Part shown: one piece after another, positions 1-64,000 of the stretch
How positions within the stretch are numbered: position 1 is the first letter of the stretch
Layout of the letters: the number at the start of each line of letters is the position of its first letter
Origin: Hyaloperonospora brassicae
Lineage: Eukaryota; Oomycota; Peronosporomycetes; Peronosporales; Peronosporaceae
Assembly (NCBI GenBank): GCA_947650285.1
Contig: CANTFL010001445.1
Location: 372,001-436,000 of the forward strand
DNA length: 64,000 nucleotides
Direction of reading: 5' to 3'
Notes under the pieces: generated by a model
The model's database searches: none
The model's input: the letters and a program-made list of their open reading frames with translations, nothing else
What the model was told of the DNA's origin: nothing
Position numbers and translations under genes: made by a program

Positions 1-430
1 TGTTTCTTAATAAACTATCTTTATCTTAATCTCACTGAATCAAATTACAATCTTCAATGTGGGTTTCTAGCCCGTCACCCAATGAACACGCATAGAATCG
101 ATTGGTGGTTAATTTATTTGATAAACTGTGTAAATCAATTTAAAAGTAAAGCTACCACGAATATTTTTCTCGGGGCACTATTCCGCCAACATTGTATCTT
201 TTCGATAATTGCTAATTAAATATTCCACAAATAGATAATATCTACAAATTAATTTTTTTGTATTAATTGTTATGTGACGGGTTTACCCTGCTACATTGAC
301 AGCCGCAAAAATACTGTGTTTAACAACACTAGCCACTTATATCGCTGCAAAGAAGGCTGAGGTCAATGATGGGGGCGAAAATTAATTACAATGCAAAATA
401 TTCATACAAATGACTCTGACAAGGAAGGGA
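1..430. other. AT-rich stretch, no gene
   Basis: No coding sequence was recognised. A short motif around 275-297 (GTGACGGGTTTACCCTGCTACA-like) resembles the terminal inverted-repeat style of oomycete LTRs. It could be the remnant end of the LTR of the Copia relic that follows, but no partner copy was found in the window. Confidence 0.3.
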
Positions 431-639
431 CTGCTAGCGCACATAAAAATCGTTAAGAATAAAGAAAAGGTGACCGAGTCATAGATGCTGAACGGCATGA
501 AGAAATAGAACCCATTGCGAAAGACATTGCGCTGAAGCATCATACCACAATTTAGTAGGCACCGACGGCTATCCAGGCATTAGTTACGCTGCTTGAGTTT
601 CACAATCGCGCAACCATGCAAAGTAGAGTAAAGATGGAT

Positions 640-1110
640 TGCTTCCTATATATATAAAGATGGTAGACATCATAATGATGACGAAGGGTTTGAACCGATT
701 CGATGACACTCGTGTTGTTCTTCAGATTCTAGTTGGGCCGTAAGACGAGGCGCGGCAGCTCGTCCTTTTGCTCAGCGGTCTGCCTACAGAGTTCGAGCTC
801 ATCGCATCGATTTTGGAGAACTCCAAGGACATCACTCTCATTATATGAAGAAAAATCTTCTTGACAAATAATAGCGACAGACTAAGACGTTATCCTAGAG
901 CACGCATCACAGGCTACGACGTATTTGGCAAAGTCGAGGATGCAAGATTTGAGAAGGGCGGCAGGAAAAACGGACGCAAACAAAACGTATTGGAAATGAG
1001 ACGTGTATTAAGGGCAATTGCTTCAACTGTGACAAGTTTTTCTCTAATGAAGCGTAACTTTACGGTAATGCAAGAACCGAGCAAGGATGGTAAGGACGTG
1101 TTGTTTCCCG
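640..1110 (+). pseudogene. Copia gag remnant
   Basis: Frame-broken gag of the UBN2/Copia type. Recognisable pieces are LLLSGLPTEFELIASILENSKDITL (about 770-840), matching the conserved end of Copia gag, and a decayed CCHC zinc knuckle (RGNCFNCDKFF-like) near 1005-1045. Stops and frame changes interrupt it. It feeds directly into a protease remnant, as in an autonomous Copia polyprotein. Confidence 0.65.
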
Positions 1111-1129
1111 CTAAAGATAGTTAACCAGT

Positions 1130-2650
1130 AGGGTGGTTTTTTGACAGTGGTGCTACGATACAAAAGACGCCGCACCTTCAAGACTTGGTCTACTACGAGG
1201 ACATAGTGACGGGCATTGAAGTTACCATTGCGTCCGGCTAGAAGATACTTCGCTGAAAAATATATCGATGCTCTCAACGGGCAATTAAGGCAAGCGCCTT
1301 TGGATATAAACGTCCTCCTAATTATTGGCTTTTATAGACGACACCTTTTTGAAGTCTTGCAGAACAATCGGCTCAATGTTCAATTGGACTGCCCATTATG
1401 TGTCTTTAAAACAAGTCCCTAACATCAGCCTCGCTATCAAAGGTTGGCAAGTTCAACATGCTAGAATGCTTATATGGAATTGGCGCAGCATGTGACGTAT
1501 TGGGACATTGATTAAGAGTTTAAGTTTGGCACGCTCGCATGGCCTACTTAATCAAAGACGCGTTGGCAAAACCGCAGAACGTGACGACTGGTAATATAGT
1601 TATTCGTTGTAAGGCTAAAGCGCTATTCAGTGGATGAATAGAAGCCTAGCATACGTTGATGCAATTTTTATGTCATTCGTAGACGAAGACCTAGCGTGTG
1701 CTTATCCTTGTGCACACGGATATTAAGGAACCAATAAAGACGGAATTAAAAAGGGGCGCGAAGAATGTACTTAATTTTTGTTGAATACTCTTGTTTTAAA
1801 TACGCTTTTAAGAAAGGAAGAGCTAAGTATCATTTTGCGTTCAGATATCTGAGACCATGTACGAGTATCTGTGAGGACAGATCATGTCGGGTCAACGATC
1901 CGACAACGGCACCGAGTTTTTTAACAAGGCGTAGGATGGAATCTGCCAGCAAAATGGCATTGTGCACAAAATGAATGAGCCATTCATCCCTTATCAAAAT
2001 GGAGTAGCTGATAGGATGGATCAAACGATAACGGAGAAAACATAAAGCATGACGCACTACAAGGGCGTGTATACTTACTGGTTGGCAAACGATATTAGCA
2101 AGTCAATTTGAAGTGTCAAATGGACGAAAACAGTACACACTCTGTCGCGACTCCATATAAGATCGGATTCAAGAAGAGGCCTAGACTGGACAACTGGCGA
2201 GTCCTTTTATTGATGGGTTATTCTCATGTTGAATACGCTAAACGCACTAAGCTGAAACCAAGGCTTTATAATTTTATGTTTCCCATGAATGTTACTATTA
2301 TATTGGGCTATCGCGTATCTAATCTGAAGCTAGATAAATTTAAGCTTTTAATATTAGTGAAGCTCGACGAACTTGAGGCGAACACATTTTACATCACGTC
2401 ACCGACGGAAAGAATTAAAATCATCGATATATTTAAACACTTTTACGAAGTGGATCATACTGTTATCGAGAAGACCCATATAAGAGAAACGAACTGATGG
2501 AGTTAACAACGGAACAATTTTATAATGTTGGAATGTGAAAAGATAGACATTAGCCTGAGTCATTAGTTGAAGAACTAATGACATTTCATCGTATACATTA
2601 ATCGATTGCAAAACTTAAAATCTTGTTTAGAACCAAAAGGAAAAAATCTC
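1130..2650 (+). pseudogene. Copia protease and integrase remnant
   Basis: The aspartic protease signature FDSGAT is readable at about 1140-1157. The integrase catalytic core follows, with a decayed second-aspartate block near 1880-1920 and the strongly conserved H-x-PYQNGVADRM block at about 1960-2030. The TPY-x-IGFKKRPRLDNWRV block (about 2150-2210) and the following GYSHVEY segment are the usual sequence after the Copia integrase core. All are spread over several frames. Confidence 0.7.
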
Positions 2651-3419
2651 GAAGATTTCGAGAATCAAATCTCCTTCTTGGTAGTGGATCGACCACGGCT
2701 GACGAGTACAAGACGGCAAGCGATGGCGATTCCAATGTGATGGAGTGGGGTCTTAGAAGTGCGTAATATGCCCCTAAAACGCTCTTGGTGACGAACGGCT
2801 GACTTAGAAAGAAAGGTAACCCTATGCTGCGTATGGATGGAGCTTGAGTTACCTTGTATTCCTGTCGGCTGGCTGGTGCACTCTTTTGGGACTCTTAAAC
2901 GGAGACTGAGCAATGTATTAGCCTTGGTAGAGGTAAACCAGAAGCCCTGAGTAAAAATGCTTCACTTAGCGGGCCAATAGGTGACCTCTCGATATACTAG
3001 GGAGATAGCGGGCATACAAACCAGATTTTTTAGATATCTTGTCGGTCTGGCATTTCGTATGATCACAGGGTTGGTAACTTCCTGGTATTATCCGTCATCT
3101 TTAACCGCTAGGTTAAACGCCGCTTGCAATGGCCGATAATGAGGGAAGGTTTGCTACTCGACAAACCCACATGCCAAACACTCTCTGGAGTTCTAATTGC
3201 ATTTTGTCTCGCCGCGCAACTGTCTTTATTGGGGCGGGGACAATGTAAAATACTTGTTTAAATTAGGCGGGTAGACTAATCAATTTGACCATTCACGACG
3301 ACGGCATGCCACGCGGGGGTTTGCAGATTTAGAAGTGTTTAATATAGTCCTATCCTCTACTATCTACTTATTGATTGACCAGTGCACTGATTCTCTACTT
3401 GACCGTTCAGGAGTAGACG

Positions 3420-3700
3420 ATACTTGAGATACCATGTCTTTCGTCGGGGGACCCTGGTCTTTTCAGGAGTGACCAGGCAACCAATGAGAGACCCACGTTT
3501 ACCCATGAGTGACAAAGTCTATAATGAGAGTCATAGGTCTACCCAATAGGGACCTGGTCTGCCTATGACAGACCTTGGTCTACCAAAGAGGCAACATATC
3601 TATATAAGAGGTTCCTGGATCATTGAAGAGGGACCGAGTCTACCAACAAAAGACCCGGGTTTACCGAAGAGGGACCGGGTCTACAACTGTGGAATCGCGG
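3420..3700. repeat. Degenerate minisatellite, about 22-25 bp unit
   Basis: About ten to twelve imperfect copies of a unit close to GAGGGACCGGGTCTACCAA run head to tail here. The clearest copies are between about 3540 and 3690. The array sits in the integrase-RT gap of the plus-strand Copia relic. Its last units also occur, reversed, near 7440-7470. Confidence 0.65.
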
Positions 3701-3862
3701 TCGTCTTCTGTTAGAGACGCTTTACCGGTACTTCGGCAATCATACGGCTATTACTTTGTTTTGCGTGCCCATCGCCCATGAGGAGTCTAGCACGTTCAAG
3801 CCTCTTCTCCTTTGGACACCCCTACCCTGCGAGTTACCCTAATCCCTTCACCGAGCCGACCT
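3660..3862 (+). repeat. Left arm of a 0.2-kb inverted repeat
   Basis: This segment includes the stretch running from TACTTCGGCAATCATACGG to GTTACCCTAATCC. It recurs in reverse complement at about 7268-7465 with high similarity by eye. Both arms begin in the same GACCGGGTCTACC minisatellite sequence and lie next to Copia relics of opposite orientation. They are probably the same part of two related elements. Confidence 0.75.
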
Positions 3863-4029
3863 CGATTTCTATCATTCCTATGAAGCCATTTACCTTACTG
3901 ATAGTGACAATCCCATATATCCGCCAACGCCCAATCGACATCGTTATAAAGAAGATATTATGCTACCAGAAGATGCAATAGCCTACCCGTAAATCGTTGG
4001 CAGTGCAGCTAACGAATTAAAAAATATCA

Positions 4030-5530
4030 GCAAGCCATGGACAGCGACGACGCCGATAAGTGGGAAAGGTTTGAGAGCGCTGAACTAAACTTTACTTCGA
4101 AAACGGTTTATAAAAACTGGTGCTGAAGATTCAAGAAGTCCGAACAATAGAATGGAAATGTATATTTGAGAAGAAATACAACGGGAACGGACATGTAATG
4201 CGGTGCAAGACCCGACTTGTCAAAGAAAAGTTCAACAAGAAGTTTGGTATCAACTTCAGGACGTACTCGCCCGTGGCGAATATTAACTTGATCAAATTTG
4301 TGATAGTAATGGTGGCGAACAAATACATGACGGAACAGCTGGATGCCAGAACGGCATTGCTAGAGAGTATTTATAACGGAGAATTGTTTATGAAAGCATT
4401 CAATGTCTTACAAAACGCCGAGGAGATTATGGGTAAAAAATAAGGCAACTTATGATCTTAAGCAAGCTGCAAGTGCATTATACAAGACCCCAATGCTGTA
4501 TTATTGCAGATTAACATTGGATAAGATCATTGTGTTTTCGTCGAATACCTATGACGCCTTCGTCTATGCGTGCCTTTAAGGCGACGACATGAACATCGCT
4601 GCTAAATAATTCAAAGAGATTAAGAAGGACAAATGAGCAACTATACATTTGTTTAAGCTGATGTAGATAGGCTAGGTCCACATTTATTCTCAACATTGAG
4701 ATCGAACATAATCGCAACGTCAGAACCGTTAAGGTTCGACGGAAGTCTTTTGGGGATGACGTAGTCAGTCGTTCTAACTAAGAGGATGCTAGGGAATTAG
4801 TCAACCCATGTTTTTTTATCAAAGCTATCAAACAAGAAATCGCCAGATAATGCTGCTGTGCGAGAAGACATAAATTCTAATCCATACAGGTCGTTAGTTG
4901 GTTGTACCTATATCTCACAGTAAATACGCCGCCTGATGTGGCCAAATTCATTACACAGATGTCTCGTTTCTTGAAGGTTCCAATAGAGCAATTTTCGAAA
5001 AGCAGTGATACTTATAGCTCCACGCCCTTAAGACGTCGAAGAACGACGGGAACAATTACATTGGTAGTGCCATCAAAGTATAAGATACAGCATTCGCGGA
5101 AGCGAAATGGGAAAGCAACATTGACGATTGACGCTCGGTGTGAGGGGCAATGGTGATGTTCGGTTGCGTACCCATCGTTTTAAGTCGATTAATTCACGCA
5201 AGGTGGCTATAAGCTCGGAAGATGCTGTTACATGTCTTTAAGCTTGTTTTTTAGAAGTTATATGGGTCCGCACGATCCTTAAAGTCATTGGACATAGGCA
5301 AGTTGGAGCGACTTTGGATCTGATAAGATTATTAACCTGCAATAAGACATAAAAAGAAGTAGGATGAAATTCTAGTTTAAAGCACGCCAACATCCATCAC
5401 GACTATCTCCGGGAATATGTGACACGCAATACCTTCACAGCATTGAAAAGTCTACAGTGGACCAAATAGCATACAATCTTACCATAGCTCTCGATACCAA
5501 GAGAGTCAAGTCTCTCGTTCAGGCAAGTGA
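4030..5530 (+). pseudogene. Copia reverse transcriptase and RNase H remnant
   Basis: The RT start (AMDSDDADKWE-like, about 4035-4065) leads to the block ending KKFGINFRTYSPVANINLIKF and then QLDARTALLESIY (about 4120-4380, one open frame of 107 codons). The YVDD region appears deleted or destroyed. Downstream are the late-RT/RNase H segments VNTPPDVAKFITQMSRF (about 4920-4975), DARCEG..VMFG..PIV (about 5130-5190) and the terminal block with HANIHHDYLREYV (about 5385-5425). Multiple stops and frame changes are present. Confidence 0.8.
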
Positions 5531-5879
5531 CACCGGATTTAAAAATATCTAGTACTCCGCGGTGAGTTGGGCGGAATGGATTACACAGGCGATTGATTAC
5601 ATGCTCTGTACCACGTCTAATTAACGATGTGGAAATTACTCACATGATCTATACCACCTTTAATTTGCGATGAGGCGATTCCTAGATTTGAAGGTAGAAG
5701 AATGCTGAAGGCGTAGACTAGCAACATAATTTAAAAACTTAGGACCAAACATATATATACTACACAATTTTCTGTCATCGTTACACATCTTTCTAGTATA
5801 GTGCAAGACGCTTCTTGTCAAGTAAATGTGTGAAGAACTCTGCACGATTGTCAAAAATTAGCAACCAATTCCAATTATA

Positions 5880-7260
5880 AACTGAATCAGCTTCAATTGC
5901 TCACAAAAAAATGCCAGCGCAGCTTGATATGCCTCGTACGACGGGCGTAAGTAATATCAGTCGCCATCACGTACGCATTTTGACATTCCAAATCGAAGTG
6001 CACCTCCAAACAAATATTTGGTGATGTTTTGCTCGGAATTTTTTCCACTGCTTTCTTGGTAGCTTCACACGCCGCTACATAATCAGGCTTGGCTGTGGAC
6101 AAGTTTATAAACGCATGTCAGTTAATCGACTACGATATGGCTCCACCTCCAATCAAGAAGACGAAGCTGTCGATACGCTTCGAATTATCATCATGTAAAG
6201 CCTAGTCACTTTCACCATGGCATTAATAGTAATCTTTAATTGCTGTGTAAGTTTCAAACACGATGACATAACCAAGTTTACCAAGAAAACATCATAGCAC
6301 AAGTTTTACATCGCCTACATAGTGCTTATTTAAACTCGCAACAACTCTATTTACCTGTCCTACCGCAAATGCCACGTCAGACCTCGTACATGTCTCTAAC
6401 TACATCGCCATTTCTATCTCTCTACGACACTTAAATGTCTTGTCTGTTTGATCTTTGTCCGTTGAACACACCAAACTTCGCCTCGTATTCAGTGGGTTCA
6501 TGACTGCGTGTTCTTGTGCAATATTAGAATATAAGAGATTCTCACGCGAGTATAATCTTTGGCATATTACCGCAGAGCTTGCTCTTACTCAAACTTAGAC
6601 TCCAAGAAATATGTGAGCTCTATTTAATAAATAATACAATACATGCGAATCCAGTTATACTAAGAGATCAACTTTAACTGTCAAATTGTTTGTCTCACAC
6701 AATATATCGTCGACGTACACGAGCACTAACAATTTAGTCTATCCGTGTCATGCAGAATGTATTAGACAAGGTATTGTTGGACAACTTCAAAATTTGTTTG
6801 CAATCATCCATAGATAGAATTTACCATTCCACTCATGTCCAACTTGATGTAGACCATATGAACCTTTCGCACCACGTATGTGTTAGCCTTTTTGCACCTG
6901 GAATTTTTTTAAATTTTACATTCTGTATAAGCTTTGAAGTCGCATGTAAAATCGCTGTGTTTATATCAACTTATTTAATCTTCAAAAATATCGGGAGCCA
7001 AACAAATGTCACGTGGAAACTAGACCTACGTGCCATTTGAGAAAAGGTTTTACAAAGTAAGATTTAAATCTTTACCACAATCCCAGCGCCACCAAGTGTG
7101 CTTAAAGCTAAAACCGTGTTCTTGCTGATGCGTATATAGAGCTCTTAACTACATGTTCCTAATACGTGTAGCGCCTGGTGGTATATCATCTTTAGCATAT
7201 TCTTACAAAATTCGATTAAGATGCCTTGATGAAGTCCTGTCGAAGCTAAGTATACTTTGA
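5880..7260 (-). mobile_element. Degenerate Copia retrotransposon, minus strand (RT and RNase H only)
   Basis: On the minus strand the RT catalytic motif LVLVYVDDI is readable, with YVDD at 6706-6717, preceded by a decayed GMVNSIYG..LQ block (about 6790-6850). Downstream are a late-RT block of the RSDVAFAVGQVNRVVASLNKHYVG type (about 6320-6400) and the RNase H end, DYVAACEATKKAV and TRHIKLRWHFF (about 5890-6090). The gag, protease and integrase parts are absent. It is not a simple inversion of the plus-strand relic, since the RT sequences differ. Confidence 0.7.
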
Positions 7261-7267
7261 AGGCAGC

Positions 7268-7465
7268 TCGGTGAACGGATTAGGGTCACTCGCAGGGTAG
7301 GGGTGTCCAAAGGAGAAGAGGCTTGAACGTGCTAGACTCCTCATGGGCGATTGGCACGCAGAACAAAGTAATAGCCGTATGATTGCCGAAGTACCGGTAA
7401 AGCGGCTCTGACAGAGGACGACCGCGATATCACAGTTGCAGACCCGGTCTCTCTTTGGTAGACCT
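7268..7465 (-). repeat. Right arm of the 0.2-kb inverted repeat
   Basis: Reverse-complement partner of 3660-3862. Shared landmarks, in reverse, are the GAGGAGTCTAGCACGTTCAAG block, the AAAGTAATAGCCGTATGATT block and the GACCCGGTCTCTCTTTGGTA end. Confidence 0.75.
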
Positions 7466-7469
7466 GATA

Positions 7470-8865
7470 ACTTATGAGTAGAGCCGTTACTTATTCTTTA
7501 AACTCTATTACAATCTAATTAAGGCAATCTTTTTGAGATCGGGGTGGCTTATACCAAGTATTATACTTTTACCCGTAATTATGTTTAGTTTTAATACGAT
7601 CACCCTTGAGCCATCACAAGCAGGTTTTTATTTTTCGTCGACAAGTATCCACTTTGATAAGTTCAGCCAGCCATATCACAGGTAAGTAAGGCGGAACGTA
7701 AAGAGATCTGGAACGGTGACCCCATTCAAAATATGTTCATATGGGCTCCAGTAAAATGTCGGAGTCACATAAAATCTGCGATATTCGATTCAACACATAA
7801 AAGTTCCCAGAAAATTTCTAGATATTTCAGGATCATTACCTTGTTCGAGGGTGTTCCTAGAAGAAGAAAGGAATGATACATTGGTCTCCGAAAACACTTT
7901 CTTCCTCCGTAGCATGTAAGAAGGTACCACACAAGTTAATGATCGACTTCATCGCTCGGCAGCAGAGAACGCTCATCTACTCTTTCCGTCTCATCGTTCA
8001 TGCCGCCAGTTGCGCCCTATATTTGTAGTTGCACAAGCAGAACCAGTCTACATCGCCCTTTGCTCATCCAACCCATCAACACATCAGCAAGACCAGTGAA
8101 TTGCTTCGTCACACAACGACCACTGCAGCATGTGATGAGCACACATCACAATGCACTACCAATCCGCCAGCCGCGAACTCCCCAAGCGGGTATGTGAATA
8201 TCCGAAACCATTCGAAAAAGATTACTTTCATCAAAGAGCGATCTCTAGAGCCTGCGCCTCTTTCGTTTCTTACATCTTTATGATGCTGTCAAGAGTGCTG
8301 AAGATACTGTGCAAGATATAAACGACATGTGGCTCCTACAACATATATCTGGATGTCTACTCAAGAGAGCGATGCCGAGTCAATTCGACATCCGTGAGAC
8401 ACGGTGGACTCGTACATAGCTCGTCGTTGCCTATCAGCAACAGCAGCAGCCAAAGCATCCCACACAGCCTGCATCGTACATGCCGTACCAATCATTTCGT
8501 GAGTCCGAGCTCGCAAAATGGCACAAGTGCACCAAATAACACCTAATATTACGCATTAGTCTTAAGCGTCTTATTCCGATGAAATGCGAATTTCGAAGAT
8601 GGAGTCACCCGCGTACGTCAAGTTCGCGGGCTATTCGATGTCGGGACGGCGCTTCGTTGTAGACTGAACGGGTGTTCGCGGTAGCATCGTCGACTGCTCC
8701 GGCACGAGGCACCTCAGCAGCGTGTCAACAGCAAGAGAAAAGGCAAGAACAGCTGTATTGATCTGCACACGCACGCGACCAGAAGTTGCCACTCAATCGT
8801 CCTCAGCAATCGCTGTGTATCACGCATTGTTGCGCACCGTCACAGCACACCAGCTCAGGAACCGC
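7470..8865. other. No recognised gene
   Basis: The first half is AT-rich and featureless. From about 7980 the composition becomes richer in GC and two overlapping plus-strand ORFs (65 and 84 codons; Thr/His/Pro-rich) occur, followed near 8440-8490 by a CAG/CAA-rich stretch (QQQQQ). These could be remnants of a gag-like or low-complexity protein, but no family was recognised. Confidence 0.3.
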
Positions 8866-8868
8866 CAT

Positions 8869-9547
8869 CTAGTCTTCGTGGCGCTGCACCTTGACCAGCT
8901 GCTTCTTCAGGGCGTGGAAACGTAGCAGCATCCTGCACGCACCCACACGAACGCATACGTTTGTAGGCTGATCTCCCAACTTGCACTCCACAACTCGCAG
9001 TTCAATCGTTTGTCACGCACCAGTAGATCGCAAAAGTGAGTGCACTGATCCACCAGTTTCGCTCGGACCGCCAGCGCGAAGCCTTTTTCTGACAGTTCGA
9101 GTCCAACGTCATCAAGTGAGACCCTTTCCCGTTCCCATTCCTTCTCCCACTGTTGCCCTATTTCCCACAGTCGCCGACCCACCTGCAGGTCCGCCGAGTA
9201 GTGCACTTCCAGATGTGGATCCGAGTGCATCGCGTACCGTTTCTGCAAGTCGTACGTTTGCGCCAGCAACACGACAAACGAGACGGTCGTGATGACGCCA
9301 AAGACGCTCAGTGTCCCAATGCGGATATTGAACACAAAGTCGCCCAACTTGACAACGCCGCGGCTCAGCAACAGACTCGGGAGCGGAATCGTCAGCAAGA
9401 GCAGTCTGACAAAACGATAGATCGAGAACACGCGTGAGTGCGGTCGTGTCTCGGTGCACAAAGACTGGACAGAGGTGTGCGGTGCACGCACAGAACCACA
9501 GCCGGCGGGAGAAGCACATAGGTGAACGAGGACCACATGGACGCCAT
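8869..9547 (-). CDS. BAP31-like ER membrane protein, four exons
   Basis: Predicted protein of 136 residues from four exons: 9492-9547, 9183-9405, 9021-9088 and 8869-8932. All three introns (86, 94 and 88 nt) are GT..AG, and the exon sum (411 nt) is an exact codon multiple. It matches the membrane domain of the B-cell receptor-associated protein 31/29 family: N-terminal MASMWSSFTYVLLPP, three hydrophobic segments (about residues 8-30, 43-67 and 106-122), the SRGVVKLGDFVFNIRIGT loop and the RNWWISALTFAIYW third segment. Family members reside in the ER and act in export and quality control of membrane proteins. The protein stops after KKQLVKVQRHED and so lacks the long C-terminal coiled coil of animal BAP31. 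It is transcribed divergently from the FBT relic at 9956. Splice sites are read by eye. Confidence 0.75.
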
Positions 9548-9955
9548 CGTGCGCGCCCGAGAGGTCGGACGGACAGCGAGCGCACTTTCGAAGCTGAGCC
9601 TTCTTCTCCGACGGATATGTCTGTGTACGAAACGCGTGTACGCGATCTTTAGCGAATGCGATTTCACAGGGACAACTGCACTTCTTCGTGGAAAGAGTGG
9701 TCTGCTCTGTTGTTGCAAGTGGCAGAAATCGACCGATAGCTCGCCATCTTTTGCTTTACGGAATACGTTGCAGTCGTCTGCGTCACCTGACCGCAAAAAG
9801 ACTCGACAAAAGTACTGAATGGGATTACTACCTACAACATGCAACGAGGACTTGGCACGACCCGCGACGAAGACGGCGTGCAACGGCGAGACTGTCGAAG
9901 AACACCGAGACGCTGTTGTCATCGCAGTCTCAAGTATCAGTGAGTGATAGCGCGA

Positions 9956-11529
9956 ATGGAGTTGAAGGGTCAAGAGACTGACGCGCAGCGTCTGGACCGG
10001 CTTTCGTACGTGCACTCTGCTGCCTCGAGCTTTAATAAAGACACATTGGAGCACATTTATTGGCGACACTTTGTTGCAAAAGAGTGAGGACGGAGAAGAA
10101 CTGCACGTTGACTCGGTGACTTGCCCAATTTGTACCAGTGGCGTCATATCGGTCTACTCGTGCAAAACGCGCCCGTGCGTTTTGTCCACGGTGGACTCCC
10201 TCGCACTGTGTACTCGTTTCGGAATAACTACCTGCACTTGGATATGTACCAGGCGTTGTCGGCACGCGTGCTGCTCTCACTGCCATGGTCGTTCAAGGTG
10301 GTCACTGATGTTGCGTCCGACTGTTATTCGCAGTGCGCTCGCGTCGCCGGGTATGTATGGTCGAAAGGTGGCTAATGCGCATGAGCATGCTACTGGTTCT
10401 TGATTCGTAACACCAGCCGCATCCTTTTACATTCTCTCAAAGTTTACGCGTCAAAAATGTATCTGATTAAAGGTCAATTCAGCTGCGCGGTCGAATCAAA
10501 AGGCAAGCAAAACAGTCGGGATCTCTCGAAATCGCGCTAATAATGCTGGCAAGTTGGGCTACGTGATCGTCAATGTGGCTTCTGACGGTCTTGTCGTGGA
10601 GTTTCCGCAGTGGGAACCAGAACATATTCGTGTCAACATCCAGTCTACAGTCTACCTTGTGCGCAGTGTCTCAATGATTGTGGCAGCTCATTTAGTTGGC
10701 TTTGGCTTGAACGAAGACGACTACAAAGGGTCGTGTATCTGGTCGTCCACGCTGGATCAGCGGACGCTGATCTTTTCTCTACTGTGTCAAATGGCCATTC
10801 GTGCTGCGCTGTGGAGGGCACAGGAGCCGGTACTTGGTGATCACGTACCGCACTTTCGCGATGACATGCGTGACTTATGGTTGCTGAGTCAAAACTACGC
10901 CACAGCGCAAATCGTGGCTTGCCAATCTGTCAGCGGAGTCTTTGACGGCTTCACGATCACTGCGAGTGATCCGATGGAGCGGTACTGGGCCCATGTGCGT
11001 CCACTCAACGAGAGTTGTTCTCCGCGCTTGGACTTGTTTTGTATTCAGTACAGCGCTGTATCGCACTAAGCGTGTTGGATTTGGCTGAATTGGCGACGCG
11101 ACATTGCTTGGACGACTGGATCGGTGGTTGTCCTGGATGCGATGGTAGACCTGCCGACCATACAGAATGTGCTGCTCCGCCAGCGGTTCTGGATAGGAAA
11201 GCAATAGTTGAAGAGCCGCCACAAGCTATGGACTTTTTTGTCCCCACATGTGTTGTAGTGGAGCTGGCCGAGATTGGTACCAAAGCTGCCATGTACGGGC
11301 TGCAGACTGCCGTGAGCAACCTGTCCAGTCCTGTTTTCTCTTGCGTCTACAAGACCGTCAACGCACTGTTGGACGTGAGCGGTACCGACGTCACTCACGA
11401 CTCTGTGCACACGTGCGCTGGCAAGTCACGTGGACATTTGGGGTCGCCTACATCATGAAGCTGCTGTCACTCATGTGGTTACCATTGCTTCCTCGTCAAA
11501 AACGTGAGACGCGAGACGCACTGACGTAA
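9956..11529 (+). pseudogene. Folate-biopterin transporter (FBT/BT1 family) pseudogene
   Basis: FBT proteins are multi-pass membrane carriers of the major facilitator type, expanded in oomycetes. A start at 9956 (MELKGQETDAQRLDRLS) opens a frame that stops after 43 codons. Family blocks then occur in different frames: HIGLLVQ..LPRTVYSFRNNYLHLDMYQALSARVLLSLPWSFKV (about 10140-10300), GYVIVNVASDGLVVEF and the blocks to about 11000 (MRDLWLLSQN, FDGFTITASDPMERYWAHV), VVVELAEIGTKAAMYGLQTAVSNLSSP (about 11250-11330), and HVRWQVTWTF..YIMKLLSLMWLPLLPRQK to the stop at 11527-11529. The section between about 10330 and 10540 is unrecognisable. At least four frame changes and the lost segment make this a pseudogene rather than an intron-split gene. 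Confidence 0.8.
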
Positions 11530-11962
11530 CGCGCGTGCTCGTGGCTTTAAGAAGGTGTGACCAGCATATCTGTCTTTGTGGCTGCTCTAGCGTGGGGTCC
11601 GTCACGACACAAGCACTTTCCTCTATTCCATCTACTTGTCATGCCTCGTTTTTGCTGGCGGAACCGGGTGCAAGTCGACCACGATCGACAGGCCCGACCG
11701 ACCCCCACCTCTCCGAGCCTTCGTCCTAGTTGACCAATGTCTTTTCCTACCCAACGTGACCATTCGCGACCACAGTTTGTCGCACGCTATCCAACTCGAT
11801 CACAGTCTCTCGGACTTGACTTGACTGCCATTCGGTGCCGGGCTGGGCCAACGTCGCCTCATGTCGACCACACTGACGGCCGCCACAGTTGCACCCGCTC
11901 GTGTACCGTTTTTGCGCGCTCGGGTGGCCACACTACCGCTCGTCCTGCGGGCCGACCCGCGA

Positions 11963-11967
11963 CCAAT
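11963..11967 (+). promoter_or_regulatory. CCAAT box upstream of TIM21
   Basis: A CCAATCAG motif lies 69 bp upstream of the predicted TIM21 start codon, in a C-rich stretch (about 11830-12035) without a believable gene. CCAAT boxes are common in housekeeping promoters; its use here is inferred from position only. Confidence 0.35.
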
Positions 11968-12035
11968 CAGCGCTCTCCGTTCCGCCACCCCATGTCCACG
12001 TCCCCCACCGCTCCTTCTGCCGCCGAGGCCTCGAG

Positions 12036-13019
12036 ATGCTGCGCCCCCTGTTCGCCCCCGTCGGCCGCGCGGCACAACAGTCCGCGCCGCCTCAGCGCTC
12101 TCGTTTGCTCCGGATCGTCGTCGCCCACCGCCCGACAGGTCCCACGCGCCACTTGACGTCAACGCGTCCCCGTTGGACCACGGAAAAGGTACGTGCCATC
12201 GTGCCATTTGCTCCTGTACTGACTCGTTCGGTTGTAATGGGCCACTGCGTCTGCGTCGTGACACTTGACACTGGCGATTAGCCGGCAGCTGATGCCAAGA
12301 CACCGGACGGACAGAAGGCGCCGGACGCACTGGTGCTCACGCCGTTTGAAAAGGTGACCGCCACGGCCACTGGTGGGTTCTGGCTGGGTCTGTTGGGTCT
12401 TGGAGCAATTGGCGTCTACTTTGTCGCCCGTGAGCTGCTGCCGAAGTAGGTGCACTGTGGAGCTCTGCTAGCACCAACGGAGAGGAGACTGACTTTGTAT
12501 GCTGTCGTGCGTTGCAGCCGCATGAGCCCCAACGGTCTTTATAGCGAGTCACTGGATATCGTCTCGAACAACACTGACGTATGCTGATGTAGAGCGAAGT
12601 AGAGGAAGAAGAAGAAGAAGAAGAAGAAGCGAAAGGTGGCTGGAGGTTGACTGTGACCTGACAGTGATGTGCTGGTCTTTTGGCTGTAGGTAATCTCACG
12701 ACTTGGTCTGCCGATCCACGGGTACGGTCACGACCACGGCGGCCATCGTGAAGGTCGTCGTAACCGCATTGAGCACGTGAACCTTACGACCAAGGACGGC
12801 ACTCCACGTCTTCGTATCAAGTACAACATCAAGGGACCGTCGGGTCACGCTTATGTGTTTGCTGAAGCGAACCAGAACATGAAGAAGGACGAGTATGCGT
12901 ATCTCATTGTGCAGGTGACGAAGACTGGCGAGCTGCTGAAGATCTTTGACAACCGACAACTTCTTGCAGCAGAAACAAAGGAGGAACAAGACGCGCTGCG
13001 CCAGCTGCTGGGCAACTAG
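12036..13019 (+). CDS. TIM21: Mitochondrial inner membrane translocase subunit Tim21, four exons
   Basis: Exons 12036-12188, 12282-12445, 12518-12578 and 12690-13019 join in frame to a 235-residue protein. The introns (93, 72 and 111 nt) are GT..AG. Tim21 is an inner-membrane subunit of the TIM23 presequence translocase that contacts the TOM complex through its intermembrane-space domain. The N-terminus is rich in Arg and Ser with no acidic residue for about 45 residues (MLRPLFAPVGRAAQQ), as in a matrix-targeting presequence. One membrane span follows at about residues 82-99 (GGFWLGLLGLGAIGVYFVAR). The C-terminal domain carries the Tim21 hallmarks LGLPIHGYG, RLRIKYNIKGPSGHAYVFAE and the YAYLIVQVTKTG strand, ending TKEEQDALRQLLGN. 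Start chosen because it gives the presequence. It appears intact although flanked by pseudogenes. Confidence 0.88.
12602..12630 (+). repeat. GAA-trinucleotide microsatellite in TIM21 intron 3
   Basis: About eight to nine GAA/GAG triplets lie inside the third TIM21 intron. They are intronic in the proposed model, not an acidic coding tract. Confidence 0.8.
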
Positions 13020-13575
13020 ACAAGTCTGCTGCTATCGCTGTGATGGTAGAAGGATACCTCTGAGCTATGTGACGTCGGGTCGCTTGGGGTTGCTAGCGTA
13101 CAACCAAAACTAACGATAATCGCATGTTTTGGTGTCAGTGATCGGCTGTCGGACTTTCGTCGCCAGCGTCTACTTGCGCCTCTCTCACGACGTGTACCCA
13201 TTTGTTTACACAGGTCATTTGCAGGTCTACTACCATAAGTGCAAGATCGAGTGCTGGGCCCTTTTGGCGTCTCAACGTGCATTTGCCTTATGTCGACGAC
13301 ACATTACACACGAGTGACTGAGCGCATCGATGCAGTCGACGGCTCAGCAAACCCGAACGCAGATCAAGAGACGTTGGCGCCGCAGAAGGCGACGCTCCCG
13401 TTTAGACGCCACACTCGCGTGACCCTCGACAGAGCCGACGCCATTACGGCTGTTATCGCACCAGACAGACACTTGGACGGACGCTGGGGCTCTATTTGTT
13501 ACCACACGCTTCGCTCGTGCGTAGATAACGTCGAAGGACGTCATGGAGTCTGCAAGAGTCGCTGTGCCGTACACT
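13020..13575. other. TIM21 downstream region, no clear gene
   Basis: After the TIM21 stop there is a short untranslated stretch, then GC-balanced sequence with overlapping plus-strand ORFs (for example 13239-13670) that have no recognisable domain. Parts may belong to the decayed coding sequence described next. Confidence 0.3.
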
Positions 13576-13579
13576 GCGC

Positions 13580-14090
13580 TTCGTGCGGCTGTCGGACGAG
13601 ATGCGCCTGTGTCGCGCACGCACAGTCTGTGTGCAGGAGAATTCTGGGCACACGGACGAGGGCCTCGTGACTCTTTTCTTGACAGCTGAAGGCGACATGC
13701 GCAGTGCACGGAGCAATCTGAAGGCTCCTGCTGGTGGGCGCCACTTTATCAGTGACGAGAACGGGTGTCACGTGTGCGATGAACCGCATCGAGCGGTTGT
13801 GAAAGATCTGGTGACTTACTGTGAGCAAGTGCGACTGAATCGGGCAACGGCATTTGCACTTGGACTTGTGGAGAGCGGCGACTGCTCGTCGCTGGATATC
13901 ACGACACGATCGTTCGAGTGTGCAACGCACTATCGATCCAGACGAAACGCTGGAGCTCGAGTCCAGTCAACTAATTGGGGCGACGCACATGTGCAATGCA
14001 GATGGCGTCTCGACACAGTCGCAGATCTTCTATGGTTCAGTCGCGCGACTCTGTGCCGTAGCAGTGGCCGCAGCAACAACAAGCTGAGAC
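13580..14090 (+). pseudogene. Decayed coding sequence, possibly CPSF_A/SF3B3/DDB1-like beta-propeller
   Basis: On plus, a frame reading RRLLVAGYHDTIVRV (about 13876-13920) passes through a frame change into IDPDETLELESSQLIG (about 13930-13980). Together they resemble the propeller strand pattern of the SF3B3/DDB1/CPSF160 family (compare the SRFLAVGLVDNTVRIISLDP-type block). Upstream, a 184-codon frame from 13583 contains RHFISDENG and VVKDLVTYCEQVR, which could fit the preceding strands. The frame breaks and the lack of splice sites at the breaks suggest decay. The family assignment rests on one block and is tentative. Confidence 0.3.
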
Positions 14091-14099
14091 TGAAGGAAG

Positions 14100-14940
14100 C
14101 AGCACTTGCAATGGCTTCGACGCACAAAGTGAGCTAGAAAGGCGAAAGAAGACCTGACGTGTCTAGCAGACAGGCGCCGAAAAGCAATGCTCGAAGTGTC
14201 TGGCAGACAGGTGCTACATGCAAAGTTGGGTCTGCGACTGCCACTCAGTTTCAAGGTCCGAGTGTGGCGAAACGTGGTTGGCATCTCCTGGTGCGACTTC
14301 TATACGTGGCTGCGCTGGTTGGGCACCATGGCGCAGGTGACGATGACCTTCCCGCATCGGTCGAGCAACCCAGGACCAACGACTCAACGGAACTGCCGGT
14401 TTGGTGTGCCATGCGCGAGCGATTGAGATTGTGTGATCTGTACGTCCAGCTACTGCACGCTCTTGAGTGTAAATGTCCAGACACGCTACATGGGTTCAGA
14501 CAGACAGCAGCTACTGTCATCGCATGCGCCAAGCTGCATGTTTCTCATGATTGCACACCGATGACGTGTCTGCAGTGGATCCGGATGGCTTGTACAGTCT
14601 GCATCCCACCGCCTCGTTGCTTTGTAGACATGCGTTTCTGTCTGCCATTTGAATCCATAGTCCGCTGTCAATGCAGACGAATGTGCCAATGTCGTTTGTG
14701 GTTTCGCATGAAGGGGGGGAGTGTCGCGAGGAACATATGATGTGTCGGACGTTTGGACTGGACGTCAAGATAGCTTGTTCTGCCTGGTCTTGTTGTCGAC
14801 CTCTGCATCTCGTTCGAGCTTACCTGACGCTCGGCAGTCGTCACGCGAGTCCGTGTGATGTCGTACGGGCTTTGAGACGAAGAAAGACACGTGTGTTTGC
14901 AACCCCCTTTTTGCTTTCCATCCGACGACAATCTAAGTTT
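14100..14940. other. Unrecognised, probably decayed host coding sequence
   Basis: Both strands carry overlapping ORFs of 60-190 codons with Cys/Arg-rich, non-protein-like composition (for example plus 14159-14740). No domain was recognised. The base composition is like the host block to the left. Confidence 0.3.
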
Positions 14941-14944
14941 TGTA

Positions 14945-15301
14945 CCGTTTCGCGTACTCACTGCCGAGCAAGTCACCCTCGTCGAGCAGAGGACCTTTGT
15001 TGGTTGACACGTATGAGAGTGGCTCGAAGTCCTCATCTATTTCGTGGGCGTTGTGTCGCGGGGTCCAGAACGTCAGAGTTGCTGGACGATCAATATGAAC
15101 AGTGTCACGTTCGGTACCGTTGTCGTGCCGCACCGTTGCATGCTTTCGATGACTTACGAATGGGACATACTAGCGCGTCGCGGTCTCGCAGAGCAGTGAC
15201 GCGAATTTGGACAGCAGCTTCAACGTGAGTATGTAAGTGCGAGAAGAATCAAGCGAGTTAAGCGGTACGTCATTATTGCTGAGGAGGACGAGGACGAGGA
15301 G
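14945..15301 (+). pseudogene. 3' end of an unidentified host gene, cut by Gypsy-1
   Basis: One plus frame reads MNSVTFGTVVVPHRCML..TYEWDILARRGLAEQ (about 15096-15198), meets one TGA, and continues REFGQQLQREYVSARRIKR then VKRYVIIAEEDEDEE up to 15301. This is helical, basic-then-acidic and protein-like. Gypsy-1 is inserted in the acidic run. Rejoined after removing one target-site copy, the frame stops a few codons into the far flank (23287 onward). No family was recognised; the in-frame TGA suggests the gene was already dead or has an unseen intron. Confidence 0.4.
15297..15301. repeat. Target-site duplication of Gypsy-1, left copy
   Basis: AGGAG immediately precedes the 5' LTR and is repeated immediately after the 3' LTR at 23282-23286. 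A 5-bp duplication is usual for Gypsy integrases. Confidence 0.9.
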
Positions 15302-15691
15302 TGTAACGGGGCAGCCCGTTACATAATATTGTCACTTAAGGAAAGTGACAATAAAGAATATAAAGATGGATATTCTTTAAACAATATCACCGAAGCGGTG
15401 ATATTGAAGGGTCGACCAGAAGGGTCTGTTCATTGGTTGATATCGTGATGATATCAACCCACCAATCGCCGCAAGACGCGCGCAATGAGTGGTGACGAGA
15501 CGTCACCATACATGCAGTTATATTAGTATAATTGAATTAAGTCAAACGAAGAGACAGTAGTTTAAAGACTTAATTTATTAATATAACAGTTCTACTTTTA
15601 CCCTACCTACGCTTCCTCGCTCGCCACGTGTACGTCCGTCGGGGCACCCAAATCCCTTGCGTTAAGTTACGCAAGGGTGTGCCCCGTTACA
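15302..15691 (+). repeat. Gypsy-1 5' LTR (390 bp)
   Basis: Starts TGTAACGGGG and ends CCCCGTTACA, a 10-bp perfect terminal inverted repeat rather than only TG..CA. The first 22 bases also fold on themselves (9-bp arms 15302-15310 and 15315-15323). Further perfect hairpins are CAATATCACC..GGTGATATTG, GGTTGATATC..GATATCAACC and CCCTTGCGT..ACGCAAGGG. It matches 22892-23281 along its whole length. Confidence 0.97.
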
Positions 15692-15693
15692 CC

Positions 15694-15703
15694 TGGTAGC
15701 ACT
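15694..15703 (+). promoter_or_regulatory. Gypsy-1 primer binding site
   Basis: TGGTAGC begins two bases after the LTR and is complementary to a tRNA 3' end GCTACCA, as found in initiator methionine tRNAs. Gypsy-2 has the longer match TGGTAGCGC at the equivalent place (30061-30072, minus strand). Confidence 0.7.
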
Positions 15704-15735
15704 TTGTAGTCCTTCCAAGGACCACATCATCCAAC

Positions 15736-16890
15736 ATGAACATGTTGGATGAAGAAGACACCTTTCACGCCACGCGTGAAGGGTTTACCCATTTGAGTGA
15801 CATCGAATGGGGTGCGGTAGAACGAATGAGTTCTACCGTAGGCGAACTCGTCGTCAGCACCATGTTGGAGTCTCTAGACAGAGACCAACAACATGCTGCT
15901 ATCGCCAAGTTCATTCACAATGAACTTGCTCTCGAGAGGGAGAAAGTAGCCTTGCTTCACCAGCAAGGCTCTCAACAGGCCGAGCAGTTGAGAGAACTCG
16001 GTGCTCAACAGACGGAGCTGTTGAGACAGCAGCAATTCCATGCTGCTGTGGGCGGGACGGCGCATGCGCGTCGTCCCGAAGTGATGAAAGTCGACATCTC
16101 CAAGTACAGTGGAGTCCCGGAGGACTCCCTGTTACTATGGTTTGTCGAACTCGACAGAGCCCTAAGGGCTCGTCGCGTCGAAGATGAGCAAATGAAACTC
16201 ACATTTGCTCAGACCCACTTGGCAGGGCGTGCCAAAACTTGGTCCCTGGGACTCGAGAGTAGCGACCCAAATGTGTTTAGGTCGCTAGATGACTTCAAGT
16301 CCCGGCTCAGACAAACGTTTGAGCCGCCACGTGCTGAGTTCAGGGCTCGTTCAGAGCTCCTGAAACTCAAGCAGGGTAAGCGTGATGTGCACGCTTACGC
16401 ACAACATATACGACTCCTTGCGAGTAGTATAACTGCAAACCCAGTTCATGAACACACGTTGATTACGGTGTTCATGCAAGGGCTCGCAGAAGGGCCCGTC
16501 AGGAGCCACCTGTTCCGCCTTGAGCTGAATACGCTTGAAGAAGCGATATCAGCCGCGGAACAGGAAGACTTTAGCATGAGACAGGCTCATGCTAGCTCAA
16601 ACTCTTACCGTCCACCGAGACGACAAGAGATCGGAGGTCCAGAACCAATGGACCTCTGTTATGTTGAGAGCGAGAGACCTCGCTCAACAAGCAACAAGCG
16701 ATTGCAGAGGTGCAATCGCTGTCAGAAGTTAGGGCACTACGCATACGAGTGTAGTGCTCCGCGCCCAGTACCAAACAGTACTGAGCGAAATGGACGACCA
16801 TTCGCCAGAAAGGGCAATGGGCGTGGGTCCAGCGCTTTTGCGAAGCCGCAACAGCGAGACGGGCCATCAAAAAATGGTCGGGGTCAGTAG
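15736..16890 (+). CDS. gag: Gypsy-1 Gag (capsid/nucleocapsid), 384 residues
   Basis: Open frame from ATG 15736 to TAG 16888-16890. The N-terminal part is acidic and Gln-rich with a helical QQGSQQAEQLRELGAQQTEL segment. The capsid (Retrotrans_gag) core lies around residues 115-270: KVDISKYSGVPEDSLLLWF, TFAQTHLAGRAKTWSLGLE, FKSRLRQTFEPPRAEFRAR, LLKLKQGKRDVHAYAQHIR. A CCHC zinc knuckle CNRCQKLGHYAYEC lies at residues 326-339. Gag forms the particle that packages the element RNA. The stop codon lies inside a stem-loop just 3' of a slippery heptamer, so Pol is probably made as a Gag-Pol fusion. Confidence 0.93.
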   Translation: MNMLDEEDTFHATREGFTHLSDIEWGAVERMSSTVGELVVSTMLESLDRDQQHAAIAKFIHNELALEREKVALLHQQGSQQAEQLRELGAQQTELLRQQQFHAAVGGTAHARRPEVMKVDISKYSGVPEDSLLLWFVELDRALRARRVEDEQMKLTFAQTHLAGRAKTWSLGLESSDPNVFRSLDDFKSRLRQTFEPPRAEFRARSELLKLKQGKRDVHAYAQHIRLLASSITANPVHEHTLITVFMQGLAEGPVRSHLFRLELNTLEEAISAAEQEDFSMRQAHASSNSYRPPRRQEIGGPEPMDLCYVESERPRSTSNKRLQRCNRCQKLGHYAYECSAPRPVPNSTERNGRPFARKGNGRGSSAFAKPQQRDGPSKNGRGQ

Positions 16891-16909
16891 GGGCGGAGCG
16901 CCCTACTGA
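16869..16909 (+). promoter_or_regulatory. Gag-Pol -1 ribosomal frameshift signal
   Basis: A slippery heptamer A AAA AAT (16869-16875) is in the correct phase of gag (TCA AAA AAT). After an 8-nt spacer a stem-loop follows: arm 16884-16895 pairs with 16899-16909 (11 bp with one bulged G, 3-nt GAG loop) and contains the gag TAG. A -1 slip leads into the frame beginning TGG at 16875, which is open through the whole of pol. Heptamer plus spacer plus stem matches the classical retroviral signal. Because hairpins are everywhere in this element, the stem alone is weak evidence; the in-phase heptamer is the stronger part. Confidence 0.75.
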
Positions 16910-19900
16910 TCCAGCAACCTCAAGAGAATTTGCAAACCTCTTGACGAAAGTTGCTCCAGATACACAATCATTGTGTGTCTCTGCACCTGGTGATGATGTT
17001 TCGCTCATCACCTTGAAGTTGGAAGCGACAAATGACTTGTCGCTTCGTGCCCTAGTAGACTGTGGGGCGTCGAACAACTTTGTTCGTCGCCAGTCACTAG
17101 AGGGTCGTAGGCTCAAGTTCGTTGAGCGCGACATTCCCCTCACAAGGATGACGGTGCGCCTTGCAACAGGCGCATCGATAACCGTTGAGAAACGAGTAGT
17201 AGGAATCCACTACACGTTAGAGGGCGAGCAGTACGATGATGATTTCATCGTACTAGATCTGGATGACAAATTTGATGTCATCCTGGGATTACCTTGGCTC
17301 AGAAAATACGAGCCAAGGGTGAGCTGGCAGCATCGATCCGTGAAGATGCCTGCTGCTTGTTCATCAGATGGCCATCTGATGAACATCTTGGAGCGTCCAC
17401 AAGCGTGTGGATGTTCTGCGAGTGAGTGCGATGGCCTCACTTGCGGTACGGTCGTTAGCACGACTGCACAAGGTCACAGTGTAGTTGATCACTACACTGT
17501 GGAGCAAGCTCCCGGCGGCTGTACAGAAGTACAGGCTGCGCCGAAGGTCCACCACTCGAATAAGTCGAGTGGACCGGGACATGGATGCATGCCTAGCGGG
17601 CAGCATCTTAGAAGAAAGAAATCTGTTGCCCCCAAGGGGCAACATGAAAATCCTAGGTCGACTGGAGAGTCGACCGTAGAGGATCGGTTCCTGACTGTGG
17701 TTGCACAGCCACAGTCGGAAGACGTCGAGGGAATAAGTCCCCACGTACTTGAGGAAGGAGTTCCTCAAGAGTTGCTTGCTGAGGGATCAGGCCCTCAGCA
17801 ACCTGTGGAAGCAAGATCCCAGGAAGAAACCGAGACGTTGAACGTCTTGGTTAATGACGGATCAAGCGTAGGCGCTTATACGCTTGATCTGATTGTGCCT
17901 CCGAAGTTGACTTCGGAGATAACTCAGTTGCCAACGCTAGAACCGAAACGGTTCTTGCGTGATCTGCGTAGTGGCAAAGTCAAGCAGATCTGCGTACTCG
18001 TCACAGAGGACGAGTATATGACCGACATTCGGTCGGCAACAGTATTTGCTGAGAACGAACGGGTTCTCAGCAGCTCATCGATGGACGAAAGTGTCCTCGA
18101 TGAGAAGACTCGGATTGAGCGATACGCGTCCCAATCCTGGGAGTCACTTCAGGCAAATCCTTTGTATAAGGATTTGATCGAATTCAGGGATGTGTTCCCT
18201 GAATCCGTACCTTGCGAGTTGCCTAAGGACAAAGGCACTCGACACGAGATCGAGCTCAAACCGGGCTCGAAATACTGTGTCATGAAGCAGTGGCCACTGC
18301 CTCGTGAACAAGTGATAGCGATCGACAAGTTCTTTGCCGATCGCTTAGCAGCGGGCCATGTGAGGGAATCAACATCCCCTCACAGCTCTCCGACCTTCTG
18401 TGTGCGAAAGGCCACAGGAGGGTGGCGGATAGTGCACGCATTCAACAAGTTGAATGCTGCAACGGTACCGGCTCAGACGCCGATACCGAGGAAGGACGTA
18501 ATCATAGATGGTATGTCAAAGAGTACCATCTTTTCGTCCATGGATCTGATGGATGGATTCTATCAGATCCTGATGCGTGAACGGGACGTCCCGTTCACAG
18601 CAGTGAGTACCCCCAGCGGGATGCTGTGGGAGTGGCTAGTGATGCCACAGGGGCTGAGTAATGCCCCTGCAACATTCAACAGATGTGTAACAAATCTGTT
18701 GAGACCGGTGCGAGACTTCGCACCGAGTTACTTCGACGATGTGTTCGTCCATAGCCGGGCTATGGACGGGAAGACGGACGTTGAAGTTCACAGAACTCAC
18801 GTTCGTCAGGTTCTTCAACTTATGCGCAAGCATAAGTTGTACGCCAACCTCAAGAAGTGTATATTCGCGGCTAGCGAAATACCACTTCTTGGGTGCATCG
18901 TGGGGAAACACGGCGTACGCCCTGATCCCGAAAAGATCAAGGCGATCACCGACTGGCCAGTGCCAGTCGATGTCAAGGGACTTCGAAAGTTCCTTGGTCT
19001 TGCGGCGTACTTGCACAAGTACTCGCGCAACTACGCCGAGATGACGGTACATCTTTCTTGCTTGCTCAAGAAAAATGTCAAGTGGTCATGGAACGCTGAG
19101 TGCCAGCGTTCCTTTGAAGGTATCAAGCAAAGCTTGATGCAATCGCCGATCTTGGCGATTGCAGATCAGGACAGACCATTTCATGTGGTCTGTGACGCCA
19201 GCGATTTCGCAATCGGCTGTGCGTTAATGCAGTTCGATGCAGATGGCGCGGAGCGCGTCATCTGTTATCAATCGCGTCAGCTGCAAGCAGCTGAGCGTAA
19301 TTACCCAGTGCATGACAAGGAACTCCTTGCCATGAAATACGCACTGGCTAAATTTCGCGTCTATCTCTTGGGAGATAGACCGTTTGTAGTCTACACGGAC
19401 CATGCGTCATTACGCACGGCCGTAAACAGCCCACACCTCTCGCAAAGAATGGCGAGGTGGCTGTCTTTCTTCGCGGAGTATAACTTCTCCGTGGAGTATA
19501 AACCGGGACGACTCAATGTCGTCGCGGATGCTCTTTCGCGCCGGCCCGATTTCGAGCCGGACGCGCAATCCAACAGTGAGGACAAGCCCACTGTTGCGAC
19601 ACTGTCAGTCAGTGTCCCGTCGTCAAGTTTACTTGACGACGTACGAAAGGCATACGCGGAAGATAAGGATCTTCTGCGATTGATGGATCATCTGGTGAAT
19701 CCATCCAGTAAATCCATGAGGGATTTACCGGCTTTGTACCGATCCTCATCGGATCGGTATAGTACACGCAACGGATTGCTGTACTATACAGCTGTTGCCG
19801 ACGACACGCCTCGTGTCGTCGTACCCGCTCATCATGATTTGCGATTGCGCATCATGTATGAGTGTCACGATGCCCCAACAAGTGGCCATCGTGGTAAAGA

Positions 19901-20804
19901 AAAGACTTACCTCACGGTAAGTCGCGACTTTTACTGGCCCCGCCAGTATCAGTTTGTTCGCAAGTACATCCGTGCTTGCGAAGTATGTCAACGGGTGAAG
20001 CCTAGTCCTTCATCCCGTGCGCCATTGCAGCCTCTGCCTGTTCCGACAGAGTGCTGGCAGTCCGTTTCAATGGACTTCGTCTTCGGGTTTCCCGAAGACG
20101 CTCACAAGAATAATGGTATTCTTGTGTTTGTAGACCGATTCAGCAAGATGGTCCATCTTGCTGCTGTCCCTGAGTCAATCAAGGCTCAAGGTTGTGCTCG
20201 TGTCTTTCTAGACACGGTCTTTAGACTCCACGGGTTACCCCGTGAACTCGTATCCGACCGTGACCCTCGGTTCACGGCGGAATTTTGGCAAACCGTGTTC
20301 CGTACTCTCGGAACACGATTGAAGATGTCCACTTCTGACCATCCAGAAACAGATGGTCAGACGGAACGTGCGAACCGTGTCCTCGAAGAGATTCTTCGAG
20401 GATATGTCCACTCGTTTCCGAGTTGGAGCGAATTCCTACCCATGGTGGAATTCGCCATCAATAATTCGGTGCATGCTTCAACACAGCACACACCGTTTTA
20501 CGTGAATGGCCTACGCCATCCACGTGTGCCCACCCTTCTAGAGTGTGACTCTTGGATAAGGGGGGAGGGACTCGCTCGAGCAAAAACCGTTTTGGCTCTT
20601 GCTCATCACGTGTCGACGCAAACGTCGTCACGTATGATGCCGATGTCGATCAAGTCGACATCGATGAAGAAGATCATCTCAATAATAGCGAAGACGCTAT
20701 TATCGATTCGGATGATGATGACGATGCTGGTATATTCAGCATCGCCAACGATTATGCCAGCGAGGAAGAAGACAACCTCGCTGAAAAAGAGAGCAATCTC
20801 TTAG
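16875..20804 (+). CDS. pol: Gypsy-1 Pol: protease, RT, RNase H, integrase core
   Basis: Open in one frame from the frameshift site to TAA at 20802-20804, with no plausible ATG at the start. The retropepsin motif DCGAS is at 17058-17072. The RT has SSMDLMDGFYQI and the catalytic YFDD at 18729-18740. RNase H begins FHVVCDASDFAIGCAL (about 19173-19220). Integrase follows, with the HHCC zinc domain (H-x-..-GHRG, then ACEVCQ; about 19864-19993) and the DD(E) core: MDFVFGFP (from 20070), VSDRDPRF (about 20252) and QTERANRVLEE (about 20360). Protease before RT and RT before integrase marks Gypsy. After DSWIRGEG (about 20568) the frame reads nonsense-like Met/Ser/Lys-rich sequence; the true continuation is in the -1 frame. 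Confidence 0.93.
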   Translation, partial: WSGSVGAERPTDPATSREFANLLTKVAPDTQSLCVSAPGDDVSLITLKLEATNDLSLRALVDCGASNNFVRRQSLEGRRLKFVERDIPLTRMTVRLATGASITVEKRVVGIHYTLEGEQYDDDFIVLDLDDKFDVILGLPWLRKYEPRVSWQHRSVKMPAACSSDGHLMNILERPQACGCSASECDGLTCGTVVSTTAQGHSVVDHYTVEQAPGGCTEVQAAPKVHHSNKSSGPGHGCMPSGQHLRRKKSVAPKGQHENPRSTGESTVEDRFLTVVAQPQSEDVEGISPHVLEEGVPQELLAEGSGPQQPVEARSQEETETLNVLVNDGSSVGAYTLDLIVPPKLTSEITQLPTLEPKRFLRDLRSGKVKQICVLVTEDEYMTDIRSATVFAENERVLSSSSMDESVLDEKTRIERYASQSWESLQANPLYKDLIEFRDVFPESVPCELPKDKGTRHEIELKPGSKYCVMKQWPLPREQVIAIDKFFADRLAAGHVRESTSPHSSPTFCVRKATGGWRIVHAFNKLNAATVPAQTPIPRKDVIIDGMSKSTIFSSMDLMDGFYQILMRERDVPFTAVSTPSGMLWEWLVMPQGLSNAPATFNRCVTNLLRPVRDFAPSYFDDVFVHSRAMDGKTDVEVHRTHVRQVLQLMRKHKLYANLKKCIFAASEIPLLGCIVGKHGVRPDPEKIKAITDWPVPVDVKGLRKFLGLAAYLHKYSRNYAEMTVHLSCLLKKNVKWSWNAECQRSFEGIKQSLMQSPILAIADQDRPFHVVCDASDFAIGCALMQFDADGAERVICYQSRQLQAAERNYPVHDKELLAMKYALAKFRVYLLGDRPFVVYTDHASLRTAVNSPHLSQRMARWLSFFAEYNFSVEYKPGRLNVVADALSRRPDFEPDAQSNSEDKPTVATLSVSVPSSSLLDDVRKAYAEDKDLLRLMDHLVNPSSKSMRDLPALYRSSSDRYSTRNGLLYYTAVADDTPRVVVPAHHDLRLRIMYECHDAPTSGHRGKEKTYLTVSRDFYWPRQYQFVRKYIRACEVCQRVKPSPSSRAPLQPLPVPTECWQSVSMDFVFGFPEDAHKNNGILVFVDRFSKMVHLAAVPESIKAQGCARVFLDTVFRLHGLPRELVSDRDPRFTAEFWQTVFRTLGTRLKMSTSDHPETDGQTERANRVLEEILRGYVHSFPSWSEFLPMVEFAINNSVHASTQHTPFYVNGLRHPRVPTLLECDSWIRGEGLARAKTVLALAHHVSTQTSSRMMPMSIKSTSMKKIISIIAKTLLSIRMMMTMLVYSASPTIMPARKKTTSLKKRAIS

Positions 20805-21784
20805 CAGTGCGCACGCAGCGCACTGCTAAACAAAACAAAGAGTCAGCAGAGAACTTCCTGCTGACTCGAGAAGCGGTAGTCCGTTTCGTTCAGGACTCCA
20901 TCGCAAATGCGGTGGACCGTCAGAAACGGAACGCAGACAAGAATGGAAGAGCAAATGTTCTTTCATTTAAGGTTAATGACCTAGTACTACTGTCTACGGT
21001 AAACCTACCTGGACATGCAGTCACTAGTGTCGGCAGTAGTAAACTACTGCCGAAATACATTGGGCCATTTCGAGTGTTGCATCGCAAGGGCAATGCATAC
21101 ACACTCGAATTGCCACGTAAGATGCGCACGCATCCTACGTTTTACGTGGGGAGGCTTAGGTCGTACTGTCAGTACGGGCCTTCTTCTTCCGATGAAGATA
21201 GCCCCCACGTTCAAGAACATCCATCAAGTTCTTGCGTTCGCGCTCCAGACGATCCGTCTGGTCGCGCAGATATGATACCTCGGTATTCAACCGAGTTATC
21301 TCTCCGCGAGCTGTCGCCAGCTCGCCGAAAAGGGAGCGGACATCCCGCTCGACCTGAAGCTGCGCCGTGGCATAATCGGCGCGATCCCTCGCCCGATCAG
21401 CCTCGTGATCCTTGCGGTTCTTCCGCACGGTGTCGGTCAAAGCATAGCGTCGGTCGCGCTCGTGCTTCAAGTCATCGCGCAATTCATCGATTGCGCGATC
21501 CATCTCGTAAGGGTCGAGATGGTGGGCCTGGGGTTCTGGAGGAGGTCTTTCCTCCTCCACCACATCCTTTGGTGGATGCTCACGGTGATCAACGCTTTCT
21601 AGTGGAGCGTATCTTGAATCACCGTGACGATTCAGGATCAAGGACGAGCTACCTCGTCCAGTGGCGGGGGTATCCACCCTCTTGGAACAGCTGGGAGCCC
21701 CGCTCTCAGCTGTTGATGGATGTTGAAGGTCTCGTCCACCAATATGACGAGACCCATCCGATGAGTCCTGTGGCCCATCGGTAA
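20552..21784 (+). CDS. Gypsy-1 Pol C-terminus: acidic linker, integrase GPF module, chromodomain
   Basis: This frame overlaps the end of the main pol frame and continues it by a -1 shift at the G6 run 20560-20565. It first encodes an acidic tract (about residues 25-75, rich in Asp and Glu), then the [23 protein letters not shown] segment and the GPF module [21 protein letters not shown] typical of Gypsy integrase C-termini. After a basic Pro/Arg/Ser-rich stretch comes a chromodomain (about residues 343-400): [32 protein letters not shown]. Chromodomains of chromoviruses steer integration to modified chromatin. A one-base deletion in an ancestral G7 would explain the shift; a functional slip is possible. 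It overlaps an antisense ORF. Confidence 0.88.
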
Positions 21785-22760
21785 ACACGCGCCCTAGGCG
21801 CTTGTAGACGGATTGCAAGTTTGCAATCGCGTCACGCATCTCCTCCGAGAGATGTGCCCTTCCCCAGGGCGAACTTAGGGAGTACACATCCCTATGTGCA
21901 CGCTGCGAGTTGTCAACACAACTCGCACAAGGGTCTCCCCATGTGAGGCAAGGAATGCCTGCCTCACTCGATAAACAATGCAACCGGTACCTAGCACCGG
22001 TTGGCGTTCGCCGTTCGAACCTGAGGCGTGTTGCCTCAAGTTTCTTGAGCCACCCCTCTCGTCCAAAATTCTTGACGTTTTGGACGAACGCGTTCCACGC
22101 AGCCAAAAGCGATGTTTTGTCACGCTTTTGGTTGCTATTGTACCATCGATGTCTAAGGAAGACATCGAGATAAAAGTCTTCTTCAGCGCGAAAGTTCTTC
22201 GCGCTGGGACTCAAGCCGTGAAGCTCGGTTGCATCGAATAAGGGTATTCGATGGTGTTGGCCTGTCTCGTGAGACAGGCTATTGATGAGCCGTTCGGGCA
22301 AACGCCACGGCTTCAGCTCATCACGCTTCACAGTGGTACCTTTGTTGGTACCACGGCTGTCGGTATGACGATGGGTTGCACCATCGTCAAGTCGCTCGTG
22401 CGAAGGAGCACGAGCTGATTGCGGTGATGTGCAAACATACTCATCATCAGATTCGTCATCACTGCCGAACAGACTGTGTTGCAACTCACGAGTCCGTTCG
22501 TTCGGCAGTGGCCTTGGCGAATACTGAGGCGTCGCCGGTGAGCGAGACGCCTCTGGAGCATTGCCCGAGTCAGACACGTCTGACTCGCCAGAGTAGATGA
22601 CCTCCACATCGGGGTCATCGTACGCACGCGGCGTGATACCGCGTGCACCTGCAGCACCTGTTGCTGCAGGCGAAGAAAGGGCGGCAGACGACGAAGCGTC
22701 TGCCGCAGAGGCTTGCACAGCACCAGGCTGTGTGGGTCTTGAGTCACCTCGCATAGACAT
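21156..22760 (-). CDS. Gypsy-1 antisense ORF, 534 residues, coiled-coil C-terminus
   Basis: An uninterrupted ATG-to-stop frame on the minus strand covers all of the sense non-coding 3' region (21785-22760) and runs antisense through the chromodomain and basic linker. The N-terminal 150 residues are Ala/Ser/Asp-rich and probably disordered. A folded-looking middle has [51 protein letters not shown]. Its Cys cluster (C-x8-C-x6-C-x2-C, in [14 protein letters not shown]) could bind zinc. The last 110 residues are strongly charged and heptad-like ([20 protein letters not shown] to [16 protein letters not shown]). Function unknown. Gypsy-2 has a decayed ORF in the same place and orientation, which supports a real gene. 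Sense-strand self-complementarity could also favour such ORFs. Confidence 0.65.
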
Positions 22761-22878
22761 GTTAGCTATGCGAGGTCAAGCGGAAAGTGAGTGGAACGGA
22801 CCAAACAAGTACTCCCTGTCCCAATGGTGGCCAACGGGTGGCCTCCATATTTCGATAGTCACACGGTGACTATCAGTT

Positions 22879-22891
22879 AAGGGGGGGGTGA
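22879..22891 (+). promoter_or_regulatory. Gypsy-1 polypurine tract
   Basis: AAGGGGGGGGTGA lies directly before the 3' LTR and has the position and composition of a plus-strand priming tract. Confidence 0.8.
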
Positions 22892-23281
22892 TGTAACGGG
22901 GCAGCCCGTTACATAATATTGTCACTTAAGGAAAGTGACAATAAAGAATATAAAGATGGATATTCTTTAAACAATATCACCGAAGCGGTGATATTGAAGG
23001 GTCGACCAGAAGGGTCTGTTCATTGGTTGATATCGTGATGATATCAACCCACCAATCGCCGCAAGACGCGCGCAATGAGTGGTGACGAGACGTCACCATA
23101 CATGCAGTTATATTAGTATAATTGAATTAAGTCAAACGAAGAGACAGTAGTTTAAAGACTTAATTTATTAATATAACAGTTCTACTTTTACCCTACCTAC
23201 GCTTCCTCGCTCGCCACGTGTACGTCCGTCGGGGCACCCAAATCCCTTGCGTTAAGTTACGCAAGGGTGTGCCCCGTTACA
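22892..23281 (+). repeat. Gypsy-1 3' LTR (390 bp)
   Basis: Same length and, by eye, same sequence as 15302-15691, with the same TGTAACGGGG and CCCCGTTACA ends. AGGAG follows at 23282-23286. Confidence 0.97.
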
Positions 23282-23460
23282 AGGAGCATTTTTCGCTGAG
23301 CTTGTAAAGTCTGATGGTCAGGCAACCGAAAGTGTATATGGGTCGTAAGATCCCAAAGGACGTCGGTCAACTTCATCCGGAGTCGATTGCGCTTCTCTGT
23401 AATTTTCAGGTACGTCGCTACTACAATCTCATTGAGGTCGACAGATGTGCGGGCTCGAAT
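23282..23460 (+). other. Host DNA between the two Gypsy insertions
   Basis: 179 bp of unique sequence, beginning with the right target copy AGGAG of Gypsy-1 (23282-23286) and ending with the left target copy CGAAT of Gypsy-2 (23456-23460). It continues from 15301 and into 30605 in the pre-insertion locus. A plus frame (23314 onward) reads MVRQPKVYMGRKIPKDVGQLHP but runs into the LTR and is not recognised. Confidence 0.7.
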
Positions 23461-23943
23461 TGTAGCGGAGCTACACAGCTCATTAAGTCAGAGAATAACT
23501 TTACGCTCAACGACCAACTTTTGTTATAAGAACCCGACCCAGAGAGTCAACAAGCTCAAAGAGATTACAGTCCCTGTTCTAGGGAGACCAAAATATTCAA
23601 AGAATCAAACGCACAAAGTGCACAAGGAGTAGCAGCCTTAACAAGGCGTTGCTACTTCCTTACGATCGCTAGACGCCTCAGAGAGGAACGTGTCATTTGT
23701 TGATCAAAATGGGAGCGGAATTATATTTTTTCTTTTAACCTAAAAGAACGCCGTAGAACAAAGTAAATAACCTACTCACTTATGTCTCAAATAAACCTAT
23801 TAAAAGATCTCGTAATCAATGGTTGACAGACACGAGTCTTCAACAATTGATACTTGTGTTCTAATATTACTTAAAACGGGATCCCATCCCTTGTGTGTAC
23901 CATACCTATTGTTGACTACCAGTCGACTTGTAACCTCGTTACA
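23461..23943 (-). repeat. Gypsy-2 3' LTR
   Basis: On plus it starts TGTAGCGGAGCTACA and ends TAACCTCGTTACA. It aligns over its length with 30075-30599 (shared blocks AACCCGACCCAGAGAGTCAA, GTGTCATTTGTT, CATCCCTTGTGTGTACCAT). Confidence 0.9.
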
Positions 23944-23955
23944 CCCTCCCCCACC
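23944..23955 (-). promoter_or_regulatory. Gypsy-2 polypurine tract
   Basis: Reads GGTGGGGGAGGG on the minus strand, directly upstream of the 3' LTR. Confidence 0.7.
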
Positions 23956-24050
23956 AGACTGACGTTTCCACGAAACGTCAATCGAATTCTTTCCTAAAAG
24001 AGGACGGTGTGTGTGCGCTTCAACCTTACGGTTGGCAAAACACAAAACAC

Positions 24051-25279
24051 CATGGCATCGCCACCCCATGAGTCCTCGACTCTCTCGTCCTACCTTGGCA
24101 TCGATTGGATGTGGACTATGTGTGCCATACCGATATCCATGGTGACGAGAGAACAATTTCCGACGCACCAGTGCAAGAGGCAGCGCCTCATACTGCACCA
24201 AACCCATTTGCCGAGCGTGGCGAAGCCAACGCACCATCGACGCCGCATCAAACACTTATCGTGGGCGATGCCATCCTCGCCAACCCGCTCGATGAGCAAC
24301 AACAGTTGGCTATCCAACGAGAGGAGAGAGATCAGCGCTGTATGCAGCTTGCTGTAACCCTTGAGGGTCGCCGTAGCTATCTGTTTACCCCACTCAATGT
24401 TGAAGAGCGTATACGCCAAACGACAGGTCGTTTTTTGGCAACGCGGGCCATTGGCGCTGAGCCTACGTCGTCTGATGAGGTGGCGAGTCGACAGGCACTT
24501 CGTGAGAGGTACTTGCAACCCCACTTGACGAATCAAAGTCAATACAAGATGCGACTTGACACGCAAGCACGGGGGGCAGGGTTACACCGATTAAGGGTAT
24601 ACCCATCCTCTTATTCGCAGGCAAATCTCAGGAAGAAGAAGACAACGCTTTTGTTCGCTGGGTGCGTTGGAAACGACACCTCAGCAGCGTGTTAGCTCTC
24701 AGAGCAAGTGCTGATGTGGCACATGTTCGTCTAGAACGAAAGCTTCGGTATGATTACGCCAAGCTTAAAGCCAGAAGCCAGTTGCAAACTCGTACACGCT
24801 CTGCTCCGGCTGTGCCGGTTGATGTGGGTGTTGGTAAAGCGGTGCCCAACTACCCTCCTTCTTCCACCACTATTGGTGAGAAGTACTCTCGGTCGAGGGA
24901 TGACCCCTGCCACGATGTTCAGAAACATCAACGGCGTATGGGCAATCCTGCATATGGGGTGTCTTAATCGCCCACGAGTTCTCCGACTCCGGGTACCCTC
25001 GCCACTTCACCAGATACTGGTATTGATCCTGACGACGACGTCGTTTCAGGAGTCGCTCCACATAGAACTGGCTGTTCCCTTGCTTATTAAGCAGCGTCGT
25101 GGGTGGTCGGTATGCCGAAGATGGAGCATGAGAAGGTGCTTCTCGATATGAGTGGTCTCCGTGAGACATTGGGTAAGACCCATAATGAACTCGGCGCGAT
25201 GCAAGCCCGTGTCCGGGCGTTGGAGTTGAGCCAAGCCCGGATGGAGGCTCAGCTTGACCTCCTGATACGGATTCAGTAA
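24051..25279 (+). pseudogene. Gypsy-2 antisense ORF remnant, coiled-coil C-terminus
   Basis: This lies antisense to Gypsy-2, between its chromodomain and 3' LTR, exactly where Gypsy-1 has its antisense ORF. Frames are broken, but long protein-like pieces remain: a 196-codon frame from 24105 with ERTISDAPVQEAAPH, LANPLDEQQQLAIQREERDQ and NVEERIRQTTGRFLATRAIG; VRWVRWKRHLSS..VRLERKLRYDYAKLKARSQL (about 24655-24785); and a terminal frame from 25111 with LLDMSGLRETLGKTHNELGA and RVRALELSQARMEAQLDLL, ending in TAA (25277-25279). The last piece is a clear heptad coiled coil, as in the Gypsy-1 ORF, and overlaps the sense chromodomain/linker region. Sequence similarity between the two antisense proteins is not obvious by eye. 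Confidence 0.6.
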
Positions 25280-26666
25280 CCGATGGCAAGGCCAACCTAC
25301 CCGGCACAAGCGCCTCCAAGTTGACTTGAAATGGATATCGATACGGCTTAAGCAAACCAACGTAGATCACGGGGTCTGTGCGCAGTTTGCGCGAAAGGTT
25401 GAGCGTATACTTAAGTCCCTTCTTGGCGACGACCGTAAATGGTCCAATGAAGCGCGGGCGCAACTTTGTCTTGAAGAAAGCAGATACTGTATTTGTAGGA
25501 AGGTTTTCAGCATTGAGTAGAACTTGGTCTCCGACCTTATAACGTTCAATACATCCTCTGCCTCTAGCATCAGCTTGTTCCTTCTGCTTGTCTTGGCTAT
25601 CAGCCAGTGCGTCACGCACATGTCGTAAGACATTCAATCGCGTTGCGAGAAACTCGCTCACCTGCTTTTGAACAGTATAAGGGCTGATATCACCAAGCCG
25701 ATCGGCAACTCCTCCCCCACTAAGCCCTGAACCACGCAGTGGTAGCGTTAACGGAACGCGAAGGTGTGTGAGACCATTCACATAAAATTGTGTGTAGCCG
25801 GTGGAGGCGTACACGGCATTTTAAATTCAAATTGAACGACAGGGAGCATCGACTTCAACGCTAATGCGTTTCAGCGCAAACACTGCGCAAGATGTCACCG
25901 ATGATGCGATTCACTCGCTCGGTTTGACCATCAGTCTGCGGACGATCCGCTTTTAACATGTCCAAACAAGTGCCGAGCACCTTGAAGATGGTTTACAAAA
26001 CTTCCCAGTGAAGCGAGGATCTCTGTCAGAGACAATTGCCAACGGCAAATCGTGTTGTCGAAACACTATATCGATAAACAGCGTTGCTGTAACTTCACCA
26101 TCAATGGTATCTGGCACCGCTGCTAAATGAGCCATCTTGCTCAAACGGTCAACAAAGACCACAATACCCGTATTGCCATACGAACCCTTCGGTAATCCGA
26201 GCAGAAAATCCATACTGATGGGCTCTCAACACCCTTTGGGTATAGGCAAACTAGACAGCGGCGCGGCCGCGTGGGGTGAGGGTTTCACCCGTTCACACGT
26301 TTTACACGTACGAACATATGTGCTCACCCATTGATATAGTTTGGGCCACCAATAGCACTAGCTAACTGATCCATAGGTCTTCTCACAACCGGGATGACCA
26401 CTAAACGCAGTATCATGTGTCTCATAGAGGATCCGATACTTCAACTCCTCATCATGAGGGACAACGATGCGAGGGGTATTCTCTACATCCGTGCTATAGC
26501 ACAACAGGTGCTGATCGATGAAATGTCGATGTAATCTAGCATGTGGGCGTGCCGAAAATTCTATGTCTGAGTCCTTAAACTCCTCGCTCCCTAGAGCACG
26601 TAGCAGAGCTACACAATGTTCATCCTTGACACATGCCGTACGGATTAGTTCAGTGACCGACGACAT
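24870..26666 (-). pseudogene. Gypsy-2 integrase and chromodomain remnant
   Basis: The minus frame 26358-26666 carries the integrase zinc-domain region (YETHDTAFSGHPGCEKTYGS). Frame 25953-26213 carries the catalytic core (MDFLLGLPKGSYGNTGIVVF, VSDRDPRFTGKF). Frame 24870-25814 carries the end of integrase (YTQFYVNGLTHLRVPLTL), the GPF module (RPRFIGPFTVVAKKG) and the chromodomain (NSQFYVERLLKRRRRQ, YQYLVKWRGYPESENSW). The conserved WEP is WAI here. Domains are separated by frame changes; a long Met-initiated frame covers only the last third. Confidence 0.85.
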
Positions 26667-28222
26667 TCAGAGTCGTCACATGAGCACGATCATAGTCACT
26701 CCTGCGTGACAACGCATCAGCCAAAGCATTATGCTTGCCCGGCTCATACTTCACCTCGAAGTTGTACTCGGCAAAGAAGGAAAGCCAACGAGCCATTCTC
26801 TGAGAGAGGTGAGGCATATGGTGTGCAGTGCGTAGTGACGCATGATCTGTATGGATCACAGACTGCTTAGAGACAAGAAGATGCTCTCTAAAATTGACGA
26901 GAGCATACTTCATTGCAAGTAGCTCTTTGTCATAAACAGGATAGTTCTTTTATGCAGCATCAGCTGACGGGACTCAGACGCAATGACGCGCTCCCGTCCA
27001 TCAGAATCTGTCTGTAACAGGGCGCTGCCTATGGCAAAGTCAGACGCGTCACAGACGACACTGAAAGATCGATCAGGATCAGGCAAAGCCAAGATTGGCA
27101 CATGAAGGAGACTCTTTTTTACTGCTTTATAATAATCATGTTCGGTGCTAGTCCAGAACCATTCCACATCCTTTTAAGGAGATTGGATAATGTCCGAGCC
27201 ATGTCTGCGTAATTCGCACTGTACTTGTGCGAGTAATTGGCAAGGCTAAGCCACTTACGTAAAGTCTTTTGGTTCTTTGGAACCGGCCAATCGACTATGG
27301 CTTTTACCTTAACGGGGTAAGCTCTAAGGACTCGCTTACCAATAAAGCATCCTAAAAAGGGAATCTATTTTGCATTAAAGATGCACTTCGATGCGTTGGC
27401 GTACAACTTATTTGTGCGCATGCACTCAAGCACCGCTTGTATTTAGTCAATGTAATTGTTCACATCTAAATGACCGTTCATAGCATGATTATATACAAAT
27501 ATGTCCTCAGAGTACGTCTGTGTATAACCTCTTTCAGGTCTGAACAATTGTGTCACAAGACGATCGAATGTAGCCGGGGCATTTGATAAGACTTGCGGCA
27601 TAAAAAGCCACTCTTAGAGCATACCTCTCGGAGTGCTGATCGCCGTCAGCGGAATATCGCTTTCTCGCATGAGAAGTTGGTAATAACCATCGACTAAGTC
27701 GAGCGCCCTGTACATTGTACAGCCCACCATGTTTTTCTGAAGAACATCCTTCCTATGGATTAATGTCTGAGCCGAGATCGTGGCAGCATTAATCTTTTTG
27801 TTAGCATGAACAATGCGCCACTTCCCATTGGGCTTTCGAACACAAAATGTGGGCGTGGAATGAGGAGATTTGCTCTCACGAACTATTCCCGCTGCGTGCT
27901 TTGCACGAAAGAAGTCTCCAATGACGTCACACTGCTCCTTCGCTAAAGGCAACTGCCGTGTTACGCAGCATATAGTTCCAGGAACTAAGTCAATTTCATG
28001 ACGAACACCTCTATCAGAAGATAAGACAGACGGTGGGTCGTGACACATTACGTCTTGAAATTCCTTTATCAACGGATAAAACGGATCAAGAGGATCATTA
28101 AGGATCGGAGATCCACTACGTGCATTAAGTGTTGCCTTTGTGTCCTCAAGGACTGATTCGTCCAATAAAGAGGATGAGTTCAACTCAACATCGGGTCGAA
28201 TGACCACTAAGTCGGATCCCAC
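26650..28222 (-). pseudogene. Gypsy-2 reverse transcriptase and RNase H remnant
   Basis: Minus frame 27614-28222 holds the first half of RT ([40 protein letters not shown]). The catalytic YFDD block has become YSED (27503-27514), losing one of the paired aspartates. RNase H is in frames 26910-27167 (FSVVCDASDFAIGSALLQ) and 26650-26913 (HTDHASLRTAHHMPHLSQRM, YEPGKHNALADALSRRSDY). Stops separate the pieces. Confidence 0.85.
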
Positions 28223-28227
28223 TCACG

Positions 28228-28898
28228 TCAGAAGAAGTACATTCTTGATGTCTCGGCCCTTGGCCAATCATGCTGCAGATGCAGTGACTCATTATCACAA
28301 CGAGTATCACTCAACGGAGTACAACACTCTTCAAATACGTTAGAAGAGATCCGCTCAATATTCATGTCATAAACATTCGAGTTAATTAAGTCCGACATAC
28401 CAATGTCCAGCACATTGACATCTTCCGTCGATGGCTCGCGCCAATATCGCTTTTGTTGCCTAGCGAAGGTGGGTTCATGACTCTCCAAAACTTCACTAGG
28501 AACATTGCGCGTTGCGCCTAGGGTCTTGGACCTCCAATCGATCCATGGTTCATGGCGTTCAAGCCAAGCCATACCCAGGACAAGAAAGTATCTCGAATCC
28601 AAGTCAAGGACAAAACAGCGTTCTGTGCTACTAGAGTTCAAAAACTTCACGCCCAAGTTCAACGGAACTTTAGGCACAGTAACGCGACTACCCGTCGCTA
28701 ACCGAACAGTGATGGAATTACCGTCGTGCGCTTTGAGCGCCTCAGCATATTGCTGACTTCGCTCAGAAAACGGCGTCTAGCATAGTTGAATGAAGCTTCA
28801 GAATCGACTAATATCGACCAATGCTTCTCAAAGCCTTTAACTATCGTTTCGGCGACTAACAAGCCAGGCTTGTATCCACGCTCTGTGCTTGCTCGCAC
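28228..28898 (-). pseudogene. Gypsy-2 protease remnant
   Basis: Minus frame 28698-28898 reads WSILVDSEASFNYARRRFL, where the retropepsin DSGAS has become DSEAS. The following frame reads FVLDLDSRYFLVLGMAWLERHEPWIDWRSKTL, the conserved second half of Gypsy proteases. Broken by a frame change near 28690. Confidence 0.75.
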
Positions 28899-28929
28899 GG
28901 AGCTCTGTGGGGCTAAGCCCTGTGTTGCT

Positions 28930-29958
28930 CTACCTCGTAGAGAAGCAAAATAACTCAGTTCTACCCCAGTAGGGTGCCCCGCGCCAACTGGGTGTCGACG
29001 TTTCCCCGTGCCATACCAAGTTTCTGGTTGCGGCTGGGGTTTCGACCCATAGGAGTCGTTTGTTGCTTACGCAAAGGAAAAGTGGGACGCAAGTGTTCAG
29101 GGCTTCCGCACATATAACAGCGTTTAACTTCCTGTCGTTGCTCTGCCACATGAAGCTCCGCTTCACCTTCATCTTCAGCATGTCTGAGATCCATCAATTC
29201 TGGTTTACAGTAAGCCGAGGTACTCGCAGAGGTTGCCCTCGCAAAGCTTCGGTTGTACCCTTCCAACCAAGTCTGGCCGACTTAAATTTGTGCTCAGCAT
29301 TTTGAGCGATGCTAACAGCTTCCTTAAAAGTAGAGGGATGGATCCAAAACACCTCGGTCCTGACAACGTCATTTCGAAGACCCTCCATGAATACAGTTAC
29401 ATATACTGTCTCAGGGAGCGGGATAGACCGCACAGCAGCCATCGGAGTTCTCAACTCTGGACATAGTACGTGAACTAATTCTTACCCTGAAGGTTAGACA
29501 AGAAGCATGAGCAACACGATAAGCCTGGGTAGGCGGCGAGAAAACTCTCAAAAGGTCTAACTTGAGCGATCCCATGTGGGAAACGCCAAGTCGACCGACG
29601 TGCCACACGTCAGAGCCCACTCTCTAGCTCTTCCATCGATCTTAAAAATGGCCAGCGATACTCGCTGATGCTCAATTGAGATAAGGCCAGAGCTAATGAC
29701 CATCTTAATCTTACGGATTATAAGGGTGAGGTTCTCTCCCTTCTTCCCGGAGTAATGTTTAACGTCCACCCGAAGGGAACGAGGCTTAGCCTCTTCATTT
29801 GGCATCGCCACGTAGCGTGTTGGCATAGCCGACGCTACTTGGTTTTGAACCTGCCCTAAAAGGGCCATTTCATACTGCATGAAGGCCTCGACTCGTGCAT
29901 TGAGCACATCGGGACCTTGTGCAGCTACGAACCCCACATACTCAGGGACTACGGCCAC
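28930..29958 (-). pseudogene. Gypsy-2 gag remnant
   Basis: Minus frames contain the capsid core (VDVKHYSGKKGENLTLIIRK, ISIEHQRVSLAIFKIDGRAR; about 29640-29770), VYVTVFMEGLRNDVVRTEVF (about 29335-29405) and a zinc knuckle CYMCGSPEHLRPTF (about 29080-29120). In the knuckle the last Cys is replaced by Phe. Three frames are needed to read through. Confidence 0.8.
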
Positions 29959-30060
29959 GGTCAGCTTCTCAAGCGCGACATTTTAAGCCTCAGATAGGGG
30001 TGTCGATTGATCCATCCTCACAGAGGATCAGTCGTTACCGACCCAGATGTAGATTGACTA

Positions 30061-30072
30061 CAAGCGCTACCA
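30061..30072 (-). promoter_or_regulatory. Gypsy-2 primer binding site
   Basis: Reads TGGTAGCGCTTG on minus, two bases inside the 5' LTR. The first nine bases fit the 3' end of an initiator-methionine-type tRNA (GCGCTACCA). Confidence 0.75.
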
Positions 30073-30074
30073 AG

Positions 30075-30599
30075 TGTAGCGGAGCTACACATCTCCACAA
30101 GTCAGAAGAAGACTTTACGCTCAATGAGCAACTTTGGTTCAACGAACACGAATTACAGAGTCAACAGCTCTACGAGCAACTTTGGTTCTAAGAACCCAAC
30201 CCAGAGAGTCAACAAGCTCTGAGAGTTTATGGTCCCTGTTTCAGGGGGAGCAAACGATTCAAGAGAACCACAGCACAGAGTGCTCAAGAGCAGCTACCTT
30301 TATAGGTGTTGCTAGCTCTTCCGATCAAGACGCCTCGTAAGGCACGTGTCATTTGTTAATCAAAATGGGAACGGAATTTTATTTCTTCTTTTAACCTTCA
30401 AGAACACCATAGAACAAAGTAAATGACCTACTCACTTATATCCTAAATAAACCTATTAAAAGCTCTCGTAATCAATTGTTGAAAGACATCAGTCTTCAAC
30501 AATTGATACTTGTGTTTTAATATTACTTTAAAGGAAATCCCATCCCTTGTGTGTACCATACCTATTGTCGACGACCAGTAGACGTGTAACCCCGTTACA
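30075..30599 (-). repeat. Gypsy-2 5' LTR
   Basis: Direct-repeat partner of 23461-23943, ending CCCCGTTACA on plus. It is followed by the target copy CGAAT (30600-30604). Confidence 0.9.
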
Positions 30600-30604
30600 C
30601 GAAT

Positions 30605-31555
30605 GATGCTTAACAACCAGAACGCTTGTGGTCGAGAATAGCACCGGGTGAGCACTTTTTATTTGTAGTGGGTGCCGAGCACCTCACGCTCCGCATTGCG
30701 CTCTCACTTAGCGCAAATGCATCATGCACGCAAGCTATACGCACTATAGCAAAAGAGAAGGCTAGTTGAAGTGACAAAGCCGCACAGAAATGGGACGGTC
30801 TCGCACATGATGGGTCAAAGAATGCGTAGGTCTCTTGACAGCTGCGATTCACTCAATTGTTGCATCACAATTTCGGGAACGGGTGTCGTCGACCTGGTGA
30901 GGCCCTTCAGGCGAACGGGTCGTATTGTGTTGCAACCAAATGGATTGTGTTCGTCCGTCTTGTGTTATAGAAGGACGTGGTGGGCTTGTTGCCATTGACG
31001 TTTTTGCTTGGTTAAGTGCATTGACACTATAGATTGTTGGTGCGAGCGTGTGGAATGGAGAGCATCGATAAGTGGTCGCACAGCCCCATTTCTCGGAGAC
31101 TGCATGCAGAAGCGAAAGAGTTCACGCTGACGCGACCTGTGCGTAGAATGACTGCACGATCTACGGTATACATGACGGAACGGTACTGGCAGTGCGCGAG
31201 TCCTTCGCGCTCAGAAGCAGTAGTATTCGGCGCTTCAGTCTTTGCAGCCGTGAGAAGTTCACACGTAAACGGCTTAATATTGTCCTCCGTCCCCGAGTTT
31301 TGCCGGAAGAAGGATTTACTTGTCGGCTAGAATCGAGGACATTATTGCACTATTTTAAGTGAGCCGCAATTGAGCCGTTCTTTTAGGCAAATGAGCGTTT
31401 AGTTTTCGCCAATGAGTATTCACCCCATACATTAAACAAGTTATTGGGATTGAAGGTCTCCAACGTCTAAAATTGTATTGTTGTACCTAAAGAAATAACA
31501 TTTATTCATCTCATATCATCTAGTCAATCGGACCCGTGACAACCTTCCTTACAAG
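30605..31555. other. Host flank, no recognised gene
   Basis: The sequence resumes the pre-insertion locus. Short ORFs (plus 30771-30998 and 31034-31330, minus 30610-30852) have no recognisable domain. Composition turns AT-rich after about 31330. Confidence 0.35.
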
Positions 31556-31559
31556 CCAT

Positions 31560-33640
31560 ATGAAAAGCCTGAACCAGCTCACAGAAGAGATGTTTGATTA
31601 TGTGGACGAAGCCCACTACGCGCTTGACGAGCCAACACTGCCGGTAAGTTATGTTACAACTACTGAAGGAAACAAAGGATGAGTAACCGCAAGGACGGTG
31701 AGGTTAAAGCAGTGGTTCAGCAATTCTCATGCAACGGCCACCGACTTATTCTGGCACAGAGTCAGGTACAGCGCCTCTTTGTCAGCTCACGGGCTCGAGT
31801 CGCGCAACTGGCTGCACCTTCTCGGCCACGATCACACGACAGCGACGTCAAGAACAACCAGACCAGTGGTTGCTTGACGTCACTTATGAAGAGCATAACC
31901 ATGATCCCTTTACAGATATTAAGGCGCATCCACGTGTACGTACTCTGACGGAAGTACAAGAACAAGGAGTGGCTGCGAGTCTGCGTGCAGGTATCAGCGC
32001 TGGTCGCATCGTTGCCTCCCTTCGGCAATCTGATATTGTGGGTGGTATTGCGGGCGATATATACAACATTCGAGCAAATAAGCGCCGCTTATTGCTAAGA
32101 GGAAGGTCTTCGCTCACACACTTGCTTGAAAGTCTAGCTACCAGCAATCAAAAATATAACAATGCGCGTGCCTGCGCGAAATTTGACGCTAGAAGCGGCT
32201 CATGCACCTATTTATCGTGCCTCTCTCTGTAAGGGAAATAACTGCCTGTTTCAGCGCAAGTCGTTTATTTTTGGTTGACGCCACATACTAGACCAATCGA
32301 TTCCGACAATTCATGTGCTGCAAATTGTGGGCGTAACTGCAACCAACACCAGCTATCCCTTTACTTATTACTTTATAAGAAGGCGACTACATCAACGCGA
32401 TGCAGAACCTGAGGCAAGTATTCGGGATGTTCGGCATCGGCACACCAGTAAAATTCGTTGTTGATCGCGAGATGGCATTAATGAACGCGCTCGGTTTCTG
32501 TTTCTTTTTGCGAGGCCACTGCTTTGTAGATGTCATATGAAGAAGAACTTCACCGCCGAGATGCGAAGACATTTTGACTTCGCGAAGGAGATTAAACAAT
32601 TACAGCTCAAGTGAGATTGCTTGGCACAAGCTCAATCAACAACATAATATGACCGCCATCTTGTTGCGACGATGGTTGATCTACCAATTCATGTAATGCA
32701 GTATTTGGATGAAACTTTGATGGTTCACAAGAAAATGTTTGCGCCTTGCTACTTGCATGGTTGTATACATTACGGCCATGCGTCAATGTCACGTTTCGAG
32801 AGCGCACATGCGGCTATCAAGAAGTGGTTGAACGGATCCACAGGTAAACAGCATTACTTTGGACTTATTGATATCGGTAGTTCGGCTACTGAATTATATT
32901 TATGCTTTTATGTGATATGTGGTCGGTAAGCAAAGCTCTGAAGTTGGCTTGCCACGAGCAACTTGCTATAGTTAGTCATCAGAACGCAAATGAGCCGCGC
33001 CATCGTCGAAATGCAGCTAGGAACTCTGTTTGCAGGAGTAATGGGCAAGATTTACGCTGCAAGTGCACCGACAGCACATTGTCAATGGCTTAAAAGACCT
33101 ATACCAGGACCTTGTCAGAATATGATGACAAATACCATGGGAAAATATTGTCGTCATGCAGTATTTCAAATTTCATCGGCCGTTCACAGTACAAGATTTT
33201 GTTCAGCATTGGTGGTTGGTGCAACCTTTAACACGAAGTGCTGATACCGAGACAGTAATAAATTGTGTTGTCGATTATGATACCTAGCTAAAAAGAGTTC
33301 TTGAGAGGTATGTGAAGGCTTACAGACAGCAGCAAACGATGCTTTACGATCATGCTATCGCTGCTACATTTTTTGGAATACGTGACCCTGTGATTAGAAG
33401 AACGCGCAGGCGCCCAACAGGTTCTACCCACCGCGATTTATCTCACTTTGATCATGTAGAAAAGCGTTTAATTTCCAAAGCCGTCGACGTTGTGGACGCT
33501 GTGAGAATTCGGGGCACCACGCAAGGACATGTCGTCAAGCCGCACAAAAGCACAAGCAGTGCCTGCAGCACCTCCAGAATTGAGACAAATCGAGGATATA
33601 GCGCATTTCGATACTGTGCTTGATACTATCAATGTCGAAT
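31560..33640 (+). pseudogene. MULE (Mutator-like) transposase pseudogene
   Basis: The N-terminal part has the FLYWCH/FAR1-like zinc region of MULE proteins: SRATGCTFSATITR, WLLDVTYEEHNHDPF (about 31795-31910), then HPRVRTLTEVQEQGVAASLRAGISAGRIV. The DDE transposase starts with FLVDATY*TNRF (about 32267-32300, with an internal stop at the usual Lys). The second catalytic block is FGIGTPVKFVVDREMALMNAL (about 32430-32490), and a degraded EMRRHFDFAKE block follows at about 32560. The C-terminal QYFKFHRPFTVQ-like and AYRQQQTML segments extend to about 33640. Many stops and frame changes make it dead. Terminal inverted repeats were not found. Confidence 0.75.
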
Positions 33641-33644
33641 CCGA

Positions 33645-34205
33645 CATAATATGTTATGTAGATGCCTATAGTCGTTAGCAATATAATAATTTCTTTTAAT
33701 AAGATGTCATCCATATGTAAATGACTTTGTTTAACTACACACTCATATTTGGCTTAATTGCTCTCTAACAACCTTTTAAGGCCTTCCACAACTAGCGATA
33801 CATGAAGATGGGTTTGTTATATCGCTCAAGCAAATCTAGAGGTTCAGAATCATAAAATATGTGTTGTGATATCAAGATCGTATATTTACACGTTTATGTC
33901 ATACGCACCTTAACGAAGCCGATACTAGCCCACGTTTCAAGTTCTATATTAGTTTGCTATCTTGTCCAGTAAAAATGTGGGTTTTTCTACGCTATCTCAA
34001 CACACGGTGTACTTTCGATCGCAAAAGATCAAGATCGCAATCGATCAACTGGATATAATTGATGACAACGCAACGCCAGACGGAGAACAGGCCGCGACCA
34101 ATACCAAGTCAGTCAGTGACTAGAAGGTAGTCACAGTAGCTTCAAGACGACTTAATTGAATCTTTGAACAATACTGTATCTAAGCCAACGAATCAATAAA
34201 ATAAT
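33645..34205. other. AT-rich, no gene
   Basis: No open frame or recognised motif. Confidence 0.5.
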
Positions 34206-35060
34206 ACGATCCAGCATGCGCATCATCGACCATCGCTATCACAGCCAAAGCGAAAAGATCAGTTCATTATCCGACAAAACCAACCTCATCATTCCTCACG
34301 ATACTTACGTCCGATATCATCGCAGCCAGAACCATCGTCGGCTAAGAGCAGGGCACCGTTTCGCCCGTTTCGTTAATCCTGTAGAGCAGATGAGCCAAAC
34401 TGCAGCAGCCGTTTCCATGACCCAATATGATCAATATCCCGATGCAGAGATAGCAGCCGGTAACGATGGCGGATCTACAGGAGCGCGAAAACACGTCCAT
34501 CACCAGGTATCCAAGTGTCAGTAATCCGCTAAACGGCATTATGCATAGCTGGCAGCAATCCAGAGCAATTGCAAAACTGTATCAATCCTGCAACCACCAT
34601 TGTTTCCGTCGCTGCCTTTACTTTGTTGACACGGACAAACGCTTGCGATCCTTCCAGCCGCTAGAATCTACGACGCCCGCACATTGACGCTCACTGAGGT
34701 GAAGGAATCGTTGCCCAAGCGAGACACAAAGCGCCCGACGTTAGACATACTATCGAGCTGCAATCTTTCCGTGCTTGAACAGGCCAGTAGATCAACTTCA
34801 ACCTATACAGCTTAAAGCCCTCTAAAGCTGTCCACCTCATGTCCTGCGTGACGTTGGTCGGTGGCGAACAGCATCCATTCGCATTGAAATGAAGGCACCG
34901 CGTAGCTGATCTTGGCAAGGGAGATGGTTCGACGACATTATACAGCCAGTGTCCGGTCAGTAGCAGAATCACGAGCAACGACGATACGAGCGCCGGTAAC
35001 ACCTAACGCGGAAGGAGGATTGACAGTATCGTACACATATATCTGTTTCATTTTCAAAAT
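34206..35060 (+). pseudogene. Decayed coding remnant of unknown family
   Basis: Composition rises above that of the surroundings, and protein-like pieces occur in alternating plus frames: FVNPVEQMSQTAAAVSMTQYDQ (about 34370-34435), then RIYDARTLTLTEVKESLPKR and TLDILSSCNLSVLEQASR (about 34665-34795). Stops break each frame. A hydrophobic minus-strand start (MLPALVSSLLVILLLTG, from 35002) also exists but leads to a low-quality frame. No family assigned. Confidence 0.3.
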
Positions 35061-38000
35061 AAAAAGTGCTGAAACTATAGTGGTCTGTCACTCCGTTCCG
35101 TGTATTTAATTATTTAATGATCAGGCACCACGCAGCAATGCCCGCTTCGCCTAGTGCGCACTGTTTTAGCTGTGTCGCATGTCATATACTCTTATAATTC
35201 GTGTAACGATGATAATGTGTCATATAGATCGATCGTGAAAAATTAAGAATAAGGAGCGATAAAGAACATCAATATATTTATACAAAATATTGATTTCTAA
35301 ATCCAATAACTTGATAAACGTATAAGGAGAAGGCTCATTAGCTATAACTGAAGGCTTATTTTTAGAGTATCTGATATATAAAACAATATAAACGCAGAAA
35401 TATAATACCTATAGCGCGTGCAATTACGGCGTGAGGGTGACAGTATACCACAAATCATTAATTCCTCGAAAGCAATAACCTACTTACCGAACTATTATAA
35501 TAGGATCTACCGGCGTTGCTACACGCTTGTGCAGAATAGCACAAAAATAGTAAAAAGTATAGGCATCAACTTCGAACCGTATTTTTTGTCGCTGGATACA
35601 CCTTATTTACCTTTTTTTGCTTTTGCGATCAGCATGCACTGTAATATTAGCGCACAAACACGGACCATATAATATAATTACAATCAGGCTAACTGCTCAA
35701 CCGTGACACTAAAACGGGCTCAGCTATTGGTGTCGCTGCATGTGACTTAGTGCTACAAATTTTACCAACACGCATCTCGCGCCGTGACCCAGAAAAGACA
35801 TGTTTTGCGACATACCCACAGCATCATTATCATATCAATTTTGATAGATGTTATGTCACATGAATGAAAGTGTAAGATCTATACATGCGTATAGATCTAA
35901 GTGAGGGGTACGATTCGGGATCCACTTAAGCTGGGCTTATAAGGAGTAGACGGAAAAAGATATTGCAAATCCTCCGATAAATATTTGCGTCTTGCCCTAT
36001 AACCGAGGCAGCATATTTTTTTGTTTGCTGTAAAACCTGAAGATTGTTTCCGCCATTCCTCAAATCCGTGTTTGCGCAATTCATCGACCACGATCAATTT
36101 TTATTCTGTATAGCGATGATATGGAGATTTTGGGCCTCTGGAAAGCTAGAGCCTAAGCATTCTAAACAGTTGATACTGTAACACGACGGAGAAACCGACC
36201 TTTTGGTCTAGTGTGATTGGCTCAAAATCATGTAGTAGATATTTTGATAAAGGATGAAGAAGAATAAAACTTGCCAGCGATGTCGGTGCTCGTAATGATG
36301 CCAATTGCATCATCAGGCTTAGGTGTCTGATGAAGGAGGCGAACCCCGTATAACCAATCTTGCTTGACCGCTAATTTTCGAAGCATACTATTCAATTTAT
36401 CGACTTACAAAAACTGTTTATGATTAGCTTTATTACAAAACCACTTCCGGAGTTCAGTATATTGCGCTGACACTTAAATCATAAATGACTTAACCTGTGT
36501 TTGTGTGGCCGTCAAACATTGTCTGAAGCTTTGGGAACGTATGCAAACGTCTCTAACGGCTTAATAGAGTTTATAATTGACATCAAACACATCTTCGACT
36601 AATGATACATTACATGGGAGATGCATATATTAATTCGTTGACGAATTAAGAATGGATGTCATGATCAATTATCATTTTACATAAATGAATTTCTATTGCC
36701 CAAAAACATATTTAATAAAAATTAGGAGTTCCGCAGCTATTTGACGTTATGCTGCAATGTCCGTCCTGTCTACAAATTTAAACATTCATATTACGGCCAA
36801 AAGACTTCTACGTTGTCCATCATAGTGGTGAAAGGTAGATGACTAGAATGTCTGAACACACCAAACATTATTTTGTATAACGCCACATGTTATGCACTAT
36901 ATTATTTAAATAAGAAATTCAGTTTAAAGGGTGATGGCTATAGGTTTTTCATAATAAAAAATATTTCTTCGGTGCCTTTTTAGGTAGTACACACGGTTAG
37001 TTTATGGCTGTACAGAATTATGCGATCAAATGAATTATGATTGGGTTATGTGCTGATATTGAGCACTAGTATACATAAGTGGGAGTTACGTAGTGCTATT
37101 CTATTCAATTTTATGAAGAGACAATTGCGCAAAAAAAGTGTATAGATCGTTGCCTAGAGATAAATGGATCTTTAGAATATTACTCAAAGTTATACTAGTA
37201 CAATAAGAAATTATTTTGAAGATCTAAAGAGACTTAAACACTGCTTTCTCATGTAAAATTACGTTCTACCCTTACACCAAAATTAGGTCAATGTTTGCGC
37301 CTCGCAAAGCCAGCACCGGTAATTCTACGTTGAAATTTTCCAGTTTATTTAACACATCTACAGGTTCTTGTGGAATTTTTTCGTTTGCGGCATATATCGA
37401 TAACTAAAAAAGGACTAGAATGGTATCTATAGTTGTCGCCGTAGTGATGATGGAAAATAAGTAGTACACACGAGTCTGCCGATTGGTCATATGTCGAATA
37501 ACGCTCAGCCATTTTAGATGTCCTAATCGGCCTGTGCACGCTTCTTTGCAATTAACGCCTAGAGTAAAGATTTGAATAGGAATCTCGGGACACTAATGAC
37601 GAAAATTGACGAGCTCATGTTTAAGGACACCTATCTCAAAGCAGGTATGTCATCAATTAATTATACTTATTCGACCGCTTTACTCACTTCATAAAATCGA
37701 TACATCATTAAATTATTATTCATATATAATACAAGGTTATTAAGAACGGCGGTGACGCATTATAGGCGTCACTACAAAAAACGGTATTTATTCTGTCTGA
37801 AACCATTCGAAGTCACAAATTACTCTCACACGTTAATACTTTAATAGACAGGCTGCATGATCTACGATGGTTCATTAATTAACGAATTCCAAGTACCTAA
37901 TTTCGTTGATATAGCAATCATCGGTGATGTGATTTGTGGATTTGCATCCTGCCCAAACTTACTAACTCTTGCACAACATTTACAAACATGTGCCTCGTTG

Positions 38001-41000
38001 TGTAGTCTTTCCCCACATTCAACAATCGTCAAATGGCAGGGTTGAATTTTTATACTTGTTTAATTGGGATGCCGAACTCAATCATCAAGTTATTACAAAG
38101 ATTTAATTACAAATTACAATTAAGGAAATAGATGATTAAGTATACATGGGTCCATCGCGCCAGGTTAATATTTTCCAACCCTTGTTTATTTTAACAATCA
38201 AGATGTCGTGTTGATATCTTGATATATGGCATTATCCTCGTATGCTGGACTCGATCGCAATCGGGCCTTGCTATCATTTGCGCCTCCCATTCCAAATTCA
38301 GGAGCGATTTTTAAAACATAGGCTATAACATCTAGCATCGCAGATCGGCACCATCAAACAAGTATGCCTTTGATCGTCGGGGAGCCAAATAACATTGACA
38401 GCAATTCAGTAGCGCAAATTATTAGTAGAAGATGTAGAATATAAGTACGTATGTAAAATATTTTAAAAGCGTATCGAAATGATTAATAAAACAACCCAAA
38501 CCACTGGATACCCTTCAAAATGATGTCGATTTTACGCTTGACCGCCCCAATCCGCACTTTATTTTCGACCTGATAATTTAATTATTACGCATACAATTCA
38601 AAGAATGTGCCATATCATTTCTAATAACCACATCTTGAAAGTTACATACAATTTTGACTATCGAATTAAAAACCAGAACCTTAAAAGGTATCCGAATCTT
38701 ACGTCAAACATGGTCATATTAAGTTGGCGGTTACTAGTTGGACATCTTTCATAGGCCACTTTTCCGAAACGTTTGGCAGGTGGTCATACACCCTGATGAA
38801 CAATTATAACAATGTTTATTATCATTGACCTTTCACAAATCCAATTTCCAATCTGATGTGTTATATTTTGGTAGATCAGTGAGTGTATTGTAGCACTCTT
38901 ACGATCTGCTTCCAGTGGGTCCTCACAAAAATCTCACACGCTTTTATAATTTCACTAAACAACTGGTCCACCATCTCAATTGTTAAATGGTCCGAGCTTA
39001 ATTTTTTATGAAACGGGGTCGATGTTATACTTCAAGGTAATATTTGAATATGAGCTTCAGGTGCCCAGCCCAGTCGACAAAGTCATCCTTGTCCAAATCC
39101 GTCAAATATATGATTTACTCGTAATTTACATCGATCTAGTGTGTGATTGTTCTGTAATTCCTACAAGTTCTCATACCAGCTGAACATAGTCCTATATTAC
39201 AGGCTCTGGATTCAATTTTGTTCGAGAAGCAGTTTAAAGCTCTGGAGATAAACAAATAAATTGTTCTGTATGCCGTATCCTAACTTTCAATCGCTGCCCT
39301 GCCGTCGTAATATGTTCGCAAATGCCGCTATATTTATACGCACGATGTATCGACAGCACATATACAAAATAGGCAGCTGCGTTTCTTATCTATGTACGAT
39401 TGTCCTTAGGCGCGATCGAATTTACGATGGCACTCGATTTGTACTGAACGTCATTAGATTTCTTACAAAACTGGTAGTACCTTTTTTCAGCGAACGTCAT
39501 TACGAGTCCTGATAGCTTGTAGCAATCTCAATAGGATTTTCTTCTATCCGGTTAAAGCGCCCTCGACACTCCTTACATTACTGAAAACATGAACATGTCT
39601 TTATTAGCCGTAATGCAATCTTGTTGTGGAACTAAAATGATTTTGGCCGATCAAAGTGCCATATTCTGCTTACTTACACATATACAGGCTGCACGTAAAC
39701 ATCTTCTTACCATAACATAACTTAAACCCAAAAAACATTGGCGTGTTTTTAGACGTTTAATAGACCGAAATCGATGGCGCTGGACCATGTATGCCACACT
39801 ATTTTAATCATATAGAAATATTTACAATCAATTAAATGAAAATACAAGTCGGTAAGAAACTTTTCTCTTAATTTCATAAATGTTGCTGTTTCCGTCCAGA
39901 CTACCATTACGTCACATCATCATGCTATCTCGTTTGACAGATCGTAGATGAAGATTCATACAATACCTTCCAGAATGAATCGATGTGTACATTTTTAGTG
40001 CAATCCGATTTGTAATGATGCCTCGATCGTAATACAATTATTTTATTAACCTATAAAAGATACCATCCAACCTCATATTCGTCGTATAAACAATCTATCC
40101 GACTAATTACTAATAAATGCTCAACGGATCGGTCAAGAACACATGTATAATCATAATTTTGAAAAATGTAACGAGTCTTTGAGATCTGGCGTTTAATGAG
40201 TTATGGTTTGATTACAATTCTTGGTCAAGTTTGTACAGTTGCTCTAGGCCATAATTGTATTCCTCTACTGCATCTTGATCAATTTGTAATGTCAGAGTAA
40301 TATATCGCAGCTGCTAAAGACACTGCAATTCCTTTTTGTCTCGATAGCGAAAGGCAAAGGCTATTCAGTAGTCAATGGGACTCTCAACTACCTGTTAGCT
40401 TGTCGTACACTTAAATATATCATCTTAGTAGAGTTAAATGAGGCTTGATATATATTGTCGTCTATGTTGCTGCGACAAAACGACATCGATACCTTTGAAG
40501 TTTGATACCGAAGCATATCGTGTATAAATAATGTTTTTTTATTTTTATGGGCATAGATTTGTAAGCTGATCAATATATATATATACTTTTTTCGTAATTG
40601 AAGCAAAGACGCCAAATCTGTATAACACCTTTTTTGGTAATTGTTGGGGCTTGTTTTGGAATGATTATATTGTGGAACGGATGATTGTTATGTTTAGGGT
40701 CAAAAATCAGTACGATACGGTTTACCTGTATGGAAGAATGTAAGACGACCAAACACATGGTGCGACGAGACGCCCAGGGAGAGATAGAACAATAAACGGT
40801 GGGTGAAGTCGTGACATGTGTAATGACGTCATTATGACTTGACAGCTGGGACGGGATGGTACGTTTGCAATGTAGAATTAGCGTGTGAGATGCAAAGGTA
40901 TGACGAAAAACATCCGACATGTATACGGTCAGGTTGCAGTGCTGTTAGTTTTCATGTTCTAGCCATGACGAACAATAACTTGTTATTCTAGTAAAGTTTC

Positions 41001-42230
41001 CTGTTTCCTCCCTAAACCGTTTGCGCAAGCGCACATACAAGGTTCCGATTTTAGATTGTTTCATAAAGCTAATCATGTCTTGGATGTCTTTTTAGAGACT
41101 TATAAGCATTGAACTGACAAATTATATGTAAAGTACATCAAAATATACATGTAGATATCAAAAAGACTGAACTTGATGTCTTGACTCTTAGCGATAAATA
41201 AAAGTTCGTCTTTTTCGGTTTTCGGCAACGCGTCATTTCCCGCCGTTCTTGTGCAACCTAATATAATTTAAGCGCTGTGGTTTAACCAATTTCGACTGAA
41301 ATTGGAATTACCTAGTCATGTTCTCTCATTTAAAGGCTATGAACCGACAAAGATAAGACACAAGTTATACACGCTTTAGCAATTATTGAACAACGCAGAT
41401 TGTTGATGTGACTAAACATTTATCGTCACTTTAGTTTTCGAATCGATCTTGTTTATACCGCTGTATATCAGGAAAATATGTTTTATTAGATTTTTTACAT
41501 TGAGTTAGTTGCGAGAATTTATTTAAAAAGTTGTAGAAGATATCGCCGATTGCTTACATTTCAGTAACGTTGATGTAGCATCTTTGCCCATCAGAGATTG
41601 GTGTTGTTTACCAAGATTGTAAAATTTAATTGAGATACAGCAACAGAAATTAATTTAATTTGCTGCCCAGAACAGCACCTTTAAACACAGATATTTCTAT
41701 TTGTCGCGATTCGATACAGCGCCTTAGAGACAACATTTCAACGAACGATGAAAATACATTGCACTATTATTGGCATTGTTGTATATTATAGTAAATTGAT
41801 GCCTGCCATCACCGCAAAATAAGCTTTATATAAAGTTTGATTCCGCTTTTAATCATTAATTTTGACACTAAATTGGTATATTCTTCGATGAGCTGTTCTA
41901 TTTATATGAGAAGGCTCCACCCTCGTGAAGACTCACGAGGTTAATCCATCTATAAATAATTGATGGTTCCATATTTATAGGCGTTTTATTTGAAGTATTT
42001 AAAATGCACACTATTAATACACAGTCATATAGATGATGTAGATAGCGATTATTATTTTGGGTAAGATTGTCAGATATGACTTAGTAAAGTCCGATCAAGG
42101 ATGTGATTGGTGAATTAGGCCATATTCATTGAATTATAAATTTGGAATGGTAAAAAAGTGTATTTAATCGAACTTGCGTTCTGAAGACGAAAGGTGACGG
42201 AAGTTGACATCGATACAGCACGCAAATTAG
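35061..42230. other. AT-rich gene-poor stretch
   Basis: Only short ORFs with low-complexity, AT-driven translations were seen on either strand. Two perfect hairpins stand out (35875-35898, 10-bp arms; about 41932-41951, 8-bp arms CCTCGTGA/TCACGAGG) but no gene or element could be tied to them. Confidence 0.5.
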
Positions 42231-42234
42231 GGGT

Positions 42235-42393
42235 ACGCGATCCACGGTATACGAATCCAGGTGTTACTTGATCCACAATATACGCGATCCACGTGGTACG
42301 CAACATAGGAGTTACATTAATTAAGGATTACGCGATCTATGGATTACGCGATCCATGTGGAATGAGATCCAGGAATTACGTGATCAAGGGGTT
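42235..42393 (+). repeat. 16-bp minisatellite, about 10 units
   Basis: Ten head-to-tail units of 15-16 bp, close to ACGCGATCCANGGNTT. Good copies are at 42282-42297, 42330-42345 and 42346-42361; others are diverged. Each unit carries GATCC or a relic of it. Confidence 0.8.
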
Positions 42394-43301
42394 TCGCGTT
42401 ACACGGGGATCGATACTACGATATGCAATCCGCAGGGGGGTCGTGGTCCGTCGGATTGGTGTACGCGACATCACAGATTCGATTACCGCGGATCGACAGG
42501 TATGTTAGGTGCATTACATAGTACTTGCAGGGGGTCTGCGGTGAGGGAGGGTAGCGAAGATTTTGCGATGGGTGTGGGCATAGGTTTGACGTTCGGTTTG
42601 GTTGGGTGATTGTACACAAAATTAAAATTTCTGAAGTACTCATGTCGCTTTTTAGTTAAAAGTTAGATTACTGGATCTTCGACGTCAAAAGAAGCTGTAT
42701 ACGTAAATCACGTAAAAGTTCTGGATTATTTTGCCAGGGAACGGTAAATTTCAATACACACCTACAGCTGCGATCGGACGCAGCAACACAGTAAAGGACA
42801 AGGTAGAAGATCGCGAGGCGGTTTAATTAATTAGAAGGTCACGTGGAACAATAATTTGTATTGGGCAAGTCAATCTCTCAGTAATCGGTTTGGGTTATAC
42901 TGAGTACCATACAGGTATATCCGTGGTTGCTTAAAATTTCCACGCGATCGCCACCACACTTAAAATACGGCCACGTTTTCCTATAATGCCGGTCCACTTA
43001 GAAGAGTTAAGACGGCCCCACCGACGGGTACACAAGGCGAGTACAAAAACGTAATACAAAGAAACGGGGTATAACTTCCGAAATTCGTTCATCTGAGCGC
43101 CAGTGGAGGGTCAAGGTCACAAGAATCTTGTGATCGCCACTTGTACCTAGTGTTTAAAATTATAATGGTGCGTTTATTGAGACAGCGAAAATGTTACACC
43201 GTAGAAATGGTATACATGCAGCCCTAGAATTCTGGATCTACCGTACGTGATAATATTACAATTAACAAATAGCAACAAATCGATGCGTTATCTTAAGTGA
43301 A
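42394..43301. other. No recognised gene
   Basis: A G-rich segment follows the minisatellite to about 42610 (overlapping plus ORFs of 71 and 84 codons that translate the repeat). AT-rich sequence then continues without features. Confidence 0.4.
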
Positions 43302-43827
43302 CGCAACTGATTAAAAAAATTATAGACTTGAAAGCGATAACAATACCACATTAGTTTCCTTCGACCAAAATAGGATGGAATTAATATGCATCAGTTCATT
43401 TGTTTAGCGGCCCCCACCGAACCGCGCGCATTGTAGCACAGTAAATATTATAAAGCTGGACATTATAATATATGATTGCGTTCTTTAAAAGCGGATATAC
43501 GCTTTTCTGGGGTAATAACGTATTGTAGTCTAATCCAAAAATCAAATATATTTCTTAGTGTAGCAGGAGATATTGGCTAAGCTTTATCGTAATTTCTTTA
43601 TGCAATATGCTGAAATTTATCTCAATGTTATATTGAAGTAAGTAGTAGATTATCGATAGTCTATAAAAAAAATGAAGTTATTGAACGAGACGAGTGAGAG
43701 AATCTAACGACTAATTGCGGCCTAAAAAATCGGGCGCAAACTCGATGAGTCCACCCTTTTTTGGTCGAAGGAACTAATGTGGTATTTTTTTCGCTTTTCA
43801 GTCTTTAAACTCTTTTAATCAGTCGCA
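43302..43827. mobile_element. Non-autonomous inverted-repeat element (MITE or foldback), about 526 bp
   Basis: Left arm 43302-43379 and right arm 43750-43827 are imperfect inverted repeats of about 78 bp. They share ACTGATTAAAA, the AATACCACATTAGT block and CCTTCGACCAAAA. The interior has no coding capacity. Superfamily and exact ends are unclear, as no confident target duplication was identified. Confidence 0.65.
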
Positions 43828-46800
43828 TTCCTTCGTGAAACCTATTCTATTTCCATGCTATTTATCAATTGTCAAAATTTCACGTACGGTGCTCGAGAAT
43901 TCTTAGGCTTTATGTTTCCCTTTTCTACGGTGTGGTGAGGCTCTATCTACGTCGATTATACTCTCTATATTAGGTAGTAGCATCATACAGATGTCATCTC
44001 GCGCATTAAGTAAGTTGCTGAATAGGATAGGGCGCTGATAAAAACAATTTGCGACTTTACATTATATATATTACTGTCTAGGATGAAACAATTCATGAAA
44101 TTTGCCAAAGCTTCTGTGAACAATGTCATTTGGTGAAGGCAGAAATTAAAAGATGTTTTGGCTACTTTATTTATTTGCTTGTGCGCGAAGACGTGATGTC
44201 AATGTTTAATATTTCAATACATTAGCAATTATTTGAAATAAATGTTGGTGATAGTTTATGTGCGGCGTACACTTAAGGCATTTTACATACCTTCATCATA
44301 AATATCACGATATGTCGCACGTGTCAGTTGGTCCTGTAACAACGTCGTCGGGCATTCCATAAATAAAATTCACAATTTATTTACTTTTAGAGCTGCAGCT
44401 TTAGCATTGCAGTCTTAATGTCACACATATAAAAATAAAAATTATAATGCATTGCTTTATATGCTTCAATGACTTACTTTCTGCGTCATCTAACGATCAA
44501 ACTAGTGGTTTTTTAGCGTAATTCTAAGCACGTCATTCTTATAATATTTATAGTTATTGCTTGAAATGTAATATAATATATTATCATCGTCCATTTACAC
44601 AAAGAAAACCGAAATATTTTTTTCGTGTTTACGTAAAGAAGGCCTGAACGTCTTCTATTTCTGCATACTACGGCTAATTATTTATAACTGTCCCAATAAT
44701 TAATACGTGAGTAAGCCGAATTTGAGTTCTGATGTGTTAATATAGTTCACGAGAATGATATAATAGCATTTTTATAGCGTAATATAGTCGATAGCATAAA
44801 AACATTAAATTGGCGATCTCGCACCCTAAACGAACTAGAATTAAATTGAGCACTTTCATACCGGTTCAACAAACAACATCGAATTAATTGATGTCAGATG
44901 TCATGTTCGTACATCCAAGGCATTCAAATTGCTGCTTCATTGCTCGTGTCTTCATTATTTGTGAGCAAATGTTTTGTAAGTGACACCGCTGACATATATC
45001 GATTGACATGCTCGATCGTTTTTTAATTGGTATAAACATTGCGAGGCAGCATTAGGTTGAATATGAGAAGATAAAGAATGACTATGTCATCTTATCACCG
45101 GAGTGTAAGAGATGCTGCACGACTCTCAAACATATGCAAGAAACGCCTGCTTCTATCTTTTACAATCGAAAAATGTTTGTTTAACGTGATATTGCGCCGG
45201 CAATATATCGCTCATAGAAATGCATTTAGAAAATGGCACGTTTGATATTAATATATTTGGATGGTATAGCTGCGCTAACGAAATTATAATTGATATACAT
45301 TACTTTGAGACCAAGAATTGGACGCTTGGACTGATACCGTGCGTTCTAATAATGCTGATCACTACGAGCAATGGCCTATATAATTTTAGGGATGGGAACG
45401 CTTATACTGTCAGTGCAATAGCTGCCGAGAAGCACATCTTTGAGCAAAACATATACTGAGGATAAAAAATACCTTTTAAGTATTCTATGACTCGTTAATT
45501 GAGTAATTTATTTAAGTGGTAGGTAGGCAGGAAGCATTCGTGACGCTTACAAGATTATTTCGGCTTATAGTGTTCATCCCACTGTTTAACGCACATTCAC
45601 TTCGCATATAAGATAGCAAACGATCTTACTTATATTTTGGCGACAAAAATAATTAGTGTTCCTTTCATTTTGCTTCTCAATCTCCTTATTCGCCAGCAAC
45701 TCATATCCGATACAAGCGCAAATCGTCACCATACCCTAAGCCATACCACGAATTTTATGTCCATTATAAGTGGAGACGCGGGTGGGTCTACTAAACGAAT
45801 ACGCTTCGTGAAAGGAAAATTACACCCAACTCGAATTCATTAAGCTCGTACTAATATAAAACATAATGTCTATGTCGCTGTAAGATTTATCCATTTTCGA
45901 CGCTCACCTTTTTTTATCAACTTACGAAACAAAAACGCGCTTCTAGCATTTATTGAATTTGCAAATTACTTCGATAAAAGGGCCAATTCGAATCGATCAG
46001 TGATGCATGTTAATATAAACCCTTGACGATGATATTTCTTCGACGGTTTTGCACATATGAGAATGCGTTACGCAAGCTGTCTTGCCATCAAAGTGGCTTA
46101 ACTTCCGCATACGTCGGGGTTTTGACCCAATCGGCAAAGGGAGAAGGTCTAGGGCCGTATACGGCGTTGGTATATTGCTTCAATTTCTTAGATGTCTATC
46201 TTGTCAACAGGTCCAATTAAGGTTCCTAGTTGCTTGCTTCGAAAACAAAGGATGACACGAGACCACTTAAGCAAAGATGCCGGGACTTTGAGGCTTCCTG
46301 CGCGGCTTTTATTGTAGCGGCTTGGCTGGCGGCTTGGAAGAGAGCGGCTGGAGACAGGTGTGTAGATCTAGATGAGCCCGTACAAAATAAATGGATGCCG
46401 CGAAACTCGTCGGAGGCCTGAGATACCCTCAGCCTGCTCTATCCCATTGAAAGGGCGTTACCCTAAACCAACCAGGATTTAGTCATTTAGACAGCAGAAT
46501 TACCGAATAATATTGTATTACTGAATTAGTGGTTCAATTACCATGTATAGTGTCAATGACATGTAAAGTATTTACCCCATTACATGACGCGTATAAGGTC
46601 CATTTCGGGTAAAATCATTAATCGCTGCGGTCTATGCATCACTTTCATAATTTCTTTCTTCTAGATACGGCTTGTGCTTCCACGTTGATCATTTTGAACT
46701 TGCATTACGCATTCAGTACGCGAAATAATCGCTAGGACCCACATATAGCATCTTTTTGGGACAGACAGCTTTTGCAAGATAGATCCTCGTCCATCTCACG

Positions 46801-46880
46801 GACTTCCATAGGCATGTAGTATACTTTATATCTTTGCACGACATCTCATATCTACTGTATAATCAGCAAGAGACAAATAC
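43828..46880. other. AT-rich, no confident gene
   Basis: Short ORFs only. Two plus frames at 46023-46220 and 46230-46421 (AASCAAFIVAAWLAAWKRAAG-like alanine/tryptophan-rich segment in the second) have a less AT-biased composition and could be a relic, but no family was recognised. Confidence 0.4.
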
Positions 46881-47315
46881 TGTAATCGGGTAGCACGTTA
46901 CATGACACTGTCATTGAGAAAAATATGACAAAAATAAATATTACGTTGAATTTTTTTAAAATCATGAAGCACCGTGATTTTGTTGGGATAACCGAAGGTT
47001 CCACTCATTGTTGATATTGTGATGATATTAACCCACCAATCTCTGCTAGACGCGCTCAATGAGAGGTGAGTAGACGTCATCATACGTTTAGTTATATTAG
47101 CATAATTAATTCAGGACGAACATGAGAAACAAGTTCCAGGACTTAATTGTATTAAATAACAGCTTTACTTTTACCACGACCAGAGTCTTTACCTAAGTCG
47201 CTTACCTTCCTCTCTGTTAGTGGCATGCATAGCAGAGAACTGACCTTAAATGTTGTCAGTGAAACGTTCGCGCCGCACTGGCAAACCAGTACGTAGTTGT
47301 CGGTGCCCCATTACA
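46881..47315 (+). repeat. Solo LTR, decayed, related to the Gypsy-1 LTR
   Basis: Starts TGTAATCGGGTAGCACGTTACA and ends GGTGCCCCATTACA. In between, blocks align with the Gypsy-1 LTR (TTGATATTGTGATGATATTA, CCCACCAATC, AGACGCG, TTAGTTATATTAG, ACTTTTACC). Flanks AATAC (46876-46880) and ATTAC (47316-47320) could be a target duplication with one change. No internal region is attached, so the element was probably lost by LTR-LTR recombination. Several Gypsy-1 hairpin arms are mismatched here. Confidence 0.8.
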
Positions 47316-47644
47316 ATTACCGTGTGCTCTCATCACAAAGTAGTATGCACTATTAATGGTAAATGATGTGTTCAAAGTAAACAAAAACCAATATTGTTTA
47401 TCTACTGGATAGATATACATAAACCCAATCAATGCTTTGCAGATCATGAGCCATAAGGAATAATTCTTGCGTATATATTGATTAGGCAAAGAGAAGACGA
47501 GAGAGACCCCTAAAGCACACGAGAAAGTTGGGATCAAAAATAGACTTGTTGAACATATGTATTATGCTACGTACGAGTTGACGAAGCAGCGTGCTGCGTG
47601 ACAAATCAAGCGGCAATAGGTGACGCTAATCGGTTGTCCGTTAA

Positions 47645-48289
47645 TTACCAATCATGAAACTTCCGAAAAAAGTTTCGGATGTAATGCGCAATCACAACAT
47701 GACCGTCGACTTCGTAGAAAGGTATCACATCAGATACAAATGCGAGAGCATTAGGATCAGAGGGGTCAAATTTTTTGAACAAGTGCTCTTCAATCCTCAT
47801 CGCCATGTCCTTCGTCTCCGGAAATAGCTGTAAGAGTTCGACCGTGAGCATCGCTCTGGCCTTTGCCATCTCGCCAAATTCGAGCAAAATATCCTCGTCC
47901 GATAGCGGCGCCTTTGTCAACGTCGACGATCGATAGCGTGAAACGTCACCCCAAATACCCATAAACGGATCAAAAGCGGATCCTTTAATCAAACGCTTGA
48001 GACGGTTTTCGGCGAAAGGAGTGCTGATGGTGGAGTCCAATCCTTTGCGTGGAATCTTGGCCCGCCATATCTTTAACGAGTTGAATAGGACACGTAGAGT
48101 ATTTGTGCTGCTGCTGACGTCACTCAGTGGCATAAGATGACCGGGATGAATGCTTGGCATTCTTTCATCATGATCGGCCCCGTTGACACCTCGCGGTCTC
48201 AAAAGGCGTTTGTGCTTGTCATCAGCGTGACAAGAATGGTCGAGAAGTAGAACGCTGACAAGGATCGCACGAAGGTAAGAGATCCTCAT
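47645..48289 (-). CDS. RxLR-type secreted effector candidate, 214 residues
   Basis: The start at 48289 gives an immediate signal peptide (MRISYLRAILVSVLLLDHSC, cleavage likely after HA at residues 21-22). It is followed by an RxLR motif RLLR at residues 28-31 and an acidic DER motif at 41-43. This is the layout of oomycete host-translocated effectors, which suppress or redirect plant defence inside host cells. The remaining 170 residues are mostly helical in character, with LSDEDILLEFGEMAKARAML, LLQLFPETKDMAMRIEEHLF and a hydrophobic C-terminus ending RNFFRKFHDW. No WY-domain or known effector family was recognised. The frame extends 41 codons upstream to 48412, but that start would bury the signal peptide. 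Intact, intronless, in AT-rich gene-poor DNA 330 bp from a solo LTR. Confidence 0.85.
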   Translation of the reverse strand: MRISYLRAILVSVLLLDHSCHADDKHKRLLRPRGVNGADHDERMPSIHPGHLMPLSDVSSSTNTLRVLFNSLKIWRAKIPRKGLDSTISTPFAENRLKRLIKGSAFDPFMGIWGDVSRYRSSTLTKAPLSDEDILLEFGEMAKARAMLTVELLQLFPETKDMAMRIEEHLFKKFDPSDPNALAFVSDVIPFYEVDGHVVIAHYIRNFFRKFHDW

Positions 48290-48309
48290 GGCTAAATTGT
48301 GAGGGTGAT

Positions 48310-48323
48310 GGCCAAATGAAGGC
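48310..48323 (-). promoter_or_regulatory. Possible initiator-like element of the effector gene
   Basis: GCCTTCATTTGGCC on minus, 21-34 nt before the start codon, is a partial match to the oomycete initiator style (TCATTT..CA). The match is weak and no experiment is available. Confidence 0.3.
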
Positions 48324-48419
48324 AATTTTCGTAGTGTGGGTACAGTCGGAAACTGTAAAGGTGAGTGATTATCTATCGACTGCGAAGTGGGAAGGGATGT
48401 TTCGTCTGGCACCTCTAGT

Positions 48420-51185
48420 TTCGACTTCCAATCATCATGTACCTGTAAACATTTTCCAGACCAGATAAAAAAGAGTTGCAGCTGCAGAGATACTGCATCA
48501 AATTTCGGGGTCAGACATCATTCTCACCAGTCTATGTCACTGCTAAGATCCATGTCGAAGGATCCTACTTCAACATGACTGGTAATCTTCATATGCATGA
48601 AGTTGCTATAAGCTGGGTGGTAGCTGCTCATTGGCATTTACGATCACGAGAATGTATATGCCGTAGTTTTGATGTGACCATGATTCAACGTTGGTAGCCC
48701 GTCGTTTCGATACCCTATCCACATCACTTCCTCGTTTTGCTCAGTAGGCGCGTGATGCGATTGGTGTCACACGCACGCCAAAAAGATCATGTTTATTGTT
48801 CTTTTTCACAAATCCCCGAGCTTCAATGACTCTTTTGAGGTCCAGAGGTCTCGTTTGGCTCTAACGCGCGACTGCATCACGCAGAAGATTCAGGCAACAG
48901 GTCATTAAATCTAGTAGTCGGGCAAATCGAAGATTTATAATTTCCATGTTACACATACAAACCTACGCATACGTGCCGTCTAGACTAAGCATAAGATGAC
49001 CATACGTAAGGTATCATTGATCGTTGATCATTCTAGCTAAATAGATTCTCCTGATAAGATGACAAGTTGAGCTGCGATAGTTGTAAACACGGATTCTGCT
49101 ATGTGCGCGAATACCATTCAAAGAAGAGACAGTATGATGCGACAGCCGGACTCACTGCGTCGGTAAATGACAATTTTAGCCTCATCCCAAAGTATAGTGC
49201 ATGTACCTTTAGAGAGAGGCAAACCAGACTAAGCAACTAGCGAAAGGTGCGAGATATCCGATATTTATAGCTTGGATGACAAGCTGGTGCACATATACGT
49301 GCGGAATGTGTATGGATGGCGGCCATCGGTGACGCTATTCTATTTGTCAGATTTTGCGGCCTTCCCCAATCGACTGATGTGTTCCATTGTACATCTGAGT
49401 CGCGTATGGTCCATCGGACGTCTTTCATTAGTGTTTAACGCCGAGGCGAAGGGACGTGCCGCAGGAGAGCCTTCTCAATATCAGCTGACAGATGACAGCT
49501 GGCGCATGTTCAAGATCTGACTTGAGCGTGTACCGGAACCGCGATGCGCGGCCCGAGGACACTGCCGACCGCTAATTGTACGGTATTGACCGCCAAGCAA
49601 AACAAGGCTACGCGTGAAACATGCTCGATACAGTTTAGAGCACAAGTTTGCCATCATGAGTCTGATCGTTGCCGCAGTGGCGCTCTCGTGATGAGGAGCT
49701 GAGGAGTAATAGTCTTGAGCGTGACCGCAGATGTTTATTATTGAGATGGTGCATCTGACCACCACTTCAGGGACGGCTTCGGACTAAAATACGACACTAT
49801 AATTGTTCTTGAGATGTGATGCCTAATTGTGCCGGTCACGGAACTGGATTTATCGGCTTTAAAAGTATCATTTGTACTTTTAGACTTCGCAGGTGTTTTG
49901 CACACGCACATTGAAATGAAGTAGTACCAATCGAGAATGAACGAAAGAGACGGTCGGTAGAACGATCTTAATTTCTTTGAGTAGGTACGACGGCCTGGTG
50001 GCTGTATTTTGCGAGCGCCGTGTGCGACGTGCATGATGGTGAGGGCTGGGAAACTTTGATTCATTGTATAAGACAATTTTCTTTCGTATTTCTCCTGAGA
50101 AACCTGTGCTCTCTCGTCGCTTGCGCTTGTTACATTTTAGTCTGTGCAATCAAAAGCGTTAGTATTCCTTACGAACGACAATATCTGGATACAAACGAAA
50201 CTTAGATTTGCATGACATAAACAATTTGCGCTGCACACGTAATACGAAACTCGCCATATATGCAGTCTTCTTATTAGATGTGCGAACTATAAAATTGCTA
50301 ATTGCTTCGTCACTAAGCTCCTAATAACATATTCTCAATTAGGGTAGCACGTGCAACCATCTAATGCTACGAGATTGGTCAATTATCCCTCGATTAGAGT
50401 TGTGATAGCATGAATTGGTTGAGCTTTGCATCCATGTGATCCAGCTGCCAAGATTTTGATTGAGGTAGGTTGAATAGCCATCCTTTTTTATATACATATC
50501 AGTAGCATGCAAGCGTTTAATCAGGGATGCAGGGGTCTATGTACATAATGCATCACCTATTGTTGACAACCTAGCCACTGGTCAGCTGCCTTAACGACGG
50601 ATAAATGGTTGCTGATGCTTTGTAGATTTTGTGTCGACTCTTTACCAACAAGAAAGTTGATTGTGCGATAGGTATAAAATATGCGATATGTGAAGGGAAG
50701 GGTTCACAAAAAATTCTTGCAAGCCGCCGTGCGATGGGGTAAGCTAATTGCTTGTTATGATCAAATTTAATGATTTACTTTATTTGTTTTGATAAAGCGT
50801 TAGACCACCCCCACCTTTATATATTACCGCAATCTACTCGATGTACGCCTTATGATTGGTAGGATCTATAATATTACGGATTTCTAAAGTAATTTACAAT
50901 CTCATTCAAAAATGTTAAAATACGAAGGGAATTGCCTTTTCCACCACAATTTTTGCTATTTCCACCACAATAATAGCTAGCTCCACCTTACTTTTAGGTG
51001 CCTAAAAACTGGACCTTACTTTTAATATATGGACCAACCCTCCTACTTTACCCATCTAACTAATTGATCAGAAGCAACGTACGTGAAATGCGGTATCATC
51101 AGTATTTAATGCAATATGTGGAAACAAATGGGCTAGCAAAAGTGGGTTGTTAAGCTATCATAGCCCTATTCACATTCTCACTCAA
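48420..51185. other. No confident gene
   Basis: Only short overlapping ORFs without recognisable domains (for example plus 49272-49520, minus 49738-50076). A repeated TTCCACCACAAT motif occurs at about 50938-50972 next to an AT-rich run, possibly the edge of an unidentified repeat. Confidence 0.4.
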
Positions 51186-51189
51186 TTTT

Positions 51190-52110
51190 GCACTGCAAGG
51201 TAGCATGAGTCTGTTGCTCCCCGAAATGCAGCAGGTGGTCTCATAGAGCCTCGGGCTGAACGACGTGAGCAAGAAAGCATTTCTGAGCTGATGCCGGAGG
51301 TAGATCTACTAGTTTAAAGGTCGTGCAGGACGCCCTCCAGTTTCAGCGGTACTCGAGACGGCCGCAACTGGAACCCAAGCCCAACAACCAGGCGATACAA
51401 TTGCGGATTCTATAGGTACCCTACCACTAGAATATAGCGCCACCGAGCGGTCATAACAAGGCACGATATTGGCATAAATGATTCGTTCGTTTTGTGAACA
51501 TGCTAGAGATTGTATGGCTTTGCAGCCCCTCGTACTGTCATGTACAAGACGTGCGATGACCACCAGTCGCCCCTTTTTGCGCAGTGGAGGAAGCGCTGGG
51601 GCTACTGAATGCTACTCTAAGTCAGATCCTATTGCAACCGTGTCTTGATGTGCACTGGCTGGCCGTCACTGGCATGCAACCCTATACACTTAAGAACGAG
51701 CCCGTGGAGGACGGTTTGGCGTGCTACACGTCCATCAAGGACGAAGCGTTTGTCAACCATGTGGACTGAAAGTCTCGAGTGAAGCAGGTGCTGACCGAGG
51801 AAGATCACTTGTACTACTGACAGAGGCCATCAAGAGTAACGAATGTGAGCTTCAACGTGCAGCCTTCTCCAGCCTCGCATTAGACACGGACATCCCCTTA
51901 CCAGCTGTTATCTTACTCTTCACGCTTCATTTACAGGGAAGTAAAACACAGCAATTACGACATACCGCTGCTTTTGTCACTCATGCAGGTATGCCGCTTT
52001 GTGCTGGAAAGCAGAATGTACATGTCGACTTCTACGTACGTGGTCGTGCTCGGACATGCGGTTTGGATAAATATAAACCTGTTATTGTCGTTATGTGTGG
52101 CGATGCGTAA
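51190..52110 (+). pseudogene. Decayed coding remnant, unknown family
   Basis: A plus frame from 51584 reads EEALGLLNATLSQILLQPCL and then LKNEPVEDGLACYTSIKDEA, stopping at 51769. The adjacent frame reads LVLLTEAIKSNECELQRAAF and PLPAVILLFTLHLQG (about 51805-51935). Upstream (about 51335-51390) FQRYSRRPQLEPKPN may belong to it. Composition is richer in GC than the surroundings. No family was recognised. Confidence 0.3.
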
Positions 52111-55100
52111 ATGTAGCTGCATTAATTGATTTCTGATATAATGAACTTCGTGCTAGCACACAGCGTATCTTGCGTAGATTCAGGAGGCGGTTGCAGAGCC
52201 AAATGAAAATAATTGACTATGGTGTTTAATCGCTGAATTTAATTCTTCAACAGTAAAATAATTGCGTGTGGGCGAAAGATCAAACGATGCAATTATTGTG
52301 TTGGGATTGGCTGCCAGTATTTAGCAATTTGACGTTTGCCGTCAACCAATTCAAAACATGGAAAGTACATAATTCTCGGAAACATATATGGGTGGAAAGA
52401 AATTAACGAAAACGAAAAGGGTGGTTAACGCTTCCTTTTATTTAAGATATCGATTTTACTTTGTTCCACTTCAGTATATATAGAAAGAACTGTACATACA
52501 GAAGTAGTGAATGAAGCTAATCCACTTTAGGTTATTTAATCAAAGAAATTACCAACATCGCTACTGTACGTGCGCGATGGGTGTTGAGAGGCTTCCATAC
52601 TTTAAGTATCTTCGTATAGAATAGTTAGTATTTTATTATTGAAATAGGTTTATAAGGACTATCACAGTACCCTTAGGTCACGGGTTCCAGCATATAAATT
52701 TTCATGTCGATGTATAAAGCGAATACCGTGCGCGTTTCACGTCTTTAAAATAAAATTTTGTGATTGGCCACGATTTAGCGGCAGCCATATGTATTATCTC
52801 GACCATTGATGAACCTACTACATATGCCTTGTTGTAAGACTTGAAAAGTACACGCACAAATTTGTCGTCCCTAAGTTTATTCGGCATAAACTTGTCCAAA
52901 ATCAAGTAGCGGTAATTTTTGCTAATCACTGAGGCCCTCTACAACTAAAGCTGTAATTTAAAAGTGTGCGTCCACAGTATTCAGTACAGTACCATGTTGG
53001 CACAATGTGTTCATGGCAAGTCATAGGAAGTGCATCGATATTAAAATTTTATTGACATATACCCTAATTACTGTAAAAATAATACAAATCCTTAATGAGA
53101 CAATATGTCGAGAAGGAATATGTTTATGGGCTCGTCGGATGCTCGACAAGATGAAAGTCAATTTCTCCCTGTCATTTATGTCTGACACGTAAAAGTTAGG
53201 CCTGAAGGCCTAAGAATCTCAACATTTATATGTGTGAATGAGTCTTAACGCTACAAGTGTCGGCTTATACATAAATTGACATCGCAAAAGGTGGGTTTAT
53301 AACTTTTATCAGCTCTATCGATTCGACAGTGTAAGCGTGATCAAGACGCTTATCCATAGCCGATAAGATACCTTGCCAGTCTCATAACGCCAAGACGATT
53401 AAAGAACACAGGCGAATAGTCATTTGCAAAATTTAGCAGATAGTCCTCTTTAGACCGGTATATATAAAATGATAGCGGGTATGCTGGTCAACAACAATTT
53501 AATGTCATAACAAAAAGCGTTTGCGTGCAACTATAAGATACAAAGATGGGTAGATATTTACCCTCGGAACGATCGACAGATGGAGCTTTTAGACAGATGG
53601 ACCTTTTTACGTAATAATTAGATAAACGCGCGCTTTGGAAATGTGCATTTACGATACAATTTATGTCATGACATTGTTTACTGCACTTATAGTGTAACCT
53701 ACATTTCTCTGAAGTATTCGGTGGTACGTCCAAAATGTCCGACGTAATAAGAAGGAGACGAAGATGCCTTATATATGTAATTAAAACGACAAGGACGTTT
53801 GTCAACTTATACTTAAACATAAAACGTGTCGCATTTCTAAATGATCTACCAAGGTCTATCAAATCCGTATAGATATTTAAATATAAATTAAGACCTCATA
53901 GTCACGGTATGTTTCGCTCTCTGGCAATGATATACATGTTCCTTTACTTCATGATAACCGTACAATGAAATATTTTTCTCGACCTCGTACGTAATGGGAA
54001 ACGAATAATTACATTCGATGAACGTTGCCTATCGGATGTTTAATTTCATCGTTAAGAAAGAGTACTCTTTAATGATGGTTCGGTTGGCCTTGCAACAAAG
54101 ACCATTGCAAAATTGAAGCAATGTGCACTAGGAATATGCTGATCGATTAAAGAAAACATCACAAAAAGTGATATCACCGTACAGCGTTTTATACAATGTC
54201 CTTTTCACTTTTATTCTATCATGGATTAAACCGTCAGCGCAACACCTCTTCTAACAGCATCTGCTCCTGTAGATTTTAGCCGATTGTTCATCAATACTTC
54301 TCCTGATAAATTACTTGACGCATTTGCAAGTTTCATCAAAATATTATAAATGACTGCTGGGTCCAGCTCGTGTTTTTATTGCTACTTTAACTGCGCAATG
54401 ACCCTGTGTACTGGGGCACCTCAGTAAATTCAGCAGCCTATAAAATGGTTTCATTTCAACATTTTATTCACTTTAAACACATCAAATAAACGTAATTTTT
54501 GGATGCATGCCAAGCGAGTCGCATACCTGAGGTACGTTATATGTTGAACCGATAAGGGAGAATGTTGATACAAGTTCGAATATAAAGGTGAGCACGAACG
54601 GACTAGCTTTGATAGAGCAACCATATATAGTAAATGTTGATAGTAAAGGTTCCTATTTACCTTAGAAGGCAGTTCTCATATTTTTAAGTTAATTTTATGT
54701 ATTTGGCCGTCATATGGTCATGTGTAGACGCTTGTGCACTTAATAAATTTCATATTCTAACGACATTTTCGAATATTGTTTGATCGTTAAAATTTAAGCT
54801 CAACAATTATTGCGTGATGTCGTGTTATAATTCAACCTTTCCAATAATGTTTTATCTTAAACTTAGCCATATTTGCGATTTAGTGCGAAAACAATGCTAA
54901 TGCCGGTATTTCATCGGCAATGCATTTGCTAAATACGTGTGTAAATTAATTTCAGCATAAATTGATCAACGGTATTGTTCTCGATTATGAAAATCCTCAT
55001 AATTCATATGTAATATGGAGTCTGTTTGTCACCGAAGGCCAAAAAAGGCTTAGAGTCATAATTATCAAAGAAACATTTTCTTCTGGACGTGATTTATCAG

Positions 55101-58100
55101 CCAGCTTCTTAGTCTTAACGAAATTTATATGGGTACAAAACAGATTCCACGTGTAAATTTTTCCTGTGTCTAATAGCAAGCCTTTGAAGTGAAAAAGATC
55201 GTGGGCGTCATTTTACTCGTTCGATAAATTATTGTTTACAATTGTAAACAAGCATAGTGAAGCGAAATAGACACGCAATTACCGTGCAAAATATAATTGC
55301 TAAAAGAGATATATTAAAGTATAAGAATTTGAATCGTCCTCATGTCATCATATCTTTTCTCAATATAATCGACACTTCTCAATATAAAGTAGCATTATGG
55401 CACTTATCGTGATACACGGCTAGCTTACATTTTATTGGAGACGGAAATAAGGGGGCTGTAATGACAAAACATGTTGATCACTAGTAATCCCACCTTCGTA
55501 TATGATCGCTTCTTGTTAGCATGCTAGCAGTGTTACTTAAGTATATCGCTACCATAGATTAACAATAATTTGTCAAGGCTTTATCATATCATCGAATCTA
55601 TAAGAAAGTGTATCGTCAAATAATCTTTCAATATTCATGGTGTCACCCATCATGTACGCTATTCGATTACTGAAGCTGGTCAATCTTATACGTCTTGTTA
55701 AGGTCGTGATGGATTCTCATGTTTATATAGCTACTGTGTGGATAAAATTAGATGAAGTATGGAGACGACACAGACCCTAATTAAGCTGTCGGAGAAGATG
55801 CGTAATCATTGACCTTTTCGATCATAGGAGGCTGGGACATATAAAGCCAAATCGAGGACTGATTATGCACAATTTACATTAGCTACGATCTCCTCACTAA
55901 AAGATAAATTGGTTTTAGTAGGGTTGTTACCATCAACGCCTACGTGTAGATGCCAAAAATGGTGGGCCACATGATTTTTAAAACTGATATCACTCATGCG
56001 TCTTTTGTATATATTTTAAAATCTGCACTATTGCCGCATTTGTCTGTAGTAAATGGGCTAATACTGTACGGAAGAAATGAAATTTTTTGATTTCCTAAGC
56101 GTAAAGCAATTCACACGCTTTACCTTTCTATGTTTAGACATAATTCGTAACCGCGTAGAATTATATTACAGATAATCAAAGAAGATTGCCATCAGCTGAC
56201 TAATATTAGTTGCTTATCCTCTTGCTATATACTATGTCTCTTCGCCGTTCAGTCATTTTAATATGGTTAGGGCTTTTGCGTACTACCAAACAAACGGAGG
56301 TCACCTAAAGATCGAAACCCCTTTTAATATATATAATTTGATACTCTTGCTTTGTTTATACAAGCTTTCAGAAATATTTACGGCGTACTCACTTAAATGA
56401 GCAGCTCACGTGAGTCGGCAAGGATCAGAAAAGCCACTTACGCTTAAGAGACAAAGCGTATGCGCTACTTTAGACGATGAGCAGCGATACTAAATAAAAA
56501 ATTTATTCCGTGCGCGCTAACACTATTGTGCACATATATAACTTAAAATTCGCTCAGTCAAAGGCTTTTCATACTATGGCATATAGATTTTTCTTTGAAA
56601 TAGATTTTGTAAATTAATCTAGTCAATCTGTCATATAAAAATTGCAACTATGAACAAAAACACTATAACTCATATTTTGGATGCTTATGTTATTTTTCCT
56701 TTACATTGTTTCGCAATGGTGTTTTCGATCTTTTTTTGTTACTAATTAAGCTAATAATTTGTTTATAATAATCAATCTTATTTGTATTAATTATAACCGC
56801 GTGGGCTATTAATTTTGTTTATAGAAGTGTTTTCTCAATGCCGCAATGTGAACTTATGTCCAAAATGCTAAGCTTTCATTTTTAAAAAAAATTTTGAACG
56901 TAAACAAAACCAAGCGCTTAGTTCCATTTGCATAGAAGCATATTTATAATCCTTAAGTGATTTCTATTGACGCGTTAAAATGAATCAACGCGACACTCGA
57001 TTTGGCAATGCTACAAATTTTGTTTACGAATCAAACAATCCTTTAATGGTCTCTTCGGATTTTGCTCGACGATACTGATGCGATGAATAACAGATTATTT
57101 TGCGTTTGCCAGTGATTTTAAATTGTTTCGACAATCAATTGCTGGGCCAATAGCTAAGTAAAATAGCGATTTTGTGTGGCAAGTAAATTGTGGCTATCAG
57201 GTCTATTAAAGGGATATAGCTCGAGAATTTTTAAAATAATACTTAAATCATTAGGCGATGAGAGCAATTTAATCCATTAATGTCAAAGTTAAGATGTAGA
57301 AATCTGTTTACTAAGTAAGCAGTGTAATTCATAGCACGAAGTTCATTGGAGGCCGCATAAGCCAAAAATTGTAATTGGTCTAAGACGTGAAATAAACAAG
57401 AAAATCGATTTACTTCACAAATACATTCATGTTTGTATGCTCTCTGAAGGTGTAGCTTCTTATTGTTAGAAAAATATTTAGATTGTTTAAATCGTGTTTT
57501 ACACTGATATAACGATTTGGTTTTTTCTTTATAAAACCCGATGTAGAAGCTCTAAGGTCTCGGTCAAGTTCTTTTAATCTATAAAATCTTACTGAATATG
57601 CAATTGCTCAGACGATCCAAAGAACCACTAATCGCCACATCGCGAGAAAAGTATTTTTATTGCTCATATGTAATCGCACGTATGGCGTTTCAGTTTTGCT
57701 ACATCGCACATGGAAGTTGGCTTCATCGTCCGTTATAAGTGTTCCGTATGCCGAGTGTTTACGTGACAAACAATGACAAACGACTTGACTAAGATGTATA
57801 TTGCTTTAGTGTAATTTTTGCATATACCGGCCATCATAGCAGCTGCCATCGTCATCATCGGTCTGTCTGCTAGTGTACTTTGGGTTTTCCATGTATGTAG
57901 AGCTATATTAGTCTAACTTGTCCTGAGATGGGTGATCGCAACTGTCGATATGCTTATTTCACTTTTGAACAATGGTATTATTATGCAGTGCGATCGCTCA
58001 TTCATGGTTGTTCAAACAATTATGCGCAATGCTCCTTAACACATGAATTTTGAGCATAAAACTTTGGTGACAAAGTTTATATGCCGATGCTTCTTATTCT

Positions 58101-61100
58101 ACCGTCATCTCGCTCCCGTCAACCAGAACAGGTAGCGTTTCAATCTTTTTGCTGCTTCTGATGGGGAATTAATGTGTTGAAAATAAGAACAGCTGTTATT
58201 AATCTTAGTTATTGTAATGCCACGTGTTCAGTATCTAGTTTAATCGGTATAAGTGTGTTGGTACTGGAGGGGGATTTATGACGATCGTGCGTCGGTGTAA
58301 CTTATAGATAGTAATAGACCTAAATGACGCCTTTTAAGTTTAGTTTTACCAGATCCGAAAATCTCAAATACACATATTATGTATTGTTGTAGCAAGATCT
58401 CGATGATACATATTCATCCGATTGATATATAAAATGAATTGTAGCACACCCTTCATGTTTGTTTATGCTAGCTACGTATTTCGAACGTATTTCTGGCAGC
58501 ATAAAATTATAATAGGTTTTTTCTGGAAGTGTATCGTGGTTTACCTACAATCCTGTATCGTGTATCAGGCTTGAAAAATTTTAAGCAATGTCAATATACT
58601 GCATAATTATTATAATCTCGATCAGATTTATTTTTTCGAAATTCTCAATGCTCCCCAAGAATTTAGTTTTACTATCATCTTCAAGTTAAATTCCTTTGTC
58701 ACTACATTATATTATCAGTATTTTGCAAGTAAAAGAATTTGGTTGGCGCGGGAATCCACCATTTTTATAGCTGCGTTTTCGCGCTTGTCATATCTACAGT
58801 TTTACATTTTGCAATATGTCGTCTAGATCTTGCGCATAATCTTTTCGATCGGCTAAATTACACAGAATTAAAATTATAATAAGATATAATCTTCTGATAT
58901 GTCTACAAGAGAAAAATGTATGCTTAACATAAACAAATACAAGGTATCAAGATATTTTTAGAGCCGCCTTCATTCTTTTCCATTTGTACCATCACAATTG
59001 CTATAACAATTTTGAGCTGCCTTCAATTATTAACATGTATTTTAGTATTATATCATATATTATATATGGTCACGTCTCCTCATCATACTTGTGGTGTTGT
59101 TTTAACTTAAGTTTGACAAATAAACTGGTTGCGCCTCGATTATGGTTTGTATGGCTTAAATGGATTGAGAATTTGCCATCGTCTGTCGATTCCGTCGCGT
59201 CTGGTTGCGGCGTTAATCTATATTGAATATTTGACTTTTTATAATGCGTAATGTTGACGAACGTATAAAAAATACACTTTTTGGTGGTGTTATTTCTCCC
59301 CATTCATCTTGATATGAAGCCATAGTCCAAACTCATAACAGACGTTGTATTGAGATTTTTAAGTGCGCTATATCTATGTTGCTATAGATTATAAGTGGTG
59401 AATTTAAAAATCCGTGACGGTTTATCTGAATAAATTTAGCAACAACAGCAGAGGCTAATTTGAAAGATATTTCGATGTCGATTATTATTCAGATATAAAT
59501 ATTGGTTAAAAAGTACTATACATTGCTATCCGCGGTCAATCACTGTATCACTTAATTGTGGTCAACTGTTTCGTTTACTGTATAAACACTACAATACCTG
59601 CGATTTGAATTCTTTGATAGCAAAAGCGAGCTGCGATTCCAAAAAAAAACCTTATTAAAGTAAAATTTAATTATAGATTGCGATTTTTTTACAAAGCATG
59701 ATCCCTAACCCTCGATTTAGGGTTGTGTCTTGTAATTCTCGACCGCGATCCGTATTAACAGGGATATAAAAAGATCTCTTTAATGGTTATACTAATTTCG
59801 ATTAGCGTTTGTTAGTGTCAGCAAGTTTAATTGGTTGTAATTTGGTGTGTATATTTTTTGTTTTATAAGCAAATAATTGACTCGCTTGCTTAGATTACGT
59901 TGACGCGTGGAGGCATCGAATCAAGCACAAAATATATAGACTCACTACGTTTAATTTATAAGCTACCGCATCATAAATTTTACGCTCGTAACGTTCAGCC
60001 AAGCGCGTCTGAAATATACATACGCCAAATATTTAGTGTGACAGAAAAAACGTACTTTTGTTTACCAAGATACCAATTCGCGCGGAGGTTCAAAAAGGTC
60101 AAAATCGGGAGTGCATATACAAATGTTGATAAAAACAAAACCGCTCGACTTACACTCGTTCATCGGCTTGCAATTGTAACAGCGATTAAATATGTATAAT
60201 AAAATCGATAAGGTGGCGACATAGCAAACATGAATCCTAATGTGTACTCTTATGACCAAGCTCATGCAGGCAAAGTATCAATAGAACCTTATTTTGCAGT
60301 ATACAACAGAAAGAGGGATAATTTTTACCTTGCCTGTCATTTCTTCTACGTAGTCTTATCATACTGTATAACGCTATGAAAGAATCAATTTGCCTCGTAT
60401 AATCAGCCATCATCGGACTAGTATGATAGCTATTCTGCAGTCTTGCATGATCGTTCATGTTCCGTGCACACCCAAAAAATTGTAATATACGCTCAGTAAA
60501 TCATCAACCTAATTGACAGAAAAAGTTTTGAGCAGCAAGATGACGTCTTTACCACGTGACATTGTGTAGTTCTGTCCTACCGCATATTCATCGCCCTTGT
60601 TATTTCAGGACCTAGTTTAATTAAGGCGTCGTATATGCGTTCCATATTTGTAAGAGGAACGGCACTAGCGCTTATAAAAATCTGACTCGGTTGAAGACAC
60701 ACTTGTTTTGTAAATGCAGGACCTATAGTCAACCACATGCGTGCTTGCCGAATAAGCTATAAGTTTGACAAAATTTAACACGTCATTTAAACGATTTTAA
60801 TATGCTACACGATCAGATAGTAAGAATTCGAAAATATTTACAAGTAGATGCTTCAAAAGGGCACAATTTTTGCCGGTTTCACTATATCAGAATAATACTG
60901 CTTTAAACACACATTAGTTTTCTCTATAAAGGTACGTAAACCTTGTGTGAAACAAAATATTCGTCGTGAATGTCGAAAGCCTATTGTCATCACAACGTTA
61001 TTGATATAATACTCTTGTCTACACCGTCGTCATCAATATATGCATCAATTTGTCTTTATGTTTTAATGTATCATCGTTTTTCCTTTAGGACGACAAATAG

Positions 61101-62940
61101 TTATGTAACTTATATTAATAAGCTTTTTTACCTTCTAAGCATTTCCGATGTTTCATATCTTAAATGCTATGATACCGTTCGTACATTTTGTTTTCTGTGT
61201 TTTACTACAATACCAATTGAAGCAGTAAGAGGTCTATGTATATTGGGTGTACAAGAGACCATCCTCGATGTAGTATATAATTTGTTTTTAGAAGCTCGCA
61301 CTTAATTTTGATGATTATACACAACTTTATAACTGTCAAATATGCTACAGAACTGCCGCCGTTTTTACACTGTAAGCATCGTGCTATATGCATAGATGTA
61401 CTAGCTTCAATAACATAAGTTTTCACAATGGTGTGACCATGCAAGGATCAAACACCGTAATTTAAAACCAACAATGGCTTGCCTGAACAGCACGCCCATT
61501 AACACATATAATATTAATAACTAAAGATTCGGCCGGGGCGAGCAAATAAACCAGAATATGAATGCTGTAAACGCGTACAAGCTAATTATCATCGTCTTCC
61601 GTAATATACGGAAAGTAAAGCACCACAGAAAGGTAAAATTTACACGATTTTGTTTAAGCAGTTTTTGATATCTACCATTCAATCTATGCACCAAATGCCA
61701 TATATATAATAAAAATGAATAAAAAAACCCAATGAATGCTTTTTTTACTTATGCTTATCGATAAAAAAATACGTGTTAAAACAAATAGGTATATCTATCC
61801 TGCGTTTTTTCACGATACCTTATCGAAGGTCGCGTTATTATGGAAATATTTAGACATCAGTAAATATGCGAATTTAACAATGATTCCGTAGAACATATTG
61901 ATGCACTATTAAGATGCCCTAATTTGCGATTTAAATAGCAAAATTCATTGATGGTAACCGTATTTGAGCTACATAAATTACACTTGTATGTAAGAAATAT
62001 GATTTTTTTGTTCGCAAATGGCAAATAATAATTAAAATATAAGGTCCAATTTTGACGTTGCTTATCCAATGGTCGTTTTATTTTGTTGACCATGCAATTA
62101 AAATTGCCGTTTCGCGTAATATTTTAAGTTAGTGCCGAAGAAAAGTATCTGCGTCGTAAAAAAATACAGTTGCTTAACGAGGCGCTACAGATTCAATGTC
62201 AAGGAATATTAAAAAATTTATAATAAACCACTGCGTCTTACTATTTATTATAATGTTATTACCAAAAATATGCATATTAGAAAATTTGTCGCAACCGTTT
62301 GTTGTAGACATTTTACAAAGTGCAATCTTTTTCATTATCTTCCACTAAACGGTGTTTCAATAATTTGCCCCTTAACATCATTCTGCGTTAGGGTTTGATG
62401 ATTTAATATACCGACAAACTCGCAACTACCTTTAATCTTTAGTCACCTACCTCAATCAATCATTAAGCTCTGACTCGTCAGGTGCTCGTAGTGAAGTTTA
62501 ATAATTACATCATCGACATAATATCTCGAATCATTAGGCATTGAATAAATTGATTTTGTGCAACAAAAATAACTTAGTTTACCCACATTTTTGTTCCTTG
62601 ATCTAGGTAATGCTATATAAATTAGTATTCGAAATTTTTATTTAGACAGGTTCTTCGACTTATGCTGCGATTGCAATACCATGAGACGATCTTGACTTTT
62701 TTTATTACTGAGACTACTTGACATCGGTGACAGCGACGTGACAGCTTGACAGCTGGAACGACGACTAGAACATTGACTGCTGCAACGACGACGTGATACT
62801 TTGGAAGCTTGAAAGAAGTGATACGGTGCAATCTAAGACTATAATTCGGGAGAAGCAAGTAATACGCATGCCATCTAACATGTACATTTTCAGTTCGTGT
62901 TGCCATTAAGTTGCAGGTATAACGATTGAGCAGGAGAGTA
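52111..62940. other. AT-rich gene desert
   Basis: About 10.8 kb in which the longest ORFs (minus 53488-53862, 124 codons; plus 59900-60199, 99 codons; plus 60970-61305, 111 codons) have AT-driven composition and no recognisable domain, signal peptide plus motif, or neighbour. No RNA gene was recognised. Confidence 0.5.
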
Positions 62941-62944
62941 GATT

Positions 62945-63180
62945 ATGCACAAAAAAAAGGCTTTTAATTTAAATTTAAGATCTCAGCATTGGTGCAACCC
63001 AAACGCATCCAAAGCTTTACATTTGGTGCTGCGTTATCTGCACAATCTTGACCCATACGACATCAGAATGTCAGGTCATAAAAGATACATACCTGAATGC
63101 CTCCACCACACAAGAGGGACGAGCAAAAGAGCTGATTGGTCGTAAAAAAATTCCTTCATTAGCTTACATATTTAACCGGG
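62945..63180 (+). pseudogene. Possible Copia RNase H remnant
   Basis: The segment NASKALHLVLRYLHNLDPYD (about 63000-63060) resembles the late-RT/RNase H block of Copia elements, in which a KA-xx-(I/V)LRYL motif is conserved. Nothing else of a Copia element was recognised nearby, so this is a weak call. Confidence 0.25.
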
Positions 63181-64000
63181 TCTATTTTAACCGGCTGGTA
63201 GCAGCTATAGTGTTTCTTTTTCTAATTCTACAAACCGTTTTGTACAGAGTATAATGATCTTATACGAAGCGAGGTAGAATTAGAGATAAGTGGTGTAAAC
63301 GGATGGTAGTTGTAGTCAAGACAAATTTAGGATATCGATATAAAATGAACTTGACTATAAGCCATCATGCGGTTTATAATAACGTTGTCACCTTACGAAT
63401 TCTATTAAGACCTCAAATTGGGTAAACGTGACGGAGCTCTTACCTCGTTACAAGATATCACGAATAGCAAAACATTTATTTATCGACAAGGGTCAGTAAT
63501 GCAATACCTTATTGCGAACTTTACAAGTCTATATATTTTAGCGTCGCCTCTTTACGTCGTCTCTGACGTGCCAGTCAATATTTATTTTGGAGAAACGGAT
63601 TCAAAACCTTTTCATTTGGCGTGAGGGTAACATATCCAGCTTTTTTGAAGAATTATATACATCACCAGTAATGCTTGTCTTTTCAAGTTATTGAGGCGTA
63701 GTGACATAACACATAAATCTCCGCAGCGTCCTTAAGTACAATTTCAATTAAGGCGGTGTGAAGATTGGGTAAGGACTATAAATTTCTTCCAAGCAGAACT
63801 TTTTTATCAATAGTACATAATAATTAATTTAAAGGCGACATAATAATTACGCAGATACTATATATTAAACAGCTTTCTTTTCTCATGCGCCTTGTAAAAG
63901 TATAATGTTCAGTGGCGTTGCATATATATCTGATGCAATACAGATCAAAACTCGCGTTTATCAGACACGTCTTTGACATGCATTAAAGTTTCGTAATAAA
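63181..64000. other. AT-rich, no gene
   Basis: Only short ORFs (for example plus 63418-63624) without recognisable features. Confidence 0.45.

What the first reader, a model, noticed from the sequence alone, without database searches (positions are those of the whole stretch)
15302..23281. A whole LTR retrotransposon built as a chain of short perfect hairpins
From the first LTR base to the last, Gypsy-1 is filled with adjacent inverted repeats: arms of 7-14 bp, mostly 2-12 nt loops, about one every 25-35 nt, in LTRs, gag, pol and the 3' region alike. Examples: 15727-15738/15741-15752 (12 bp); 15906-15915/15919-15928; 17022-17031/17037-17046; 17230-17239/17245-17254; a 28-bp perfect palindrome at 17358-17385; 17475-17485/17491-17501; 17776-17785/17792-17801; 17860-17870/17879-17889; 18047-18056/18063-18072. 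In gag alone I count about 12 perfect stems of at least 8 bp. A rough chance estimate (about 11 loop choices x 4^-8 per position) gives about 0.2 per kb. Stems run through conserved protein motifs, so synonymous positions appear tuned to pair with the neighbouring arm. Possible causes are selection for an ordered genomic RNA (as in some RNA viruses), protection from or engagement with small-RNA silencing, or a mutational process such as RT template switching that perfects near-palindromes. I know of no LTR element described this way.
Basis: partly seen in the sequence, partly recalled or inferred. Interest (0 to 1): 0.95.

Follow-up and report, generated by a model that had tools for sequence, protein, structure and literature searches.

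The report
Retrotransposon tuned into perfect hairpins
A family of mobile elements in what looks like a water-mould genome has its sequence, genes included, tuned so that neighbouring stretches pair into many short perfect hairpins on either strand, and evolution keeps that pairing, which points to an undescribed kind of whole-element structure.

Summary
All nine quoted stems are exact. The element (15302-23281) holds 113 perfect stems of at least 8 bp (loops 0-15), against about 0.4/kb elsewhere; codon-preserving shuffles give 0.5 (gag) and 1.3 (pol) against 13 and 51. It is a young Ty3/Gypsy chromodomain element in an oomycete-like genome. Selection keeps the pairing: inherited variants avoid arms (12 of 133, 37 expected) while single-copy variants do not (39 of 157, 43 expected); a sublineage 9-24% diverged has 39 compensatory double changes (6 expected) and keeps 62 of 127 stems (29 expected). 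Pairing is strand-symmetric: G-U and A-C defects are equally common and both strands fold about 47% better than shuffles. That argues against selection on the sense RNA alone; template switching alone fits poorly too. Three sister families have arrays of their own size (4-5 bp arms in one, 7-9 in two) at other positions; the Copia, LINE-like, distant Gypsy and foreign Gypsy pieces examined do not. Best reading, partly inferred: single strands of both polarities are kept self-folded, most likely blunting sense-antisense annealing and RNA silencing; folding of single-stranded cDNA is the main rival. No RNA or probing data were available.

The parts
15297..15301 (.). target-site duplication AGGAG, left copy (right copy 23282-23286)
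   Evidence: read directly
15302..15691 (+). 5' LTR, 390 bp, identical to the 3' LTR; 7 perfect stems >=8 bp; the first stem begins at the first LTR base
15694..15706 (+). likely primer-binding site (begins TGG; rule recalled); no stem >=8 is centred in the leader 15692-15735
   Evidence: motif rule recalled
15736..16890 (+). gag ORF (capsid domain; CCHC knuckle below its Pfam cut-off); 13 stems >=8 bp against 0.49 in codon shuffles
16941..20804 (+). pol ORF: protease, RT, RNase H, integrase; 51 stems >=8 bp in 16941-20549 against 1.26 in codon shuffles
20552..21784 (+). overlapping ORF in another frame with SH3_Tf2-1 and chromodomain
17358..17385 (.). 28-bp perfect palindrome, the longest arm (14 bp, loop 0)
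16572..16594 (.). hairpin kept in the L031 sublineage through two compensated pairs
22146..22168 (.). hairpin in the 3' part kept through two compensated pairs
17022..17046 (.). hairpin near the start of pol kept through one compensated pair
15815..15838 (.). hairpin whose 6-nt loop is exactly inverted in copy L026
22681..22706 (.). hairpin whose 6-nt loop is exactly inverted in copy L025
21785..22891 (+). 3' part between chromodomain ORF and 3' LTR, 18 stems >=8 per kb
22879..22888 (+). likely polypurine tract before the 3' LTR (rule recalled)
   Evidence: read
22892..23281 (+). 3' LTR, 390 bp, 7 stems >=8 bp

Best explanation
A subclade of Ty3/Gypsy elements in this genome carries arrays of short local Watson-Crick hairpins along its sequence, kept by selection in the window's family. 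Each family has its own positions and its own hairpin size: about 24 nt per unit with mostly 8-11 bp arms here, 11-16 nt with 4-5 bp arms in family B, roughly 18-25 nt in families C and D. Shown: far above codon-preserving chance; maintenance by purifying selection and compensatory double changes in the window's family; strand symmetry; presence in related families and absence from the other retroelements examined. Inferred: what is selected is that single-stranded intermediates of both polarities (sense RNA plus antisense RNA or minus-strand cDNA) stay folded on themselves. Inferred and least certain: the main benefit is that sense and antisense strands anneal poorly and that small RNAs cut from, or aimed at, a unit are themselves self-paired, which would blunt RNA silencing, while arms stay too short to be good Dicer substrates.
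For: Codon shuffles. The codon register that pairs position 3 with 3 and 1 with 2, where fewest pairs can be made by synonymous change, is used by only 10 of 64 stems. Variants of 20 copies polarised by L031: derived in 2-19 copies, 12 of 133 in arms with 36.6 expected, p 3e-7; derived in one copy, 39 of 157 with 43.2 expected. L031 sublineage against a neutral null that allows for choosing stems in one sequence (300 runs): stems kept 62 of 127, null 28.8, max 43; one-sided changes 109, null 190, min 158; compensated pairs 39, null 6.3, max 15; the reverse direction agrees (67 of 119 kept, null 28.3; 94 one-sided, null 175; 22 compensated, null 5.6). Sliding partners by 1-6 bases gives 4-10 instead of 39. 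Strand symmetry: helices with one G-U 47, with one A-C 54; interior mismatches G-T 8, A-C 11 of 30; folding gain over dinucleotide shuffles 47.2% sense, 47.4% antisense in 21 fragments. Sister families: B 39 five-bp arms vs 11.7 in L036, compensated pairs 6 vs 0-3 slid; C 14 stems of 7-9 bp vs 0.8 in L061, 12 of >=8 vs 0.9 in L081; D 11 vs about 1 in L064 and in L065. Not in 10 Copia pieces, 7 LINE-like and 2 distant Gypsy pieces of the same genome nor in 14 Gypsy pieces of other organisms. Silencing context: in Phytophthora infestans small RNAs of 21, 25/26 and 32 nt exist, and small RNAs map along two whole Gypsy elements in both orientations (PMC3522703, passages).
Against: No RNA, small-RNA or structure-probing data were available; the silencing step rests on analogy and on unit length. 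About half of the element lies outside hairpins and could still yield ordinary small RNAs, and in P. infestans small RNAs do cover Gypsy elements throughout (whether those elements have hairpins was not tested). Families C and D show no clear covariation with each other (11 vs 4-8 and 5 vs 1-6), so maintenance is shown for the window's family only and is suggestive for B. Loops in LTR and gag-pol are A-rich on the plus strand (A 0.31, T 0.24 overall; not in the 3' part), and 46 of 93 hairpins are more stable on the sense strand against 29 on the antisense: hints of a sense-strand component. Only one well-diverged sublineage was available for covariation.
Confidence: 0.45

Rival explanations
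1. DNA-level version: what is selected is folding of single-stranded cDNA (minus strand, or plus strand) during reverse transcription, for compaction in the particle or protection from single-strand nucleases or deaminases.
For: Watson-Crick pairing with G-U no better than A-C; stem ends with a random first mismatch, G-T 17 and A-C 18 of 104; in family B loops of 3 and 4 nt are the most enriched for 5-bp arms, 56 and 45 vs 9.0 and 7.0 (related copies pooled), which suits DNA hairpins (recalled).
Against: Does not explain why only this subclade needs it, since LTR elements in general pass through the same intermediates; hairpins in the RNA template should hinder reverse transcription.
Confidence: 0.25
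2. Sense-strand genomic RNA structure alone (packaging, translation control, stability), as in genome-scale ordered RNA structure of RNA viruses.
For: Very large folding gain throughout, in coding and non-coding parts; A-rich loops in LTR and gag-pol; 46 hairpins more stable on sense, 29 on antisense, 18 equal, of 93.
Against: Antisense gains equally; G-U no commoner than A-C in helices, at stem ends or among broken pairs.
Confidence: 0.12
3. A mutational process alone: template switching by the element's reverse transcriptase (or host polymerase) perfects near-palindromes, with no benefit.
For: Would give perfect Watson-Crick arms, strand symmetry and family-specific geometry for free. Two exact inversions of 6-nt loops, in copies L025 and L026, among 134 changed loops with two or more changes (displaced control windows 0, 1, 0, 0, 0) are the kind of footprint described for template switching (PMC8794818, abstract and discussion read).
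Against: Copying between arms that is unbiased in direction would spread a mutation as often as erase it, so inherited variants should hit arms as often as other sites; they do not (12 of 133, 36.6 expected), though single-copy variants do. Correction strongly biased towards reversion is not excluded. Of 96 broken stems in the L031 comparison 40 differ by one base in one arm and none shows four or more changes in one arm with none in the other. One-sided changes (109) outnumber compensated ones (39).
Confidence: 0.12
4. Chance, composition, codon usage or assembly artefact.
For: None found.
Against: Codon-preserving and dinucleotide shuffles, rarity outside the element and in the other retroelements examined from the same assembly, presence in the 19 full copies examined and compensatory changes.
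Confidence: 0.01

Closest known systems
[quoted passage not shown]
   Same: Raised folding energy along the whole genome through many consecutive stem-loops; which bases pair is not shared between related families (PMC7642675 passages).
   Different: LTR retrotransposon, not an RNA virus; mean gain 47% against 7.5-10.7% for HCV, about 15% for SARS-CoV-2 and 23.4% as the highest vertebrate RNA virus value named in PMC7642675 of 2020 (own script and shuffles here, so a rough comparison; single regions of viruses there exceed 50%); perfect Watson-Crick arms with family-specific size; strand-symmetric; stems conserved inside the family.
Ty3 and Ty1 genomic RNA structure
   Same: LTR retroelement RNA with local structured regions.
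   Different: SHAPE work describes a mosaic with stable regions up to 30% of the RNA interspersed with dynamic ones (PMC11381356, abstract and one results section); no array of perfect hairpins is mentioned in those parts.
Template-switch-made hairpins in RNA genes
   Same: Perfect stems, compensatory changes, occasional loop inversion.
   Different: Described for RNA genes (PMC8794818, abstract and discussion); here over a hundred stems per element, inherited variants avoiding arms and no large one-arm replacements.
Chromovirus-type Ty3/Gypsy elements
   Same: gag, protease, RT, RNase H, integrase, chromodomain, LTRs.
   Different: The hairpin array; the 14 Gypsy pieces from other organisms and 2 distant Gypsy pieces of this genome that were examined lack it.

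Membership tests
Ty3/Gypsy chromovirus | gag and pol with order protease, RT, RNase H, integrase, then chromodomain | tested here: met
   (Retrotrans_gag, RVP_2, RVT_1, RT_RNaseH, Integrase_H2C2, rve, Chromo, all above cut-off); the chromodomain ORF is in another frame
Ty3/Gypsy chromovirus | near-identical LTRs and a short target duplication | tested here: met
   390-bp LTRs identical, AGGAG on both sides
GORS | raised folding energy over the whole genome | tested here: met
   21 of 21 fragments 25-60% on the sense strand
GORS | pairing positions not shared between relatives | tested here: inconclusive
   not shared between families but conserved inside the family
GORS | property of the genomic (sense) RNA strand, wobble pairs tolerated (my criterion, not taken from a paper) | tested here: not met
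   strand-symmetric, G-U equals A-C
GORS | persistent positive-strand RNA virus, structure seen by probing | not testable with these tools
   no probing or infection data
Template-switch mutation as sole origin | multi-base replacement of one arm by the complement of the other | tested here: not met
   0 of 96 broken stems with 4 or more changes in one arm and none in the other
Template-switch mutation as sole origin | loop inversion footprints | tested here: met
   2 exact 6-nt inversions among 134 multi-change loops; displaced control windows gave 0, 1, 0, 0, 0
Template-switch mutation as sole origin | arm variants inherited as freely as other variants | tested here: not met
   12 of 133 inherited variants in arms, 36.6 expected; 39 of 157 single-copy variants, 43.2 expected
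Known structured RNA families | match to an Rfam model | tested here: not met
   0 matches at gathering scores in 15302-23281

The most novel reading that the evidence does not exclude
A lineage of LTR retrotransposons has evolved a whole-element, both-strand hairpin code: protein-coding and regulatory sequence is written so that sense and complementary strands both collapse into hairpins of a family-specific unit size, an armour against annealing and small-RNA silencing (or a cDNA-folding device), evolved separately at different positions in at least four families. I know of no described system that constrains both strands of a protein-coding genome in this way.
Probability: 0.4. Interest if true: 0.97.

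Novelty: new variant of a known kind. Interest (0 to 1): 0.9.

Why it matters
Selection on whole-genome structure has been discussed for RNA viruses; here it appears in LTR retrotransposons, at about twice the strength, and on both strands. Four families with different hairpin sizes beside hairpin-free retroelements in one genome are a natural experiment: small-RNA maps and structure probing of the same strain would test directly whether nucleic-acid folding is a defence of a transposon against its host, or a need of reverse transcription. It also shows that synonymous sites of transposon genes are not neutral here, which affects dating and dN/dS work on such elements.

Tried and rejected
Rejected: chance and codon usage; long-range structure (excess only at loops up to about 60 nt); one-sided RNA folding as sole target; pure template switching; a protein-coding role of the minus-strand ORF 21156-22760 (no Pfam family above its cut-off; codon-position divergence 0.116, 0.190, 0.185 against L031, so no third-position excess, and the longest minus frame there is 222 codons); a constrained unit length as such (unit SD 2.98 vs 3.82 permuted, but chance pairing at the inner edge shortens the loop by two per added pair, so I do not lean on it); shared hairpin positions between families.

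A comparison I do not count as evidence: third codon positions in window arms changed at 68 of 473 sites, outside at 309 of 1000, and family-B arms at 5.7% against 12.6%. Choosing stems in one sequence hides that lineage's own stem-breaking changes, so about half the outside rate is expected without any constraint. The same caution holds for the first polymorphism count with stems chosen in the window copy (shared 6 of 119, 30.9 expected; private 41 of 239, 62.1 expected; window-only 0 of 12, 3.1 expected). I therefore repeated both with nulls that allow for it, and the report rests on those.

Weak or small: the post-insertion control (LTR against LTR within copies) has 5 of 12 differences in arms with 4.1 expected. 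A mild protein cost: codons fully in arms match family-B relative L036 at 100 of 163, free codons at 276 of 411, partly paired codons at 49 of 92.

Dropped before counts: L024 (only 1352 aligned bases) left out of 20 fetched copies, so 19 plus the window copy used; L096 (match of 300 bases) left out of 15 foreign loci, so 14 used; stems touching alignment gaps left out of the kept counts. In one search two compensated pairs lie in LTR-end stretches that align poorly (window 15654-15677 and 23244-23267). The five family-B pieces are 88-98% alike and not independent. The L081 frame used for codon shuffles holds 6 stop codons, so that shuffle is approximate. Print: ten library searches (open-access PMC only) listed no paper that I recognised, from titles and starts of abstracts, as describing such an element; most subscription papers were not searchable.


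Full report
What it is. 15302-23281 is one young copy of a Ty3/Gypsy element with a chromodomain: two identical 390-bp LTRs, AGGAG on both sides, a gag ORF (15736-16890), a pol ORF (16941-20804) with protease, RT, RNase H and integrase, and an overlapping ORF with SH3_Tf2-1 and chromodomain domains (20552-21784). The window lies in a 100.6-Mb, 898-contig genome. 29 elicitin-domain matches point to an oomycete; that elicitins are an oomycete family is recalled, and no species name was available. 36 listed places match the pol ORF at 99-100% (a capped list and so a lower bound).

The observation. All nine quoted stems are exact. Stems with arms >=8 and loops 0-12 number 111 in the nine bins covering the element against 24 in the other 55 bins. 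Arm lengths do not fall off as chance would: without the 3' LTR and with loops 0-15 there are 30, 35, 35, 23, 10, 2, 0 and 1 stems with arms of 7 to 14 bp. Codon-preserving shuffles of gag and pol reach at most 3 and 5 stems >=8, against 13 and 51. The excess is local: for arms >=8, 106 vs 1.7 at loops 0-15, about 5-fold at 16-30 and 3-fold at 31-60, and at most about 1.5-fold in any longer bin. Each region has it except the short leader. Of ten conserved pol motifs looked at, five (for example DGFYQI and GQTERANR) overlap a stem of arm >=7 and five (for example YFDD and YTDH) do not, as expected if protein constraint limits but does not forbid it.

It is maintained. In 19 full copies the stems persist (113-119 stems >=8 per copy). 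Of 20 pieces of about 2 kb chosen from an RNase H domain search, 15 belong to the same family (88.8-99.4% identical DNA) and hold 14-26 stems >=8 each. Variants among the 20 copies were polarised with L031 as outgroup and arms read from the copies with the ancestral allele: of variants derived in 2-19 copies, hence inherited, 12 of 133 lie in arms (36.6 expected); of variants derived in a single copy 39 of 157 do (43.2 expected). So mutations strike arms freely but are seldom passed on. A first count with stems chosen in the window copy agrees (6 of 119, 30.9 expected) but is biased by that choice. The element around L031 (contig C458) is 8.7% (RT) to 24% (LTR, gag) diverged. Against a neutral null that allows for choosing stems in one sequence, 62 of 127 window stems (arm >=7) are still perfect there (null 28.8, at most 43 in 300 runs), one-sided changes are 109 (null 190, at least 158) and compensated pairs 39 (null 6.3, at most 15); with stems chosen in L031 the numbers are 67 of 119 (28.3), 94 (175) and 22 (5.6). 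Sliding the partner by 1 to 6 bases either way gives 4-10 instead of 39. Examples are 16572-16594 and 22146-22168, each with two compensated pairs. One-sided changes remain commoner than compensated ones, so each stem is under moderate rather than absolute constraint.

It is strand-symmetric. If folding of the sense RNA alone were selected, G-U pairs should be common and A-C rare. Helices of >=8 with exactly one G-U number 47, with exactly one A-C 54. Interior mismatches are G-T 8 and A-C 11 of 30; the first mismatch outside a stem is G-T 17 and A-C 18 of 104, the random share. Broken pairs in the L031 element are G-U 18 and A-C 32 of 89; in the reverse direction 17 and 16 of 60. Six 600-nt pol windows fold to -266 to -294 kcal/mol sense (codon-shuffle means -180 to -207) and -267 to -292 antisense (-183 to -198). 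Against dinucleotide shuffles the mean gain is 47.2% sense and 47.4% antisense in 21 fragments of 350 nt, 42.5% in 5 fragments of L031; 15 fragments from the rest of the window have 2.1%, 20 Copia fragments -1.1%, 12 fragments of window 24-36 kb 6.7%. PMC7642675 (passages, one from the abstract) gives 7.5-10.7% for HCV, about 15% for SARS-CoV-2 and 23.4% as the highest for a vertebrate RNA virus. Small sense-side hints exist: loops are A-rich in LTR and gag-pol but not in the 3' part, and 46 of 93 hairpins are more stable on the sense strand against 29.

It is a trait of a subclade, with different designs. Three other families with RT regions about 59-64% identical in protein to the window's (less for damaged pieces) have arrays too. 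Family B (L033, L035, L036, L045, L048, L066, L067, L070) has 4-5 bp arms with loops 3-6: in L036 39 arms of 5 bp vs 11.7 in codon shuffles and no excess at 7 or more; loops of 3, 4, 5 and 6 nt hold 56, 45, 23 and 16 of the pooled 5-bp stems against 9.0, 7.0, 6.6 and 6.3 (related copies pooled); 6-bp arms occur there with loops 0-2 (14 vs 1.4 in L066); compensated pairs between L036 and L045 are 6 against 0-3 slid, suggestive of maintenance; the folding gain is 12-19% on both strands. Family C (L061, L081) has 14 stems of 7-9 bp vs 0.8 in 2 kb of pol, and 12 stems >=8 vs 0.9 upstream. Family D (L064, L065, 98% alike) has 11 vs about 1 in each. Hairpin centres are not shared between families beyond chance, except weakly C with D, 3 of 16, p 0.04 as the best of six tests, and C against D shows no clear covariation. 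Controls: 10 Copia pieces hold 0-2 stems >=8; 7 LINE-like pieces hold 0-1 and 2 distant Gypsy pieces none (the label LINE-like is mine, from the RT family search); 14 Gypsy pieces found in metagenome bins of other organisms hold 0-1. The folding gain alone is less telling: C has 12.6-12.9%, D 3.8-7.2%, while one LINE-like piece, L075, reaches 10.3% and foreign Gypsy pieces -4.5 to 9.2%.

Mechanism. Shown: selection on pairing in the window's family, both strands, family-specific size. Not shown: which molecule. Pure template switching (PMC8794818: abstract and discussion read) predicts that a change in one arm is spread as often as erased and that one arm is replaced in blocks; neither is seen, though correction biased towards reversion is not excluded. 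It does leave traces: two copies carry an exactly inverted 6-nt loop, so arms do meet in the replication cycle. I take as most likely that single strands of both polarities are kept folded on themselves, and that the benefit is poor annealing of sense with antisense and poor small-RNA production or action. In Phytophthora infestans small RNAs of 21, 25/26 and 32 nt exist and small RNAs cover two Gypsy elements in both orientations (PMC3522703, passages); PMC4791657 (passages) names two main classes of 21 and 25 nt; PMC3950689 (passages) says the evidence that structured viral genomes escape siRNA control is not entirely consistent. The median unit here is 24 nt. Folding of the single-stranded cDNA is the strongest rival. 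I give about 0.9 to selection on pairing, about 0.45 to the both-polarity reading as stated, of which about 0.3 to silencing as the benefit.

Comparison. It works like genome-scale ordered RNA structure but fails the sense-strand test, and yeast LTR elements studied by SHAPE show a mosaic instead (PMC11381356, abstract and one section). No Rfam family matches. I rate it a new variant of a known kind, conservatively; the categorical reading is in the section on the most novel reading.

Noticed in passing
window 20552-20804: In this copy and in many young copies listed the pol frame is 1339 codons while the SH3/chromodomain part lies in another frame; some other copies show longer open pol frames (1605 or 1666 codons). 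Either a frame difference between subfamilies or a recoding site.
   Followed up: no
window 21156-22760, minus strand: An open frame of 534 codons runs antisense through the 3' part. No Pfam family reaches its cut-off and no third-position excess of changes is seen, so it may be a by-product of strand-symmetric sequence.
   Followed up: partly
L025 at window 22681-22706; L026 at window 15815-15838: Exactly inverted 6-nt hairpin loops in single copies, a footprint of strand switching or inversion at hairpins.
   Followed up: partly
L033, L035, L036, L045, L048, L066, L067, L070: A sister Gypsy family whose pol carries many mini-hairpins of 4-5 bp arms and 3-6 nt loops, with no excess of longer arms.
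   Followed up: partly
L061 (family C): 16 of 18 left arms begin with G and so right arms end with C, but only 9 of 20 in L081; perhaps a codon-register effect of codon usage.
   Followed up: no
window 15302-15323: The LTR starts with a perfect hairpin TGTAACGGG ... CCCGTTACA, so the integrase end sequence lies inside a stem.
   Followed up: no
L020, L025, L026: Copies 1.7-1.9% diverged from the window copy but with only 0-4 LTR-LTR differences, so several sublineages have been active recently.
   Followed up: no
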